From positions 945,001 to 1,009,000 of the forward strand of contig NZ_CP058648.1 in NCBI RefSeq assembly GCF_018141405.1: a DNA stretch of 64,000 nucleotides, in the 5' to 3' direction. Positions 1-64,000 of this stretch are shown here, in pieces. Every line of letters starts with the position of its first letter. Positions within the stretch are counted from its first letter, which is position 1. The position numbers were made by a program, and so were the translations under genes. This stretch comes from Serpentinicella alkaliphila. GTDB taxonomy: Bacteria > Bacillota > Clostridia > Peptostreptococcales > Natronincolaceae. Below the pieces are notes generated by a model, which saw only the letters and a list, made by a program, of their open reading frames with translations, searched no databases and was not told the DNA's origin.

Positions 1-857
1 AAGTGTGTACCACCCTCATGAGTATTTATATTGTTTGCAAAACTAAAAATATTCTCTGTATATACATCCGTATACTGAAATGCTAACTCTACAGTATTTC
101 CGTCCTTAACTTTTTCAAAATATATTATTTTATCATGAAGAGGCTCTCTATTTTTATTTAAGTGCTTAACAAATTCTCTAATTCCACCCTCATAAAAAAA
201 TGTACTATCCTTTTCCTGACCTTCTCTTTTATCAGAAAGTGTTATTTTAATTCCCTTATTTAAAAACGCTAATTCTCTTAGACGGTGCTCTAATGTTTCA
301 TACTTATATTCAACCTCTTCGAATATTAAATAATCAGGTTTAAATAGTACTGTTGTTCCAGTTCCATCAGAAGTACCTACTTCTTCTACTTCTGTTAAAG
401 GATTACCCCTCTCATATCTTTGGCGATATAATTTTCCATCTCGTTTAATTTCAACTACTAATTTTTCTGATAATGCATTAACTACAGAAACCCCAACTCC
501 ATGAAGTCCCCCAGAAACTTTATATCCCCCACCACCAAATTTTCCTCCAGCATGAAGTACAGTTAATACTGTTTCTAAAGTAGATTTGCCTGTTTGAGGA
601 TGTATTTCAACAGGGATTCCCCTACCATTATCAGTAACTTTTATTGAATTGTCCTCATTAATAGTTACATGTATAGTATCACAGTAACCAGCCAAGGCTT
701 CATCTATACTATTATCTACAACCTCATAAACCAGATGATGTAGTCCCCTAGGACCTGTACTACCTATATACATACCTGGTCTTTTTCTTACGGGTTCCAA
801 ACCCTCTAGAACTTGGATTTCTTCTGCACTATAATTACTTTGTACTTTATTTTCCAT
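1..857 (-). CDS. gyrB: DNA gyrase subunit B, N-terminal part (cut by window edge)
   Basis: Type II topoisomerase subunit that binds ATP and, with GyrA, introduces negative supercoils. The 285 codons present start [20 protein letters not shown] and show the GHKL ATPase fold: the [10 protein letters not shown] segment, the N-box region [13 protein letters not shown], the DNGRGIP motif, and the [22 protein letters not shown] lid. The transducer domain follows; the TOPRIM half lies beyond position 1. The ATG at 857 is preceded by AGGAGG (minus strand). It is the last gene of the minus-strand dnaA-dnaN-yaaA-recF-remB-gyrB series, the usual Firmicute order. Only the C-terminal truncation by the window is unusual. 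Identity is very safe. Confidence 0.97.
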
Positions 858-869
858 TACAAAAACCTC

Positions 870-1178
870 CTAATAACTCGAATACGCTCTTTTCTGTAGT
901 GTTAGAGAAGAAATTGGTGAGAAGTAAACAATTAAACTGGAGCATTTACTATCTTTTTTTATTTCATTGTTTTTCCCTTTTATATTAACTATGACAAATG
1001 ATCGGGTTTCCTCTTCTGTTATTTTAGATACGAAACCTTCATCATTACATGTTTTTAAAAATTTTTTAGTAGTCTTACTTTTAATTGAAAGCTTAATATC
1101 AAAAATCCCTACTATATCCCTTTTATTAACTACAACGTCTCCACCTAAGTGTACAAAATTTGTATAATACCCCTTCAA
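870..1178 (-). CDS. remB: RemB/YaaB-like protein (DUF370 family)
   Basis: Small protein of the extracellular matrix regulatory family found between recF and gyrB in Firmicutes. In Bacillus, RemA is a DNA-binding activator of matrix genes; the role of RemB is less clear. The conserved N-terminus, YTNFVHLGGDVVVNKRDIVGI, starts near residue 4, and the C-terminal YFSPISSLTLQKRA matches the family end. I chose the TTG at 1178 because an AAGGGGG ribosome site sits 7 nt upstream. An ATG at 1196 is in frame but overlaps that site. The 102 aa product is slightly longer than the roughly 80 aa Bacillus form because of an insertion rich in Lys and Thr around residues 40-70. Family assignment is confident; function here is inferred. 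Confidence 0.8.
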   Translation of the reverse strand: MKGYYTNFVHLGGDVVVNKRDIVGIFDIKLSIKSKTTKKFLKTCNDEGFVSKITEEETRSFVIVNIKGKNNEIKKDSKCSSLIVYFSPISSLTLQKRAYSSY

Positions 1179-1266
1179 AGTTATGCCCCCTTCCATATTT
1201 TTCAGGAGATAATTTTGCTTAACTCTATTATTATACACTTATTTGAATTAATAAGAAAGATGGTGT

Positions 1267-2370
1267 TTATTTATTGTTGTAAACATTTCCATTTGCGATC
1301 CTATGTAATTTATAGTTATCATTCTTTAAATCAAAAGGATTGATTACTGTAGTTGTAATAAAAGTTTGTATATTTTTTAAATTATTCAATAAATATTTTT
1401 GCCTAAACTCATCTAATTCACTCATTACGTCATCAAGTAAAAGTATAGGGTATTCCCCTACTTCACCTCTAATCAACTCTATCTCAGATAGCTTTAGGGA
1501 AAGGACAGTTGTCCTTTGTTGGCCTTGAGATCCAAATTTTTTAACATCCATACCATTTATCGTAAATTTTATTTCATCCCTATGAGGGCCGCATAAAGTT
1601 ATACCCCTATACTTCTCCTCGACATAAACCGAATCTATTTTTGCTAAAAATCTCTCTTTAATTTGTATAGAGTTCATATTTTCATTTATATTTATATTTG
1701 AATCATATTTAATTTCTAGATTTTCCTTTGATTCTGTAATTTTTCTATGCATTAGTTTTCCTAGGAGGCTTAGTTTTTTTATGAAATTTCTCCTATATAT
1801 TATTATTTCTGTACCATAACTTGAAAGTTGCTCATTCCAAACCTGTAAATCTATAGGCTTTACTCCCTTATTTTTTAATAACTTATTTCTTTGAAGAAGT
1901 ATTTTATTGTACTGATTCATTAGATAATAGTACTTAGGAGAAATTTGAGAAATATCATTATCTATAAATTTGCGCCTTTCACTTGGGCCTTCTTTAACTA
2001 TTTTTAAGTCTTCGGGGGAAAAAAGTACTACATTTAAATTTCCTAGTAGTTCCCCATATTTATTTAAGGATACGTCATTGACTTTTATCCTCTTTTTTTC
2101 ATCCTTTTGCAATATTAACTCAATTTTTATATCTCTATTCCTTTTTTTCACAAAGGTCTTAATAAGTGACTGGTTTTTATTTATATTAATAAGCTCCTGA
2201 TCCTTGTTATTTCTAAAAGACTTTCCAAGTGCACATATGTATATAGCCTCTAATAAATTTGTTTTTCCCTGTGCATTTTCACCAACAAACAGATTTAGAT
2301 TGGAATGAAATTTCAACTCTAATTCTTCATAATTACGATAGTTTAATAGCCGAATCCCCTCAATTATCAT
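1267..2370 (-). CDS. recF: DNA replication and repair protein RecF
   Basis: SMC-like ATPase that, with RecO and RecR, loads RecA at single-stranded gaps. The 367 aa match the family length. Walker A is GENAQGKT at residues 30-37, the signature-like stretch [17 protein letters not shown] lies near residue 280, and Walker B is [12 protein letters not shown] near residue 313. The start at 2370 gives the canonical [19 protein letters not shown]. It lies 16 bp downstream of yaaA on the same strand, so the two are probably co-transcribed; recR is also in this window at 24875. Nothing is unusual. Confidence 0.96.
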
Positions 2371-2386
2371 TTTGCACCCTCATTTT

Positions 2387-2596
2387 TTACACTATTTTAA
2401 TCTTTACTCCATCTACCTCGACTATGTCACCTACTCTAATTTTTTTACCTCTTTGCTCTGTAACTTCGCCATTTACTATAACTTTTCCATCTAATATATA
2501 GTATTTAGCTTGTCCACCAGTAGAAACAACATCACTTAGTTTTAATAAGGAATCTAATTTTATATATTCATTTTCTATCTTAATCTCTTTTATCAA
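2387..2596 (-). CDS. yaaA: S4-domain RNA-binding protein YaaA
   Basis: Small S4-type RNA-binding protein located between dnaN and recF in Firmicutes; implicated in ribosome assembly in Bacillus. The S4 core SLLKLSDVVSTGGQAKYYI and VNGEVTEQRGKKIRVGDIVE is clear. I place the start at the TTG at 2596, giving 69 aa and about 8 nt from a TAGGAG ribosome site; an in-frame ATG at 2638 would add 14 residues not expected in the family. Part of the dnaN-yaaA-recF minus-strand series, although a terminator sits between it and dnaN. Confidence 0.85.
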   Translation of the reverse strand: MIKEIKIENEYIKLDSLLKLSDVVSTGGQAKYYILDGKVIVNGEVTEQRGKKIRVGDIVEVDGVKIKIV

Positions 2597-2767
2597 TTTA
2601 ATCACTCCTACTAACGTATTATAATTTAAGTTTTCCATTTTTTATTTTTTTACAATTAATTTTTTAATACAATATTAATAGCAAACCACTTAATTAACCC
2701 TAAGATAATAATATATAGCTATCAATTAATCCTCTATCTATTCTTAGCCATAAAAAGTGTCTCATAA

Positions 2768-2802
2768 AAACACCTTTGTAGAGTTTTTGCTACAAAGGTG
2801 CC
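2768..2802 (-). terminator. Terminator after dnaN
   Basis: Perfect 11-bp stem (CACCTTTGTAG at 2771-2781 pairing with 2790-2800). On the minus strand it is followed by TTTTTATG. It lies just past the dnaN stop codon and would separate dnaN from yaaA-recF. Confidence 0.85.
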
Positions 2803-2829
2803 ATATAGTTAATTGTATAATTATTTAAT

Positions 2830-3927
2830 TTATTCAGAAACTCTTACAGGTAAAATCAAATATTTATAGTTTATATCTTCCTCAGGTCTTATTAAACCAG
2901 GATTAATACTAGTCATGAAATCAATAAATAAAAACTCATCTTCAATAATTTTTAATACATCTAATAGATATTTTGAGTTAAATGCAATGTTTAAATCTTC
3001 ACCCTCTGTTTCAATATCTATTTCCTCTTGTACTTTTCCTACTTCCGAATTGGATGTAATTATTAGCTTATCTCCAACAATATTTAATTTAATAGGATTA
3101 TTTTTTCCCTCTCTTGAAATTAGTGCAGCCCTTTCAACACTATCTAGTAAAAGACTTGTACTAACTTTAATTCTAGTCTTATATTCCTTAGGAATAATTT
3201 GTTTGTAATTAATAAACTCCCCTTCTAAAAGCCTAGAAATAAGCTTTGTCTCTCCTAAAGTAAATAAGGCATGTTTGTCAGACAGAGTCATGTAAACTGT
3301 ATCATCACTATCATCCATTATTCTACCTATTTCATTTAAAGTTTTAGCAGGAATTATAGCCTTATTATTATATCCTTCAGTAAGTTCTACTTTTTTTAGA
3401 GCTAATCTATATCCATCTAGTGCAACCATATTTAATTTATTATCAATAATTTCTACTAGAACCCCAGTAAATACTGGTTTCATTTCATCTTGTGACGTAG
3501 CAAAAGATGTTTGTCTAATCATATTTTTAAAAACCTGGTTATTTATTTCATAAGTAGCTCTCTGCTCTATTGTTGGTAATTCTGGAAATTCATCTGATGG
3601 ATAATATAAAATGTTAAACTCACTATTTTGACACTTTATAATCATCTGTTGCTCTTTTAAAAGTATTTCAACTTCAGAATCAGGAAGTTTTCTAACTATT
3701 TCACTAAATAGTCTTGCATCTACAACAACAGTTCCTTCTTCTAGAATATTTGACTCAATAATATGTTCAATACCTATTTCTAAATCTGTAGCAATAAATT
3801 TTAAATGGTTACTAACGGCTTCAATATATATCCCTTTTAATATAGGTAATGTTGATTTTGAAGAAACAGCTTTTTGCACAATAGATATAGCATTTAAAAG
3901 TGATTTTTTTTGGCTTATAAAATGCAT
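2830..3927 (-). CDS. dnaN: DNA polymerase III beta subunit (sliding clamp)
   Basis: Ring-shaped processivity clamp that tethers the replicative polymerase and many repair proteins to DNA. The 365 aa match the family length and show three repeated clamp folds: residues about 1-125 (MHFISQKKSLLNAISIVQKAV), 126-245 and 246-365. The C-terminus LIRPEEDINYKYLILPVRVSE carries the conserved P-V-R ending of the hydrophobic protein-binding pocket. The ATG at 3927 is preceded by an AAGGGGGA ribosome site. It follows dnaA after a 220-bp gap that itself contains a DnaA box, so it may share or supplement the dnaA promoter. Confidence 0.97.
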   Translation of the reverse strand: MHFISQKKSLLNAISIVQKAVSSKSTLPILKGIYIEAVSNHLKFIATDLEIGIEHIIESNILEEGTVVVDARLFSEIVRKLPDSEVEILLKEQQMIIKCQNSEFNILYYPSDEFPELPTIEQRATYEINNQVFKNMIRQTSFATSQDEMKPVFTGVLVEIIDNKLNMVALDGYRLALKKVELTEGYNNKAIIPAKTLNEIGRIMDDSDDTVYMTLSDKHALFTLGETKLISRLLEGEFINYKQIIPKEYKTRIKVSTSLLLDSVERAALISREGKNNPIKLNIVGDKLIITSNSEVGKVQEEIDIETEGEDLNIAFNSKYLLDVLKIIEDEFLFIDFMTSINPGLIRPEEDINYKYLILPVRVSE

Positions 3928-4080
3928 GTTGTGGATAATCCCCCTTATAAAAATATATAGTTTAAATAAGAAATAATAGTAGTAATAGTAGTAGGGCCTG
4001 TTAGTTTGTTAGTAAGTGGGTAATTAAGAGTAATCAGTTGCGTTACACGTGTTAATAAAATATGAATAACCTGGTGAAAG

Positions 4081-4139
4081 TTATCCACATATTAAATCAA
4101 GATAATATAAATTATAGTTATCAACAAGGTGTTAACACC
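4081..4139. promoter_or_regulatory. DnaA box and palindrome between dnaA and dnaN
   Basis: TTATCCACA at 4081-4089 is a perfect DnaA box, and TTATCAACA at 4119-4127 is a one-mismatch box. A 12-bp palindrome GGTGTTAACACC at 4128-4139 immediately follows, 12 bp from the dnaA stop codon. This could be a second origin subregion or an autoregulatory site for dnaN; the palindrome lacks a U-run and is not a convincing terminator. Confidence 0.5.
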
Positions 4140-4151
4140 CTCTGTGTATTA

Positions 4152-5480
4152 TTATTCGTCCTTTAGACTGCTAATAATTTTTTCAATTTTTTCTTTTAAA
4201 TAAGGGTCGTTTTTCATATCATTAGATATTTTTTCATGGGCATGTATAACTGTTGTATGATCTCTACCACCAAATTCTTCTCCAATTTTAGGTAAAGATA
4301 GATCTGTTAGCTCTCTAGTCAAATACATAGCGATTTGTCTTGGGAATGCAATGGATCTTGTCCTCTTTTTTGCATTAAAGTCTTCAATTTTAATATTAAA
4401 CTTCTTAGAAACAATTTCCTTAATTAAAGGAACATTTATTTGTCTTTTCTTAGAAGAAAATATTTCTTTTAAAGCCTCTCTAGCAATATCAACGGTTATT
4501 TCTCCATTAGCCAATGAAGAATAGGCAACAATTCTTATTAAGGCTCCCTCAAGCTCACGAATATTTGCCTGTATTTTACTTGCTATAAAAGACATAACTT
4601 CATCAGGAACATCCATATTTTCCATTTGTGCCTTTTTACGTAAAATAGCAATTCTCGTTTCTATATCAGGGGGCTGAATATCAGTTATTAGGCCCCACTC
4701 AAATCTTGATCTTAATCTATCCTCTAAGGTTGGTATTTCCTTTGGAGGACGGTCACTTGAAATAATTATTTGTTTATTGGATTCATGCAAGGCATTAAAA
4801 GTATGGAAAAACTCTTCTTGAGTACTTTCCTTGCCAGCGATAAATTGGATATCATCTACTAATAGTACATCTACATTTCTATATCTATTTCTAAACTCTA
4901 CGTTCCGGTCATCACGAATAGAGTTAATTAATTCGTTTGTAAAGGTTTCAGAAGAGACATAGGCTATTTTGGCATTAGCGTTATTTTGCATAATATAATG
5001 ACCTATAGCGTTCATTAAATGAGTCTTTCCTAATCCTACACCACCATATATAAAAAGGGGATTGTAAGCTTTAGCTGGTTGCTCAGCAACAGCAACAGAA
5101 GCAGCATGGGCAAATCTATTACTATTTCCAATAACAAAGGTATCAAAGGTATATTTAGGGTTAAGATTTTTAGTTTGAATTTGTTCTCGAGCAGGCCTAT
5201 TAACCTTTTCTTTATGCATAGCAGTTTCTTCATTAGGTATGATAATTTTTAGCTCATACTGTTTATGAGTAACCTGCTTAATTGCATTAGAAATAAGCGT
5301 AGAGTAACGCCCAGTAATAATATCGCGATTAAAATCGTTATGTACCTTTAATATAACAATGTTATCGTCAATAGAAATTGGTTCAATTGTCTTTATCCAA
5401 GTTGAAAAGCTGACCTCTGTTAATTCTGTTTTTACTAAACTTAGGGTCTTGTCCCAAATTTGGGATAGATTTTCGTTCAT
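4152..5480 (-). CDS. dnaA: Chromosomal replication initiator DnaA
   Basis: AAA+ ATPase that binds DnaA boxes in oriC, unwinds the adjacent AT-rich DNA and recruits the helicase loader. The 442 aa contain domain I (residues 1-85, helicase interaction), a short linker, Walker A GGVGLGKT at 146-153, Walker [10 protein letters not shown] near 208, and the DNA-binding domain IV with [15 protein letters not shown] near 417. The start gives [14 protein letters not shown], with a GGGGG ribosome site. The gene abuts oriC upstream, and its own promoter probably overlaps the DnaA boxes there, which would allow autoregulation. Confidence 0.98.
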
Positions 5481-5945
5481 AAAACATGATCCCCCTTAAT
5501 GCAAAATAAATTAATTTTTATAGTTATTAAAAAGTTATCCATAAAATAATCCACAATTACATAAAAAAAACATAAAAAAATAGTAATAATTTTTACTAAC
5601 ATGGTTATGCTTAACAATGTGGAAAAGTATAAAAAAGTTGGGATTATTTTTATTATATATGGACTTATACACAATATCAACAAAGATATTATTAACATAG
5701 AAAATAATGAAAAATAGTTAATTATATTTATTAGCCTATAAAATAATAATGTTATTCACATTTATATCCACAGATGTGAATAACTCTTAATAAAGTTAAT
5801 AAATTTACAAACATTATCAACAGGCAAAAACATCATAACAAATCCATCGAAAGATTTCAACAAAAACCAACAAAATATCCACATTTTTTTATAATGTGAA
5901 TATTATTTATCCACAACATGAAAAATCTTATTAATTGCTTTTTTC
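5481..5945. other. Chromosomal replication origin (oriC)
   Basis: Very A+T-rich intergenic DNA between dnaA and rpmH, the usual Firmicute origin position. Perfect TTATNCACA boxes lie at 5665-5673, 5752-5760 and 5907-5915 on plus and 5775-5783 on minus. Near-boxes with one mismatch lie at 5535, 5764-5772, 5814-5822, 5875-5883 and 5895-5903. The inverted pair around 5752-5783 and the pair at 5875-5915 suggest two box clusters. Any reading frame here is a by-product of the base composition. Confidence 0.9.
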
Positions 5946-5974
5946 TTGACATGCCAAATGATTGTAGATATAAT
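5946..5974 (+). promoter_or_regulatory. Consensus sigma-A promoter for rpmH
   Basis: TTGACA at 5946-5951, a 17-bp spacer and TATAAT at 5969-5974: a perfect consensus promoter, about 90 bp upstream of the rpmH start. The leader carries GAAGGGGGTG before the GTG start. Confidence 0.92.
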
Positions 5975-6062
5975 TTTATATGAAGTTTGCACATTTTTAT
6001 AAAAATGGTTACTTACTTGATATATAGTAGTACTTGCCAGTACTTCGAAGGGGGTGTAATTT

Positions 6063-6197
6063 GTGAAAAGAACTTATCAGCCTAAAAAAAGACAAAGAAG
6101 CAAAGAGCATGGTTTTAGAAAAAGAATGAGCACTAAAAATGGAAGAAATGTTTTAAAAAGACGTAGATTAAAGGGCAGAAAGAGACTGACTGCGTAA
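6063..6197 (+). CDS. rpmH: 50S ribosomal protein L34
   Basis: Smallest protein of the large ribosomal subunit, 44 aa: starts [22 protein letters not shown] and ends [13 protein letters not shown], matching the family along its whole length. It begins with GTG, preceded by the strong site GAAGGGGGTG. It is transcribed from the consensus promoter at 5946-5974 and followed by a hairpin that partly separates it from rnpA. The rpmH-rnpA order next to oriC is universal in this group. Confidence 0.97.
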
Positions 6198-6222
6198 AGG
6201 CCGCATATTGTGGCCTTTTTCT
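6196..6222 (+). terminator. Attenuating terminator between rpmH and rnpA
   Basis: AAAGGCC pairs with GGCCTTT around a 9-nt loop and is followed by a T-run. It begins inside the rpmH stop codon. Such a hairpin would keep rpmH transcripts in excess over rnpA. Confidence 0.75.
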
Positions 6223-6255
6223 ATAATTTTGTTTACTGGGGTATGGAGGAAAAAT

Positions 6256-6591
6256 ATGAAACCGGCCAATAGATTAAAAAAAAATAGTGATTTTAATGTA
6301 GTTTACTCGAAAAAAAAATCTATGGCTAATAAACTTCTAATTATATATATTACAGAAAATAGTTTAAATAATAATCGGGTAGGTTTTGTCGTCTCAAAAA
6401 AAGTAGGAAATAGTGTAATTAGAAGCAAAGTAAAAAGACTAATGAAGGAAAGTTATAGATTAAATGACTCAAGATTTAAAATAGCTTATGATATTGTTTT
6501 CATTGCTAGGGCTGACTGTAAAAACTCGACCTTTAAAGAAATTGAAAGTGCATTACTGCACTTAATGAAAAAAATGAAGTTGACTAAATAA
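6256..6591 (+). CDS. rnpA: Ribonuclease P protein component
   Basis: Protein cofactor of RNase P, which removes 5' leaders from tRNA precursors. The ATG at 6256 follows TGGAGG by a normal distance and gives 111 aa beginning MKPANRLKKNSDFNVVYSKKKS. The RNR-type motif region reads GNSVIRSKVKRLMKESYR (residues about 55-72), as in the family. It sits in the rpmH-rnpA-yidD-yidC-jag series. Upstream in-frame start codons lie within the rpmH terminator and are unlikely to be used. Confidence 0.96.
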   Translation: MKPANRLKKNSDFNVVYSKKKSMANKLLIIYITENSLNNNRVGFVVSKKVGNSVIRSKVKRLMKESYRLNDSRFKIAYDIVFIARADCKNSTFKEIESALLHLMKKMKLTK

Positions 6592-6614
6592 ATTAATGGA
6601 GAGCAGGAATTAAA

Positions 6615-6839
6615 ATGTCTAGGCTAGCTATTGGTTTAATTCATATTTATCAAAAATGGGTTTCACCATTAAAAAAACCAAGCTGCATATTTTACCCAAG
6701 CTGTTCGAACTATAGTATAGAGGCCTATAAGCATTACGGTTTTTTTAAAGGAAGCTATTTAACTTTAAGAAGAATATTAAGGTGTCATCCATTCAATATT
6801 GGAGGTTATGACCCTTTAAAAATAAAAGACGAAAGTTAG
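6615..6839 (+). CDS. yidD: Membrane protein insertion efficiency factor YidD
   Basis: Short peripheral membrane protein (74 aa) that assists YidC-dependent insertion. It has the family hallmark IHIYQKWVSPLKKPSCIFYPSCSNYSIEAYKHYG with two conserved cysteine motifs (residues about 27-35), followed by RRILRCHPFNIGGYDP. Spaced 23 bp after rnpA and 15 bp before yidC, with a GGAG ribosome site. Typical in length, sequence and context. Confidence 0.96.
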   Translation: MSRLAIGLIHIYQKWVSPLKKPSCIFYPSCSNYSIEAYKHYGFFKGSYLTLRRILRCHPFNIGGYDPLKIKDES

Positions 6840-6854
6840 TAGGGGGTTATTAAA

Positions 6855-7520
6855 TTGACAGCATTAGCACAATTATTTGGAACTATACTAAGGGCAGTAT
6901 ATGATTTTACTGGTAACTACGGAGTTTCAATTATTATCTTTACAATAATAACTAAGTTAGTTATGTTGCCTTTAACAATTAAACAGACTAAATCAATGAA
7001 GCAAATGAATGAGATACAACCGAAAATTAAAGCTTTACAAGAAAAATATAAAAATGATAAAGAACAGTTAAGTAAAAAGACGATGGAACTGTATCAAGAA
7101 TATAATGTAAATCCTTTTGCTGGATGTTTACCTTTATTAATTCAATTTCCAGTTATTATAGGTCTATTTACGGCTTTAAGAAATCCTGGAATATATGTTT
7201 TTGAATCTCAAGCTGCCTATGAAGCTATAAGTAAAAGTTTTTTATGGATACCTAATTTAGCGGAAATGGATCCGTGGATACTTCCAATTTTAGCTGCAGT
7301 TACAACATATTTAACAACTCTAACTACATCAAGTAATGATCAAAATGCAAAAACAATGTCATATATGATGCCTGTTATGATATTTGCATTCTCTAAAGGG
7401 TTAATAGGGCCACCTATGCCTGCAGGGGTTGTTTTATATTGGGCAATAAGTAACTTCTTGCAATATGTTCAACAAGTACTAATTACAAAACCTTTTGCTA
7501 ATAAAGGGGGTAATGCATAA
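6855..7520 (+). CDS. yidC: Membrane protein insertase YidC/Oxa1 family
   Basis: Inserts membrane proteins with or without SecYEG. The 221 aa start at a TTG preceded by AGGGGG. The conserved 60-kDa inner-membrane-protein core begins at GNYGVSIIIFTIITKLVMLPLTIKQTKSM. Later segments include NPFAGCLPLLIQFPVIIGLFTALRNP and VVLYWAISNFLQYVQQ. There is no lipobox, unlike Bacillus SpoIIIJ, as is common in Clostridia. About five membrane segments are evident. Directly followed by jag, its usual partner. Confidence 0.96.
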   Translation: MTALAQLFGTILRAVYDFTGNYGVSIIIFTIITKLVMLPLTIKQTKSMKQMNEIQPKIKALQEKYKNDKEQLSKKTMELYQEYNVNPFAGCLPLLIQFPVIIGLFTALRNPGIYVFESQAAYEAISKSFLWIPNLAEMDPWILPILAAVTTYLTTLTTSSNDQNAKTMSYMMPVMIFAFSKGLIGPPMPAGVVLYWAISNFLQYVQQVLITKPFANKGGNA

Positions 7521-7521
7521 T

Positions 7522-8142
7522 ATGAAATTTATTGAGGTAGAGGGTAGAACCATAGAGGATGCTACAAATATAGGGTTAAAGCAACTTGGTAAAAAGAAAG
7601 ATGAAGTGGATATTAAAATTCTAGAAATCCCTTCTAAAGGCTTTCTTGGAATTATAGGTTCAAAGCAGGCAAAAATTAAAATTACAGTAAAAGATAATCC
7701 TGAAAAGGATGTTGAACAGTTTTTAAGAAAAATGTTCAAAGCTATGGAGTTAGAGGTTCAAATAGTAACTGAATTAGCAGATGAAGTAATTAAGGTATAT
7801 CTAGAAGGCCCAAATATGGGTGTTGTAATAGGAAGAAGAGGACAAACTCTTGATTCAATTCAGTACTTAGCTAGTTTAGTTGTTAATAAGGAAAGAGAAA
7901 AGTACTTGAAAGTCTTTATTGATACAGAGAACTATAGACAAAAAAGAGAAGAGACTTTAATTAAGCTTGCTAATAAAATTGTTTATAAGGTAAAGAAAAC
8001 AAGAAAAAGTATTGCATTAGAGCCTATGAACCCATACGAAAGAAGAATTATACATGCGGCACTACAAGGTCATCCAGCAATACAGACCTATAGTGAAGGG
8101 GAAGAGCCTTTTAGAAAAGTTGTTATAGGACCAAAAAAATAA
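7522..8142 (+). CDS. jag: RNA-binding protein Jag (KhpB)
   Basis: RNA-binding protein encoded after yidC in most Firmicutes; linked to cell elongation and division in streptococci. Three parts are visible in 206 aa: the Jag-N domain (KFIEVEGRTIEDATNIGLKQL), a KH domain with GVVIGRRGQTLDSIQYL near residue 95, and a C-terminal R3H domain with ERRIIHAALQGHP near residue 174. The start at 7522 is chosen because an ATG at 7513 is only 2 nt from the AGGGGG site. Followed by a clear terminator, so it ends the rpmH-jag transcription unit. Confidence 0.95.
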   Translation: MKFIEVEGRTIEDATNIGLKQLGKKKDEVDIKILEIPSKGFLGIIGSKQAKIKITVKDNPEKDVEQFLRKMFKAMELEVQIVTELADEVIKVYLEGPNMGVVIGRRGQTLDSIQYLASLVVNKEREKYLKVFIDTENYRQKREETLIKLANKIVYKVKKTRKSIALEPMNPYERRIIHAALQGHPAIQTYSEGEEPFRKVVIGPKK

Positions 8143-8166
8143 CCCAGTTTAATACTGGGTTTTTAT
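8141..8166 (+). terminator. Terminator after jag
   Basis: Stem AACCCAGT (8141-8148) with ACTGGGTT (8154-8161), followed by TTTTAT. The stem starts at the jag stop codon. Confidence 0.88.
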
Positions 8167-8274
8167 ACGTTTCTAGGTACAAGAAATTAAACAATATTAT
8201 TCACATATTAAATGTTATGTTTTAAAATAATAATATTATAATTATTTAAGCTTATATAAAAAGAGGGTGTAAAA

Positions 8275-9663
8275 ATGTTTTTAAGTGATACTATAGCTGC
8301 TATTGCTACTGCTCCTGGAGAGGCTGGAATTGGTATTGTTAGAATAAGCGGAAATAAGGCAATAGATATTGCTAATAAAATATTTAAATCAAAAAAAGGA
8401 AAAAATTTAGTTGATTTTGATGAGAGAAGAGTTAATTATGGTTATATTTTAAACCCAGACACAAATGAAAAAGTTGACGAGGTATTAGCTGTATATATGA
8501 GATCTCCGTTTACATATACAACTGAGGATATTGTAGAAATCCACTGTCATGGTGGGTTTATACCAGTTAAAAAAATACTTGAATTAGTATTAAGAATGGG
8601 TGCAAGATCAGCGGAGCCCGGAGAATTTACAAAAAGGTCTTTTCTTAATGGAAGAATTGACTTGGCCCAGGCTGAAGCAGTTATGGATTTAATAAGTGCT
8701 AAAACTGATAAAGGGTTTGATGTTGCATTAGATCAATTAGAAGGTTCACTATCTAAAAAAGTTAAGGAAATAATTAAAAATTTAATGGATATTTTAGCTC
8801 ATATAGAGGTTTCCATAGATTTTGCAGATGAAGAAGATGTAGATGAGGTTACGTTAGACATATTAATAAAGAGATCAAATGAGGTTAAAGATGAAATAAA
8901 GCTTCTACTAGAGACAGCTGATACGGGTAAAATTATTAGAGAAGGTCTTAATACAGTAATTATAGGTAAACCGAATGTAGGAAAATCCTCTCTATTAAAT
9001 GCATTGTTAGGAGAATCTAGAGCAATCGTAACAGAAGTTCCTGGAACAACTAGAGATATAATTGAGGAGCAATTAAGCATTAAGGGTATACCGATAAAAA
9101 TTATAGATACTGCTGGAATAAGAGAGACTGAAGATATTGTTGAGAAAATAGGAGTAGAAAGGTCTAAGCAGTTTTTCAATAAGGCAGAGCTAATTATTTT
9201 TATGCTTGATATTTCATCTGAATTAACAAAAGAGGATTTTGAAATTTTAGAGCTTATAAAAGTTAGAAAAGCACTGGTGATTATAAATAAAACTGACCTA
9301 CCTTCTAAATTAGATGAGTCAGCAATTAGTCAATATATTGAAAATAAAAAGATAATTAAACTCTCTATTGCTGAGGAAAAGGGTATAGATGAGCTTGAAA
9401 ATGCAATAGTAGATATGGTTTATAGTGGAGACGTACGGACTAAAGATAGGCTACTAGTAACTAATGTTAGACATAAAAATGCATTAGAAAGAGCATTAGA
9501 TTCCATAGTGGAGGGATTAGAAGCAATGAATAAAAAGTTACCTATGGATTTTATTGAGGTTGACGTAAAAAATTGTTGGGAGGCCTTAGGTGAGATAACA
9601 GGAGAAACCGTAGCTGAAGATTTAATAGACCATATTTTCCAAAACTTCTGTATTGGAAAATAG
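8275..9663 (+). CDS. mnmE: tRNA modification GTPase MnmE
   Basis: With MnmG, installs the carboxymethylaminomethyl group on U34 of certain tRNAs. The 462 aa show the N-terminal tetrahydrofolate-binding domain (SDTIAAIATAPGEAGIGIVRISG), a helical domain, and an inserted G domain with G1 GKPNVGKSS near 231, the switch motif EVPGTTRDI, G3 DTAG and G4 NKTD. It ends FCIGK, the conserved C-terminal motif holding the catalytic-site cysteine. RBS is AGAGGGTG. Forms an operon with mnmG, rsmG and probably noc. Confidence 0.97.
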   Translation: MFLSDTIAAIATAPGEAGIGIVRISGNKAIDIANKIFKSKKGKNLVDFDERRVNYGYILNPDTNEKVDEVLAVYMRSPFTYTTEDIVEIHCHGGFIPVKKILELVLRMGARSAEPGEFTKRSFLNGRIDLAQAEAVMDLISAKTDKGFDVALDQLEGSLSKKVKEIIKNLMDILAHIEVSIDFADEEDVDEVTLDILIKRSNEVKDEIKLLLETADTGKIIREGLNTVIIGKPNVGKSSLLNALLGESRAIVTEVPGTTRDIIEEQLSIKGIPIKIIDTAGIRETEDIVEKIGVERSKQFFNKAELIIFMLDISSELTKEDFEILELIKVRKALVIINKTDLPSKLDESAISQYIENKKIIKLSIAEEKGIDELENAIVDMVYSGDVRTKDRLLVTNVRHKNALERALDSIVEGLEAMNKKLPMDFIEVDVKNCWEALGEITGETVAEDLIDHIFQNFCIGK

Positions 9664-9684
9664 CGTGATTCGAGGAGGATAAAG

Positions 9685-11577
9685 ATGATTAGGTATGAAG
9701 CGGGCAAATATGATGTTGTTGTGGTTGGAGCTGGACATGCTGGCTGTGAAGCAGCCTTAGCAGCTGCAAGAATGGGTTATAGGACGGTTGTATTAACTAT
9801 GTCATTAGATTCTGTAGCAATGATGGCATGTAATCCTTCTATAGGGGGCACAGGAAAAGGGCACTTAGTTAGGGAAATAGATGCTTTAGGTGGGCAAATG
9901 GCCCTAAATATAGATAAAGCATGTATCCAAAGTAGAATATTAAATACAGCTAAAGGTCCAGCAGTACACTCCTTAAGGGCACAGGCAGATAAAACAAAAT
10001 ATCATGAAGAAATGAAAAAAACTCTGGAGAATCAACAACATCTATTTCTTAAGCAGGGAGAAGTTGTTGATTTAATTGTAGAGGATAACACAGTAAAAGG
10101 CGTTGTTACAAGAAATGGTGGTATTTACTATGCACAGGCTGTTGTTTTAGCAACGGGTGTATATTTAGATAGTAGAGTATTTATTGGGGAATTAAATTAT
10201 GAATCAGGACCTAATGGTTTATATAGTGCAAAATATCTTTCTGGTAGACTAACTGAATTAGGTTGTAGAATGAGAAGATTCAAAACCGGTACACCTGCTA
10301 GGGTACACAGTGATACTGTTGACTTTTCTAAAATGGAAATTCAACCAGGGGATGATGTTATTGACCCTTTTTCATTTATGAATGATGAGTTAAACATTGA
10401 ACAATATCCATGTTGGTTAACTAGAACAACCCCAGAGACAAAACTTACTATAAAAGAGAACTTGAATCGTTCTGCAATGTATAGAGGGGATATTGAAAGT
10501 ATTGGACCAAGATATTGTCCTTCTATAGAAGATAAAATCGTAAGATTTAGCGATAAACAAACCCATCAATTATTTTTAGAGCCAGAGGGATTAAATACTA
10601 AAGAAATGTATGTTCAAGGTATTTCAACAAGTCTAGCAGAAGAAGTACAAATTCAAATGTATAGAAGTATTATAGGATTAGAAAATGTAGAAATGATGAG
10701 ACCTGCATACGCCATAGAATATGATTGTATCGATCCTCTTCAGTTAAAACCATCTTTAGAAACTAAACATATAAATAATTTATTTTGTGCAGGTCAATTT
10801 AATGGAACCTCCGGCTATGAGGAGGCAGCAGCTCAAGGTTTAATTGCTGGTATTAATGCAATCCAAAAAATTAGAGGTGAGGAGCCATTAATTTTAAGCC
10901 GTTCAGAGGCCTATATAGGGGTAGTAATAGATGACTTAGTTACAAAGGGAACAAATGAACCATATAGAATGATGACCTCTAGAGCGGAGTATAGATTAGT
11001 ACTTAGACAAGATAATGCGGACTTAAGATTGACAGAAAAAGGCTATAATATTGGGTTAGTATCTGAAGAACGATATGAAAAATATCTAATGAAAAAACAG
11101 CAAATAGAATCTGAAATGGAGAGATTAAAGGCTACAAATGTTTCACCTGAAACTGCAAATCCTTTCTTAGAAAAAATAGGTAGTACTCCTATAAAAGGTG
11201 GTATTTCTCTACTTGATCTATTAAAAAGACCAGAGGTTACTTATGAAAATATGAAAGATATAGATATAAATAGACCTGAGGGATTGTTAAAAAGAGCAGT
11301 TAAACAATGTGAAATAACAATAAAGTATGAAGGCTACATTGACAAACAATTAAAGCAAATAGATAGTGTTAGAAAGCTTGAAAACAAAAAGCTTCCAGAG
11401 GATATGGACTATAGTAAAATAGAAGGACTTAGGATAGAAGCAAGGCAAAAACTTAATGATATAAAGCCATTATCTGTTGGACAGGCTTCCAGAATATCCG
11501 GTGTATCTCCGGCTGATGTATCCGTGCTTCTAGTATATTTAGAGCAAATGAGAAGAAGGAGAAAGGAAGAGGAGTAA
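9685..11577 (+). CDS. mnmG: tRNA uridine-5-carboxymethylaminomethyl modification enzyme MnmG
   Basis: FAD- and NADH-dependent partner of MnmE in wobble-uridine modification. The 630 aa match the family. The Rossmann FAD motif [10 protein letters not shown] lies at residues about 16-25, followed by [25 protein letters not shown] second signature, [23 protein letters not shown], lies near residue 370. The C-terminal helical domain that binds MnmE ends with a Lys/Arg/Glu-rich tail. Starts with ATG after GAGGAGG, 21 bp past mnmE, and is followed after 1 bp by rsmG. Confidence 0.97.
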
Positions 11578-11578
11578 T

Positions 11579-12298
11579 ATGGATTTAAATAATATGCTTA
11601 AAGAAGGTAGCGACCAATTAGGTGTTGATTTAGACCAAAAACAAATAGCACAGTTTATGAAGTATAAAGAGGTTTTGTTAGAGTGGAATCAAAAAATGAA
11701 TTTAACTGCTATTGAGGATGATAAAGAAATAATAATAAAACATTTTTTAGATTCAATCTCCTGCGCTAAAAGTGAAGTTATTGGAAATAGTGGTAAGGTT
11801 ATCGATGTTGGTACCGGTGCTGGCTTTCCAGGTATACCTTTAAAAATTATTTTCCCTAATATAGAGCTTACATTACTAGACTCTTTAAATAAAAGAATTG
11901 GATTTTTAAAAGAGGTCGGAAATCAATTAGGCATAAATGATATTGAATATGTCCATGGTAGAGCAGAGGATGTTGGTCAAAATAAAAACTATAGAGAAAA
12001 GTTTGATTTTGCTGTTGCAAGAGCTGTTGCTCCACTTAATATATTATTAGAATATTGCTTACCCTTTGTTAAAGTAGGGGGATATTTTATATGTCAAAAA
12101 GGAAGTAAGCTAATTGAAGAGATGGAAGAAAGTAGGGTAGCTCTTAAAGTATTAGGAGGGGAAGTTCTAAAACAAATAGAAGTACCCCTTCCTTTTAGTG
12201 ATATTAGCCATAACATAGTTATAATAAGAAAAATAAAACAAACTTCGACAAAGTACCCTAGAAAAGCAGGAAAACCCTCAAAAGAGCCTATTAAATAG
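11579..12298 (+). CDS. rsmG: 16S rRNA (guanine-527-N7)-methyltransferase RsmG
   Basis: SAM-dependent methyltransferase acting on 16S rRNA G527. Its 239 aa carry the SAM-binding loop VIDVGTGAGFPGIPLKI near residue 78, the LLDSLNKRIGFLKEV strand, and a family-typical C-terminus YPRKAGKPSKEPIK. The start codon follows the mnmG stop by 1 bp, indicating translational coupling. The mnmG-rsmG-noc order is standard in spore-forming Firmicutes. Confidence 0.96.
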   Translation: MDLNNMLKEGSDQLGVDLDQKQIAQFMKYKEVLLEWNQKMNLTAIEDDKEIIIKHFLDSISCAKSEVIGNSGKVIDVGTGAGFPGIPLKIIFPNIELTLLDSLNKRIGFLKEVGNQLGINDIEYVHGRAEDVGQNKNYREKFDFAVARAVAPLNILLEYCLPFVKVGGYFICQKGSKLIEEMEESRVALKVLGGEVLKQIEVPLPFSDISHNIVIIRKIKQTSTKYPRKAGKPSKEPIK

Positions 12299-12427
12299 AA
12301 CAAAAAATGGTGATTATTGTTGTACGAAAATTGCAAGTTAAAATAATTTAAAGCAGGAGATGGGGTTTTATTATAGAATTAATAAACTATATGTAAATCC
12401 TTTTAAAAGAAAAGAGGGATGGGTAAG

Positions 12428-13228
12428 ATGAATTGTGTAGAAAGAAAAGTAATTGAATTAAATCTGGATGCTGTTATTCCAAATCCATATCAACCAAGAA
12501 AAATATTTTCACAATCAGGTTTAGAAGAATTATGTCAATCGATAAAAAAATATGGTATTCTCCAACCTATTAGCGTTAGACAAATGGGCGAAGGTAAATA
12601 TGAGTTAATTGCGGGAGAAAGAAGACTAAAAGCTGCGAGAATGGCTCAGTTTGAAACAATACCCGCTATAATCCACGGAAACTTCAATGATAAAGATTCA
12701 GCAGTATTAGCAATAATTGAAAATTTACAAAGAGAAGATTTAAACTTTATTGAAGAGGCAGAGGGCTATGCTAATTTAATAGAAGATCATGGATTTACTC
12801 AACAGGAATTAGCAATTTATATAGGAAAAAATCAATCAACAATTGCTAATAAACTAAGAATATTAAGGCTAGATGCAGAAGTAAAAAAGTTATTAGTAGA
12901 AAATAATTTAACAGAAAGACATGCAAGGGCATTACTAAAGTTACCTGATGATGAGTTAAGATTAATAGCAATTAATAGGATTATTAAAAATGATTTAAAT
13001 GTAAAAAAATCGGAAGAATTAATACAGGGTATGATTGAGGCTATTAGTAATGAGGAAGATAAGCCACAAAGAAACCAAAAGATTAAGAGTTTTATGAATT
13101 ATAGAATTTATATAAATACTATAAAACAGGCCTATGAGGCTATAAAGGACAAACAAAATAATGCAGAGTTTAAGCAAGTAGACAAAGGTGAATTTATCGA
13201 ATTAATAGTAAAAATCCCTAAACAATAA
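12428..13228 (+). CDS. noc: Nucleoid occlusion protein Noc (ParB/Spo0J family)
   Basis: CTP-dependent DNA clamp that prevents division over the nucleoid; a paralogue of Spo0J at 14487. The 266 aa show the ParB N-domain with IPNPYQPRKIF, the CTP-binding motifs GERRLKAAR and ENLQREDLNFIEEAEGY, and the helix-turn-helix FTQQELAIYIGKNQSTIANKLRIL. The start at 12428 is preferred to an ATG at 12419 that overlaps the GAGGG site. It lacks the membrane-targeting amphipathic N-terminal helix of Bacillus Noc, so membrane recruitment here is uncertain. The gene order after rsmG supports Noc rather than a second Spo0J. Confidence 0.88.
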   Translation: MNCVERKVIELNLDAVIPNPYQPRKIFSQSGLEELCQSIKKYGILQPISVRQMGEGKYELIAGERRLKAARMAQFETIPAIIHGNFNDKDSAVLAIIENLQREDLNFIEEAEGYANLIEDHGFTQQELAIYIGKNQSTIANKLRILRLDAEVKKLLVENNLTERHARALLKLPDDELRLIAINRIIKNDLNVKKSEELIQGMIEAISNEEDKPQRNQKIKSFMNYRIYINTIKQAYEAIKDKQNNAEFKQVDKGEFIELIVKIPKQ

Positions 13229-13234
13229 GCTACT

Positions 13235-13266
13235 AAAAAGATTACTAAATTAAGTAATCTTTTTTT
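13235..13266. terminator. Bidirectional terminator between noc and the Gdt1-like gene
   Basis: AAAAAGATTACT (13235-13246) pairs with AGTAATCTTTTT (13253-13264). T-runs follow on both strands, serving noc and the convergent gene at 13265-13534. Confidence 0.88.
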
Positions 13267-13534
13267 ATATCTTACCGGCTAGTGTGAGTATTCCAATAAC
13301 AATAAATACTACTCCTGCTGAAGTTTGTAAATATGAAGCAGGTACATATCTTGTTAAATAGGATCCTGCTATAACACCAAGAAGAGAACTTAGAATTAAT
13401 GCCATAGATGCTCCAACAAAAACAGGCCATAAAGTATTAGATTGAGTTGCTAGTAGCATTGTTTGCAGCTGTGTTTTATCACCAAGTTCTGCAATAAAGA
13501 CAATTAAAAAAGTAGTAAATATTATTTTAACCAT
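13265..13534 (-). CDS. Half-size TMEM165/Gdt1 (UPF0016) membrane protein
   Basis: Member of the Gdt1/TMEM165 cation transporter family, whose characterised bacterial and eukaryotic members move Mn2+ or Ca2+. Only 89 aa with about three membrane segments and a single copy of the signature ELGDKT (residues 16-21). Full-size proteins have two copies, so this would need to dimerise. The ATG at 13534 follows AAGGGGG; upstream codons are not supported. It stands alone between two plus-strand genes and shares a terminator with noc. I looked for a manganese riboswitch upstream and saw none. Substrate is inferred only. Confidence 0.8.
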   Translation of the reverse strand: MVKIIFTTFLIVFIAELGDKTQLQTMLLATQSNTLWPVFVGASMALILSSLLGVIAGSYLTRYVPASYLQTSAGVVFIVIGILTLAGKI

Positions 13535-13709
13535 AGTTAACCCCCTTAAATGTGTAGAGATTTTAGGCAATACAAAAAAATTAACGCTTTTAAGTCTATT
13601 ATATTCGAGTAAAATGATGATTATTAATAACAAATTTATAGAGGAAATATTCAAACTGTATAGAAATGTATATATAATAAATTAAACTTGTCCAATAGGG
13701 GGAATTAAT

Positions 13710-14486
13710 GTGGGAAAGGTGGTAGCTATCTTTAATCAAAAGGGTGGCGTTGGTAAAACAACTACAAATGTTAATTTAAGTGCATGTATCGCTCAAAAAG
13801 GAAAAAAAATATGCGTTATAGATATAGACCCGCAAGGAAACACGACAAGTGGCTTTGGAATAGATAAAAGTACTATTGAAAATACAATTTATGATGTTAT
13901 TATAAACGATTTAGATATACGTTCAGTAATTATAACTACAGAATTTGATCAACTTGATTTAATACCCTCAAGTCAACATTTAGCAGGGGCAGAAATAGAA
14001 TTAGCCACCCAAGAAGGAGAAAGGGAGATTAAGCTAAAAAAAGCTATTAATCAAATAAAAGATGATTATGACTATATTTTCCTTGATTGCCCACCATCAT
14101 TGGGCTTATTAACAATCAATTCTCTTGCTGCAGTAGATTCAGTTTTAATTCCTATTCAATGTGAGTATTATGCCCTTGAGGGAGTTAGTCAACTAATGAA
14201 TACTATTCAGCTAGTTAAAAAAAGCTTAAACCCGAGCTTGGAAGTCCAAGGTGTTGTTTTAAGTATGTTTGATGGAAGAACTAACCTTTCAATACAGGTT
14301 GTAGATGAAGTTAAAAACTATTTTAAAGGTAAGGTATACACAACCATAATACCTAGAAACGTTAGACTGGCAGAAGCCCCAAGTCATGGACAACCAATTA
14401 TTTATTATGATGAAAAATCAAAAGGGGCCGAGGCATATAAAGACTTGGCTGAAGAGTTTATTGATTTAGAGGAGGATGTGATTTAA
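13710..14486 (+). CDS. soj: ParA-family ATPase Soj
   Basis: Deviant-Walker ATPase that works with Spo0J in origin segregation and regulates DnaA in Bacillus. The 258 aa start at GTG (the overlapping ATG is out of frame) and show KGGVGKTTTNVNLSA near residue 11, the IDIDPQGNTTSGFG loop near 39 and DCPPSLGLLTINSL near 121. The RBS is AGGGGGA. The spo0J start follows the soj stop directly (TAA then ATG), so the pair is co-translated. Confidence 0.96.
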   Translation: MGKVVAIFNQKGGVGKTTTNVNLSACIAQKGKKICVIDIDPQGNTTSGFGIDKSTIENTIYDVIINDLDIRSVIITTEFDQLDLIPSSQHLAGAEIELATQEGEREIKLKKAINQIKDDYDYIFLDCPPSLGLLTINSLAAVDSVLIPIQCEYYALEGVSQLMNTIQLVKKSLNPSLEVQGVVLSMFDGRTNLSIQVVDEVKNYFKGKVYTTIIPRNVRLAEAPSHGQPIIYYDEKSKGAEAYKDLAEEFIDLEEDVI

Positions 14487-15371
14487 ATGGCTAAATTAAA
14501 TAAAAAGAAGGGATTAGGCAGAGGTTTAGATGCACTAATTCCTCAGATTATACATATGAATGATGTAGAGGAAAAAATAAGTGATAATGTCGTCGAATTA
14601 ATTAATATAAATAGCATATACCCAAATAAAAACCAACCAAGAAAAGATTTTGAAAAAGAGGCTTTACTTGAATTAGCAGAATCTATAAAAAAACATGGTA
14701 TAATTCAACCGGTTATAGCATTAAAAAAAGACGATGGATATATGATTATCGCTGGAGAAAGGAGATGGAGAGCTGCTAGGGAGGCAAAACTTACAGAAAT
14801 ACCTTGTATTGTTAAAAACTATGATGAAAAGAAATTGATTGAGGTAGCATTAATTGAAAATATACAAAGAGAAGACCTAAATATAATCGAGGAAGCCTTA
14901 GCCTATAAGTATATTATTGATAAATATGAAATCAAACAAGATCAACTAGCAGAGGCATTAGGAAAAAGTCGTCCTCATGTTGCAAATACAATGAGACTTT
15001 TACAATTATACGGACCAGTACTAGATATGATAAGAGAAGGAAGAATAAGTGCGGGTCAGGGCAGAGCCTTATTAGCCATTAAAGATGAATCTAAACAGTA
15101 TGAGCTTTCATTGAAAATTGAACAAGAGCAGCTTAATGTAAGACAGGTAGAATTGTTGGTCAAATCATTAGTTTCTCCAGAAGAAGCAAAAAAAGAGAAA
15201 GTAAAAAAAGAAAAAGACTTTCTAACTAAGGACATTGAAAATAGTTTAAAACAAATATTAGGAACTAAAGTAAATATAGTTAAGGGGAACAAAAGAGGGA
15301 AAATAGAAATTGAATACTATAGTGAAGAGGAGTTTGAAAGGATTTTAGAAGTATTACAATCCTCCCACTAA
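14487..15371 (+). CDS. spo0J: Chromosome partitioning protein ParB/Spo0J
   Basis: CTP-dependent clamp that loads at parS sites and recruits SMC. The 294 aa open with the family tag KKGLGRGLDALIP, then INSIYPNKNQPRKDFEKEAL, CTP-binding motifs GERRWRAAREA and IENIQREDLNIIEEA, a helix-turn-helix at about 150-185, and a C-terminal dimerisation domain. Coupled to soj. No canonical parS (TGTTTCACGTGAAACA) was found in the window by eye; 14/16 matches lie at 20818 and 51400. Confidence 0.96.
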   Translation: MAKLNKKKGLGRGLDALIPQIIHMNDVEEKISDNVVELININSIYPNKNQPRKDFEKEALLELAESIKKHGIIQPVIALKKDDGYMIIAGERRWRAAREAKLTEIPCIVKNYDEKKLIEVALIENIQREDLNIIEEALAYKYIIDKYEIKQDQLAEALGKSRPHVANTMRLLQLYGPVLDMIREGRISAGQGRALLAIKDESKQYELSLKIEQEQLNVRQVELLVKSLVSPEEAKKEKVKKEKDFLTKDIENSLKQILGTKVNIVKGNKRGKIEIEYYSEEEFERILEVLQSSH

Positions 15372-15397
15372 TAGGTTCCCTGAAGGAAGGGGTATAG

Positions 15398-16546
15398 TTG
15401 ATTTATTTTGATAACGCAGCCACTACTTTTCCAAAGCCTGAAATTGTTCACGAAACAGTTTTAAATCATTTAAAAAATTCTGCTGCAAATCCAGGAAGAT
15501 CAGGACATAAAATGGCATTTGAAGCGGGAAAGGCCATATATGAAGTTAGAGAATTATTGTGCCAGCTATTTAATATTTCAAACCCAATGCAAATAGTATT
15601 TACGTCTAATGCTACAGATAGTTTAAACTTAGCAATAAAAGGACTACTTAAAGATGGGGATCATGTAATTACAACTAGTATGGAGCATAACTCTGTACTA
15701 AGACCAATTAAGGCCTTAGAAGGAAAAGGAGTTACTAATACTATTGTAGATTGTGATGAGTTTGGAGTATTAGATCCAAAAAAAATAAGAAAAGAAATTA
15801 GAAGTAATACGAAGCTAATTGTTTTAACTCATGCATCTAATGTAACTGGTACTATTATGCCTATTGAAGAGGTTGGGAAAATAGCTAGGGAGAATAATAT
15901 TTATTTTTTAGTTGATGCGGCCCAAACCGCAGGCATTTATCCAATAGATGTAGAGAAAATAGGAATTGATTTATTGGCACTACCGGCTCATAAAGGATTA
16001 CTAGGGATTCAAGGATTGGGAGTACTCTATATTAGAGAAGGTATTGAAATTGATCATTTTAAAGAAGGTGGAACAGGTAGTAAGTCAGAGGAACTTATTC
16101 AGCCCTTGTTTATGCCTGATAGATATGAAAGTGGTACACCAAATACACCTGGTATAGTGGCCCTTGGTGCAGGAATCCAATTTATACTTAATGAAGGTAT
16201 GGAAAAAATTCATAAGAGGGAAGAGTTTTTAACAGAATATTTCATTTCTAAGATAAAAGAAATACCTCAAATTAAAATATATGGAGCTCACCATATAGGT
16301 ACACAGGCAGCTGTAGTTTCGATAAATATTGGAGATGAAGATTCATCAGAAATAGGTTGTTTACTTGATGAGTCATTTGATATAGGCGTAAGGTCAGGCC
16401 TCCATTGTGCACCTTTAGCTCATAAGACTATAGGTACCTTTGAACAGGGAACAATAAGATTTAGTTTTGGTTATTTTACTACTGAATATGAAATAGATAG
16501 GGCAGTAGAAGCTTTAAAAAGCATATGTGATTCTATAGAGGGGTAA
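15398..16546 (+). CDS. Aminotransferase class V / cysteine desulfurase family protein
   Basis: PLP enzyme related to SufS/CsdA and to the clostridial group marked by an EGID-type motif. The 382 aa start at TTG after GAAGGGG and begin IYFDNAATTFPKP. Visible features: DHVITTSMEHNSV, the cofactor region VDAAQTAGIYPID, the PLP lysine in LPAHKGLLGIQG (near residue 204), and the active-site loop RSGLHCAPLAH with a cysteine near residue 338 that could carry a persulfide. It follows spo0J by 26 bp. The substrate is not certain; sulfur transfer is the family-based guess. Confidence 0.85.
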   Translation: MIYFDNAATTFPKPEIVHETVLNHLKNSAANPGRSGHKMAFEAGKAIYEVRELLCQLFNISNPMQIVFTSNATDSLNLAIKGLLKDGDHVITTSMEHNSVLRPIKALEGKGVTNTIVDCDEFGVLDPKKIRKEIRSNTKLIVLTHASNVTGTIMPIEEVGKIARENNIYFLVDAAQTAGIYPIDVEKIGIDLLALPAHKGLLGIQGLGVLYIREGIEIDHFKEGGTGSKSEELIQPLFMPDRYESGTPNTPGIVALGAGIQFILNEGMEKIHKREEFLTEYFISKIKEIPQIKIYGAHHIGTQAAVVSINIGDEDSSEIGCLLDESFDIGVRSGLHCAPLAHKTIGTFEQGTIRFSFGYFTTEYEIDRAVEALKSICDSIEG

Positions 16547-16560
16547 AGCCCCTCTATTTT
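16535..16560 (+). terminator. Terminator overlapping the end of the aminotransferase gene
   Basis: ATAGAGGGG (16535-16543) pairs perfectly with CCCCTCTAT (16549-16557), followed by TTTAAT. The stop codon lies in the loop, so the last codons form the left arm. Confidence 0.85.
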
Positions 16561-17143
16561 AATGGTTTACGATGTGTGTTTCAGAGATGTGGTTTGAAAG
16601 AAAACCTGCCACCTAGCTAATTGAAAGGCAAGTTGTAAGGCCTTATACTTAAAAGCAGAAAATAATAGATACTTAATATTTTAAAATGATATCATCTTTG
16701 TTGTTATATATACCTATAGCAATAATAATTATAAAATAATAATTTTTATTATTTTATAATTATTATTATTTAGTCAAAGTCTTTAATCTTTAATCTCAGC
16801 ATATTATAATTCTAGTGTAGAATAGATTTTGGTGGTTTCTCAATAATATGGGTTCTGTGGGATGCCCAACTTTGTTTCTGAGCTGTTCGTTAGTCTTTTA
16901 AACGTTATAGAATTAAATTGTTAATGTAATTTTGACATTACATCAAAGGAATGTGGGGACAGTATGAAACAGATAATGCTACTATGTTCATATAAAATAT
17001 TATTAATTAGTGCAAGCATTAAGTTTACCCAGAAATATGAATATAATTGCAAATCTAGAAACAAATATCAATAGACTCTAGCATTTTTACCCTTTACAAT
17101 GTAATATAGAAACATAACGTTACTCTAAGAAGGTGGGGATTAA
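16561..17143. other. Long intergenic region with AT-only inverted repeat
   Basis: About 580 bp with no supported gene. The best structure is a 22-bp perfect inverted repeat of only A and T (16721-16742 with 16746-16767, 3-nt loop). A weak GTGG..CCAC hairpin lies near 16591-16614, and ATGTAAT..ATTACAT near 16925-16945 is palindromic. I considered 6S RNA and SRP RNA but could not match their conserved cores. Purpose unknown. Confidence 0.5.
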
Positions 17144-17683
17144 GTGGATGCATTAAATTTAATAGTAACAGAAAACGTAACAATCTTTATTTTAGCAAGC
17201 TTATTACTTAATTTAATACTTATATTTTTATTAGTAGGTAATTATGCTGCAACAGCAAGTTTGAAGGACAAGTATAAAAAACTAACAAAGGGTATGTCTG
17301 GTAAAAATATTGAAAGTATTTTATTAGAACATATGGAACGTATTGATAATGTTAGTAAAGAATTTGAAAACTATAATTCTAAGCTTAACATTTTAGATAA
17401 TAAATTGAGTTTCGGAATTCAAAAAGTAGGATTTATTAGATATAACGCATTTTCAGACGTTGGAAGCGACTTAAGCTATTCAATTGCACTTTTAGATCAA
17501 AATGATAATGGATTTATTTTGACTGGAATTCATGGACGAGCCGAATCATATACTTATGCAAAGTCTGTTAAAAATGGAGTTTCTAATTACCATATTTCAA
17601 CAGAAGAAGAGCAGGCATTAGAGAGAGCAAAGAATAATTATCTAGATGGAGTACAAGTAAAATCTGGAAGAGTTAATAAATAA
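17144..17683 (+). CDS. DUF4446 family membrane-anchored protein
   Basis: Protein of a family of unknown function common in spore-forming Clostridia. The 179 aa start at GTG after AAGGTGGGG, with one N-terminal membrane segment (residues about 9-32), a coiled-coil-like stretch (about 40-85) rich in Glu and Lys, and a conserved C-terminal region VGFIRYNAFSDVGSDLSYSIALLD followed by FILTGIHGRAESYTYAK. This suggests a short transmembrane anchor with a cytosolic globular domain. It is adjacent to a lipid kinase gene on the same strand (16 bp gap), so they may be co-expressed. Confidence 0.8.
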   Translation: MDALNLIVTENVTIFILASLLLNLILIFLLVGNYAATASLKDKYKKLTKGMSGKNIESILLEHMERIDNVSKEFENYNSKLNILDNKLSFGIQKVGFIRYNAFSDVGSDLSYSIALLDQNDNGFILTGIHGRAESYTYAKSVKNGVSNYHISTEEEQALERAKNNYLDGVQVKSGRVNK

Positions 17684-17699
17684 CTAGGTGGTGGCTCTA

Positions 17700-18581
17700 T
17701 TGACCTATTTGTTCATTGTTAATCCCGTTGCAGGAAGAAATAATGGAAAGAAAGCTATTGCATTCATAAATCAAGTTATGGGCAATAGAGGGTTAAACTA
17801 TAATATTATTGTTACTGAAAAGCCTGGTGATGCAAAACTATTGGCCGAAGAGGCTGCATTAACATCAGTTGATGTTATTGTTGCTGTCGGAGGTGATGGG
17901 ACAGTTAACGAAGTTTTTAATGGAATGATAAATAGTAACAAAATATTAGGAATTGTCCCTGCGGGGACAGGAAATGATTTAGCAAGGGCTTTACATTTAC
18001 CCCTTTCTATGGATAAGGCAGTAGAGTTTATCATTTCAGAAAACTACTTAAATGTTGATGTAGGTAAATTAAACGGTCAATTATTTTTAAATATAGCAAG
18101 TATAGGATTGGATGCTGTTATTGCAGAGGAAGCAAATAAAATAAAGAGGTTTATTTCAAGTAAGTATTCATATGTTTTAGCACTTCTCAAAGGTTTAATT
18201 ATATTTAAAAGTAAAAAGATAAAAATAAGAATAGATGAAATAGAGATAGAAAAGGATGTAATGTTAGTGGCCATCTGTAACGCTATTTGCTATGGGGGTG
18301 GTATGAAGATAGCCCCTAATGCTAAAGTAAATGATGGTTTATTTGATATTTGTATAGTGAATAAAATGTCTAAACTAAAACTTTTATACCTATTTCCAAC
18401 GATCTTTAAAGGAGAGCATATAAAATTTAAAGAGGTTGAAATTTTTAGAGGACAATTTGTAGAAATAAAATCTGAAGAAAATCTTAGTATAAATGTTGAT
18501 GGAGAAGTTATAAATCATAATCCGATAGAGTTTAAAATTATTAATGAAGCTATTAAGGTTATTGGAAAACTAAGTGAATAA
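17700..18581 (+). CDS. Diacylglycerol/lipid kinase family protein (YegS/DagK type)
   Basis: ATP-dependent kinase of the DAGK catalytic family; in Gram-positives such enzymes recycle diacylglycerol into phospholipid. The 293 aa begin YLFIVNPVAGRNNG and carry the nucleotide-binding GGDGTVNEVFNG (residues 64-75) and PAGTGNDLARAL (near 88), plus a C-terminal beta domain with INVDGE. I use the TTG at 17700, 6 nt past AGGTGGTGG; GTG codons at 17688 and 17691 are inside that site. Lipid substrate is inferred from the family. Confidence 0.88.
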   Translation: MTYLFIVNPVAGRNNGKKAIAFINQVMGNRGLNYNIIVTEKPGDAKLLAEEAALTSVDVIVAVGGDGTVNEVFNGMINSNKILGIVPAGTGNDLARALHLPLSMDKAVEFIISENYLNVDVGKLNGQLFLNIASIGLDAVIAEEANKIKRFISSKYSYVLALLKGLIIFKSKKIKIRIDEIEIEKDVMLVAICNAICYGGGMKIAPNAKVNDGLFDICIVNKMSKLKLLYLFPTIFKGEHIKFKEVEIFRGQFVEIKSEENLSINVDGEVINHNPIEFKIINEAIKVIGKLSE

Positions 18582-18630
18582 GTATAATTTACATACCTTC
18601 TAGTAATAATAGGCCTAGGAGGTGTTTTTT

Positions 18631-18885
18631 TTGAAAAGAGTTGCGTTACAAGAAGGTTTAAAAGATATAAAAAATGAATTGGAAGAACGGGGATATGAGG
18701 TTGTGGATTTTAATGATTCTAGACATGTAGATGCTGTTATTTATTTAAATAATAGTAATGGCTTTATGAATATTAATAACACACAAGGTGACAATAGTGG
18801 TGCAGTAATAATTAATGCTAGAAATAGAAGTATTGATGATTTAGTATATATTATTGAAACAAGGAGATATGAAAGATTATTTTAA
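18631..18885 (+). CDS. UPF0180 (YkuS-like) protein
   Basis: Small 84 aa protein of a family with no assigned function. It begins KRVALQEGLKDIKNELEERGYEVVD, as the family does, followed by VDAVIYLNN, a Gly/Asn-rich loop, and SIDDLVYIIETRRYERLF. I chose TTG at 18631 because GGAGG lies 8 nt upstream. It lies 49 bp after the lipid kinase and ends at a terminator shared with the convergent yyaC. No catalytic motif is visible. Confidence 0.75.
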   Translation: MKRVALQEGLKDIKNELEERGYEVVDFNDSRHVDAVIYLNNSNGFMNINNTQGDNSGAVIINARNRSIDDLVYIIETRRYERLF

Positions 18886-18891
18886 TTTACA

Positions 18892-18926
18892 TTAAAAAAA
18901 CAGGAAAACCCTGTTTTTATTTTTTT
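18892..18926. terminator. Bidirectional terminator
   Basis: AAAAAACAGG pairs with CCTGTTTTT at 18894-18918 around a short loop. Poly-A on the left and poly-T on the right let it serve both the UPF0180 gene and yyaC. Confidence 0.85.
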
Positions 18927-18929
18927 ATT

Positions 18930-19529
18930 TCATTGAACACTGTAATGGAAGAACATCTTTTTATTTAAATTCCAGAGGGAGAATGTTATAGCATCACTGA
19001 TTGTGTCTGCCATTTTTATGACTAAGCTCAGTCTAGTGCTCTGTAATACCATGTATTGCATGTAGCCTCCTATATTAACGATTCCAGTAATATGTAAGTC
19101 TCCTATGGATGGGAGCTGTTTATTAACTCCCGTTCCTGGTTTTAATGGGCCAAGTCCTATATTAATACAGCCTATTCTATCTACACTACCTAAGCAAGCG
19201 TCTATTGCTATTATAAAAGGAGATTCGCAGCTGCTTTTTATATTAGATATAGTTTCTTCTAGGTTTTTGGCATGAACAGGTTCATCTAAAGTTCCAAAAA
19301 CATAGGTATTTGAGTATTTACTCAAAGAGCTTTTAATTTTATAGCCTATTAGTGGACCAAGGGAATCTCCGGTAGACCTATCAGTACCAATACATAAAAA
19401 TACTAAGGATTTATATTGTTTATTATAATATGATTCTATGTATTGAGTCACTAAACTACTGAAATCATAATGGGGCATAGAATCATTAATACTTACAGAG
19501 TTAGAAGTTTTTGGGCAGACTAAGGACAT
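18930..19529 (-). CDS. yyaC: Spore protease-like protein YyaC
   Basis: Member of the YyaC family, structurally related to the GPR spore protease and hydrogenase maturation proteases; expressed during sporulation in Bacillus. The 199 aa show LCIGTDRSTGDSLGPLIGYKI (near residue 45), GTLDEPVHAKNLEETI (near 80), AIDACLGSVDRIGCINIG (near 109) and KQLPSIGDLHITGIVN (near 137), the family core. The N-terminal 25 residues are not conserved. Oriented against its neighbours. Catalytic activity is unproven for the family. Confidence 0.88.
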   Translation of the reverse strand: MSLVCPKTSNSVSINDSMPHYDFSSLVTQYIESYYNKQYKSLVFLCIGTDRSTGDSLGPLIGYKIKSSLSKYSNTYVFGTLDEPVHAKNLEETISNIKSSCESPFIIAIDACLGSVDRIGCINIGLGPLKPGTGVNKQLPSIGDLHITGIVNIGGYMQYMVLQSTRLSLVIKMADTISDAITFSLWNLNKKMFFHYSVQ

Positions 19530-19679
19530 ATTAATTCCTCCTTACTAGTTTATTTGTTCAACTTAGTTTTACCTAAATTATATGCATTCATACGATATGT
19601 AATTAAAAAACCTTTATTTTAAAAATATGTATAACTATAAGTGGGATTTTAATATATTTATTTAGGGAGGAGGGGTAGA

Positions 19680-20747
19680 ATGAAAAAACAGATGTCAGGA
19701 ATAACTTTAGCAAGTATTTACATAGGAACAGTGATTGGAGCTGGGTTTGCTTCAGGACAAGAAATTATACAATTTTTTGTTAGATACGGGAAACTAAGTA
19801 TATTAGGAATATTTGTAGCAACAATTTTATTTTGTATATTAGGAGTGAAATTGCTACAAATAGTGTATTCAAAAAAGATTAATAGGCTTGAGGACTTTCT
19901 ATACTTATATTTCAAAAGAAAAACAATTATATTTATAAATATATGGTTAATAGGGCTATTATTTGTCACTTTCTTTATAATGTTAGCTGGCAGTGGAGCA
20001 ATTTTTAAAGAGTATTTTCAAATAGACCAATTATATGGAATAATTTTTATGGCATTTATTTGTTTTATTGTTTTAATTACTGGTGTTAATGGAATTGCAA
20101 AGGCTAATATTTTATTAATCCCTTTCTTAATAATAATTATTTGTTATATCGGAATTTATGTTGTATACAATAATACTTTTATTTTTAGTCAGTTGGCACC
20201 AGATAATATATTCAAAATTAGTGAATTTAGTTTAGATTTAAATAGCCTTATCTGGTTAGGTTCCGCTATACTATATGTAGCATTTAATAGTATTAGTGTA
20301 ATTGTTGTATTTTCATCTTTAAGGTCATTAATAGTTGAAAAAAAATGTGCAGTTTATGGCGGTGTTTTAGGGGGAGTAGGATTAGGTTTAATGGCACTTT
20401 TGATAAACTTAAGCCTTTTAATCTTATACAACGATATTGTTGGACTCGAAGTACCAATGATTGCGATTGCCAGCACTGTAGGATATGTTTCTAAGAGACT
20501 ATATAGTGTAGTTCTGTTAGTAGCAATGTTTACAACTGCAATAGCAAACGGATATGGCTGTGTTTTAAGAATAAGTAATTTATTAAAAATAAATGAGAAG
20601 ATTACAAGTTTACTAGTTTGTTGTATTTCAGTACCTATGGCAGCATTGGGGTTTAAGAGATTAGTTACATTTTTTTACCCTATATTTGGATATATAGGAG
20701 TATTATTTCTGGCAGCTTTAATAATAAAGGGTAAGAAGATGAATTAA
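19680..20747 (+). CDS. YkvI-family polytopic membrane protein
   Basis: Likely transporter of the amino acid-polyamine-cation type; the YkvI family has no proven substrate. The 355 aa contain about ten hydrophobic segments. The N-terminal ASIYIGTVIGAGFASGQEIIQFF resembles the unwound first helix of LeuT-fold transporters, where the G-A-G-F-A-S-G-Q motif is a family hallmark. RBS is GGGAGGAGGGG. It stands between the minus-strand yyaC and a membrane-anchored protein gene. Confidence 0.82.
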   Translation: MKKQMSGITLASIYIGTVIGAGFASGQEIIQFFVRYGKLSILGIFVATILFCILGVKLLQIVYSKKINRLEDFLYLYFKRKTIIFINIWLIGLLFVTFFIMLAGSGAIFKEYFQIDQLYGIIFMAFICFIVLITGVNGIAKANILLIPFLIIIICYIGIYVVYNNTFIFSQLAPDNIFKISEFSLDLNSLIWLGSAILYVAFNSISVIVVFSSLRSLIVEKKCAVYGGVLGGVGLGLMALLINLSLLILYNDIVGLEVPMIAIASTVGYVSKRLYSVVLLVAMFTTAIANGYGCVLRISNLLKINEKITSLLVCCISVPMAALGFKRLVTFFYPIFGYIGVLFLAALIIKGKKMN

Positions 20748-20817
20748 AGGAATACAAAGGATTTTTAAGCCCAGTGTTGAATATATATTTTATATTTTAT
20801 ATTTTACTATTTTAATT

Positions 20818-20833
20818 TGTTTCATATGAAACA
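20818..20833. promoter_or_regulatory. 16-bp perfect palindrome, parS-like
   Basis: TGTTTCATATGAAACA differs from the Spo0J site TGTTTCACGTGAAACA only at the two central bases. It lies 13 bp upstream of the start at 20846, abutting the AGGAGG site, so an operator role is equally possible. Confidence 0.4.
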
Positions 20834-20845
20834 GGAGGAAGTTTG

Positions 20846-21958
20846 ATGAACAAAAGACAAAGATTAATTATTTTTATGGGAATAGCTTTAATTCTAATTA
20901 TAATATTTGGAGTTATAGATAGAGGCAGTATAAAAGCATCATATTTTAAAGGGGAATTCGAAATAAGCATAATCGAAGAAAAGGTAAATCCATTTAAAAG
21001 CGAAATTAATAGAAAGTTCAAAGATGGCATTATTCAATTTACTGAAGGGGAACTAAGTTTTAATAATTACTTAGGTCAAAATATATGGAAGGTACAACTA
21101 GATGTTAGAAATCCACAAATAAATACTAGTATTGAAAGTATTTATATTTTTGACGAAAATATAAATCAATTAATTAAAATCGATAGTAATGGCAAGGTTG
21201 TATATAGATATACCTTAGAAGGGAAAATGAAAAGCTTTAATGTAGGCCAAAAATACGATATTGTTTTGATTTATGAAGAGTTAAATAACAAATCAAAGGT
21301 TGTAAATATAGTTGAAAAGAATGGAAGGAAAAGAAGTAGTATAGGTATACCTGAGGGGCATGTTTTAAATATGACACTTTCGGTGGAACATGACCTTTTA
21401 GCCTTAGGGGTATTGGACACAAGTAAAGAAGAAATAGCTAGCCATGTTTTACACTATAACTTAAGGGGAAATCTTTTAAACTCTACTAGCCTAGGAAATA
21501 TAGTTATATATAATATGTTTTTTGATAGAGAAGGTAAGCTTATAGTAATAAGTGATAAAAATATAACTGCCTTATTAAAGGAAAAAGCTAAATGGTCAGT
21601 AGACTTGCATTTGGTTAAGCTAATTAAAGAAATGGATAGCAGCTCTGTAGCTATATATGGACTTCAAAATCCTAATAAAGGCTTTATGAAAAAGGATGAT
21701 AATATTTTAATTATAGAGAACCATGGTAAAATTATAGAAACTGAAAATATATCTGAACAAATAGTTGGTATAGACAGCTTTGATCAGGAGTTAGTTGTAT
21801 ATTCCAAAAGAACAGTATATATTTTGGATAGCAATGGGAATATTGTTTTTAAGCAAAAATACAATAAAGATATAAATGAAGTGTATTTATTTGAAAAAGG
21901 GCATTTAATTGTAGTTACTAAAGAGAATATATATTTTAATAAACTCCAAAAGAAATAG
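20846..21958 (+). CDS. Membrane-anchored beta-propeller-like protein (DUF5711 type)
   Basis: A 370 aa protein with one N-terminal membrane segment (residues about 6-24) and an extracellular part with repeated short beta-rich units of the type IYIFDENINQLIKIDSNGKVVY and VYILDSNGNIVFKQKY. This looks like a WD/PQQ-type propeller. The family is found in spore-forming Clostridia and lacks a known function. ATG at 20846 is preferred to the TTG at 20843. It is followed 11 bp later by a CvpA-family gene, a frequent pairing that hints at a joint envelope or sporulation role, but this is inference. Confidence 0.7.
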   Translation: MNKRQRLIIFMGIALILIIIFGVIDRGSIKASYFKGEFEISIIEEKVNPFKSEINRKFKDGIIQFTEGELSFNNYLGQNIWKVQLDVRNPQINTSIESIYIFDENINQLIKIDSNGKVVYRYTLEGKMKSFNVGQKYDIVLIYEELNNKSKVVNIVEKNGRKRSSIGIPEGHVLNMTLSVEHDLLALGVLDTSKEEIASHVLHYNLRGNLLNSTSLGNIVIYNMFFDREGKLIVISDKNITALLKEKAKWSVDLHLVKLIKEMDSSSVAIYGLQNPNKGFMKKDDNILIIENHGKIIETENISEQIVGIDSFDQELVVYSKRTVYILDSNGNIVFKQKYNKDINEVYLFEKGHLIVVTKENIYFNKLQKK

Positions 21959-21969
21959 AGGGATATATT

Positions 21970-22692
21970 ATGGCATGGTTAGATCTATTAATAATTGTTC
22001 TGATTGTTTTAAGTGTAATTATTGGTTACAAAAGAGGATTAATTTTAACTTTATTTAGTATTGGGAGCTATATTGTAGCCTTTATGTTTTCTAGAAGATA
22101 TTATGCTAATCTTACTAATTGGATAAAAAATCAGTTTTTTATTACTAATAAAGTAAATGATTTAATAGGGTCACATGTTGAATTAAAAGTGCCAGAGACA
22201 AATATAGTCCCTTCTATTGAAGGAAATGCCCAAGGAATAGCAAATTTTATAAATCAAGATTCTATAAAAATGCCTGAGTTTATACAAAAGATATTAGTTA
22301 ATAATCTAGAGGTACAAACAATTGCACAACAGACAGTAGAGGGAATTAGAAACCAAATTATAGACACCATTGCAACTTTGTTTTTAAATGTTATCAGTAT
22401 CGTAGTTCTATTCTTTCTAATAAAATGGACAATTATCATTTTAGGGTTAGCAATTAATAAAGTTTTTGAGTTGCCAGTATTAGGTGCATTTAATCAGATG
22501 CTAGGTGGAGTTCTTGGAGGCATAAGAGGAATATTTTTAATTATAATTATGTTATTTATTTTAATTCCGATATCTATATCAAGTCCACAGGGGATAATCT
22601 CAATATCTATAGAGGAGTCATATCTTGTACAGTTTTTTCTAAATAACCTTGTTGGGTATCTACTTATAGGGATAGGGGCCATTATATTTTAA
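21970..22692 (+). CDS. CvpA family membrane protein
   Basis: CvpA proteins are four-helix membrane proteins of unsettled role, linked to colicin V production in E. coli. The 240 aa begin AWLDLLIIVLIVLSVIIGYKRGLI, which carries the family's D and YKRG features. A long hydrophilic loop follows (residues about 55-125), then three further membrane segments with GGVLGGIRGIFLI. RBS is GAGGG. Immediately downstream of the propeller protein, upstream of dnaX. Confidence 0.85.
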   Translation: MAWLDLLIIVLIVLSVIIGYKRGLILTLFSIGSYIVAFMFSRRYYANLTNWIKNQFFITNKVNDLIGSHVELKVPETNIVPSIEGNAQGIANFINQDSIKMPEFIQKILVNNLEVQTIAQQTVEGIRNQIIDTIATLFLNVISIVVLFFLIKWTIIILGLAINKVFELPVLGAFNQMLGGVLGGIRGIFLIIIMLFILIPISISSPQGIISISIEESYLVQFFLNNLVGYLLIGIGAIIF

Positions 22693-22757
22693 CTAAAAAA
22701 TTAAATAATATGATATAATATTATAACGTTCAAAACAATTTAGAATAGGTGATAATA

Positions 22758-24416
22758 GTGGGATATAAAGCTTTATATAGAAAATGGAGACCTAAAGTCT
22801 TTGAAGATGTGATAGGACAAGAACATATAGTTAAAACCCTAAAAAATCAAATATTAACTCAAAATATAGCACATGCATACCTTTTCTCAGGGACTAGGGG
22901 GACAGGGAAAACATCTACAGCTAAAATATTTGCTAGAGCTGTAAATTGTCTAAATCAATTAGATGCAAATCCGTGTAATGAATGTGAAGTTTGTAAAGAC
23001 ATATTAAACGAAAGTATTATGGATGTAATAGAAATAGATGCTGCATCTAATAACGGGGTAGATAATATACGTGAAATTCGAGAAAATGTTAAATATCCAC
23101 CTTCTAAAGGAAAGTATAAGGTTTATATAATTGATGAGGTACATATGCTAAGTACTGGTGCATTTAATGCCTTATTAAAAACTTTGGAAGAGCCACCAGC
23201 TCATGTTATATTTATTTTAGCTACTACAGAGATACAGAAGCTGCCCGCGACTATATTATCTCGTTGTCAGAAGTTTGATTTTAAGCCAGTTAAAACAAAG
23301 GACATGATAGAATTACTTAATAAAATTTGTAATTCTATGGATATAACTAGTGAGGAAGAGGCTCTAAGATTAATTGCTTTACATGCAGAGGGAGCTTTAA
23401 GAGATGCATTAAGTCTACTTGAACAATGTATATCCTTTGGCCAACATACATTAAATTATGAGGAAGTACTAGATGTTATTGGTGCTGTAAACCATAATGT
23501 TCTTATCAATCTAACAAGTGAATTAATAAATAAAAGAACTAGTGAAGCTTTATATAGTTTAGATAAAATGGTATTAGAAGGTAAAGATATACATCAATTA
23601 ATAAAAGATTTGATTCAACATTGTAGAAGCCTATTGTTAGCTAAATTAGAGGTAAAGATAGACGAAATGATACCCTTATCTTTGGAAACGATACAATTAA
23701 TAATAGACCAAAGCAAAACAGTTGAGGAGAATTGGGTCATTGCAGCTATTCATAGTCTATCTGATATCGAATCTAAGATGAAATATGCTTCAAATCCTAG
23801 AATACTATTTGAAATAGGTTTAGTTAGTCTTTGTAATAGACAGTTCGAGAATAGCCAAGAGGGGCTATTAGAGAGAATACAGCATTTAGAATCACAGATT
23901 AGTAAAGGTATAGTTAACGATGTTATTGTAAATGAGAGGACTTATGAGAGCCTAAATGAAATAAAATATGAAATAAAAAAAGAAGATAAAAACGAAACAA
24001 AAAATGAAAAAAATGAAGAAGTAAAGTATATTAATAGAGACATTTCTACTGATAATAAAAAATTACAGGAAAGAATAGAGGCGGAATGGCCAGCTATAAT
24101 TGATGTAATTAGAAAAGAGAAAAAGGCCACAGCTTCTTCATTAGCTTTACTTAAAGAAGGTATGCTAGCAGTTTTATCTAATAACCTTTTAGAGATATCT
24201 CTTAGTAAAGACATGGCAATGTTTAAAGAAAAGCTAGATAAAGATAAAGTAAAAAACTATATTAGCGGAGTTGTTGAAAGGCATATTGGACAACCAATGA
24301 AAATTGTCTTTGGTATTCAGGGTGAAAAAAGGGAAGAGAAGCAAGATGATGAAGAACTTGTTATTAAAAAGCTAAAATCAATTGTACCAGAAAGTATATT
24401 TGAAATTATAGAATAA
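22758..24416 (+). CDS. dnaX: DNA polymerase III subunits gamma/tau
   Basis: Clamp-loader ATPase that couples the polymerase to the helicase. The 552 aa (GTG start at 22758, giving the canonical GYKALYRKWRPKVFEDVIGQ) show Walker A GTRGTGKT at 45-52, four zinc cysteines around residues 64-79 (NCLNQLDANPCNECEVCK), Walker B YIIDEVHML and sensor 1 ATTEIQKLP. A Lys/Glu-rich linker (about 400-440) leads to the tau C-terminal domain. No evident slippage hairpin for a short gamma form. Starts the dnaX-ybaB-recR series, the standard Firmicute arrangement. Confidence 0.96.
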   Translation: MGYKALYRKWRPKVFEDVIGQEHIVKTLKNQILTQNIAHAYLFSGTRGTGKTSTAKIFARAVNCLNQLDANPCNECEVCKDILNESIMDVIEIDAASNNGVDNIREIRENVKYPPSKGKYKVYIIDEVHMLSTGAFNALLKTLEEPPAHVIFILATTEIQKLPATILSRCQKFDFKPVKTKDMIELLNKICNSMDITSEEEALRLIALHAEGALRDALSLLEQCISFGQHTLNYEEVLDVIGAVNHNVLINLTSELINKRTSEALYSLDKMVLEGKDIHQLIKDLIQHCRSLLLAKLEVKIDEMIPLSLETIQLIIDQSKTVEENWVIAAIHSLSDIESKMKYASNPRILFEIGLVSLCNRQFENSQEGLLERIQHLESQISKGIVNDVIVNERTYESLNEIKYEIKKEDKNETKNEKNEEVKYINRDISTDNKKLQERIEAEWPAIIDVIRKEKKATASSLALLKEGMLAVLSNNLLEISLSKDMAMFKEKLDKDKVKNYISGVVERHIGQPMKIVFGIQGEKREEKQDDEELVIKKLKSIVPESIFEIIE

Positions 24417-24504
24417 TGGATATGAATAAAATTTGTATGTTATAATAACAAATGAATAAAAATAGAAATAAATATAAGTGATTGAAATATAAGGAGGAAT
24501 TAAA

Positions 24505-24849
24505 ATGTCTAAAAGACCAGGTGGATTTGGTGGCGGAATGCCAAATATGAATAACATGATGAAGCAAGTTCAAAAGATGCAAAAACAAATGGAAGAAAAA
24601 CAAGCAGAGCTAGAAAACAAAATAGTTGAAGCAAGTGCCGGTGGTGGTGCGGTATTAGTAAAAGTAAGTGGTAAAAAAGAATTAAAAAGCATAGAATTAA
24701 AACCAGATGTTGTAGATCCAGATGATATTGAAATGCTTCAGGATTTAATAATAGCAGCAGTAAACGAAGCATTAAGATCTGCAGATGAAATGGCTAATAG
24801 AGAAATGTCACAAATTACAGGTAATATGAACATTCCAGGCTTATTTTAA
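24505..24849 (+). CDS. ybaB: Nucleoid-associated protein YbaB/EbfC
   Basis: DNA-binding dimer of unknown exact role, encoded between dnaX and recR. The 114 aa start [38 protein letters not shown], then [27 protein letters not shown], matching the family from end to end. RBS is AAGGAGG. The Gly/Met/Asn-rich N-terminal extension is common in Clostridia. Confidence 0.96.
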
Positions 24850-24874
24850 TTGATGGAAAGGTGAGGGTAAAAAT

Positions 24875-25474
24875 ATGGAGTATTATTCTACGCCCATTGC
24901 AAAACTTATTGAGTCTTTTTCTAAACTTCCAGGCGTAGGAAGAAAAACAGCCCAGCGCCTAGCATTTCATGTTATTAGTATGAACATTGAAGATGTAAAA
25001 GATTTATCCGAGTCTATTTATAAAGCGAAGCAAAGTGTACGTTACTGCACTAAATGTTGTAATTTAACGGATAAAGACGTATGTAATATTTGTAGTGATA
25101 ACAAAAGAAATCCCCAGACTATATGTGTTGTTCAGGATCCTAGAGATGTTGTTGCAATGGAAAGAACAAGAGAGTTTAAAGGTGTATACCACGTTTTACA
25201 TGGAGCAATATCTCCTCTAGAAGGAGTAGGGCCTGAACAAATAAAAATAAAAGAGCTACTTATTAGAGTTAAGGATAATGATATAGAGGAAATAATATTA
25301 GCTACAAATCCTAATATTGAAGGTGAAGCAACTGCTATGTACATATCTAAAATTTTAAAGCCGATTGGAATAAAGGTAACTAGAATAGCTCACGGAATAC
25401 CAATAGGTGGAGATTTAGAATACACTGATGAAATAACGTTAACAAAGGCTTTAGAAGGAAGAAGAGAAGTATAG
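24875..25474 (+). CDS. recR: Recombination protein RecR
   Basis: Ring-forming DNA-binding protein acting with RecF and RecO in gap repair. The 199 aa contain the helix-hairpin-helix [15 protein letters not shown] (residues about 16-30), a four-cysteine zinc finger C-x2-C-x9-C-x2-C (near 57-72), and a TOPRIM domain with [14 protein letters not shown] and [15 protein letters not shown]. It ends [15 protein letters not shown], as the family does. Last gene of the dnaX-ybaB-recR unit and followed by a terminator. Confidence 0.97.
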
Positions 25475-25525
25475 AAGTTTACCTAATTGTCCAATAATAG
25501 TACTTTAACAATCAAAACAAGTTCT

Positions 25526-25577
25526 AAAAGCAGGAGATAGCATGGATTAAATTCCAAAAACCTCCTGCTTTTTTATA
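25526..25577 (+). terminator. Terminator after recR
   Basis: AAAAGCAGGAG (25526-25536) pairs perfectly with CTCCTGCTTTT (25562-25572) and is followed by TTAT; the loop is long (25 nt). Confidence 0.8.
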
Positions 25578-25964
25578 GAATAAGCACAAGAAAACCTCCG
25601 TTGTTTACTCCGAGGATGAATTGTAGATTAGAGTGTTCGGTATCTATTTAAGATAGCTTCACAACTTTGGTTATAGGTTTTGTCAGAATAAAGGATATTA
25701 TAAAATCCATAGCCTATTGAAATAAAATTACATATAAGTTGAAAAATAAAGATTCCTGTTCCGTTATGCTGGTTATATTTAAAGCTTTTGGTGAATAAAT
25801 TAGTTGGATTTATTTTCTAATAATATACATACAATGTATTAAAGTAATTACTTAGGACTAAACATTAAAAAACCTCAAGATAAATTAATAAAATAACAAG
25901 TATAAATTTTATAAATACTGACCAGAATCAGTATATACATATATTTGTTTAGGGGGTTTTTTAA
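25578..25964. other. Intergenic region without recognisable content
   Basis: About 385 bp, A+T-rich, upstream of the DUF2508 gene. I looked for rRNA, tRNA and riboswitch cores and saw none. A promoter for the downstream gene is expected near 25890-25945 but no clear -35/-10 pair stands out. Confidence 0.4.
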
Positions 25965-26255
25965 GTGAGATTAGATAAAAATTTTTTAAGCATATCAAAT
26001 CTAGCTAATATATTTGAAGGAATTCATACAAAAGTAACAGATTTGTACGAAGATGATCGGGTACCAGAAAATGAATTAGTTGATATTGTGAAGCGGGCCC
26101 ATGATGAATGGAAGGAAGCAGAAAGACTTTTTCAAAATGTATCGGATCCAGACCTCGTTGACCATGCAATATTTAGAGTTGAAGCTGCTAAAGCGAGATA
26201 CATTTATTTAGTAAAGAAAGCAAAAGAAGAGGGCGCAAGAGCAAATTTTTATTAA
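25965..26255 (+). CDS. DUF2508 (YaaL-like) protein
   Basis: A small soluble protein (96 aa) of unknown function, usually found between recR and bofA in spore-formers, as here. It starts at GTG after AGGGGG. The second half, VDIVKRAHDEWKEAERLFQNVSDPDLVDHAIFRVEAAKARYIYLVKKAKEEG, is the conserved helical region, and the N-terminal 45 residues are less typical. It probably forms helices only; no catalytic residues are visible. Confidence 0.82.
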   Translation: MRLDKNFLSISNLANIFEGIHTKVTDLYEDDRVPENELVDIVKRAHDEWKEAERLFQNVSDPDLVDHAIFRVEAAKARYIYLVKKAKEEGARANFY

Positions 26256-26362
26256 TAAGTTATAATTTTCTAATATTAAATATATAATATTAAGGAGTAG
26301 TACATACTACTCCTAATAATATTTGTAAAATTAATAAATCTACAATCCATAGGGGGATTTAT

Positions 26363-26629
26363 ATGGGATTAGAATTATCGGTAATATTAGCATATGCAGT
26401 TGGTTTAATACTTCTGTATTTAATAGGATGGATTTTAGTTATTCCAATAAAAATAATAATTAGACTTATTTGGAATGGAATTATCGGGGGTATTATCCTA
26501 TTTGTATTTAACATCATAGGAGGCTTTTTTAATATATCGATTGTAATTAATCCATTAACTGCTCTAATTGCTGGCTTTCTCGGAGTCCCAGGTGTGATTT
26601 TATTGATTATATTTAATTATATGGTATAA
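26363..26629 (+). CDS. bofA: Pro-sigma-K processing inhibitor BofA family
   Basis: In Bacillus, BofA sits in the outer forespore membrane and blocks the SpoIVFB protease until the engulfed forespore signals. This 88 aa protein has three hydrophobic segments and the conserved C-terminal pattern INPLTALIAGFLGVPGVILLIIFNYMV. RBS is AGGGGG. It supports a sporulating host. Many Clostridia carry BofA without a clear SpoIVF system, so function is by family only. A terminator follows. Confidence 0.88.
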   Translation: MGLELSVILAYAVGLILLYLIGWILVIPIKIIIRLIWNGIIGGIILFVFNIIGGFFNISIVINPLTALIAGFLGVPGVILLIIFNYMV

Positions 26630-26649
26630 TTATTCATATAAATATTATT

Positions 26650-26678
26650 AGGATCGTTATTAACGGTCCTTTTTTTAA
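26650..26678 (+). terminator. Terminator after bofA
   Basis: AGGATCG (26650-26656) pairs with CGGTCCT (26664-26670) with one wobble, followed by seven Ts. Confidence 0.85.
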
Positions 26679-26715
26679 TCTAGCTTAAAATTATTTATTA
26701 TTGGGGTGTCAAATA

Positions 26716-27732
26716 ATGAAAATTGGTCTTAGGACTGTTAAAACTGGTATTGCAGTAAGTTTGAGTATGTTAATTTCAATTATTTTTAATGCGGGAAACC
26801 CCTTTTATGTAATAGTTGCAGCTATTATTGCAATGCAACCGACGGTATCAGATTCCTGGAAAATGGGTCTGAATAGAATATTAGGTACATTTGTAGGTGC
26901 AATTATAGGGGCTGCATTTGCATATACAATACCTGTAAATCCAGTTACTACAGGTATAGGTGTTATTGTACTAATATATATTTTGAACAGATTAAAATGG
27001 AGTGAGTCAATTGCTATCGGAACCGTAGTATTTATTGGTATATTTCTTAATGGAGGTACCAATCATTTAGAATATGCATTAGGTAGAATATTTGATACTA
27101 CCATTGGTATAGGAGTAGCAGTTGCAGTAAACTACTTAATATATCCTCCGACATATGATCGTAAAATGATAAGCGAAATTAATGGTGCGTCAAAATTCAT
27201 TTGGACTTATATATATAATATTTTTGAGGTTTATCTCGATCCCCAAGGAAATGACGTTGAAGGGTTAGATGATGAAATAAGGGGAATAGAATCAGTATTA
27301 AATGAGGCAAGAAAGTTCTTAGAATTACAAATAAAAGAAGAAAAGGTATTAATATATGGAAAGTATAAGTGTAATGACCTAGTGAGCTTTATAAACGGTG
27401 CCGAAGAGATATATCAAAATATATTAAATATTGATAGAATTTTTCAAACAGGCATTAAAACTGAAGTAATTAGCTTAATATATGAAGAATTTATGCAAAT
27501 TAAAGATATAATAAAAGTACTTAAAGAAAAGGAAACATTAATTTTAGGCTCAGCTAGTGAAACAAATGAGGAACTATATGAACTACTTCAACAAGTAAAT
27601 AAAGCAAAATCAGTTTTGAAATTTAGTGAAAAAATTAATGAATATCCTACTGATGATGTAGTTAAGATTTTAGTACTGTTATATAATTTAGAAGAAATCC
27701 TGAAAAAATTTAAGTTAATGAAAGGTTACTAA
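26716..27732 (+). CDS. Aromatic acid exporter / FUSC-like membrane protein
   Basis: Inner-membrane protein of the ArAE/FUSC (DUF939) group found in Firmicutes. The 338 aa have an N-terminal membrane domain of about six helices (KIGLRTVKTGIAVSLSMLISIIFN, then AAIIAMQPTVSDSWKMGLNRILGTFVGAIIGA) and a long helical cytosolic half (about 160-338) rich in Glu and Lys. The ATG at 26716 follows GGGGTG. Overlap of role with the neighbouring MazG-like gene is unclear; the substrate is unknown. Confidence 0.78.
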   Translation: MKIGLRTVKTGIAVSLSMLISIIFNAGNPFYVIVAAIIAMQPTVSDSWKMGLNRILGTFVGAIIGAAFAYTIPVNPVTTGIGVIVLIYILNRLKWSESIAIGTVVFIGIFLNGGTNHLEYALGRIFDTTIGIGVAVAVNYLIYPPTYDRKMISEINGASKFIWTYIYNIFEVYLDPQGNDVEGLDDEIRGIESVLNEARKFLELQIKEEKVLIYGKYKCNDLVSFINGAEEIYQNILNIDRIFQTGIKTEVISLIYEEFMQIKDIIKVLKEKETLILGSASETNEELYELLQQVNKAKSVLKFSEKINEYPTDDVVKILVLLYNLEEILKKFKLMKGY

Positions 27733-27744
27733 GGGGGAATGTAT

Positions 27745-28074
27745 ATGTTTGGGAACCAAAGAGATAATGTTGATATTGGAAAGAATTTAAAAATGATTGA
27801 ATTTTTGAAGTGCGAATTACTTAATAGCGTTGCTCTTCTTTTTCAAACTTTAAGCAAGGGAGTAAAGGAAGGACAGGAATTAATTATAGAATGTTTAGCA
27901 AACATTATTTTAGTTACATACTCTCTAGGTAGAAGATTAGGTATAGATTATGACATAATTGATAAAAAGGTACAAGATAAGGCAAAACTATATATATTAG
28001 AAGAACACCCCTTAGAGTCGTGGTATCAGGATTTATCAGGTTTAAATAAACATATTAAAGGTTATCGCAAATAA
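27745..28074 (+). CDS. MazG-like family protein
   Basis: Short all-helical protein of the MazG-like group seen in spore-formers near yybS. The 109 aa show LKCELLNSVALLFQTLSKG and IIECLANIILVTYSLGRRLGIDYDIIDKKVQDKA, in which an Asp near residue 75 and Glu near 55 are the sort of acidic residues used for metal in MazG pyrophosphohydrolases. The complete EExxE catalytic pattern is not evident, so enzymatic activity is doubtful. The start at 27745 avoids an ATG only 2 nt from AGGGGG. Confidence 0.65.
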   Translation: MFGNQRDNVDIGKNLKMIEFLKCELLNSVALLFQTLSKGVKEGQELIIECLANIILVTYSLGRRLGIDYDIIDKKVQDKAKLYILEEHPLESWYQDLSGLNKHIKGYRK

Positions 28075-28094
28075 ATTTTAGGAGTGAATATTTT

Positions 28095-29030
28095 TTGAAT
28101 CTCAATACAAAGAACAAACCATTAGTTGAAGCAGGTCTTATAGCCGCTATGGCGACTATTTTTGTACTAGTGACCATATTTATACCCGTACTAACTATAT
28201 TAGTCTTTATATTGCCTGTAGCCTTTATTATATTGGGTATACGATATCCAATTAGATATACCGTGCTATCCTTAATAACTGTTTGTATAATTACAGGCTT
28301 TTTTACAGAGGTTGTTTACTCACTATTCTTATTTGTCATTTTTGGACCAATTGCTATTGTGATGAGTTATTTAATGAGTAAGAAACGAAATGAGTTCGAA
28401 GTAATAATAGCAGGAACAATTGCAGCATCAGTATCATGGTTTATAGCGATACATATTATAAGCATAGTGAGTGGAATAAATATATTAGATCAAATAGCTT
28501 ATATTTTCAAAGAGTCTATTTATGCTCAATTGGACATGCTTAACCAAATGAATTTAAATAGCGAACTAAGAATCAATGAAGCAATTAATTACTTTATAAG
28601 TATATTTCCTGCTTTAATAATAATACAGTCAATGATAGTTTCAGTAATAAACTATTATTTATCAATTTCTGTTTTAAGAAGAACAAATCAATATGCAGGT
28701 ACAACTCCAACTTTTAGTTCATTTAAGCTACCTAAACACATTATAATGGGATTTTTCTTATTAAGTGCACTAGCATACCTAAGTCAATACGTTCAAGGTA
28801 TTTATTATGAGAATTTACTCCATAATATAACTGCATTATTTATGTTTTTACTGTTTTTACAAGGGATTTCTGTAGTTTTATACTTTATGGAAAAATCTAA
28901 TTTAAATAAAGTTTTTAAGGTATTTATATTAGTTGTAGTTATTTTAATGCGTACATTTTTAACATTTGTTGCCTTAGCAGGATTTATAGATGCAATTTTT
29001 AACGTAAGAAAGTTTAATAAAGGGCAGTAA
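28095..29030 (+). CDS. DUF2232 (YybS-like) membrane protein
   Basis: Polytopic membrane protein (311 aa, about eight hydrophobic segments) commonly encoded just upstream of gdpP. It starts at TTG after AGGAG and begins NTKNKPLVEAGLIAAMATIFVLVTIFIPVLTI, the family start. It resembles the S-components of energy-coupling-factor transporters in hydropathy but has no proven substrate. 18 bp before gdpP, so probably co-transcribed with gdpP, rplI and dnaB. Confidence 0.85.
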   Translation: MNLNTKNKPLVEAGLIAAMATIFVLVTIFIPVLTILVFILPVAFIILGIRYPIRYTVLSLITVCIITGFFTEVVYSLFLFVIFGPIAIVMSYLMSKKRNEFEVIIAGTIAASVSWFIAIHIISIVSGINILDQIAYIFKESIYAQLDMLNQMNLNSELRINEAINYFISIFPALIIIQSMIVSVINYYLSISVLRRTNQYAGTTPTFSSFKLPKHIIMGFFLLSALAYLSQYVQGIYYENLLHNITALFMFLLFLQGISVVLYFMEKSNLNKVFKVFILVVVILMRTFLTFVALAGFIDAIFNVRKFNKGQ

Positions 29031-29048
29031 TTGTTAAGGAGGTAAATA

Positions 29049-31046
29049 ATGAATAGTAAAAAATTTTTTAAATTACTAGTTCCAGACACTCGTATATACT
29101 TAATAATTACAACTGTACTTACAGGTATAATTGCCTATTATAACCCCTATATAAGTATAATTGGTATTTTTTTATTGGCGTATTTAATTTACTATAATTT
29201 AAAGGTTACAAATATACGAAGAGAAGAATGGACTAGGTACATTGAGGATCTATCTGCGGATATAGACTCTGCAACTAAACAGGCAATTTTAAATTTACCT
29301 ATGCCACTTACTATTGTAGAAATAGATGGTACTATAACTTGGTATAATCCAAAGTTTTTAGAGTTAGTACAAAAAAGTGATTTGCTTGAAAACAATATCG
29401 AAGAAATTATTAATAACTTTGATCTCAGAAAGGTAATTAGGCAAAAAAGTGAAGATAACCTAGTAATAAATAATAGAAGTTTTAAGGTATTACATAATGT
29501 TATAAAGTTACCAAAGGAACACTCCTCTAATTTTATAATTATGTTATATTGGATAGAAACTACTGATTTTGAAAATCTTAAAAAAACGATGAATCAAGAA
29601 AAAATTGTTGCTATTAACGTTCAAATAGATAATTTTGATGAGGTAATGCAAAATACGGAGGATGCATTTAGACCTTTGGTTATAGCAGAAATTGACCATC
29701 GAATTAACATTTGGGTAAATAAACTTAATGGAATTATACGTAAGCATGCCCAAGATAAATTTGTTGTTATTTTAGAAAACCGTTATTTAGAAAAGGCAGA
29801 GTCTAAAAAGTTTGAAATTTTAGATGAGATTAGAGAAATAAACATGGGAAATAAAATTCCTATTACATTAAGTATTGGAGTTGGTGCTCAGGGTACAAAC
29901 CTCATTCAAACCTTTGAGTTTTCAAATACAGCTAGAGATATCGCCCTTGGTAGAGGAGGAGACCAAGCTGCAGTTAAAATGAATGATAAAATTAGCTTTT
30001 ATGGCGGTAAAACAAAAACTGTAGAAAAGAGTACGAAGGTAAGGGCCAGAGTTATATCCCATGCATTAAAGCAATTGATTGAGCAATCAGAAAATGTATT
30101 AATAATGGGCCATAAATATGCTGATTTAGATGCCTTTGGATCATCATTAGGTATTTACCGTGCAGTAAAAAATAGGGGAAAGGAGGCACATATAATATTA
30201 AGTGAATCTAATCCTGCTATTGAAACACTTTTAAATAGAATATTATTAGAAGAAGAATATAAGCGAAATATAATTGGTTTTGACGAGGCTAATGCTAGAG
30301 TAAGGGATAACACTCTACTAGTTGTTGTTGATACTCATAGGCCGAGCTTTACAGAACATCCTAGTATTCTAAATAGAACTAATAAAATAGTTTTAATAGA
30401 CCATCATAGAAGGGGAACTGAGTATATTCAAAATACCGTATTAAACTATCATGAAACCTATGCCTCTTCCACAAGTGAATTAGTTACAGAGCTTCTTTAC
30501 TATATGGATGATAAAATAAATATTAAGCCTATTGAAGCAGAGGCTCTTATGGCAGGTATCGCAGTAGATACTAAGAATTTTACATTTAAAACAGGGGTGA
30601 GGACCTTTGAGGCAGCCTCTATGTTAAAAAGAGCTGGGGCAGATACTACTGCAGTGAAACAACTTTTCCAAGATGACTTCGAAACAGTACGATTAAAGTC
30701 TGAAGTAGTTAAAAATGCTAAAACTTACAAAGAAGTAATAGCTATTTCTTGCTTTGAAGAACAAACCCGCGGAGCACAGCTAATTGCAGCTCAGGCATCA
30801 GATGAGTTAATAGGCATAAGGGGAATTAGAGCATCTTTTGTACTAGGCAGAAAAAATGATAAAATAATAATAAGTGGTAGGTCTATGGGCGATATAAATG
30901 TACAAGTTATTCTTGAAAAATTAGGCGGTGGAGGACATCTTACGATCGCTGGGGCCCAACTGGAAGGTTTTACGTTAGAAGAGGCATTGAAAACACTTGA
31001 AAATACGATAGATGAATATTTTATTAATGAGGGGGAAGAAATATGA
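29049..31046 (+). CDS. gdpP: Cyclic-di-AMP phosphodiesterase GdpP
   Basis: Membrane-bound DHH/DHHA1 phosphodiesterase that degrades c-di-AMP. The 665 aa are ordered as in the family: two membrane helices (about 15-50), a PAS domain (about 75-150), a degenerate GGDEF domain with [11 protein letters not shown] in place of the active GGDEF, the DHH domain with [15 protein letters not shown] (near 354), DTHRPSFTE and IDHHRRG, and a C-terminal DHHA1 domain with [15 protein letters not shown] is AGGAGG. Its stop codon overlaps the rplI start (ATGA), so translation is coupled. Confidence 0.96.
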
Positions 31047-31489
31047 AAGTAATTTTATCAGCAGATGTAAAAGGTTTAGGAAAAAAAGGTGAACTTGTAA
31101 ATGCAAGTGATGGATATGCTAGAAATTTTCTATTTCCTAAAAAATTAGCTGTAGAGGCAACAGATACAAATATGAAAAAGGTAGAATCAGAAAAGAAAGC
31201 TGTGTTGGCTAAAGAACAGTCTATGCTAGAAGAAGCTAAAGCACTGGCAGAAAAAATTGAAAAACTAACTGTAGAAATTAAAACTAAAGCTGGTGAGGGC
31301 GGAAGACTATTCGGTTCCGTAACCTCAAAAGAGGTAAGTGAAAAAGTAGAAGAAATATCAGGTATTAAAATTGATAAAAGAAAAATTGATATGCAAGAGC
31401 CAATTAAAGCCCTTGGTGTTAAAAATGTTGATGTCAAACTACATCCAAAAGTTACTGCAAAGCTAAAAGTTCAAGTTATCGAACAGTAG
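31043..31489 (+). CDS. rplI: 50S ribosomal protein L9
   Basis: Large-subunit protein that limits frameshifting. The 148 aa open [36 protein letters not shown], the family signature, followed by the long linking helix and the C-terminal rRNA-binding domain with [13 protein letters not shown]. It overlaps gdpP by 4 bp and precedes dnaB by 26 bp, as in most Firmicutes. Confidence 0.97.
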
Positions 31490-31515
31490 GCCTTTATTGG
31501 TTAAGGGAGAGAAGT

Positions 31516-32856
31516 ATGAATATAGAAAATATGCTATATAAAGTGCCACCCCATAGTGTTGAGGCAGAGCAATCAGTACTAGGGTCTATGTTGTTAGATA
31601 AAGAGGCTATATTAACAGTTCTAGAGGTTTTAGATCCAGAAGATTTTTATAAAGAAGCACATATGGAGATTTATGAGAGCATTATAACTATTTTTAATAA
31701 AAATGAACCAGTAGATATAGTTACTTTGACTGATGAATTAAAAAAAAGGGGCACATTGGATGCTATAGGGGGGATACCCTATTTAACAAGCCTAGCGTCT
31801 AGTGTACCTATAACAGCCAATGTAAAGTATTATGCTGAAATAGTAGAGGAAAAATCTACTTTAAGAAGATTAATTAAGGCTTCAGAGGAAATTATTCAAC
31901 TTGGATATAACTCTGAACTTGAAATTGCTGAAGTTATTGAAACTGCACAAAAGAATATATACGATATATCCCAAAATCGGCAACAAGAAGGTTTTACAGA
32001 GATAAAAGAGCTACTATCCAATACATTTGATAGAATTGAAGAATTATATGAAAATAAAAAAGGAATTACTGGTTTAACCACGGGGTTTATTGATCTAGAT
32101 AGAAAGCTAGGGGGCCTACACGGCTCGGACCTTGTTCTAGTTGCTGCAAGACCTGCCATGGGTAAATCCGCCTTTGCTTTAAATTTAGCCCACAATGCTG
32201 CTTTAAAGGCTAATGCGTCGGTGGCAGTGTTTAGCTTAGAGATGTCAAAGGAACAGTTAGTTTTAAGGATTTTAGCTGCTGAATCGATGATTGATTTGAA
32301 TAAACTACAAAATGGACATTTAAATGAAGAAGAGTGGACAAAGCTAGCTAGATCAATTGCTATGCTTTCAAAATCAAATATTTATTTTGATGACTCTGCT
32401 GGAATATCAGTAACAGAAATGAGATCTAAGTGTAGACGTTTAAAGATGGAAAAAGGTTTAGATTTAATTCTAATTGACTATTTACAGCTAATGCAAGGGG
32501 AAAGGCGAAGTGAAAATAGGCAACAGGAGATATCGAGTATTTCCCGTAATTTAAAAATTATGGCTAAGGAATTAGACTGTCCTGTAATAGCACTTTCCCA
32601 GTTATCCAGAGCCCCAGATGCAAGAGCTGATCATAGACCTATACTTTCAGACTTAAGGGAATCTGGTGCTATAGAGCAGGATGCGGATTTAGTTATGTTT
32701 TTATATAGGGACGAATACTATAACCAAGAAAGCGAAAAGAAAAATATAGCTGAGGTGTTGATATCTAAACATCGTCATGGAGAAACGGGCACTGTAGAAT
32801 TAGTATGGTTGGGTAATTTTCAAAAATTTATGGATTATGATAAAAATAGAACATAA
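31516..32856 (+). CDS. dnaB: Replicative DNA helicase
   Basis: Hexameric helicase that unwinds the fork (DnaC in Bacillus nomenclature). The 446 aa start with the helical N-domain VPPHSVEAEQSVLGSMLLD, then the RecA-like core with Walker A ARPAMGKSAFALN (near 213), Walker B LILIDYLQLM (near 315), and the H4 region SRAPDARADHRPILSDLRESGAIEQDADLVMFLYR. No intein. RBS is AAGGGAGAG. It ends the yybS-gdpP-rplI-dnaB unit and is followed by a small cluster of DnaA boxes. Confidence 0.97.
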   Translation: MNIENMLYKVPPHSVEAEQSVLGSMLLDKEAILTVLEVLDPEDFYKEAHMEIYESIITIFNKNEPVDIVTLTDELKKRGTLDAIGGIPYLTSLASSVPITANVKYYAEIVEEKSTLRRLIKASEEIIQLGYNSELEIAEVIETAQKNIYDISQNRQQEGFTEIKELLSNTFDRIEELYENKKGITGLTTGFIDLDRKLGGLHGSDLVLVAARPAMGKSAFALNLAHNAALKANASVAVFSLEMSKEQLVLRILAAESMIDLNKLQNGHLNEEEWTKLARSIAMLSKSNIYFDDSAGISVTEMRSKCRRLKMEKGLDLILIDYLQLMQGERRSENRQQEISSISRNLKIMAKELDCPVIALSQLSRAPDARADHRPILSDLRESGAIEQDADLVMFLYRDEYYNQESEKKNIAEVLISKHRHGETGTVELVWLGNFQKFMDYDKNRT

Positions 32857-32875
32857 CACATTTTTGTCGAACACC

Positions 32876-32905
32876 TGTGCATATATCTGTGGATAATGTG
32901 AATAA
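32876..32905 (-). promoter_or_regulatory. DnaA box cluster after dnaB
   Basis: Two perfect DnaA boxes abut each other, TGTGGATAA at 32888-32896 and TGTGAATAA at 32897-32905, with a near-box TGTGCATAT at 32876-32884. They lie 20-50 bp past the dnaB stop codon, with no hairpin terminator there. Confidence 0.6.
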
Positions 32906-32995
32906 TCTTAATTATATTACTAATAAAATTTTAGTTTATTTGAATACTATTAATAGTAATATAACTTTGGATAAATGGAACAGGAGGATAATAAA

Positions 32996-33196
32996 ATGAA
33001 AATCACCGAAAACATGACTATAATGGAAGTAATGAACATGGATAGATCAGTGGCTTCAGTGTTTATGAAGTTTGGTTTACATTGTTTAGGTTGCCCAGGG
33101 GCAACTATGGAGAGTATTGCTGATGCAGGTAGAGTCCACGGAATAGATGTGGATAAGTTAGTTGCTGAACTTAATAAGTTTTTTGAAGAAAAATAA
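32996..33196 (+). CDS. DUF1858 domain protein
   Basis: A 66 aa protein consisting of one DUF1858/ScdA-N-like domain: MKITENMTIMEVMNMDRSVASVFMKFGLHCLGCPGATMESIADAG. The HCLGCPGA motif with two cysteines suggests metal or Fe-S/NO chemistry, as in the N-terminal part of RIC/YtfE di-iron proteins, but the stand-alone family has no proven role. The ATG follows AGGAGG. A small hairpin follows the gene. Confidence 0.85.
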   Translation: MKITENMTIMEVMNMDRSVASVFMKFGLHCLGCPGATMESIADAGRVHGIDVDKLVAELNKFFEEK

Positions 33197-33213
33197 ATAT
33201 TGTGGGTATAAAT

Positions 33214-33242
33214 CTAGGCAAAGGCCTAGCTTTCCTTTTTTG
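33214..33242 (+). terminator. Probable terminator after the DUF1858 gene
   Basis: CTAGGC (33214-33219) pairs with GCCTAG (33224-33229), followed by CTTTCCTTTTTT. Short stem, so moderate confidence. Confidence 0.6.
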
Positions 33243-33271
33243 TTGACTATATATGAACTTTAGGATAAAAT
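33243..33271 (+). promoter_or_regulatory. Promoter for purA
   Basis: TTGACT at 33243-33248, 17-bp spacer, TAAAAT at 33266-33271, about 50 bp upstream of the purA start. No purine riboswitch core is present in the leader. Confidence 0.75.
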
Positions 33272-33323
33272 AGCAATGTAATATTCGGAGTTATACAAAC
33301 ATTTTGACTGAGAGGTGTATAGT

Positions 33324-34598
33324 ATGAGTGCAACTATAATTGTAGGGGCTCAATGGGGTGACGAAGGAAAAGGAAAAGTTATAGATTTTTTAGCTGCTAA
33401 AGCAGATGTTGTAGTTAGATCACAGGGTGGAAATAATGCGGGACATACCGTAATTGTTGATAATAAAAAATATGCTTTTCATTTGATGCCATCAGGAGTT
33501 TTATACGAAGATAAAATAAACGTAGTGTCTAATGGGGTAGTTTTTGATCCAGAAGGATTTTTAAAAGAGTTAGAAATATTAGAAGCACAGGGTATAAAAA
33601 CTGATAATATTTTAATTGATGAAAGAGTACACATAATATTTCCATACCACAAAAAAATTGATGCTTTAGAAGAGGCGGCTAGGGGAGATGATCCTATTGG
33701 TACAACGCAAAAGGGGATTGGTCCTTGCTACATGGACAAAGTAGAAAGATCAGGCATAAGATTAGGAGAAATGTTAGATCCTGATTTATTCAAGGAAAGA
33801 TTATTTGTACAAGTTGAAAGAAAAAATAAAATTATTGAAAAGATATACAATAGTGAAGGCTTTGATAAAGAAGAAATATATAATAAATACTGTGGATATG
33901 CAGATAAACTAAGAAAATATGTTACAGATACAACTGTAGTTGTACATGAAGCTCTAGTAAATAATAAGGATGTTCTATTTGAAGGGGCTCAGGGAACTTT
34001 ATTAGATATAGACCTAGGAACATATCCTTATGTTACTTCATCTCATCCAACTTCTGGAGGATTTTGTGTTGGTGCTGGAGTAGGTCCAAATATGATAGAT
34101 AAGGTAGTGGGTGTTGTTAAAGCGTATACTACGAGAGTAGGTAAAGGCCCATTCCCTACAGAGCTAGATAATGAAATTGGAGATTTAATTAGAACAAAAG
34201 GTAATGAATTTGGGACTACTACTGGAAGACCAAGAAGATGTGGTTGGTTTGACGGAGTAATGCTTAAATATACAGCTAGAGTGAATGGGTTAACGTCAAT
34301 CTCGTTAATGTTACTTGATGTACTGAGTGGTTTTGAAAAAATTAAAATATGTGTAGGTTATGACTTTAATGGTGAGAACCTTCAACATTTTCCTGCAAGT
34401 ATAAGTAATTTAGGGAAATGCGTACCGATATATGAAGAGTTAGATGGTTGGAAAGAAGATATAACTGATATAACAAAATATGAAGATTTGCCAGAAAACG
34501 CAAAAAATTATATTAAGAGAATAGAATCATACGTAGGATTACCAATAAAAATTATATCAGTTGGACCTAAAAGAACCCAAACAATAGTAAGAGACTAA
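33324..34598 (+). CDS. purA: Adenylosuccinate synthetase
   Basis: Joins IMP and aspartate with GTP to make adenylosuccinate, the first step from IMP to AMP. The 424 aa have the P-loop-like VGAQWGDEGKGKVIDFLA at the N-terminus, the catalytic NNAGHTVIV, QKGIGPCYMDKVERSGIR and the GTP-binding end GPKRTQTI. ATG at 33324 is used; an upstream GTG lies within the GAGAGG site. It has its own promoter and a strong terminator and stands alone. Confidence 0.97.
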   Translation: MSATIIVGAQWGDEGKGKVIDFLAAKADVVVRSQGGNNAGHTVIVDNKKYAFHLMPSGVLYEDKINVVSNGVVFDPEGFLKELEILEAQGIKTDNILIDERVHIIFPYHKKIDALEEAARGDDPIGTTQKGIGPCYMDKVERSGIRLGEMLDPDLFKERLFVQVERKNKIIEKIYNSEGFDKEEIYNKYCGYADKLRKYVTDTTVVVHEALVNNKDVLFEGAQGTLLDIDLGTYPYVTSSHPTSGGFCVGAGVGPNMIDKVVGVVKAYTTRVGKGPFPTELDNEIGDLIRTKGNEFGTTTGRPRRCGWFDGVMLKYTARVNGLTSISLMLLDVLSGFEKIKICVGYDFNGENLQHFPASISNLGKCVPIYEELDGWKEDITDITKYEDLPENAKNYIKRIESYVGLPIKIISVGPKRTQTIVRD

Positions 34599-34627
34599 AA
34601 ATAAGCACCTGCAAAGGTGCTTATTTT
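34598..34627. terminator. Bidirectional terminator shared by purA and the helicase-loader gene
   Basis: A perfect 13-bp stem, AAAATAAGCACCT (34598-34610) with AGGTGCTTATTTT (34615-34627). The right arm contains the stop codon of the convergent gene (34621-34623), and the left arm starts at the purA stop codon. Confidence 0.92.
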
Positions 34628-35601
34628 ACTTCCCATCTTAAATCATGTCCGTAGAAATGGAGTATAGTAAATTTTGAAAATACTCTTGAAAATATTCTAT
34701 CATCATAACGTTCTATTATTTCCTTAGGGGACAAGTTTGTAGATATGATGGTCTTTTTATTGGCTAATAAACGGCTATTAATTATATTAAACAGTTCACT
34801 ATTAGTAAAAGAATTAGTCATTTCTGTACCTAGGTCATCGATTACTAGTAAATCAGCATCAAATATAAGGTTATATTTATCATTATTATTTGATTTCTCA
34901 CCAAAACGTATGCTTTCAAGTATTTCAATTAGCTTAAATGCTGTTTGATATATAACCATTTTCCCTTTGTTTAAAAGGGCTTTTGATATACAGTTAATAA
35001 GAAAAGTTTTACCTAATCCTGTAGAACCATAGAATAATAAGTTTTCCTCATTTGCATTGTCAAAGTTAAAAACAAAACCTTCACTCACATTTAGAATATC
35101 CAACATATTTTCCCTTGGTGAAATAAGTCCTTCCTCATAAGGCTCATCTGAAAAAACATTTATATCAAATGTATGAAAATTTTCCTTTTCCAATATATTT
35201 GAAAGGTTTGACATAGAAAAGGCATAATTTATTAATTGTTGCTTGAAGCAACTACATTTAGAGCCATTACTTAAGTATCCCTTATCATGACATTGGGTAC
35301 AGTCATATTCATCCTCTAAGTAGTTTAAAGGTATATTGTTTTCTGTTAAGAGTATAGCCTTTTCTTGTTTTAGCTTTTCTATCTTATTTTTCATATTTTC
35401 AATAATTTCATCGGGATTACCTTGACCCATTAAAATTGAACGGGAAAGTGAAATTCCTGTAAATCTAATTTCTTTATCTATTTCTTCAATTTTTGGGACT
35501 TTTTCATATACCTCTTTGATTCTAATCTCTTTTTTACGTCCATTGGCCATTCTTTTTCTTTCGTAATTATTAATAATATCCTTTACATGCTGTTCGAACA
35601 T
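34621..35601 (-). CDS. dnaI: DnaI/DnaC-like helicase loader
   Basis: AAA+ ATPase that loads the replicative helicase. The 326 aa show a coiled-coil N-region, a zinc-binding motif CTQCHDKGYLSNGSKCSCF (C-x2-C..C-x-C, near residues 110-128), Walker A GSTGLGKT (near 202) and Walker B LLVIDDLGTE (near 265). It lies downstream of the DnaD-type gene on the minus strand (22 bp gap), forming a primosome pair. With dnaA, dnaN, dnaX and dnaB in the same window, most initiation proteins are encoded near the origin. Confidence 0.92.
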   Translation of the reverse strand: MFEQHVKDIINNYERKRMANGRKKEIRIKEVYEKVPKIEEIDKEIRFTGISLSRSILMGQGNPDEIIENMKNKIEKLKQEKAILLTENNIPLNYLEDEYDCTQCHDKGYLSNGSKCSCFKQQLINYAFSMSNLSNILEKENFHTFDINVFSDEPYEEGLISPRENMLDILNVSEGFVFNFDNANEENLLFYGSTGLGKTFLINCISKALLNKGKMVIYQTAFKLIEILESIRFGEKSNNNDKYNLIFDADLLVIDDLGTEMTNSFTNSELFNIINSRLLANKKTIISTNLSPKEIIERYDDRIFSRVFSKFTILHFYGHDLRWEVK

Positions 35602-35623
35602 GCATTACTCACCGCCCAGATTA

Positions 35624-36694
35624 TTATTTATTCCTTTGTTTATTCAAAACAAGCTTTTCTAATTCTTCAGCTGAATACTTGTCGCCCCTACTAGTAGCTA
35701 GATGAAACTTAGTTTTATTTTGTTTTATAGGGGATGTTGGTTTTGAAAGCTTAGATAAAGGAGCAGATTTGCTTGTATCCATTAATTCTTCGAGACTTTT
35801 AACATCCTGAATACCCTTTTTATGCCAGTCCTGTAAAATACCATTAATATAATTAATATTTGGGTTAGGAGTTTTGCTGGAATTTTCGCATGCCTTTAGA
35901 ATCATTTCTAATGAAAATTTTAATTCTTCTACCCATCTATCCATTATTTTTTTCTCGGATTCAGAAGGCTCCCTGTAGGAAAAACCCATGGCCTTAAATA
36001 CTCTATCATACAATCCATAGCGTTCACCTTGCTTGAGGAGATATTCTTGTAATTGTTCTAAACTTGCAATTCCATTATCGTACCAGTTTCTTATGACAGC
36101 TCCAACATACTTCACATTTTTATTGTTTTTCTTGTGTTTACAATAGCTATAGGCTTTAACTATTAAAGGTGGATCGATATTAAAGTTTTGCATCCACTCT
36201 AATATTTGCATTTTTTCATTAGGAACTAATTGGCGCATTATTATTTGATTGATTTGATTGAACATATCCCTAACCTGTGGAATAAGGTTTGCATCGATAA
36301 TATCCTTTGTAGAGCAGGTATATGGGCTTAAACTCGTTTCATCAGAGGGGGAATGAATTGTTTTATAGTTATTATCTATATATAGTTGCTTTAAATTTAC
36401 AAATTCAACTGAGTAATTGTTCTCGTCTTGTTCATTAGGAATTTTTTTTACTATTTTTTTACTTTCCCAGAAATCCCAAGCCCCCAAAACATCAGAAAGA
36501 GGAATATTTAAGTTTTTAGCAATAGTAGTGTTATCAATGATATTTGCTTGTTCTTTATCACAGGCATATTTATAGGCTAGTAAATAAACCTTTACATGGG
36601 TCCCGTTAGCCATTGGCATATAAACATCGATAAAAATATTTTCAATTAGTGTATCCCCAAGATCTATATTTGTTGTACTTTTAAAAAAAGCCAT
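35624..36694 (-). CDS. DnaD-domain primosome protein
   Basis: DNA-remodelling replication initiation protein. The 356 aa have an N-terminal winged-helix part (AFFKSTTNIDLGDTLIENIFIDVYMPMANGTHVKVYLLAYKYAC) and two DnaD C-terminal domains (about 145-215 and 235-300), each with the pattern of YxxxxxxxNWxxxGI (here VIRNWYDNGIASLEQLQEYL and ILQDWHKKGIQDVKSLEEL). The ATG at 36694 lies 8 nt past CGGAG. It fits the clostridial arrangement of two DnaD repeats, combining roles split between DnaB and DnaD in Bacillus. Confidence 0.88.
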   Translation of the reverse strand: MAFFKSTTNIDLGDTLIENIFIDVYMPMANGTHVKVYLLAYKYACDKEQANIIDNTTIAKNLNIPLSDVLGAWDFWESKKIVKKIPNEQDENNYSVEFVNLKQLYIDNNYKTIHSPSDETSLSPYTCSTKDIIDANLIPQVRDMFNQINQIIMRQLVPNEKMQILEWMQNFNIDPPLIVKAYSYCKHKKNNKNVKYVGAVIRNWYDNGIASLEQLQEYLLKQGERYGLYDRVFKAMGFSYREPSESEKKIMDRWVEELKFSLEMILKACENSSKTPNPNINYINGILQDWHKKGIQDVKSLEELMDTSKSAPLSKLSKPTSPIKQNKTKFHLATSRGDKYSAEELEKLVLNKQRNK

Positions 36695-36886
36695 TGATAT
36701 CACTCCGTTTTAGGCAACTTTAATTAATTAATATCCATTATAGTGATATTTATTATATCATAAAAAGCTAGTGTGAGATGTCACTAATTATAAACATAAT
36801 ATTAGTAATTATCGAAATAAATCATAAATCTATAAAAATATAAATAATATTTTAATAGTACAAAAATACGTGAGGGGGAGAGATGA

Positions 36887-38389
36887 GTGATTAAAAGAAA
36901 GCTAAGATTATTGGCTATTGTAATGGTTGTTATGACCATAACTATAGGAATTCAATATGGTTGGGACTTGCATGTAGCCCAGCAAGTAATAAAATATGAT
37001 AAGGAAATAGTGTTGGATAAGCCTGACTATAAAATAAATGTAGAATTTATTGAAGAAACTATGAGTTTAAACGCAACTCAGAAAGTTACTTATACAAATA
37101 ATAGCACTGATACTTTAAATAATATATACTTTCATTTATATCCAAATGCATTTAGAACAGAAGATAAAGCGCCATTTGAAAAAAGTGAGATGGACAGAGC
37201 ATACCCAAAAGGTTTTGATCCAGGATATATAAAGATTAATGAAGTAAAGGAAAGTAAGAAGGAAGCGGAGTATAAACTAATAGGAGATGAATTGACCTTA
37301 TTAAGGGTGTCTTTGGCATCACCCTTAAAGCCTAAGGGTAAGGTAGAAATATATATCGATTTTAATGTAAAACTACCCTATAGCATGGGTAGAATGGGTT
37401 ATGGAGAAAATACTGTGAATATTGCAAACTGGTTCCCTATAGTTTCTGTTTATGATAACTCTGGTTGGAATTTAGATCCCTATTACCCTATAGGAGATCC
37501 ATTCTATAGTGATGCAAGTGAATTTGATGTCACTGCTATTTTTCCGAAGGAATATATTTTGGCAACAACGGGAAACGTAATTAGAAAGCATGAAAGAAGT
37601 AAAAAAAACACATATCAAGTAAAGGCCGACAATGTTAGAAATTTTGTAATGATAATTAGTAAAGACTTTGATGTAAAGGTAGGAAATGCTGATAATATTG
37701 AAGTCAAGTCATTCTCTATAGATGGGATTAAAGGAGACCTTGCTTTACAATATGGTTTAGATTCAATAGTAATTTTTAACGAATTATTCGGTAAATATCC
37801 CTATCAACAAATATCAATAGTTGCCACAGACTTTTTTATTGGTGGAATGGAATATCCTAATTTAGTAATGATAGGGAAGCACTTGTATGAGAGGGAAGAG
37901 GATTTTCCATTGGAATATGTAGTAGCCCATGAAATAGCCCACCAGTGGTGGTATGGAATAGTAGGGAACAACGAGGCTAAAGAACCTTGGTTGGATGAGG
38001 CTTTAACTGAGTACTCAACACTACTTTACTTCGAACAAAAATATGGAGCGCATATAAAAGAACAGGTCTATGAAAAAATAATTAAAAACCAATATGAAAA
38101 TTATAAAGATTTGTATAAAGATACTCACGTAGATATTTTAAGGGGATTAGAAGATTTTAAAAGTTCATATGAATATAGTAGTATTGTATATAGTAGAGGT
38201 GCCATGTTTATTGATGAGTTAAGACAAACAATGGGAGAAGAGAATTTTAAAAAGGGCTTAAAGGAATATTACAATAGCTTTAGGTTTAAAAATACAACTA
38301 CTGCTGATTTTTATAAAACATTTCAGAAAGAGTCTGATGTAGACCTAAGCCAGCTATTTAAACAATGGCTTAATTATACTCATGAATAA
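36887..38389 (+). CDS. M1-family metallopeptidase, membrane-anchored
   Basis: Zinc aminopeptidase-like protein on the outer membrane face. The 500 aa start at GTG after GAGGGGG. One N-terminal signal anchor (residues about 5-24), a beta-rich domain, then the catalytic unit: GGMEYP (319-324), HEIAHQWW with zinc ligands H348 and H352 and catalytic E349, and the third ligand E371 in WLDEALTEY. All active-site residues are present. The C-terminal helical domain is short (about 130 aa), so this is a truncated-type M1 enzyme. Substrate unknown. Confidence 0.9.
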   Translation: MIKRKLRLLAIVMVVMTITIGIQYGWDLHVAQQVIKYDKEIVLDKPDYKINVEFIEETMSLNATQKVTYTNNSTDTLNNIYFHLYPNAFRTEDKAPFEKSEMDRAYPKGFDPGYIKINEVKESKKEAEYKLIGDELTLLRVSLASPLKPKGKVEIYIDFNVKLPYSMGRMGYGENTVNIANWFPIVSVYDNSGWNLDPYYPIGDPFYSDASEFDVTAIFPKEYILATTGNVIRKHERSKKNTYQVKADNVRNFVMIISKDFDVKVGNADNIEVKSFSIDGIKGDLALQYGLDSIVIFNELFGKYPYQQISIVATDFFIGGMEYPNLVMIGKHLYEREEDFPLEYVVAHEIAHQWWYGIVGNNEAKEPWLDEALTEYSTLLYFEQKYGAHIKEQVYEKIIKNQYENYKDLYKDTHVDILRGLEDFKSSYEYSSIVYSRGAMFIDELRQTMGEENFKKGLKEYYNSFRFKNTTTADFYKTFQKESDVDLSQLFKQWLNYTHE

Positions 38390-38459
38390 TTTTGTGGAAT
38401 TTAGACAAAATAATGGAAGTATATACATAATATTGTTGGAAAAAGGATGCAATTTACAC

Positions 38460-38489
38460 TTGAACTTATGCAGTAATATGTATTATAAT
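38460..38489 (+). promoter_or_regulatory. Likely promoter of the M23 peptidase gene
   Basis: TTGAAC at 38460-38465, 18-bp spacer, TATAAT at 38484-38489. The WalR-type box begins 11 bp downstream of the -10 element. Confidence 0.6.
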
Positions 38490-38499
38490 TAACAAGTAA

Positions 38500-38516
38500 T
38501 GTTACAATTGTGTTAC
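38500..38516 (+). promoter_or_regulatory. WalR-type box upstream of the M23 peptidase gene
   Basis: TGTTAC-N5-TGTTAC matches the WalR (YycF) consensus TGTWAH-N5-TGTWAH exactly. It lies 70 bp upstream of the start codon of a cell-wall hydrolase, the typical WalR target, and walR itself is at 42450. Its place just past the -10 element would fit repression better than activation. Confidence 0.65.
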
Positions 38517-38586
38517 AGAAACTCCGAGAAAGTAAAGAAAATTTTACACATTATTAAAAAATCAAATGTGTGAAAGGGGATACGAT

Positions 38587-40080
38587 ATGGAGATAAAGAG
38601 AAACACTGAGAAGATAAAAGACTATGTAAAGAACTTAGAACAAAAAATAAAAGACAGATTGAAGAATCAAAATTTTGATATAAGTAAAATTAAGGCTTTA
38701 GAGACTATCAATAGATCGGAATTCGTACAAAAGATTAAACAAAGCAAGCATCGAAAAGCAATTACATATGGCGGTGCAGGGGCACTGGTCTTAACGTTAA
38801 TTTTTTCATTTAATTTGGCTCTGAATGCATCTATGCTAGCCTACGAAATTTCAGTAGATGACAAAGTAATCGCTATTGTAAGAGATGAGGAACAATTTGT
38901 TAAGGCAGTAGAACTACTTAAGGAAGAGGTTTGGAATGAATACAATCAAGAATTTGCTCTTCCAGAAAACATTAATCATGAAATGATTAAGGCAAAGAAC
39001 AGCAAACTTACTAAACCAGAAGTAATAGTTAAGAACTTAAAGGAACAATTGGATTTTAAAGTTAAGGCTGTGGCAATAGTAGTTAATGGACAAGAAGTTG
39101 CTATAGTGAACAATGAAAGAATAGCAGAGGCAGTTTTAGACGAAATCAAAGCACCTTATATTAAAGAAGATGGTGTTTATAAATCTGTTAATTTTACACA
39201 AAGCGTAGATATAAAAGAAGTAGCAGTAGACATCGCAAGTATAAGAGATAAGGGAGATGCTATTAGTTTTATTTTAAATGGTACTGATGAAGAGCAGGTA
39301 CATGAAGTTCAATCGGGTGAAAATTCTTGGGTTATTGCTAAGAAATATAACATCTCAGTAGATGATATATTGAAGGCAAATCCTAACATAAGGGCAGACA
39401 AGCTTCAAATAGGACAAGAAATTAGTTTAGTAGTTCCAAAACCGTATATTACAGTTTTAACAAAAGAGTATGTGGAGTTAGTTGAGACTATACCTTTTGA
39501 GACAGAAACAGTTAAATCAGAATCTTTATACAAAGGTGATAAGAAGATAACTGTTCAAGGGGTTGAAGGAAAAAGAGAAGTAAAAGGATATATTGTTAGA
39601 GAAAATGGTGTTGAAATTAATAGAGAAGTTTTACAGCAAAATATTCTATCCCAACCAAAAACTAGAGTAGTAGCAGAGGGTACTAAGCCGAGACCAGCTA
39701 CAGTAGCTTCAGGGTCCTTTGCAAATCCGACTAGGGGAAGATTAACTTCTCGTTTTGGTATGAGATATGGTTCGCAACATACTGGAATTGATATTGCAGC
39801 TCCTTCAGGAACATCTATTTCAGCAGCGGATGCAGGAAGAGTTTCATTTGCTGGATGGTCAGGATCATATGGAAATTTAATAATTGTTGATCATGAGAAT
39901 GGGTATCAAACCTATTATGCCCATTGTAATTCACTTCTTGTGGGTGTAGGAACCAGAGTGTTTAAAGGACAGCAAATTGCAACTATAGGAAGTACTGGCA
40001 GAAGTACTGGACCACATCTTCACTTTGAAGTCAGAAGAAATGGTGTACCTATTAATCCATCCCAGTTTGTTAGATATTAG
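38587..40080 (+). CDS. LysM-G5-M23 cell-wall endopeptidase
   Basis: Secreted or membrane-anchored peptidoglycan hydrolase. The 497 aa show a basic N-terminus, a membrane segment (about 60-82), a LysM domain (about 238-283, HEVQSGENSWVIAKKYNISVDDILKANPNI), a G5 domain (about 288-365, with ETETVKSESLYKGDKKITVQGVEG) and an M23 domain. Catalytic zinc residues: H398 and D402 in HTGIDIA, and H477/H479 in GPHLHFEV. The long part between 85 and 235 holds two repeats resembling a self-inhibitory region. The ATG at 38587 follows AAGGGGA. Expression probably answers to WalR. Confidence 0.92.
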   Translation: MEIKRNTEKIKDYVKNLEQKIKDRLKNQNFDISKIKALETINRSEFVQKIKQSKHRKAITYGGAGALVLTLIFSFNLALNASMLAYEISVDDKVIAIVRDEEQFVKAVELLKEEVWNEYNQEFALPENINHEMIKAKNSKLTKPEVIVKNLKEQLDFKVKAVAIVVNGQEVAIVNNERIAEAVLDEIKAPYIKEDGVYKSVNFTQSVDIKEVAVDIASIRDKGDAISFILNGTDEEQVHEVQSGENSWVIAKKYNISVDDILKANPNIRADKLQIGQEISLVVPKPYITVLTKEYVELVETIPFETETVKSESLYKGDKKITVQGVEGKREVKGYIVRENGVEINREVLQQNILSQPKTRVVAEGTKPRPATVASGSFANPTRGRLTSRFGMRYGSQHTGIDIAAPSGTSISAADAGRVSFAGWSGSYGNLIIVDHENGYQTYYAHCNSLLVGVGTRVFKGQQIATIGSTGRSTGPHLHFEVRRNGVPINPSQFVRY

Positions 40081-40088
40081 TTGAATAT

Positions 40089-40120
40089 AAATAGCGGAGA
40101 AAATATTCTCCGCTATTTTT
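40089..40120 (+). terminator. Terminator after the M23 peptidase gene
   Basis: AAATAGCGGAGAA (40089-40101) pairs perfectly with TTCTCCGCTATTT (40106-40118), followed by TT. It could work weakly in the opposite direction for the S8 peptidase gene. Confidence 0.9.
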
Positions 40121-40156
40121 GAGTTGAAATTATGTGCAAATATATTGTAATTATAT

Positions 40157-41443
40157 TTATAGTATTAATAGTAATGCAACTATAGCAATTACAAGAAACC
40201 ATTCATTATTAAAAAGAATCTTTTTTCTCGGAACAGTTTTTTGTTCAGGTGCTTTCGGAGTAACTGGCTTTTTAGTATTGATATTTGCAAATATTTTATT
40301 CATATTTATTTGGCCATAGCCTTGAACATCCCTACTATATCCCGTACCTAAATTGTCTGCAGTTCTAATTAATAAATCCTTAATCTCACCAGGTGTTATA
40401 TTCGGGTTACTCTCGTATAGAAGAGCACAACACCCTGAAACAAATGGAGTAGCCATGGATGTGCCTGAAAGGGTCTGATATTCATTGGTGCTATTTTTTA
40501 GGGAGGTTATATCAACCCCTGGTGCTAATATATCCGGCTTGTGAAGTTCATCAATTGTAGGTCCACGACTTGAGAAATCAGCTATAGGGCTTTTTGCTCC
40601 TTTTTTCGTATTACTAGCACCTACTACAATTGCATTAGGAGTTGTTGCAGGAGAGTTTATTGTAGAAGCTTTTGGACCACTATTGCCGGCAGCAGCACAA
40701 ACAGTTAAGCCTAAGTTTATAGCTTTTTCTACGGCTCTACAAAGGGGATCATCTTTGTAAGAGGTTTTTGCTCTTGTTCCTAATGACATATTAATTATTT
40801 TAATATTGTATCTTTGTTGATTATCTATGGCCCATTGTATTCCAGCGATTACATCTGAAATATTACCAGAACCTTCTCCATCTAGAACTTTTATTCCTAT
40901 AATATTTGCATCTGGAGCAATGCCCATATATTTACCAGAGGAGGAAAATCCATTACCAGCAACTATACCTGCAACGTGAGTACCATGGCCATCGTCATCA
41001 TAGGGTGACGTCTTATTATTAACAAAGTCCTTAAACCCAACAATACGATTGTATGGACTTACTAAATCATGGTGAGGATAAACACCTGTATCGACAACAG
41101 CTATACCTATGCCTTTGCCAGTTAGACCTAAGCCGTTGGCATAATCAGCACCAATAGATACAGAAGCAACATCCATTAACTTAAAAACCTTCTCGTCTAA
41201 ATAGACTTTGTTAATTGCCCTCTCCATAGATGCACTTTTAATTCCTGTAGTAGGAATATATGCTGACACACCATTTATTATTTCTAGTTTGCGTTTGATT
41301 TTACCCCCAAGTTTTGCAACACATTGCTCTAAATCTTCACATCCACAGGATTCAGTTGTAAGTATAACATTCATATAATCTTCATTTGAATATCTTAAAT
41401 GATCTATTATTGAGTCATGGTATATATTTCTATAACCTATCAT
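40157..41443 (-). CDS. Subtilisin-like S8 serine peptidase
   Basis: Peptidase of 428 aa with catalytic triad D118 (VVDTGV), H153 (DGHGTHVAG) and S329 (SGTSMATP), plus the oxyanion Asn in AAGNSGP near residue 254. An I9-like region (about 22-90) precedes the catalytic domain. There is no N-terminal signal peptide, but a hydrophobic C-terminal tail (WFLVIAIVALLLIL) could anchor it. This suggests a tail-anchored or intracellular enzyme similar to AprX. It is encoded opposite to its neighbours. Substrate unknown. Confidence 0.88.
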   Translation of the reverse strand: MIGYRNIYHDSIIDHLRYSNEDYMNVILTTESCGCEDLEQCVAKLGGKIKRKLEIINGVSAYIPTTGIKSASMERAINKVYLDEKVFKLMDVASVSIGADYANGLGLTGKGIGIAVVDTGVYPHHDLVSPYNRIVGFKDFVNNKTSPYDDDGHGTHVAGIVAGNGFSSSGKYMGIAPDANIIGIKVLDGEGSGNISDVIAGIQWAIDNQQRYNIKIINMSLGTRAKTSYKDDPLCRAVEKAINLGLTVCAAAGNSGPKASTINSPATTPNAIVVGASNTKKGAKSPIADFSSRGPTIDELHKPDILAPGVDITSLKNSTNEYQTLSGTSMATPFVSGCCALLYESNPNITPGEIKDLLIRTADNLGTGYSRDVQGYGQINMNKIFANINTKKPVTPKAPEQKTVPRKKILFNNEWFLVIAIVALLLIL

Positions 41444-41577
41444 GTTTTGTCCCCCTTAATTATATTCACACTTATATATTACAGATTATGCAGTGGGTAT
41501 AAAAAAGTGATTATATAAGGCAACAAAAGTATCCATAATTTGACGCATGCTCATTTATAGAAGTATATATATTCGTA

Positions 41578-41586
41578 TGCTATAAT
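41578..41586 (+). promoter_or_regulatory. Extended -10 promoter upstream of the MA-peptidase/walRK genes
   Basis: TGC followed by TATAAT (41581-41586), 35 bp upstream of the start at 41621. An alternative TTGACG-18-TATATA pair lies at 41540-41569. Confidence 0.55.
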
Positions 41587-41620
41587 AGATATAGCCTTCC
41601 ATTAGAAAGGGCGTGATAAA

Positions 41621-42427
41621 ATGCCATTACAAGGAAGAACTAAAAAAAATATTCTTATAGCAATTGTTTTATTTATTTTAACACTAGCAATCTATGTCCC
41701 ATTAAAATATATTAGTGAGTATGGTGCAGTAGCAGCGTTTAGGCCTAGTATTAGAACAGTTGAGAGTGGTTTTGTTTCATATAAAACATCAAATTTTAGC
41801 CAAGTTGAGTCTAATAATTTCGTAGTTAAGTATGAAGATGTAGATGAAGAAGTAATGAATTTAGTAGTAAAAACTGCTGAAGATAAATATTCAAGATTAG
41901 TTGATATATTTAACTATAAATTTAATGATAAAATCGAAATCATAGTATATAATGATGTTAACAAAATGATGAGCACTACTATGTTAAGAGGAAATAGGGC
42001 TCCTATGGGAGTTTACTTTGGAAACAGTATTCATATATATAATCCTATTTACTGGATTAATGAAGACGAGGATATGCATAAGGTGTTTTATTATGAAGGA
42101 CCTGTTCTTCATGAATTAGCGCACAAATTTACAGACCATATTGGAAGAGGCAATTTTCCTACGTGGTTTACAGAAGGAGTAAGTTTATATTTAGAGTATA
42201 TGGTTGATGGCTATGAATGGGGAGTAGGCCTAGAGGTTGATGAACGAGTATACTCAATCGAGAATTTAACAAATAATTTCTATGCATTAGATGTGCACAC
42301 TGCATATACTCAATCCTTTAGGTTTGTAAGAGGCTATGTAGAGAGAAATGGTATAGAATCATTGATAGAGCTTATTGATGAAATAGGAAAAGGGAATAAA
42401 GTAGATTTAAAGAATTTTAAGTCTTAA
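41621..42427 (+). CDS. Peptidase MA-like membrane-anchored protein
   Basis: Putative zinc metallopeptidase of 268 aa. One N-terminal membrane segment (about 10-30) is followed by an extracellular domain with VLHELAHKFTDHIGRGNFPTWFTEGVSLYLEY: zinc ligands H164 and H168, catalytic E165 and the downstream E185. The family (gluzincin, MA-like) has no defined substrate. It lies 22 bp upstream of walR on the same strand, which suggests co-transcription with the cell-wall two-component system. This pairing is a clue to an envelope role but is not proof. Confidence 0.82.
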   Translation: MPLQGRTKKNILIAIVLFILTLAIYVPLKYISEYGAVAAFRPSIRTVESGFVSYKTSNFSQVESNNFVVKYEDVDEEVMNLVVKTAEDKYSRLVDIFNYKFNDKIEIIVYNDVNKMMSTTMLRGNRAPMGVYFGNSIHIYNPIYWINEDEDMHKVFYYEGPVLHELAHKFTDHIGRGNFPTWFTEGVSLYLEYMVDGYEWGVGLEVDERVYSIENLTNNFYALDVHTAYTQSFRFVRGYVERNGIESLIELIDEIGKGNKVDLKNFKS

Positions 42428-42449
42428 AAAATTATTGGGGTGATGTTTT

Positions 42450-43139
42450 GTGAGTCAAAAAATTCTAATTGTGGAAGATGAAAAACCAATTGCTGACATA
42501 ATTAAGTTTAATCTTGAGAAAGAGGGATATTCTGTAGAAGTTGCTCACGATGGTGAGCAAGCCTTACATAAGGTAGCGCAGATGATACCAGATATAATAC
42601 TTTTGGACGTAATGATACCTAAGATAGACGGATTTCAAGTATGTAGAAAAGTAAGAGAGAATTTCTTTATGCCGATACTGATGATTACAGCTAAAGAAGA
42701 AGAAGTAGACAAGGTTTTAGGATTAGAAATGGGTGCGGATGATTATATTACAAAACCTTTTGGCATGAGAGAGCTATTAGCTCGAGTTAAAGCAAACTTA
42801 AGAAGAACAAATACTTTGCTTCAACCTAAAAGTCAGAGCCTAATTAAAAATGGTCAGCTTTATATAGACCTAAATAAGTATGAAGTTAGAAAAGATGATG
42901 AAGTAATAGAATTAACATCAAGAGAGTTCGAACTTATGAAGTTTCTTGCGATTCAAATGGAGCAGGTTTTTTCAAGAGAACAGTTACTAAAAGAAGTTTG
43001 GGGTTATGAGTACTATGGTGATGTTAGAACCGTAGATGTAACTGTAAGAAGGTTAAGAGAAAAAATTGAGGATGATGCAAGTTATCCTAAGTATATACTA
43101 ACTAAGAGAGGCGTAGGATATTACTTTAGGAGGACATAA
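42450..43139 (+). CDS. walR: Response regulator WalR (YycF)
   Basis: OmpR-type response regulator controlling peptidoglycan hydrolases and essential in many Firmicutes. The 229 aa start at GTG after GGGGTG. Receiver domain with phospho-acceptor D53 (PDIILLDVMIPKIDG), the usual ITAKEEEVDKVLGLEMGADDYITKPF, and a winged-helix DNA-binding domain (about 130-228) with TSREFELMKFL and VRTVDVTVRRLREKIE, the latter being the recognition-helix signature of WalR. Followed after 4 bp by walK. Confidence 0.95.
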   Translation: MSQKILIVEDEKPIADIIKFNLEKEGYSVEVAHDGEQALHKVAQMIPDIILLDVMIPKIDGFQVCRKVRENFFMPILMITAKEEEVDKVLGLEMGADDYITKPFGMRELLARVKANLRRTNTLLQPKSQSLIKNGQLYIDLNKYEVRKDDEVIELTSREFELMKFLAIQMEQVFSREQLLKEVWGYEYYGDVRTVDVTVRRLREKIEDDASYPKYILTKRGVGYYFRRT

Positions 43140-43143
43140 TTAC

Positions 43144-44946
43144 ATGATAAAAAGTATGAGAATTAAGCTTATAACCATTTACTTTTTACTTGTGTTTATT
43201 GCCATGAGCATTGTCAGTGTTTTTATAATACAACAGTTTGAGCAATATCATCTAGAAAGCGTTAGTGGAAATTTAATACAAATTGCAGGTAGTATTATAA
43301 CAACTCTTCAGGACACAAATTGGCAACACAATAAAAAGGATACTCAAGAAAATATAGTTTTCTATGAAAAAATGGATATAGAGATTTATGTGATAGATAA
43401 GGACAATAACTTTACAATAATTTCAAGTACAAATATACCTTATTTAAATCAGAATGCAATGCACATTCTAGAGCCAGAGTTAATCTTAGCAGCGTTCAAT
43501 GGGGACGAAAGAGAAAAGGACATCATATCACGAAGTGGTGAAACAACTAGCTCAAAAAATATTGTTTTCCCTTTATTTGATGAAAACAATATGATTGCAG
43601 GGGCAGTATATCTTAGAAAAAATCTAGAAAGCATTTATAAGACATTAGATCAATCTAAATATATATTAACGAGAGCAACTCTTTTAGCCTTATTTATAAC
43701 AATATTATTAGGTTACCTTATAGCTAAAAGTATTACAGGCCCAATAAATGATGTAACAATAAAGGCAGAAAAAATGGCAAAGGGCGATTTCGACCAAATA
43801 GTTGAGGTTAAGTCAAATGATGAAATAGGGCAACTTGCTAGTATGTTTAACTTCTTGACAGCTAGACTTAAATCATCGATACAAGAGGTATCTAGTGAAA
43901 AAAACAAGCTTGATACGATTATTAATTATATGGCCGATGGATTAGTTGCCGCTACAGAAACTGGAGAAATAATACATACTAACCCTAGGGCTCTAGAGAT
44001 ATTAAAGTTAGACGAAGAAGCTGTTCATAGGAAGTCCTTCGATGAAATATTTAGAGAGCTAAATCCAAGGCTTACGTTAGATTACTTTAAAAAGGAATCC
44101 TGGTCTGGAAGTCAAATAATTGATATGGGTGATGGTATAAAAGTAAGAGCTAATTATGCACCATTCACAAATGAAACAAATACTTTAGCAGGAATAATCC
44201 TATTACTACAAGACGTGACTGAACACGAAAAATTGGAAAATATGCGTAAAGAATTTGTAGCTAATGTTTCTCATGAACTTAAAACACCACTGACTACAAT
44301 TAAAAGCTACACAGAAACCATTTTAGATGGAACAATAGAGGATAAACAGCTTACGCAACAGTTTCTTAATGTTATAGACAGTGAAGTTGATAGAATGACT
44401 AGGTTAGTACGAGATCTATTGCAGTTATCAAATTTAGATTTTCAACAGTATAAATGGAATAAGAAGCAAGTATACATAGACGATATTATTGAAAAAGTCT
44501 TAATAAAGCTTGAATTATCTGCACATAATAAACAACAGATACTCAAATATGTAAAAGACTGTGAAAATATTAAAATTAACGGTGATGAAGATAAAATCGA
44601 ACAAGTAATATCGAATATTATTACAAATGCAATCAAGTACACTAATGAAGAGGGACAAATTACAATTGAACTTCTTAAAGAAGGAGACTATGCTGTAATC
44701 TCCGTTGAAGACAATGGGATTGGGATACCTGCTAAGGATTTATCTAGAGTGTTTGAGCGTTTTTATAGGGTAGATAAGGCAAGGTCTAGGGAATTAGGAG
44801 GCACAGGACTAGGACTCTCCATAGCTAAACAAATTATTGATTCACATGAGGGGACAATAAAAATAGTGAGTGGTGAGGGTAGTGGAACAAAAGTTACAAT
44901 TACTTTACCAGTTATAGAAGAGATGGCGGAAAGTTTTGTAGTATAA
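43144..44946 (+). CDS. walK: Sensor histidine kinase WalK (YycG)
   Basis: Membrane histidine kinase partner of WalR. The 600 aa show two membrane segments (about 8-29 and 178-194) around an extracellular sensor domain, a HAMP domain (about 195-247), a PAS domain (about 255-360), the HisKA box with the phosphorylated H377 (FVANVSHELKTPLTTIKSY), and HATPase motifs N (ISNIITNAIKYT), G1 (VEDNGIGIP), F (FERFYR) and G2 (GGTGLGLSIAK). The domain order is canonical for WalK. walR-walK look like one unit; yycH and yycI follow after a 100-bp gap and a separate gene. Confidence 0.95.
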   Translation: MIKSMRIKLITIYFLLVFIAMSIVSVFIIQQFEQYHLESVSGNLIQIAGSIITTLQDTNWQHNKKDTQENIVFYEKMDIEIYVIDKDNNFTIISSTNIPYLNQNAMHILEPELILAAFNGDEREKDIISRSGETTSSKNIVFPLFDENNMIAGAVYLRKNLESIYKTLDQSKYILTRATLLALFITILLGYLIAKSITGPINDVTIKAEKMAKGDFDQIVEVKSNDEIGQLASMFNFLTARLKSSIQEVSSEKNKLDTIINYMADGLVAATETGEIIHTNPRALEILKLDEEAVHRKSFDEIFRELNPRLTLDYFKKESWSGSQIIDMGDGIKVRANYAPFTNETNTLAGIILLLQDVTEHEKLENMRKEFVANVSHELKTPLTTIKSYTETILDGTIEDKQLTQQFLNVIDSEVDRMTRLVRDLLQLSNLDFQQYKWNKKQVYIDDIIEKVLIKLELSAHNKQQILKYVKDCENIKINGDEDKIEQVISNIITNAIKYTNEEGQITIELLKEGDYAVISVEDNGIGIPAKDLSRVFERFYRVDKARSRELGGTGLGLSIAKQIIDSHEGTIKIVSGEGSGTKVTITLPVIEEMAESFVV

Positions 44947-44979
44947 AGGAAAAAATGTGTAATTAACTTTTAAATATGT

Positions 44980-44996
44980 TGTAATATGTTTGTAAC
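44980..44996 (+). promoter_or_regulatory. WalR-type box upstream of the secreted-protein gene
   Basis: TGTAAT-N5-TGTAAC fits TGTWAH-N5-TGTWAH exactly. It overlaps the expected -35 region of a promoter with TATAAT at 45007-45012. The target would be the gene at 45051 and possibly yycH-yycI downstream. Confidence 0.65.
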
Positions 44997-45050
44997 AATT
45001 ATTATATATAATATACTTAAAGTTAGATTCTCCATAAAGGAGGGATAGTA

Positions 45051-45554
45051 ATGCTAAAAAAATTCATGGTGTGTCTTTCTGTACTTTTTCTTTTAATAAG
45101 TCTAAGTGCTATCGCTCACGCAAACCCAGAAAACAAAATCGTAGAAGAACCTCAAACTTTTTTCAGACTTAATAATCTTACAAGAAATCTAACAACAAAT
45201 GATCCTAATTTGTTTGTTTCTTTTAATGCTTCTGAAAAATCAACTGTAACTATTTCAGTTTTTCATAATACAAGTTTAGCAAATGATGAAGAAAAATTTG
45301 TATTGGTTGATGAACCTGTTATGGTAGAAGTAGGGACTATACAAAGAGGGTTCACTGAGTTGGTATTAAGAAAGGGAACTAATAAGATTGAGTTTAAGGT
45401 TGATTTTGAAAAGGGTGAAGAACTTATTGTAAACCGGGTTGTAGTAGTAAGAGACATTGAAGAAGTAAAAAAGCAACTTACTGATAGCGTTGTTAATCCT
45501 AGGGATGCAATTAAAAACATTTTTATCGCTACAGGCACTAACTCTAAGCCATAA
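45051..45554 (+). CDS. Predicted secreted protein between walK and yycH
   Basis: Not recognised. The 167 aa begin with a clear signal peptide (LKKFMVCLSVLFLLISLSAIAHA, cleavage predicted after residue 24 or so, at AHA-NP). The mature part is beta-rich: an NDPNLFVSFNASEKSTVTISVFHN segment and GFTELVLRKGTNKIEFKV, resembling Ig-like or Big-type extracellular folds. No catalytic motif. RBS is AAGGAGGG. It follows walK and has its own WalR-type box, so it may be a cell-surface component linked to wall homeostasis. This is inference from context. Confidence 0.7.
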   Translation: MLKKFMVCLSVLFLLISLSAIAHANPENKIVEEPQTFFRLNNLTRNLTTNDPNLFVSFNASEKSTVTISVFHNTSLANDEEKFVLVDEPVMVEVGTIQRGFTELVLRKGTNKIEFKVDFEKGEELIVNRVVVVRDIEEVKKQLTDSVVNPRDAIKNIFIATGTNSKP

Positions 45555-45573
45555 TACCTCGGAGTGATAGAAA

Positions 45574-46968
45574 ATGAAAAGAGAAAAAGTAAAAACTATC
45601 ATATTAGTAGTTTTGGTGACAATGTGCATTTTTCTGACACAGAAGATTTGGTTTATTTCTCCATTCACTATGCTACAATCCGAGGCGTCTAACCTAGGAG
45701 TAAATCAAGAACAAGTATTAGAAATTAGGAATGATGTTTTAAGGCCAATAAAATTTAATATTAACTTAGGCGGATATCATGTAAACCCAGGTTATACAGA
45801 TGATATTTGGCATTTAAGTAAGGATTTTTTAGAGTCATACTTTTTAGGAGAACCTGAAGTTCTACCTACTACCATTGATAAGTATAATGAATTAAAAAAT
45901 CTTAAAAGTATAGAGATTCATTTTGGCAAAAACATCCCTTCTGTACTTATTTCTTCAGTTTTTGGGTCTATAGACAATAGGATTGTTAGGAATGTAAAAG
46001 AAATAGAACAAATTTTAATACCTGCTACAGCTAATGGCGATATATACATATTAAATGGCACTAGTGTCTTTAAAGCTAGTCATAATAATTATAATAGCAG
46101 AACATTGAACCAATTATTTCAATATATTGAAGGACGGAGTTATAATAGATTCTATCCGTTATTTTTAGATATTGGAAACCCTGTATTGATGCCATTGAGC
46201 TTTAGTAATTCATTACCCAAAATGTATGTGGATAGTGAAATCAACATAGCTGACGATAGTATAGTAGTTGAACATGCGAAGACTTTTTTTGATAGAAACT
46301 TTGATTTTATTAAGACAATTAAGGAAACCAGTGGTTCAACAGTATTTATTTATGGTTATGGTGAAAAGAGCGTTAGAATAAATAACAGAGGAAGAATTGA
46401 GTACTCCGAAGATGTAGGAACCCCATCGAGTACAAATGTTATTAACGCATTAGATTCAGCTATTAACTTTGTATTAAATCACGGTACTTTTCCAGAGGAT
46501 ACATATCTAAAAGAAATTCGTCCAATTGAAAAAAACAGAGGCTATTATTTTGGTTTCTCATACAAAGTAAATGATAGACCTATTCATTTTGTAGATAGCA
46601 ACTCAACTAATACTATTGAAGTTGAGGTTTATGGGGATAAAATAAAAAACTATAAGTCTTTTATAAGAAATCCAGTAGATTTACCAAACGTAGAAGTAAC
46701 AAATCAGATGATGTTGCCTCATAAAATAATAGATGACAATTATGACAGGTTAAAAGAAGATTATTTAAATTCATTTACTAATCAGGATGTAGCTATTGAT
46801 GAAATGATTTTGAATGAAATAATGAGTGTAGAACTTGTATATCTAGATACTTTAGATCAGGTAACAAATCAACTTATTATACCATGCTGGAGGGTTATAG
46901 TTAAAGATTCTGTATATTACTTTGATGCATATGATGGGATTCTTCGATATAAAACAGTTGCAAATTAA
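45574..46968 (+). CDS. yycH: YycH family WalK regulator
   Basis: In Bacillus, YycH is a membrane-anchored extracytoplasmic protein that binds and modulates WalK together with YycI. This 464 aa protein has one N-terminal membrane segment (about 8-24) and a long extracellular domain without enzyme motifs, consistent with YycH in size and place. The assignment rests largely on topology and position between walK and yycI; sequence conservation in this family is low. Follows the secreted-protein gene by 19 bp. Confidence 0.75.
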   Translation: MKREKVKTIILVVLVTMCIFLTQKIWFISPFTMLQSEASNLGVNQEQVLEIRNDVLRPIKFNINLGGYHVNPGYTDDIWHLSKDFLESYFLGEPEVLPTTIDKYNELKNLKSIEIHFGKNIPSVLISSVFGSIDNRIVRNVKEIEQILIPATANGDIYILNGTSVFKASHNNYNSRTLNQLFQYIEGRSYNRFYPLFLDIGNPVLMPLSFSNSLPKMYVDSEINIADDSIVVEHAKTFFDRNFDFIKTIKETSGSTVFIYGYGEKSVRINNRGRIEYSEDVGTPSSTNVINALDSAINFVLNHGTFPEDTYLKEIRPIEKNRGYYFGFSYKVNDRPIHFVDSNSTNTIEVEVYGDKIKNYKSFIRNPVDLPNVEVTNQMMLPHKIIDDNYDRLKEDYLNSFTNQDVAIDEMILNEIMSVELVYLDTLDQVTNQLIIPCWRVIVKDSVYYFDAYDGILRYKTVAN

Positions 46969-46983
46969 TATGGTGGTGATAGG

Positions 46984-47856
46984 GTGGATTGGTCAAAAGC
47001 AAAGAATATTTTAATAATTGCCTTTATCATTACTAATCTGTTTCTGTTGTTTAATATAGAAAAGGATATAATGCGTCAAGAGAATTTTTTTACTATTACA
47101 AATAAATATGTAGAGGAAGTAAAGGCACATTTAAACGAAAATGGAATTAAGGTTAATACAGAAATACCACTAGAAACACAATCGTTGCCAGTTCTATTTG
47201 TAAAGTACAATACTTTTAATATCGAAGAAATAGGACCCAAGCTTTTAGGAGAATATACTGAAATTGATAATAATACATATGCATCAGAGTCTGGAATTGT
47301 AAATATTGTAGGCGGTAAAAAGATAACATACAAAAGAACTGAAAAATGTGAACCCATTTACTCTTTAGATGAAAACAAAGCAAAAACTATTAGTGAAGAC
47401 TTCCTGTTGGAGCATAATCTTAATTTTAGTCAATTACATTTAAGTCAAATATATTTTGGTAAAGTTGTTGAATTTGGTGATAATCCCGTATATATTTTAG
47501 TTTATGAACAGCTATATAATAATCATTTTTTAGGTGAAAGCTATATTAATGTTTATGTGAACAAACATGGTATAATAGGATTTGAGGCAATGTTACTTGA
47601 GTATGACAAAACTTATCCTCAAAAAAGAAAGATAATACCAGCTACAGAAGCATTACTGAGAAAAATAAACGATATGGTGAATGATAATCCATATGATGAT
47701 ATTATAGTAAATAACATTGAGTTAGGTTACTATTTTGATCCAGAAAGTGTAAATGTAGCAGACTGGAGAGATATTGAATCAGGCACTGCTTTTCCAACAT
47801 GGCGCATTACATTAAATAATGGAAAAACTTACTATGTAGAAGGCTATAAAAATTAA
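46984..47856 (+). CDS. yycI: YycI family WalK regulator
   Basis: Second extracytoplasmic regulator of WalK. The 290 aa start at GTG, with a membrane segment (about 9-27, AKNILIIAFIITNLFLLFN) and a C-terminal part ending WRITLNNGKTYYVEGYKN, the typical YycI end. The region DWRDIESGTAFPTWRI is the conserved PepSY-like unit. It follows yycH by 15 bp and is followed by a terminator. Confidence 0.85.
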   Translation: MDWSKAKNILIIAFIITNLFLLFNIEKDIMRQENFFTITNKYVEEVKAHLNENGIKVNTEIPLETQSLPVLFVKYNTFNIEEIGPKLLGEYTEIDNNTYASESGIVNIVGGKKITYKRTEKCEPIYSLDENKAKTISEDFLLEHNLNFSQLHLSQIYFGKVVEFGDNPVYILVYEQLYNNHFLGESYINVYVNKHGIIGFEAMLLEYDKTYPQKRKIIPATEALLRKINDMVNDNPYDDIIVNNIELGYYFDPESVNVADWRDIESGTAFPTWRITLNNGKTYYVEGYKN

Positions 47857-47873
47857 ATCTTATGAAATTGCTG

Positions 47874-47918
47874 AAATGAGTGGATTACCGAATTGTGTAG
47901 TTCACTCATTTTTTTTAA
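47874..47918 (+). terminator. Terminator after yycI
   Basis: AAATGAGTG (47874-47882) pairs with CACTCATTT (47903-47911), followed by a run of Ts. Confidence 0.82.
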
Positions 47919-48065
47919 GTTTTTAGCTATTTCGTTGTTTGCCACTTATCAAATTAAAATTAAAATGATATAATTAAAAAAAAATAACAATAATATTTAG
48001 TAACTATAAAATAGGATTCGTGTGTGTTACTATCTCTAAAATAAATGGTAGAAATATAGAACTTA

Positions 48066-48100
48066 AAGGGTGGTGAGTATCAGCAAAAGCTGATAAATAA
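48066..48100 (+). promoter_or_regulatory. Ribosome site of murA separated from the start by a hairpin
   Basis: GGGTGGTG (48068-48075) is the only plausible ribosome site, 25 nt from the ATG at 48101. In between is TATCAGC (48078-48084), AAAA, GCTGATA (48089-48095), a perfect 7-bp hairpin of 18 nt. With it folded the spacing is 7 nt, the optimum. Confidence 0.65.
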
Positions 48101-49354
48101 ATGGAAAAACTAATAATAAAGGGTGGACAAAAGTTAAAGGGTATAGTTGATATTAGCGGGTTTAAAAACGCTGCAGTTGCTCTGATTCCTGCAACTGTTT
48201 TAGCAGGAGAAACCTGCATTTTGGAGAATCTTCCAGATATAAGTGATGTAAAGTATTTAGCGGAGATGTTAAAAAGTCTAGGGGCTAAAGTAAATAAAAT
48301 AGATGCTCATACATTAGAGATTAATACTACGAATATGAAAGAGTGTTATGCAGACTATGAAATGGCTAGACATCTTAGGGCATCATATTACTTTTTAGGG
48401 GCGGCTTTAGGCCGGTTTAAGAAAGCCCAGGTTTCATACCCTGGTGGTTGTTGTATTGGTAATAGACCTATAGATCAGCATATAAAAGGTTTTGAGGCTA
48501 TGGGTGCAACTATTACAGTTGAGCACGGGATGATATCTGTTGAGGCAGATAAACTAGTGGGCGCTGAAATTTACATGGACGTTGTAAGTGTTGGGGCAAC
48601 AATCAATATAATGCTGGCGGCGACAATGGCGGAGGGACAGACTGTTATTGAAAATGCAGCTAAGGAACCACACATAGTTGATGTGGCTAACTTTTTAAAT
48701 TGTATGGGAGCGGATATAAGAGGGGCTGGAACAGACGTAATTAAAATCCGTGGAGTTAACAAGTTAAAGGGGTGTAGGCATTCTGTTATACCAGACCAGA
48801 TAGAAGCAGGAACTTATATGATCGCAGCAGCAGCAACTAAGGGCGATGTAGTAATAAATAATGTCATACCAAAACACTTAGAAGCCATTACAGCAAAGCT
48901 AAGGGAAATGAATGTTGAAATTATAGAAAATGATGATAGTATAAGAGTTATAGGGACTAAACCATTAAAAAACATAAATGTTAAAACTTTAGTATACCCC
49001 GGGTTTCCAACAGATTTACAGCAACCGATGAGTAGTCTGCTATCAGTTGCAAAAGGCACTGGTATAATTACTGAAACGATTTTTGAAGGAAGATTTAAGC
49101 ACGTTGATGAGCTAAAAAGAATGGGTGCAAATATTAAGGTTGAAGGAAGAGTTGCAGTAATTCAAGGTGTTAAAAAGTTAATGGGAGCATCTGTTGCGGC
49201 CACAGATTTAAGAGCAGGTGCAGCCCTTATAATAGCCGCTTTAATAGCGGAGGGAGAAACTGAAATAGAAAATATACACTATGTAGATAGGGGCTACGAG
49301 GGTATTATCGATAAATTGACAACTTTAGGGGCTGTAGCAAGGAGAGTAAAGTAA
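48101..49354 (+). CDS. murA: UDP-N-acetylglucosamine 1-carboxyvinyltransferase
   Basis: First committed step of peptidoglycan synthesis: transfers enolpyruvate from PEP to UDP-GlcNAc. The 417 aa start [25 protein letters not shown]. The catalytic loop [14 protein letters not shown] has the active cysteine C117 (the fosfomycin target), next to a second cysteine C118 where most family members have another residue. Later motifs: [14 protein letters not shown] and [16 protein letters not shown]. It is 4 bp upstream of yycJ. The leader has an unusual hairpin at the ribosome site. Confidence 0.95.
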
Positions 49355-49357
49355 CCA

Positions 49358-50164
49358 ATGGATATATATTTTTGTAGTTTAGCTAGTGGTAGCAAAGGAA
49401 ATTGCCATTATATATCTGATGGCGAGAGCTTTTTGCTTGTTGATGCTGGATTAAATGGTAAAAAAGTAGACAATAAGCTTTGTGAACTAGGGGTAGATCC
49501 TAGAAAGCTGTCAGGAATTATAATTAGTCATGAGCACAGAGATCATGTAAGTGGCGCAGGTGTTCTGTCTAGAAAATATGATATTCCTATATATGCAAAT
49601 AGGGGTACATGGGAAGGCATGATGCCTATAATTTCAAAAGTAGATAAAAATAATATAAAAATTTTTAAAACGGATAGAACTTTCAAAATAGGGAATTTTA
49701 TTATTCATCCCTATAGTATCTCTCATGATGCAAATGACCCTGTAGGATTTTCTATCGAAAACCAAGGGGTAAAAATTAGTATTACTACTGACTTAGGTTG
49801 TATAAATCAGGTAATACTAGAAAAAGTAAAGGGGTCTAATTTAGTAGTTTTGGAATCTAATCATGATGTGGACATGTTAAAAGTTGGGAAATATCCATAC
49901 TTTTTAAAAAGAAGAATACTCTCAGACGAAGGACATCTCTCTAATGAAGCTGCTGGAGATGCAATACTTCAACTAATTAAACAGAATGTTAATTCTTTTT
50001 TGCTTGCTCATTTAAGTAAGGAGAATAATTTTCCAGAGCTGGCTTTACAAACTGTGAGGAATATAATGGAGGAGAATGATATTAGAGTAGGTAAGGATGT
50101 ATTTATAGATATAATAGATGGAGAGAAAGGGAGCACACTATATACATTTGCGACTGGGTTATAG
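49358..50164 (+). CDS. yycJ: YycJ/WalJ metallo-beta-lactamase fold protein
   Basis: MBL-fold hydrolase encoded with walRK in most Firmicutes; has DNA-processing nuclease activity in described homologues. The 268 aa have the metal motif SHEHRDH with H58, H60, D62 and H63, and the opening SLASGSKGNCHYISDGESFLLVDAGL. Later metal ligands are in DLGCINQV and LAHLSKENN. It starts 4 bp after the murA stop, so translation is probably coupled, and precedes htrA by 25 bp. Confidence 0.92.
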   Translation: MDIYFCSLASGSKGNCHYISDGESFLLVDAGLNGKKVDNKLCELGVDPRKLSGIIISHEHRDHVSGAGVLSRKYDIPIYANRGTWEGMMPIISKVDKNNIKIFKTDRTFKIGNFIIHPYSISHDANDPVGFSIENQGVKISITTDLGCINQVILEKVKGSNLVVLESNHDVDMLKVGKYPYFLKRRILSDEGHLSNEAAGDAILQLIKQNVNSFLLAHLSKENNFPELALQTVRNIMEENDIRVGKDVFIDIIDGEKGSTLYTFATGL

Positions 50165-50189
50165 TTCTTATTAACTCGGAGGTGATAGT

Positions 50190-51371
50190 ATGGAAAATAA
50201 TTTTAATAGCCATGAACATAATGTTAGTAATAATAGTGAGGAAAATTCTTATTATGTAAGTAATAGGTATTATCATGGTCAAAAGAAGGAATCAAAAATT
50301 AAAATCATTACTATAGCTTTAGTTAGCGCTTTAGTAGGAAGCTTACTTTCCCTATCAACAGTATACTTTTTTCTACCAGAAATTCTTCAACAAAGAGGAG
50401 TGTTTTCTGGAAGCAATTTACAATCAATAGTTATAGAACCCCGTCATGATGTAACTATTTATACAGCTGTTGCACAAAAGGCTATGCCATCAGTTGTTGG
50501 TATAACAACAATAACTACTCAGACTGATAGGTTCTTTGGTACTAGACGTACTCCTTCTTTAGGGACAGGAGTTATAGTGGATGAACGTGGATATATTTTA
50601 ACTAACTCTCATGTTGTTGGAGATGGGAATGCAGATGAGGTCTCAGTTCTTTTCTATGATGGGAGTAGACATAATGCAGAGGTTCTTTGGTTTGATAAGA
50701 CATTAGATTTAGCAGTTATAAAAGTTGATGGATCTGGTTTTATATCTGCAGAGCTTGGAGATAGCGATGGCTTGGAAGTTGGCGAAATAGCTATTGCAAT
50801 TGGAAATCCACTAGGGCTTAATTTTGAAAGAACATTAACCCAGGGAGTTATAAGTGGTTTAAATAGAAGTATTGCTACTCAGACACACACTATAGACAAT
50901 TTGATTCAAACAGATGCTTCGATTAATCCAGGGAATAGCGGAGGTCCATTGCTTAATCATAAGGGACAAGTGATTGGAATAAACACTGCCAAAATTGGTG
51001 GGGGTGAAGGTTTGGGATTCGCTATACCTATAAACACTGCAAAACCAATTGTAGATCAATTTATTGAAAAAGGTGAATTCACAAGAGTATATCTTGGTAT
51101 TCGCGGAGTAAATGTTAGTGAATTTGAAGCAATGACAGGTTCTAAGCTTCAAGCAGAAACTGGTATATATATATTTGAAATAATGGAAAATTCAATAGCT
51201 GAGAAACATGATCTTAGAGCTGGAGATGTTATTGTTGGGATTAATAGTAATAAAACTAATACAATGGGTGATTTGATTAGAGAGCTATATAAATATCGTC
51301 CTGGTGATGAAATCAAAGTTAATGTATTGAGGAATGGAAGAAGTGAAACTATTACTGTTAAATTTAACTAA
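50190..51371 (+). CDS. htrA: HtrA/DegP-type serine protease
   Basis: Membrane-anchored quality-control protease on the outer face. The 393 aa show a cytosolic N-terminus rich in Asn and His, a signal anchor (about 38-62), the trypsin-like domain with H141 (TNSHVVG), D173 (TLDLAVIKV) and S250 (NPGNSGGPL), and one C-terminal PDZ domain (about 285-390). The triad is complete. The N-terminal His/Asn-rich stretch (FNSHEHNVSNNSEENSYYV) is unusual but short. It ends the murA-yycJ-htrA unit and is followed by a terminator. Confidence 0.95.
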   Translation: MENNFNSHEHNVSNNSEENSYYVSNRYYHGQKKESKIKIITIALVSALVGSLLSLSTVYFFLPEILQQRGVFSGSNLQSIVIEPRHDVTIYTAVAQKAMPSVVGITTITTQTDRFFGTRRTPSLGTGVIVDERGYILTNSHVVGDGNADEVSVLFYDGSRHNAEVLWFDKTLDLAVIKVDGSGFISAELGDSDGLEVGEIAIAIGNPLGLNFERTLTQGVISGLNRSIATQTHTIDNLIQTDASINPGNSGGPLLNHKGQVIGINTAKIGGGEGLGFAIPINTAKPIVDQFIEKGEFTRVYLGIRGVNVSEFEAMTGSKLQAETGIYIFEIMENSIAEKHDLRAGDVIVGINSNKTNTMGDLIRELYKYRPGDEIKVNVLRNGRSETITVKFN

Positions 51372-51376
51372 TATAG

Positions 51377-51404
51377 CATCCCAAACAGTCTGTTTGGGAT
51401 GTTT
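51377..51404 (+). terminator. Terminator after htrA
   Basis: CATCCCAAACA (51377-51387) pairs perfectly with TGTTTGGGATG (51391-51401), loop GTC, followed by TTTC. Confidence 0.82.
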
Positions 51405-51415
51405 CATGTGAAATA
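51400..51415. promoter_or_regulatory. parS-like sequence overlapping the htrA terminator
   Basis: TGTTTCATGTGAAATA matches the Spo0J site at 14 of 16 positions. Its first two bases are in the right arm of the htrA terminator. The asymmetry makes it weaker than the palindrome at 20818. Confidence 0.3.
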
Positions 51416-51521
51416 CTATCGGAGTATGTATTATTAAGTTTTTTAATGCCGTGGGTATATTTTATAAAATCACATGCAAAACTACTAATAAATATTGGTT
51501 TTAGGAAAGAAGAGTGAGTAT

Positions 51522-51689
51522 ATGTACGTTACATGCAATAAGCATTTAGAGGAAGGCATAGAAGACTTTGTTGAAGTGTATGAACAACCACCAGATCTTT
51601 ACGAATTAGAGAAAGTAAAGTTTACTGAATGGGTTGCTCCTAAAACCTGTGATTATTGCGACCGGGTACCCAAATATTTAGTAGTGTAG
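51522..51689 (+). CDS. CxxH/CxxC small protein
   Basis: A 55 aa protein MYVTCNKHLEEGIEDFVEV...CDYCDRVPKYLVV with a C-x2-H motif (C5, H8) and a C-x2-C motif (C43, C46), forming a likely zinc site. The family (named after these two motifs) is found beside htrA and rlmH in Firmicutes and has no known function. The ATG at 51522 gives the family start; upstream in-frame codons are not supported. Followed by a compact terminator. Confidence 0.85.
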   Translation: MYVTCNKHLEEGIEDFVEVYEQPPDLYELEKVKFTEWVAPKTCDYCDRVPKYLVV

Positions 51690-51714
51690 AGCTGAGATTA
51701 TCTCAGCTTTTTTA
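51690..51714 (+). terminator. Terminator after the CxxH/CxxC gene
   Basis: AGCTGAGA (51690-51697) pairs with TCTCAGCT (51701-51708), followed by six Ts. Confidence 0.9.
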
Positions 51715-51739
51715 AATTAATCGAAAGAAGGGATTATAT

Positions 51740-52219
51740 TTGAATATAACAATTATTACTGTAGGTAAAATAAAGGAAAAGCATATTAAATTAGGTATAG
51801 ATGAATATACAAAAAGGTTATCAAGATATTGTAAAATAAATCTTATAGAGGTAAGTGATGAAAAAGCACCAGAGAATTTAAGTGCCAATGAGATGGTTTT
51901 AATAAAAAATAAAGAGGGAGAAAGTATACAAAAACATATAAAAGACGGAATGTACGTAGTTGCATTAGCTATACAAGGAAAAATGCTTTCCTCGGAGGGA
52001 TTAGCAATTAAAATTCAAGACTTAGGGTTAACTGGAAATAGTCATATTGCCTTTGTAATAGGTGGTTCATTAGGACTGTCAGACGATATATTAAATAAGG
52101 CTGATTTTAAGCTATCCTTTTCGCCCATGACCTTCCCACATCAGCTAATGAAACTTATTTTATTAGAGCAAATATACAGAGGGTTTAGGATAATAAAAGG
52201 TGAACCGTATCATAAGTAG
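51740..52219 (+). CDS. rlmH: 23S rRNA pseudouridine-1915 N3-methyltransferase RlmH
   Basis: SPOUT-class methyltransferase (159 aa) that modifies helix 69 of 23S rRNA; called OrfX in staphylococci. TTG start after GAAAGAAGGG. The SAM-binding knot is visible in [14 protein letters not shown] and [34 protein letters not shown]. The last codons, encoding E-P-Y-H-K-stop, carry CGTATCATAA, the equivalent of the attB core used by staphylococcal SCC elements. Everything downstream in the window is accessory DNA. Confidence 0.96.
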
Positions 52220-52303
52220 GGACATACAGAATATTGTTCTTGTAATCGCTTCGTCGTAGCCATATATCAGATTATACTGACTACGAAAAGGAGGTATAAG
52301 ATA

Positions 52304-52540
52304 ATGTATATAGTGACCCTAGGTACTCTGCCACCCTTACAATACCCCATCATAGAGGACGCTTGGGAAAGCTATTACCTAGACGGTAGGCGAGGCTGTA
52401 CTTGTTTATGTTCACGGGGGTGTCGCTGTAAGTCCTATGACCGTTTTGTGCGACAACTTAATACATTTGGCATAGTAAAGCTTCATGCAGCCACAGTAAC
52501 ATATCAATCAGATACACAGCAGAACAGCTGTAACCCTTGA
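52304..52540 (+). CDS. Small cysteine-rich protein, unknown function
   Basis: Not recognised. The 78 aa protein has a strong AAGGAGG ribosome site and begins YIVTLGTLPPLQYPIIEDAWESYYLDG. Five cysteines are packed into eleven residues (C32, C34, C36, C40, C42: CTCLCSRGCRC), followed by a single C at 76. Such spacing suggests metal binding or a redox cluster. It is the first gene after rlmH in the element and converges on a zinc-ribbon gene across a terminator. The stop codon lies in the terminator loop. Confidence 0.65.
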   Translation: MYIVTLGTLPPLQYPIIEDAWESYYLDGRRGCTCLCSRGCRCKSYDRFVRQLNTFGIVKLHAATVTYQSDTQQNSCNP

Positions 52541-52570
52541 TTTAACTAGGTTGCAGCTGTTTGTATTTTA
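52523..52570. terminator. Terminator after the cysteine-rich gene
   Basis: AACAGCTGTAACC (52523-52535) pairs with GGTTGCAGCTGTT (52549-52561) with one wobble; the gene's stop codon is in the loop. A T-rich tail follows. Confidence 0.75.
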
Positions 52571-52575
52571 AGTTT

Positions 52576-52855
52576 TTATTGGTCGACTGCATATCCATCT
52601 AACCTCAACACAGCCTTAACCCCGTCATTATCGTAGCTATCAAGCCACAGCTCCAAGTTACTTACGGTTAATTTAGTAGCAAATTCGAGTTCAGCATTAT
52701 CAAGAGGTATAAAATCTTCTGAGTGGCTTAATCCTGTGCACTTTGGACCAATTCTATGGTCAATAATTGGGCTGTATTCATAGGCCACCCAATCAGGCGG
52801 TAAATCCATAAATAGATTATCATAGAGGCAACCCAGTTCTATCTGGATTTGAACA
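52576..52855 (-). pseudogene. 3' part of an IS-split zinc-ribbon gene
   Basis: Minus-strand codons for about residues 73-164 of a protein whose 5' part lies at 54750-55113. Reading in from the IS end, an ATG in the IS produces a fused frame of 101 codons that starts MFLQPINSG and then continues in phase with the gene (VQIQIELGCLYDNLFMD). This may or may not be translated. The last 42 codons (LDNAELEFATKLTVSNLELWLDS...) are unique to this side. No known domain recognised here. Confidence 0.75.
52707..52855. repeat. 149-bp direct repeat, left copy
   Basis: Identical by eye, base for base, to 54750-54898. The copies sit exactly outside the two ends of the IS and contain a part of the interrupted gene. 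This is the expected structure of a very long target-site duplication. Confidence 0.9.
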
Positions 52856-54749
52856 CCTGAGTTTATAGGTTGCAAGAACAAAAAATCAGCTAAACACCTT
52901 AAAAATACTAGGTCATAGCTGATTTGTTTTTATTTTTTTATGTTGTGAACTATTTCTTTCCTATAAGAACGAATTTGCTCGATTCTTATATTTCTGTAAT
53001 TTAGAGAAACACCAAATAATTTTTCGATATCTCTATAAATTTCATCTTGTTTATTAAGTGAGTAGATTCCATTGGTAATAAATCTACACGTCGCATTTCT
53101 AAGAGACTCTTGTATTCGTTTAATAGAGTATTTGTTTTTGAGTTTATTCTCTAAAATTCTCGAAATTAATAATGCTACGAAACAAATAAGAAAATGTCCT
53201 TCTATTCTATCCTCTCTTCGAACATAGACAGGACGACCTTCTAAATCTGACTTTAAAACTTTAAAAGATTCTTCTATCTTCCAAAGACCTCTATACCTTT
53301 CAATTATTTCTTCATCAGGCATTTCAAGCTCACTGGTAACAAGAGCATAATACCCATCTAAGGCCACATCTCTTTCGTACTTAGACTTCAAACTCTAAGA
53401 GCGTTTTTTTATCTTCCACTTCACCTGTAAAAGTATCTATCTCTATTTCTTTTAAATACTTTTTTACACCATAACGATTAGAAGCTTTATATTTCGAAGG
53501 ATTTTCAAGATACTCTTGAATTTTTTCTTCTAATTTTTTCTTTTGTGTTTTTCTCTAGCATCATAATCGCGGCCCAGAAAGATACAACTTTTTCTTTGAG
53601 TGTAATTTCCTCACCATTTTCGTTATTAGTTTTTCTTTCCCTGAAGAAAGATTTAATCTTAAAAGTTTTAGTAGAGTTATAAACGTAGCCTTCATCTTTA
53701 AGAATTTCTTTTATAAATGTCTTAGAGCAAGACCTCTTACCTTTTGTGAAACTATGTAACCATCATTGTTTTCTACAAGAAAAGCTAGGTTTTTACCACT
53801 ATTTAGAGCTTTGTCTCTTTGTTAGAATTACTCTCTCAAGAGCATATCTATTTTTCATATTCTTTAAGGCAGGAATAAGCATTGTACTATCATGGGTATT
53901 ACCAGAAAAAAGATCATACCCAACAGGTAGGCCTGCTCTATCAATTGCTAGACTCATTTGTACGATTGGCGTTGTTCTTTTTTGTTTAGAGATACCAACT
54001 TTTTAAGATTATTTTCTAAGTCTGATTCAAAGTAATAGTTAGTTACATCAAAGAAAACAAGTGAAGTATCTCTACCGTGGATCTGTGAAACTTGTTCATG
54101 AAGATGTTGTTGTAGGTCTTCTTTAATATCCTTCATTAGAGAGAGAGACTCGTAAATAGAATTTATAGTTACTTTAAAAGATTCGAAATACTCATCTTTA
54201 TTTTCAAATGTTGATTTTTTACTAGCAGGTTTCAGAATTCTTCCATATAGAAGCAATTGAAAAACTTCATTCAAGTCAAAAACATGCTTTCTTTTACGCA
54301 TTTGTGATTTAAAAACTGAGGTAAACTAAGCTCATTATAGAGTCTTTCAAGAAAAAAGTAGCCATAGTTCTTATCAATTTCCATATCATCGTTACTATCA
54401 CTAAGGTTCAATGTTAGATTTACTTGGTTTTTAGTTATCAATTTAGCAGAATCTTTTAGCTTTTGTAGAATATCCGGATCATTAGCCTCTAATTCTTCAA
54501 GATTGCCATAGCATTTAATAATTCTTTGTTTAGATTTACCATTTTCGTCACGGTAGCCTTCAACAAGATATACTTTTTTATACTTAGCTGTAGGACTCTT
54601 AGTCACTCTAATAAACATAAAATCACCCTCTTTTATTATATCACAGTACATCGAAGTACACAACGATTATTTCCAAAATTTCCAATAAAAAAACACCTGA
54701 AATTCAAGTGTTTTATTATCTTTTTAGTTTTTGAACCTATAAACTCAGG
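52856..54749 (-). mobile_element. IS1634-like insertion sequence
   Basis: 1894 bp with 16-bp perfect terminal inverted repeats, CCTGAGTTTATAGGTT at 52856-52871 and its complement at 54734-54749. The transposase remnant on the minus strand is of the IS1634/IS4-like DDE type. Hairpins inside both ends (52882-52925 and about 54690-54715) would insulate the element from outside transcription. IS1634 and IS1549 are known for long, variable target duplications, and a 149-bp duplication flanks this element. Confidence 0.88.
52930..54618 (-). pseudogene. Frameshifted IS1634-family transposase
   Basis: Transposase of the DDE type read in pieces on the minus strand. Start MFIRVTKSPTAKYKKVYLVEGYRDENGKSKQ at 54618. 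The first catalytic Asp is in LVFFDVTNYYFES. The second is expected in LAIDRAGLPVGYDLFSGNT, which is in another frame. The Glu lies in YRGLWKIEESFKVLKSDLEGRPVYVRREDR, the Y-x2-R-x3-E-x6-K signature. I count about seven frame changes, near 54300, 53981, 53815, 53725, 53568, 53550 and 53393, several at A-runs. The gene is inactive unless these are sequencing errors. Confidence 0.85.
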
Positions 54750-54898
54750 GTATAAAATCTTCTGAGTGGCTTAATCCTGTGCACTTTGGACCAATTCTAT
54801 GGTCAATAATTGGGCTGTATTCATAGGCCACCCAATCAGGCGGTAAATCCATAAATAGATTATCATAGAGGCAACCCAGTTCTATCTGGATTTGAACA
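54750..54898. repeat. 149-bp direct repeat, right copy
   Basis: Second copy of the repeat at 52707-52855; the flanking sequence continues the zinc-ribbon gene towards its 5' end, so the two copies plus flanks rebuild one uninterrupted reading frame if one copy and the IS are removed. Confidence 0.9.
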
Positions 54899-55113
54899 TT
54901 CTTACCAGTACACACCTTTCCGTCAATATAATCTATTAAATCGTGTAGGTCACAGGCAGCACTGACCACCTTGATGCCCTTATCGAGCAGACTATTGACA
55001 ATTTCAACCAAATTCTCGCTGCATGGTATGGTAAGGCGTGTGCTGTTGCAGGAAAGGCAGGGTATGCGACTGGTACTATGGTATACATACCTACAATCAC
55101 GGCATAACTGCAT
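54750..55113 (-). pseudogene. 5' part of an IS-split zinc-ribbon gene
   Basis: Encodes the first 121-122 residues of an originally about 164 aa protein, then hits a TGA supplied by the IS terminal repeat. The N-terminus MQLCRDCRYVYHSTSRIPCLSCNS has C4, C7, C19 and C22, a zinc ribbon. The rest (VEIVNSLLDKGIKVVSAACDLHDLIDYIDGKV...) is unfamiliar. It overlaps the end of the recombinase gene by 17 bp, so it was co-expressed with it. The truncated product retains most of the protein and might still be functional. Confidence 0.75.
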
Positions 55114-55714
55114 CTTTATTCTCCTCCTTTGACTTGTAAATGCTAATATATTTATATATGGTTTGACGACTCACATCACACAGACGAGCCAGTTCTGTAA
55201 CATTAATCTCTTTATTTGTATACTTAGGATAATGCCTTAGAAAGCTGTTAGGAAGGTTCTCAATAGTAGTTGTGGGGCGGCCTACAACAATTCCTTTACT
55301 TGCGGCATTTGCCATTCCACTCCGAACTCTTTGACTAATGATGGACTTTTCCATTTCTGAAAATACCCCCCACATAAGCAGCATCCCCTGTGTCATAGGG
55401 TCTAGTTCAGAAGTACAGTCTACTACAAAAGTTCCTATAATGAGCTTTATCTGCTTAGCTCTCGCAGTTTCTATGATTTCACACAGCTGTTTAGTCGACC
55501 TAGTTAGCCTGCTGACCTCTGTGCAAGCTATGGTACTTCCGCACTCTACCACGCTTAGTAGCCTATTCCATTCGACTTTATGGTCTTTACTCCCTGACAC
55601 ATATTCCCAATAAATATTCTCGTTTTTGATGCCTAGCTTCCTTAGCTCTCTCCTTTGTCTGTCGATGTCTTGCTTAGTTTCATTTGTACTACATCTACAA
55701 TAGCCAAAATCCAT
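55097..55714 (-). CDS. Small serine recombinase (resolvase/invertase type)
   Basis: Site-specific recombinase of 205 aa. The catalytic domain starts MDFGYCRCSTNETKQDIDRQRREL with nucleophile S9, followed by SGSKDHKVEWNRLL, the SRLTRSTKQL segment and GMLLMWGVFSEMEKSIISQRVRSGMANAASKGI, then an HTH (about 165-200) with NVTELARLCDVSRQTIYKYI. Small size indicates a resolvase or invertase, not a large integrase like CcrA/B. The ATG at 55714 is 9 nt past GAGAGG; an ATG at 55723 touches that site. Confidence 0.85.
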   Translation of the reverse strand: MDFGYCRCSTNETKQDIDRQRRELRKLGIKNENIYWEYVSGSKDHKVEWNRLLSVVECGSTIACTEVSRLTRSTKQLCEIIETARAKQIKLIIGTFVVDCTSELDPMTQGMLLMWGVFSEMEKSIISQRVRSGMANAASKGIVVGRPTTTIENLPNSFLRHYPKYTNKEINVTELARLCDVSRQTIYKYISIYKSKEENKDAVMP

Positions 55715-55732
55715 ACCTATCATCCTCTCATG

Positions 55733-55760
55733 TTTATAGTCTTATGAACCGATTTGTCAA
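55733..55760 (-). promoter_or_regulatory. Promoter for the recombinase gene
   Basis: On the minus strand TTGACA (55755-55760), 16-bp spacer, TATAAA (55733-55738). The predicted start of transcription is very near the ribosome site, giving an unusually short leader. Confidence 0.55.
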
Positions 55761-56059
55761 CAAAACGGTGTAAATAATATCCTTGACACAATTGAGCTGT
55801 TTTTACTGCGTTTACGGGTTGTTTTAGTTCTGCGTTAAGTGTAAACGAAAAGAACTCTTTTCTTTGACACTACTATTAACTCTAAAGTAAACGGCCACGG
55901 ATACTTTAGTCAAGCCTCTTTTCAAAGTTTTATTCGACGGTGGCGTGCTTCGTGGCTCATTAAAGATACTAGATAGATAGCTTGATATGGTATAGTAAAT
56001 ATCACGATATAGGTATATAATCTTGATGTTTGGTGTGTATTATGGTATTGTAGTTATGC
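55761..56059. other. Intergenic region between recombinase and regulator genes
   Basis: About 300 bp between divergent genes. Three 6-bp elements GTTTAC/GTAAAC occur at 55810-55815, 55841-55846 and 55887-55892, two of them preceded by CTGCGTT. They may be operator or recombination sub-sites, but none forms a long palindrome. No gene is supported. Confidence 0.4.
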
Positions 56060-56065
56060 TATAAT
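56057..56065 (+). promoter_or_regulatory. Extended -10 promoter for the R-M operon
   Basis: TGC-TATAAT with the -10 hexamer at 56060-56065, 20 bp upstream of the regulator start at 56085 and 7 bp ahead of its GGAGG site. No good -35. Confidence 0.5.
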
Positions 56066-56084
56066 GATGACGGAGGTTAGAAAA

Positions 56085-56327
56085 ATGGAAGTAAGTTACA
56101 ATAAGCTATGGAAGTTGTTAATTGATAAGAATTTAAAGCGCACTGACTTACGCAAGATAGCTGGAGTTAGCACAAATGTAATCGCTAAGTTAGGACGGAA
56201 TGACTCTGTTTCAATGGAAACTCTGACAAAAATCTGTACGGCTCTACATTGTGACATCTCAGATATTGTTGGATTGGTTAATGATAAAGAAACGGAGGAC
56301 AAGGTTGAATATGAGCAGAACAATTAA
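56085..56327 (+). CDS. XRE-family helix-turn-helix regulator
   Basis: An 80 aa Cro/C1-type regulator: MEVSYNKLWKLLIDKNLKRTDLRKIAGVSTNVIAKLGRNDSVSMETLTKICTALHCDISDIVGLV. The ATG at 56085 lies 8 nt past GGAGG. It overlaps the methyltransferase gene by 17 bp, so it is co-translated with it. In this position it could act as a controller protein delaying nuclease expression, but its sequence is of the YozG-like type rather than a classic C protein, and no C-box palindrome was seen. The role is inferred. Confidence 0.8.
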   Translation: MEVSYNKLWKLLIDKNLKRTDLRKIAGVSTNVIAKLGRNDSVSMETLTKICTALHCDISDIVGLVNDKETEDKVEYEQNN

Positions 56328-57600
56328 GTTTATAGATTTATTTGCTGGTATAGGTGGGATTCGTAAAGGCCTTGAACTGGCTTGTGCTGACTTAGGTATA
56401 TCAGCTGAATGTGTTTTTACCTCTGAAATAAAACCATACGCTGTTGAGGTGCTGAAGCAGAACCACCCAGATGAAGTAATGCACGGTGATATTACACAAG
56501 TGCCTGCTAATGAAATTCCTGATTTTGATTTTTTATGTGCGGGATTTCCGTGTCAAGCGTTCTCAGCTGCTGGTAAACGCTTAGGATTTGAGGATACAAG
56601 GGGTACCCTATTCTTTGATGTAGCTCGTATTATCAAAGAGAAGAAACCTTTTGGTTTCATATTAGAAAATGTCGAAGGGTTAGTTAATCACGATAGAGAG
56701 AACCCAAAAGATAAGGTAGGCCGAACCTTAACGATTATTTTGGAACAGTTAGAAGATTTAGGATATATGGTAGCATGGAATGTTCTAAATGCTAAGCAGT
56801 TCGGTGTACCACAGGAGAGGAAGCGTATTTATATAGTAGGTACAAAGAAAGAAAAGCCTGACATAATGACATTTCCTCATAAAAAGAGTCATCTGAGAGA
56901 TATATTAGAAACGGGATTACCCACCTCTAATAGTGAATTTGTTCAGCTTGTTTTGCGTCACTATCCTATAGAAGAACTCTATGGAAAGTCAATAAAAGAT
57001 AAGCGTGGCGGTGAAAACAATATACATAGTTGGGATATTGAGTATAAAGGGCCTATTAGCCCAGCTCAGCGAGAATTGATGAATAAGATATTAACTGAAC
57101 GCCGTAAAAAGAAATGGGCCGAGGAATATGGTATAGACTGGATGGACGGTATGCCACTGACCCTAGACCATATACGCACATTTTATAATGATGAAAATTT
57201 AGAAGATATGCTTACAGACCTTGTTGAGAAGGGTTATTTGAAGCTTGAACACCCTAAGAAGAAGGTTGGAAATATAAGAGTACAAGATACTACATTACCT
57301 AAGGGGTATAATATAGTCGCTGGTAAAATGTCTTATGAGATTAGTAAGATACTTGACCCTGATGGCATAGCACCAACACTTGTTGCAATGGATGTTCAGC
57401 ATTTATTTGTACCTGATGGTAACGGCTTAAGAACTTTATCATTGCGTGAAGGATTACGACTTTTTGGCTATCCTGATGACTTTAAATTTGATACTACTAT
57501 TGAGGACGGGTTTGACCTATTAGGAAATACAGTTGTCGTGCCCGTTATTAAGGAAGTTGCTTTGAGGGTATTAAAAATATATTGTGGGGGTAATAATTAA
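56311..57600 (+). CDS. DNA (cytosine-5)-methyltransferase
   Basis: Methylates cytosine in a specific duplex site to protect host DNA. The 429 aa start MSRTIKFIDLFAGIGGIRKGLE (motif I, SAM binding). Catalytic PCQ with C81 (AGFPCQAFSAAGKRLGFEDTRG), ENV at 119-121, a QERKRIYIVG motif VIII, then a target-recognition domain (about 215-340) and motifs IX-X ending FGYPDDF and LLGNTVVVPV. The start at 56311 has GGAGG 12 nt upstream. Overlaps the regulator and is joined to the nuclease gene by TAATG. A GGNNCC-like target is only a guess from its partner. Confidence 0.93.
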   Translation: MSRTIKFIDLFAGIGGIRKGLELACADLGISAECVFTSEIKPYAVEVLKQNHPDEVMHGDITQVPANEIPDFDFLCAGFPCQAFSAAGKRLGFEDTRGTLFFDVARIIKEKKPFGFILENVEGLVNHDRENPKDKVGRTLTIILEQLEDLGYMVAWNVLNAKQFGVPQERKRIYIVGTKKEKPDIMTFPHKKSHLRDILETGLPTSNSEFVQLVLRHYPIEELYGKSIKDKRGGENNIHSWDIEYKGPISPAQRELMNKILTERRKKKWAEEYGIDWMDGMPLTLDHIRTFYNDENLEDMLTDLVEKGYLKLEHPKKKVGNIRVQDTTLPKGYNIVAGKMSYEISKILDPDGIAPTLVAMDVQHLFVPDGNGLRTLSLREGLRLFGYPDDFKFDTTIEDGFDLLGNTVVVPVIKEVALRVLKIYCGGNN

Positions 57601-58325
57601 TGAGGTGTACAGCACAAGAGATTTATAACAAACTGCTTAACGATGATAAAATATTGGATTTGAAAGGTCAGATTAAGTTCTACTTAGGTGATGTAGATAT
57701 TATCGTGAGGCAGAAGGATGTTGTTGGGAACATTATACAAGAATGGTTACAAGGTTGGCTTGATAAACGAGGAATTGAATATGTTTTATCGGAAAATACA
57801 CAAATGCCACCTGATTTTTACCTTAACCCTGACAATATGACAACAGGACTTTTAGAGGGCAAGGCCTTTAATCGTTCTGCAAGTCCGGGGTTTGACATTG
57901 CCGACTTTAGGATGTACGAGGAGGAAATTATAGACAAGCCTTATATGCTTGATGTTGACTATCTTATCTTTGGTTATGATATGAGCGATGAGGGTATAGT
58001 TACTATTAAAGACTTGTGGATTAAGAAGGTTTGGGAGATAACCAGATGTATGCAAAATTGGGCTCTAAATTTACAGGTTAAACAAGGCGTTGTACATAAG
58101 ATACGCCCCGGTGTCTGGTATAGCACACAGCGTGTCTCATTCCCAATGTTCACTTGTTTGGAGGATTTTATTTCTGCAGTTGAAGAAACCGTATACCAGA
58201 ACCCTAAAACTCATAACGAGGCCGCAAGCTGGAAGAACAGTTTTTTAGCAAGCTATAAAAGACATTATGGGATACAGCTAGTTATTCCACGCTGGAGTGA
58301 TATTGTTGGAAAATATAGAAGTTAG
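57600..58325 (+). CDS. Type II restriction endonuclease, NgoBV-like
   Basis: Restriction enzyme of 241 aa resembling the NgoBV/NlaIV group, whose members cut GGNNCC. The PD-(D/E)xK site is P71-D72 in PPDFYLN with E86-G87-K88 in LLEGKAF. Other family-like stretches: SPGFDIADFRMY, YMLDVDYLIFGYDMSDEGIV, LWIKKVWEITR and VKQGVVHKIRPGVWYS. ATG overlaps the methyltransferase stop by one base, so the pair is co-translated. The exact recognition sequence is not certain. A terminator follows. Confidence 0.82.
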   Translation: MRCTAQEIYNKLLNDDKILDLKGQIKFYLGDVDIIVRQKDVVGNIIQEWLQGWLDKRGIEYVLSENTQMPPDFYLNPDNMTTGLLEGKAFNRSASPGFDIADFRMYEEEIIDKPYMLDVDYLIFGYDMSDEGIVTIKDLWIKKVWEITRCMQNWALNLQVKQGVVHKIRPGVWYSTQRVSFPMFTCLEDFISAVEETVYQNPKTHNEAASWKNSFLASYKRHYGIQLVIPRWSDIVGKYRS

Positions 58326-58354
58326 GGCAACAGGCTAGTCACAAAAAATATTAT

Positions 58355-58389
58355 AGAGCATCTCGAAATTATTCGGGGTGCTCTTTTTA
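58355..58389 (+). terminator. Terminator after the restriction enzyme gene
   Basis: AGAGCATCTCG (58355-58365) pairs with CGGGGTGCTCT with two wobbles, followed by five Ts. Confidence 0.85.
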
Positions 58390-58525
58390 TGCTTTCAGCT
58401 GGTTCTATTCGTGGCAGTCGGCTTTCTTCTATTAATTATAAAAAATTATAGCTAAGTTCTATTCGCATAAGGTCTTAGGCCTGTCTGTGTATAGTAATAA
58501 ATTACTAAACGAGGAGGTGCATCAA

Positions 58526-58804
58526 ATGGAAACTTCTGAAAAGTGTCCAATGTGTGGCAAAGCTTATCATTCACCGGGTGGGCGTTCTTTAGGCATCACG
58601 GATGAACAGATAGTAGGTATACTTATCCATAGTAGAGCAGAGCAACCCAAACATACGATTAAGCACTACTGTGAGCTTGCAGATATTAGCCCTTATACAT
58701 ACCGTCTGGTGGCACGAATGACACTAAAGCAACTCAAAGACATCGAGCGTGTGCTTAGAATTAGTGAAGCATTAAACAATGAAAGGAGACAAGAAAATGA
58801 ATAA
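58526..58804 (+). CDS. Small protein with CPMCG knuckle, unknown function
   Basis: Not recognised. The 92 aa begin METSEKCPMCGKAYHSPGGRSLG, with a single C-x2-C (C7, C10) and a nearby His, a possible half zinc site. The rest is helical: DEQIVGILIHSRAEQPKHTIKHYCELADISPYTYRLVARMTLKQLKDIERVL. The ATG at 58526 sits 6 nt past GAGGAGGTG. Overlaps the next small gene by 8 bp. Typical of accessory genes in mobile elements. Confidence 0.6.
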   Translation: METSEKCPMCGKAYHSPGGRSLGITDEQIVGILIHSRAEQPKHTIKHYCELADISPYTYRLVARMTLKQLKDIERVLRISEALNNERRQENE

Positions 58805-59024
58805 ATATGATGGAAACAACAGCAATAAAGTCAACAACCATAGAGATTTTAAGACAAGTAATAACGCTACTACTACTCAAGAGACGGCACAGCCAAGGAG
58901 TTTTCTAGCTGACCTATTCAAAGAACCTGAGGATAGTGACCCTATTGAGGCACAAGCAGCCAGAGATAGGCGCTTCGGGCGGACACCTTGTAATAACAAC
59001 AACTCAGGCAGTTTCACAAAGTAG
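58797..59024 (+). CDS. Small Asn-rich protein, unknown function
   Basis: Not recognised. The 75 aa MNKYDGNNSNKVNNHRDFKTSNNATTTQETAQP... are low-complexity and rich in Asn and Thr. Only FLADLFKEPEDSDPIEAQAARDRRFGR looks structured. The ATG follows AAAGGAG and overlaps the previous gene. It probably is a disordered accessory protein. Moderate support that it is translated. Confidence 0.5.
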   Translation: MNKYDGNNSNKVNNHRDFKTSNNATTTQETAQPRSFLADLFKEPEDSDPIEAQAARDRRFGRTPCNNNNSGSFTK

Positions 59025-59187
59025 GTTTTGGTGGATAGATTAACCTCTAAAAACACTCACAACAATCGTTGTGGATGTTCTTATTTTTATAAGGATTATA
59101 GAAGCCCGTAGAGCCACCTGAACCCCTAGACATACAAATACACTTAACATTAATCACAAGCACATTGTAGGCGATTAGGGAGAGTTT

Positions 59188-59226
59188 AATAGCAAGAATA
59201 CATTATATACTCTTGCTATTTTTATT
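59188..59226 (+). terminator. Terminator downstream of the small genes
   Basis: AATAGCAAGA (59188-59197) pairs perfectly with TCTTGCTATT (59211-59220), followed by TTTATTT. Confidence 0.88.
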
Positions 59227-59377
59227 TGCGAAAAAGTTGTTAAACCCGCATTGCACCTGATTTAGGGGCTTTATCCGACAGCACAATCGTTCTAGCTCCA
59301 AACTACAACAGCATAAGAATATTTTTTAGAATAAATGCTATGTTTTTGGGAAGAACTTCCCGTAATGACGGGTAGAG

Positions 59378-59402
59378 TGTACAAATATGTACTAAAGTGT
59401 AC
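59378..59402. repeat. Three TGTAC repeats spaced exactly 10 bp
   Basis: TGTAC at 59378-59382, 59388-59392 and 59398-59402, one helical turn apart, ending 5 bp upstream of the -35 element. This fits a multimeric activator site or iterons. Confidence 0.65.
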
Positions 59403-59407
59403 ACCTA

Positions 59408-59436
59408 TTGACACCCATAATACCTAGAGTTAGAAT
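59408..59436 (+). promoter_or_regulatory. Strong promoter for the 59470 gene cluster
   Basis: TTGACA (59408-59413), 17-bp spacer, TAGAAT (59431-59436); transcription would start near 59443 and reach the RBS GCGGAGG at 59454-59460. Confidence 0.8.
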
Positions 59437-59469
59437 TAGTATAACAAATTAGAGCGGAGGTAAACCATT

Positions 59470-59664
59470 ATGGATATACTATCTAGTAATGCAATGGTTA
59501 AAACAGCCACAGGTGAAGTTGTGGAGTGTAAAGTAATCTTAGCCCATGTAGCTGGAGGCCGACAGATACAGTACATTGGTACTGATGGAAAGGTAATCCG
59601 TACTGAAAAATTGAGTAGGTCACCCTATAAACATCAGGTAGACCCAGAGAAGTACAAAAAATAA
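59470..59664 (+). CDS. Small protein, unknown function (64 aa)
   Basis: Not recognised. MDILSSNAMVKTATGEVVECKVILAHVAGGRQIQYIGTDGKVIRTEKL... predicts a short beta-rich domain, rather like SH3-fold or PRC-like peptides, with a basic C-terminus (SRSPYKHQVDPEKYKK). First gene of a three-gene set ending at 60245, read from the promoter at 59408. RBS is GGAGG, 9 nt before ATG. Confidence 0.6.
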   Translation: MDILSSNAMVKTATGEVVECKVILAHVAGGRQIQYIGTDGKVIRTEKLSRSPYKHQVDPEKYKK

Positions 59665-59697
59665 TCTAAAAGCACTATATAAAAAGGATGTGATTTA

Positions 59698-59928
59698 ATG
59701 GCAACAGCATATGCACTTTACGACCTTTGTGGTAGGTCACTATCACAATCCGCAATCAATACCGTAATGAAAGCTCGTGCAGAAGGTAAAATTACCTTAG
59801 TATCGGTGGCAGAGCAAGACCCAAATAGGGAGCAGTACATATGCACCGAGAACGGGTTGTTATTTGAGGCGGTTACTGCTCCGAGGTATTTAGTGAATCT
59901 ACTACTAGACCATAAAAAGGAGGTATAA
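59698..59928 (+). CDS. Small protein, unknown function (76 aa)
   Basis: Not recognised. MATAYALYDLCGRSLSQSAINTVMKARAEGKITLVSVAEQDPNREQYICTENGLLFEAVTAPRYLVNLLLDHKKEV has alternating helix and strand and no catalytic motif. RBS is AAGGATGTG. It lies 33 bp after the preceding gene and 5 bp before the next, indicating an operon. Confidence 0.6.
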   Translation: MATAYALYDLCGRSLSQSAINTVMKARAEGKITLVSVAEQDPNREQYICTENGLLFEAVTAPRYLVNLLLDHKKEV

Positions 59929-59933
59929 AGGTT

Positions 59934-60245
59934 ATGAGTAAAATACAAACAGGTGCTTGGCGTACAAGTGCTGGAGAGTACAAAGTCTTTATCCGAGGAT
60001 GTGCACAACTGGAAGGTACAGCAGTAGAGGTGATTTCTCGTGCAGGTGACAGCTCGTACGCCGTTATTACAGGTACACACCGTAAAATTAGCGGAGGTTA
60101 CTTATATAACTTCTATCGCACAGGTAAACCAGAGACGACACCATCAACTACCACTACTACTATCACTGTGGATACACCACAGACGAGAATTATATGCGCA
60201 GAGGTTAGCATTAACGAGCTTGATGCGGCCCTAGGACTTGACTAA
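59934..60245 (+). CDS. Small protein, unknown function (103 aa)
   Basis: Not recognised. The 103 aa contain a beta-rich N-terminal part, MSKIQTGAWRTSAGEYKVFIRGCAQLEGTAVEVISRAGDSSYAVITGTHRKISGGYLYNFYRTG, a Thr-rich linker (PETTPSTTTTTITVDT) and a short helical tail ELDAALGLD. RBS is AAGGAGG at 59920-59926, inside the end of the preceding gene. A terminator follows directly. Confidence 0.62.
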   Translation: MSKIQTGAWRTSAGEYKVFIRGCAQLEGTAVEVISRAGDSSYAVITGTHRKISGGYLYNFYRTGKPETTPSTTTTTITVDTPQTRIICAEVSINELDAALGLD

Positions 60246-60280
60246 ACAGGATGCTCGGCGTTGCTGGGCATCCTGTTTTA
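60244..60280 (+). terminator. Terminator after the small-gene set
   Basis: AAACAGGATGC (60244-60254) pairs perfectly with GCATCCTGTTT (60268-60278), followed by TTA. It starts at the stop codon of the gene ending at 60245. Confidence 0.85.
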
Positions 60281-60306
60281 ACATCTAGAGGAATGGAGGT
60301 ATCACA

Positions 60307-62004
60307 ATGAAAACCAATTTCAGCTACTTTGAACCAGAGGAAGATGATGTTGAAGTAGTAGAAGTAGAAGAAGGTCAGTCTTTATCGGCGACAGATGCTT
60401 ATATTGACTTTCTATTTCCAAAACTTCTGGTCGGGGAGAATATTGCCCTGTTCCGCAAGAGGAATAATAATAATTTTTACACCGAATTTTTTGAAAACAA
60501 AGAACACTTAAAACTTGTGCTGAATAACGGCTTAAAAGATTGTGATACCTACATATCTTTGTCAACCTGTGTAGCTGTTAATGGCAAGCTGACCAAATCA
60601 GCTGAAAATATGCACCGTAGGAGCTGCCTTGGTTTCGACTTTGATAAAAAGGACTTTAAAGGTCGGTTCAACACTATACAAGAATTTGTGAAACACTTCA
60701 AGGATACAACTGGCGGCCTGTATATACATTATGCTATAGATAGTGGTCACGGCTACCATATTTACATCGGTGTTGAGGAAACCACTGCTATAGCTCGAGT
60801 AACCTCAATAACCCGTAGGTATGCCGCCCTATGTGGTGCTGATAGAGTTAATATCAGTCAAGCTCAGTCGCTCCGTTTGCCCGGTACACTCAACCATAAA
60901 GATAGAGAGTTTCCTTTAGCCGTGAACATTGTGTTTCGTTACAAGGAAGAGGGCTTCCGCCGTTATACGCTGGATTATCTTGAGAGCCGACTCAAAAAGT
61001 TAGAGAAAGCTGCTGGTATAGGTAGGTCAGTAACTCGAAAGAAATCCATAACACGTAAGTTTAAAGGTATGTATCCTTGTGTAGCTACTATGCTAAATAA
61101 TGGCGTACCCAAAGGTGAGAGAAACAAATGTTTAGCTCGCATAGTGAGCTATTTCCGTGATTGTGCTAAAGAAAACTATGATTCCGCATTAGAAGTAGTT
61201 CTACAATGGAACGGTAAATGTAATGAATTATGCGAAGAACACGAGCAGAAGTTAGAAGATGAGGTTACAAAAGATTTCAAAAGGCTATGGTATCCAAAAG
61301 AACCATATAACTTTTTAGGCTGTATATCCGATAATAACACCTTTTCTCCGATACTTGCAAAGTATTGTGATGAGGCCCAATGTTCAAAACACAGACGAGG
61401 TCCAACAAAGGACAGCAACCAGTTCTTTACTTTGGATAGCCGATATGTAACCGACAAATGCTTATGTAATCTTAAGGGTTACGCTTATGTAATTATAAAA
61501 GTTCTATTGGATAACAAAAATGCTTATAAGGTGAGCGAACTCGTAGAATTGACAGGCTACTCAGAGCAGACAGTAACACGCACGCTGAATTCGCTCTTAG
61601 AGCTGCAGTTAATTAATAAATCTACTGAGGGAGTAGTCAATACTTATAAAGCTAAGAACTATGCACCACCAAAGGAAAAAGAGTACATTACTTTACCTGT
61701 TAAACTATTTGATATGCTTGTAAACAAAGAAATCAGTGAGCAAGAGCTATTATTATACATAGCCATTAGGCGTAATGCGTATGCCTCAAAGAAATGTACT
61801 CAGGATGTACTTGGCAAGTTACTCGACCTTACTGAGAGGAGTATATCCAGAACAGCGAAGCAGATGGTGAGTCTTGGACTACTAGAAATTGAACCTAGAA
61901 AAACAGGTAATATCATTAAAAAAGGCGGTAAAACTATTGAGAAATCATTCAATTTTTATCGTTTTCCACTCGAGGAACAGAGCGACGAAGATGCGGATAT
62001 TTAA
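60307..62004 (+). CDS. Primase-polymerase-type (AEP) replication protein
   Basis: Plasmid-type replication protein of 565 aa. Three archaeo-eukaryotic primase motifs are visible: the metal site FDFDKK with D111 and D113, the S/G-x-H motif GHGYHIY (147-153, H151), and SLRLPGTLNHK (188-198), as in RepB/PrimPol-like proteins. A PriCT-like helical region follows, then two winged-helix-like parts (about 395-450 and 470-545; ELVELTGYSEQTVTRTLNSLLEL and DVLGKLLDLTERSISRTAKQM). RBS is TGGAGG. Likely initiates or primes element replication. No helicase domain is attached. Confidence 0.8.
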   Translation: MKTNFSYFEPEEDDVEVVEVEEGQSLSATDAYIDFLFPKLLVGENIALFRKRNNNNFYTEFFENKEHLKLVLNNGLKDCDTYISLSTCVAVNGKLTKSAENMHRRSCLGFDFDKKDFKGRFNTIQEFVKHFKDTTGGLYIHYAIDSGHGYHIYIGVEETTAIARVTSITRRYAALCGADRVNISQAQSLRLPGTLNHKDREFPLAVNIVFRYKEEGFRRYTLDYLESRLKKLEKAAGIGRSVTRKKSITRKFKGMYPCVATMLNNGVPKGERNKCLARIVSYFRDCAKENYDSALEVVLQWNGKCNELCEEHEQKLEDEVTKDFKRLWYPKEPYNFLGCISDNNTFSPILAKYCDEAQCSKHRRGPTKDSNQFFTLDSRYVTDKCLCNLKGYAYVIIKVLLDNKNAYKVSELVELTGYSEQTVTRTLNSLLELQLINKSTEGVVNTYKAKNYAPPKEKEYITLPVKLFDMLVNKEISEQELLLYIAIRRNAYASKKCTQDVLGKLLDLTERSISRTAKQMVSLGLLEIEPRKTGNIIKKGGKTIEKSFNFYRFPLEEQSDEDADI

Positions 62005-62406
62005 GGGGTTTAAAAGCATACTCCTCCTAAAATGTCTGGTTATGAATTGGAATGATGTAAAGTGGTCAGATAGTGAAAATGGAAGACAGGCGGTCATGGT
62101 TGCGTTTCAGCCATTCAGGTTGAAGGTGTAAAGATTTTATGAGATATAGTTAAAATAGTTCTATTTCCTGTCATGTGTTGTATAAGCTTGTAGAATACTA
62201 CAAGCCCGTGGGGAGGTTCTATGCTTCCCTCAAGACTGCGGGGCCTTTGATACTTGGATATACACAGCGAACCTTACAGCTATGTGGGGTAGCAGATACA
62301 TAAGGGCTTTATCTGCTACGGAGTATAACACCTGTCATTACTATCTTGTACTGCATTGCTTTGTATGCTAATCTTAGATTATTTTACAGAGAGGTGAGGT
62401 ATACAT
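62005..62406. other. Structured intergenic region after the primase gene
   Basis: About 400 bp without a supported gene. Three hairpins follow each other: GCTTGTAG/CTACAAGC with a 4-nt loop (62186-62205), a G-rich/C-rich stem GGGGAGG..CTTCCC enclosed by GCCCG..CGGGGC (62204-62244), and GTAGCAGATA/TATCTGCTAC with an 11-nt loop (62289-62319). None has a U-run. It may be an origin of replication or a non-coding RNA. Confidence 0.55.
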
Positions 62407-62742
62407 ATGGATAAACAGGAGTTTTGGGATATAGTAGCAGAGATTAGCCGCAGGTACTATACATCTGGCGGTAGTTATGATTATCATGTCAATAAGTATT
62501 TTGGTGACAGGCTAGATGACAAGGCTATTTATTATAGCAATAATGCGGCCATTGTAATGTCCTACAAAGAGGCGTTAATCCAGTATGTGATGGTTAAGCA
62601 ATCAATCAGCCATAATGCTGCTCTGACACACCTACTAAGTAGCGATACTTATAGGTGCTTAATACCGAGTTGTGTGCTTGACTGGCACAATATAGACGCT
62701 GTAATCGCAGATTATGACAATGACCAATGTAAGACAATATAG
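62407..62742 (+). CDS. Small protein, unknown function (111 aa)
   Basis: Not recognised. MDKQEFWDIVAEISRRYYTSGGSYDYHVNKYFGDRLDDKAIYYSNNAAIVMSYKEALIQYVMVKQSISHNAALTHLLSSDTYRCLIPSCVLDWHNIDAVIADYDNDQCKTI looks like a mixed helical protein, with an acidic C-terminus. RBS is GAGGTGAGG. It follows the structured intergenic region and precedes two hairpins. Confidence 0.6.
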   Translation: MDKQEFWDIVAEISRRYYTSGGSYDYHVNKYFGDRLDDKAIYYSNNAAIVMSYKEALIQYVMVKQSISHNAALTHLLSSDTYRCLIPSCVLDWHNIDAVIADYDNDQCKTI

Positions 62743-62756
62743 GGCTTTTAACCTCA

Positions 62757-62802
62757 CCATATTTAAAACCTCATATAAAGCTCGCAGAGAGGTTTTATAT
62801 GG
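62757..62802. terminator. Hairpin after the 111 aa gene
   Basis: CCATAT plus AAAACCTC pair with GAGGTTTTATATGG (62789-62802) with a 2-nt bulge. Long, but without a clean U-run. It may be a terminator or a protein-binding site. Confidence 0.5.
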
Positions 62803-62872
62803 CTTATAGCACCTTTCCCTAAAACCAATTCCAAAGACCCTTACAAACTTTAATAGGGCGAATTAATCATAT

Positions 62873-62908
62873 TAAAAAGACAGGTACACCAGAGTATCTG
62901 TCTTTTTA
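62873..62908. terminator. Bidirectional terminator
   Basis: TAAAAAGACAG pairs with CTGTCTTTTTA (11 bp, extended by three bp after a bulge). The stop codon of the minus-strand methyltransferase-like gene lies at its right end. Confidence 0.85.
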
Positions 62909-63946
62909 CTTTTCCACTTGTTCTCTTTTTGTCCAAAACTCCTTGACCCTAGCTTTAGCAGTAGCGACATATTGAGGATTAGCGTCTGAGCCATAGACCT
63001 TACGCCTCCCAGCTAACAGCGTTGCTATGATGTATGAAGCACTTCCCATACAGACATCCATGACCGTGTCACCCTCATTGCTAAACGCCTTTACAAGTTC
63101 AACATCTACACTTTGTTGATAAGGGTGTAGGCCGGTATCTTCTGCGACACGAGGAGGAGGTATGTGTAGGTCAGGAATATACGCAAGGTTTTTATCTGGT
63201 TCACCTTTAGTGTAGTGTAGGATGGCTTTCCATTTTGGGATTACCCTCCGACTATGTACTAATTGAGTGCCGTTGGGGGTCATATAAGCATGTGTCCAAT
63301 TATATGTCAGATATTCCCCGAGAGCTTGCATAGCCTGAGGCAAGAGCAGTTGACCACATACCACAACCAAAGACCCCGTTGGTTTTAAGAGTTTAGCACT
63401 TATACGCCCAAGGTGTGGATACAGGTCAGCATACTCTGCCTTGTACATAAAATCGACTAAGATTAAATCTATGGATTCGGGTTTTATCTGGTCGTAGTCA
63501 CTCTCATTGCGTAAATCAGCCACGAACAACTTCACAGCGTCCTCAGTTACCGTTATGCTTGGGTTCTTATTCAATTCCCGTTGTTCTTTCCTTAGAATTG
63601 TCAGAGCAAGCCGTGGGCTTTTCGTGACACCCTCTAGCTCTACCAACTTGTCTAGTACGCCCGGAGTTCTGAGGCATTTAAGGGTTCTATCAGATAACTT
63701 CTTCTTTTCTAAAATATCTTTGTGCCTTTGAACCCAAGGGTGCTGCGTCCAATCCTCAGTATTCACGGGCATAGAGTCCAACTTGGACTCTCCAAACAGT
63801 TCTAATCTATACTTAGCTATGCTTGTAGGACTACACCCTAAAAGCGTAGCTATCTTTTTATTTGAAAGACCTTGATTTCTTCTTAAAGTGCTTTTAATCA
63901 GCTCTTGTCTGTCTTTGCGGGATATTTGCTTTATCTGCTTAGCCAT
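62906..63946 (-). CDS. DNA methyltransferase-like protein with non-canonical motifs
   Basis: A 346 aa protein with an N-terminal helix-turn-helix (about 26-50, LSNKKIATLLGCSPTSIAKYRLELFG) and a class I methyltransferase fold in the order of beta-class amino-methyltransferases. Motif IV is ILVDFMYK (162-169), where active N4/N6 enzymes have (D/N/S)PP(Y/F). Motif I is VMDVCMGSASYI (295-306), where D-x-F-x-G-S-G is usual. The catalytic prolines are missing, so activity is doubtful. RBS is GGAGGTGA. It may be an orphan methyltransferase or a DNA-binding derivative. Confidence 0.7.
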   Translation of the reverse strand: MAKQIKQISRKDRQELIKSTLRRNQGLSNKKIATLLGCSPTSIAKYRLELFGESKLDSMPVNTEDWTQHPWVQRHKDILEKKKLSDRTLKCLRTPGVLDKLVELEGVTKSPRLALTILRKEQRELNKNPSITVTEDAVKLFVADLRNESDYDQIKPESIDLILVDFMYKAEYADLYPHLGRISAKLLKPTGSLVVVCGQLLLPQAMQALGEYLTYNWTHAYMTPNGTQLVHSRRVIPKWKAILHYTKGEPDKNLAYIPDLHIPPPRVAEDTGLHPYQQSVDVELVKAFSNEGDTVMDVCMGSASYIIATLLAGRRKVYGSDANPQYVATAKARVKEFWTKREQVEK

Positions 63947-64000
63947 TACAGGTCACCTCCATTAACTATGCCTATGATATTTTACCATAGGCCGATGAAA

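Follow-up and report, generated by a model that had tools for sequence, protein, structure and literature searches.

The question raised by this locus is how an insertion sequence (IS) in the genome of Serpentinicella alkaliphila came to lie between two long, identical direct repeats. In the window, i.e., the whole 64-kb stretch of DNA analyzed here, the 149 bp at 52707-52855 recur at 54750-54898 with 0 mismatches (150 bp if a terminal G common with the IS is counted), and both copies adjoin the element termini, CCTGAGTTTATAGGTT and AACCTATAAACTCAGG at 52856-52871 and 54734-54749, exactly. The preliminary description had claimed such a pair immediately outside 16-bp inverted repeats, and the alignment bears it out, the inverted repeats being perfect (16/16 complementary). 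Besides this pair, no other direct repeat with a common 20-mer was present in the 64-kb window, which excludes an origin of the repeat by chance. The features of the element and its flanks are as follows:

52576-52855, minus strand: zinc-ribbon gene, 3' part, the initial 149 bp of which are the duplicate
52707-52855: target duplication, left copy, 149 bp, identical to 54750-54898
52856-54749, minus strand: IS1634-family insertion sequence, 1,894 bp, with ends set against 11 other copies in the genome that are about 99% identical
52856-52871: terminal inverted repeat on the transposase 3' side, CCTGAGTTTATAGGTT, 16/16 complementary to 54734-54749
52930-54618, minus strand: transposase gene, frameshifted in the window copy; the consensus is one 563-codon frame starting with MFIRVTKSP
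54734-54749: terminal inverted repeat on the transposase 5' side, AACCTATAAACTCAGG, pairing with 52856-52871
54745-55113, minus strand: zinc-ribbon gene, 5' part, which together with 52576-52706 gives an unbroken 164-residue protein
54750-54898: target duplication, right copy, 149 bp, beginning with GTATAA at the IS junction
54750-54755, plus strand: GTATAA, which marks the right IS end as the TATA-type target side according to the pattern over 97 insertions

Assignment of the element to the IS1634 family, claimed beforehand as an IS1634-like identity, was confirmed by a consensus transposase that was built as the majority of 13 copies and scored 364 bits against the NCBIfam model NF033559 (IS1634; cut-off 100). 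The family is characterized by a YREK-type motif without the arginine, a length of 1500-2000 bp and ends of the form C-----YT (PMC2266710). In the window element the motif reads YRGLWKIEESFKVLK (Y-2-L-3-E-6-K), again without arginine, the length is 1,894 bp and the ends are CCTGAGTT. The direct repeats of 5-6 bp given in the family table (PMC2266710) are absent, with 149 bp in the window and 62-183 bp in the sister copies; however, such repeats do not define membership, since IS1549 and IS1634, the family's namesakes, are themselves entered as exceptions with long, variable repeats (PMC2266710). Repeats that are long and differ in length from copy to copy, as seen here, are what characterizes the long-repeat IS1634-type group. 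As regards the single open reading frame typical of the family, the consensus forms one frame of 563 aa, whereas every assembled copy of the window element is frameshifted (52930-54618 in the window and the sister copies L018-L027 and L029). Variants are common to the copies in a mosaic fashion, with four-gamete violations in 252 of 496 pairs, several of the transposase indels are located at homopolymers or near GCAGC/GCTGC, and nine repeat pairs (990 bp) contained zero mismatches as compared to about 12 expected. The frameshifts may represent either real decay accompanied by gene conversion or systematic sequencing error. For a related transposase from Inordinaticella fortuita (L109), which is 54% identical to an intact sister transposase of 577 aa encoded in the window's genome, the predicted fold (mean pLDDT 88) was nearest to Tn5 transposase (1muh, E 3e-10), suggesting a Tn5-like DDE fold for this transposase type. 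The DDE cut-and-paste superfamily is what the element has in common with the IS4 family (IS231, IS10, IS50/Tn5); unlike that family, for which a complete YREK motif and fixed repeats of 7-13 bp are described (PMC2266710), the window element lacks the arginine and is flanked by 149 bp.

Evidence that the repeat arose by insertion comes from the sister copies, from the interrupted gene and from empty sites. The window's genome (3.26 Mb, one contig) contains 11 more well-preserved copies, including one that a further insertion has split, with repeats of 62, 64, 87, 92, 94, 107, 122, 122, 136, 150 and 183 bp, so that 12 of 12 well-preserved copies have different long repeats ending exactly at the IS termini. 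Inspection of the flanks of other copies, as had been recommended at the outset, therefore revealed long repeats at all well-preserved ones and at none a short repeat only. The repeats of 92 and 150 bp are broken by later insertions, and an older copy (L028, 97% identical) has no long repeat. Other IS1634-family elements of the same genome and of the relative G003 are flanked by long repeats too. The later elements found in L020, L027 and L029 (about 1.36-1.57 kb) interrupt the long repeats of two copies and, in a third copy, the IS itself; their own target repeats are apparently short, a few bases each.

When the flanks of the window element are joined with a single 149-bp repeat, the 164-residue zinc-ribbon frame on the minus strand becomes unbroken. 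A direct comparison with empty sites was possible for an element of the 634-aa type that is inserted in L073 with a 52-bp repeat in another IS: five empty sites of the same genome (L063, L069, L071, L072 and L239) hold the 52 bp once and align gapless at 99% identity over about 495 bp. The suggested search for an uninterrupted zinc-ribbon gene led to a distant homologue in G407 (33-35%), which holds the segment once, as does the homologue in G253 (45%) of the membrane protein interrupted in sister copy L026. A search among 391 genomes for a close strain in which the window locus is empty found none and gave the distant zinc-ribbon homologue only, and no intact zinc-ribbon gene was present among the viral contigs and phages searched. 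The single copies in the homologues and at the empty sites of the sister element are the opposite of an empty site already carrying two copies, which had been named as the observation that would speak against a duplication. Taken together, these results support the claim that insertion of an IS1634-family element created the 149-bp repeat as a true target duplication.

How common such duplications are was surveyed by family, class and phylum searches and in genome contigs and plasmid or phage records. Since a first pass by perfect inverted repeats overlooked many insertions, boundaries were taken from copy-to-copy comparison instead; the automatic pass yielded 132 insertions with long repeats, 27 of which were dropped because of doubtful ends and 8 of which, belonging to an AAAA sub-clade, were tested apart, leaving 97 insertions of 42 elements for motif and length statistics. 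In these 97 curated insertions, the repeat length ranged from 30 to 1018 bp with a median of 117 bp, followed a lognormal distribution well and showed no 10.5-bp helical phasing. Examples are 44 bp in Mycoplasmopsis gallopavonis, 47 bp in Streptococcus phage YS387, 58 bp in Actinomyces oris and 610 bp with one mismatch in Mycobacterium riyadhense. For a less biased estimate, 96 copies were taken whose ends came from copy comparison with the repeats disregarded: 85 had full long repeats, 2 interrupted and 3 partial ones (90/96 with some long repeat) and 6 had none and could conceal deletions or recombined flanks. One of these six, L074 in G000, belongs to the 634-aa element and is decayed; it has a possible 6-bp repeat, ATATAA, and no long one, and is the only candidate for a short repeat among the long-repeat elements. 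Overall, the survey strongly supports that duplication of 30 to about 1,000 bp, varying in length from copy to copy, is routine in a large part of the family. The initial idea of extending the phenomenon to one Clostridia element with a very long duplication hence holds insofar as the repeat is long, but the case is not isolated, and with 149 bp it lies near the median rather than at an extreme.

The IS1634 family contains both repeat kinds, as 6-bp repeats were observed experimentally, after actual transposition, for ISGka5 from Geobacillus (PMC8024623) and ISPfe2 from Paracoccus (PMC3281130), which belong to the same family as the window element and yet differ from it in this respect. In the survey, six elements had 5-6 bp repeats, four of them in three copies each (e.g., TAGCA, TCTCC and ATAAC, or TTACAG, CTATAT and CTTTAG). 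In a tree of 72 transposases, one change with a support of 84 separates the 53 long-repeat elements from these six, which is to be read as clustering and not as direction of change, since any element with an identified long repeat was labeled "long" and 13 rows were unclassified. The M. gallopavonis relative, which has a long branch, is placed on the side of the long-repeat elements; a second tree left out very divergent transposases with unsure alignment.

At the window locus, the two IS ends differ in their surroundings: the right end adjoins GTATAA, whereas the outward flank of the left end (52855/52856) reads TGTTCA and contains no TATA. The same asymmetry was observed over the 97 insertions, where TATA within 6 nt outward of the IS was found at one end only in 52, at both ends in 0 and at neither in 45 (background 4%), and the looser word T[AT]TA at one end in 63, at both in 3 and at neither in 31; shuffles preserving the totals of each end gave P values of 0.0007 and 0.0004, respectively, for words that were picked after inspecting the flanks and therefore need confirmation with fresh data. 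In elements with equal termini, T[AT]TA occurred at exactly one end in 25 of 31 insertions (shuffled mean 15.6, P 0.0004). In elements with unequal termini, 31 of 33 strict TATA words were at the transposase 3' end, and the excess of exactly-one cases over column-preserving shuffles was not significant because the TATA end is already fixed; what these elements contribute as evidence is a motif that keeps to one end. When the termini are equal, either end can accordingly serve as the TATA end, whereas with unequal termini this role falls nearly always to the same one. In the AAAA sub-clade, 7 of 8 insertions had the word at one end only, too few for significance alone, and when one insertion per element was sampled, about 19 of 42 were still without the motif. 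At the end opposite TATA, only a weak purine preference was seen, and AT content does not change sharply at the second cut; the AT-richness of the duplicated segments simply reflects that of the surrounding region. These data support that one IS end often adjoins (A)TTATA, which AAAA apparently replaces in one sub-clade, and that the other end, joined to the opposite strand on the distal side of the duplicated segment, meets nearly any sequence. As a separate observation, the transposase of unequal-termini elements tends towards the C-rich strand (30/38 as compared to 19 expected from motif density).

As currently understood, DDE transposases join both ends to one target with a fixed stagger of a few bases, and concerted joining of this kind does not fit the repeats described here. 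The one-sided word favors ordered, uncoupled joining; we infer the opening of a gap and, from the end products, the order of events and the DNA synthesis. Following this, we propose that the first IS end would attack the strand 5' of TTATA, that the nick would leave a 3'-OH from which host synthesis or unwinding could open the target downstream, in the 3' direction, and that capture of the second IS end would follow on the opposite strand, as far along as the target had been opened by then, the long single-stranded gaps being filled to give the duplication. As the proposed opening is one-way from the first nick, the outcome would almost always be a duplication and not a deletion. For the window, a genuine IS1634-family target duplication made by ordered, uncoupled strand transfers is probable. 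The wider proposal that a large part of the family transposes in this uncoupled DDE manner, with the TTATA end joined first and set by the terminal sequence, tens to a thousand bases opened one-way by host synthesis or unwinding and the second end captured later, is put forward tentatively. Against ordered joining speaks that strict TATA is absent from both ends in 45 of the 97 insertions and the looser word in 31.

Instead of successive transfers, both ends might be joined in one step by a complex holding two points far apart on a looped or wrapped target, one end being site-specific and no synthesis occurring in between. Enzymes of the Tn5 type work as a paired complex, so the predicted Tn5-like fold would suit this model, as would a second site lacking any sequence boundary except the weak purine preference. 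However, a fixed geometry is difficult to reconcile with the broad, lognormal-like spread of 30-1018 bp without helical phasing, and a loop alone leaves the excess of duplications unexplained, which makes the model rather unlikely. Coupling to a replication fork, with each IS end joining a different sister strand, appears less likely still. It is suggested by the TATA strand being the C-rich strand in 30 of 38 unequal-termini cases, for which 19 would be expected from motif density, but this bias is absent with equal termini (4/11 for the window IS and 6/9 for the 627-aa element) and may for that reason be one of element orientation; moreover, joining of sisters would give deletions too. Recombination, either between two nearby insertions or between IS copies on sister chromosomes, could produce chimeric flanks mimicking a long repeat, and the high similarity and mosaic variants of the IS copies are in line with it. 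Yet it would require two nearby insertions every time, predicts deletions as often as duplications and does not predict a word at one end only, while long repeats occur at 90 of 96 copies, low-copy elements included; we regard it as very improbable. That the 149 bp were repeated beforehand or by a segmental duplication independent of the insertion, with the IS between the copies, is hardly credible: in its favor, no close empty-site strain of the locus was found among the 391 genomes, but each well-preserved copy has its own long repeat stopping exactly at the IS termini, joining the flanks restores the reading frame, and the sister-element empty sites and homologous genes hold one copy.

Long variable repeats as such are already known from IS1634 of Mycoplasma mycoides and IS1549 of Mycobacterium smegmatis, being named in the titles of Vilei, 1999 and Plikaytis, 1998 (PMC1798306; PMC12274833), and the window element is a further case. 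Compared with the published descriptions of both, it likewise combines an IS1634-family transposase with long, variable insertion repeats and differs in host and sequence. Repeats of 8-514 bp are reported across the two elements, and no mechanistic model was proposed (PMC2266710). New, as far as searched, are that a large part of the family makes long duplications as a rule, the six surveyed 5-6 bp elements lying on the other side of one tree branch, and that often exactly one IS end, rarely both, adjoins (A)TTATA. Neither was found in the literature searched; the founding papers of 1998/1999 and ISfinder lie outside it and may hold part of this. What was an exception for IS1549 and IS1634 would thus become a rule, with one end preferring a sequence and one nearly free, and the order of events is testable. 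Such insertions copy promoters and gene pieces beside the IS, and IS annotation expecting short, fixed repeats would miss them. For M. mycoides PG1, a 13-kb repeat pair around one IS1634-sized gap has been published (PMC1798306); it could be an extreme case of such target duplication or the result of IS recombination.

The surroundings of the element within the window contain the following genes:

51740-52219: rlmH
55097-55723: serine recombinase with resolvase domain, following rlmH
56251-57600: cytosine-5 methyltransferase-like ORF
57600-58325: possible partner nuclease

No att-like repeat of at least 20 bp was seen in the 64-kb window. In staphylococci, rlmH is the SCC integration site, and an island at 51740-58325 is therefore possible.
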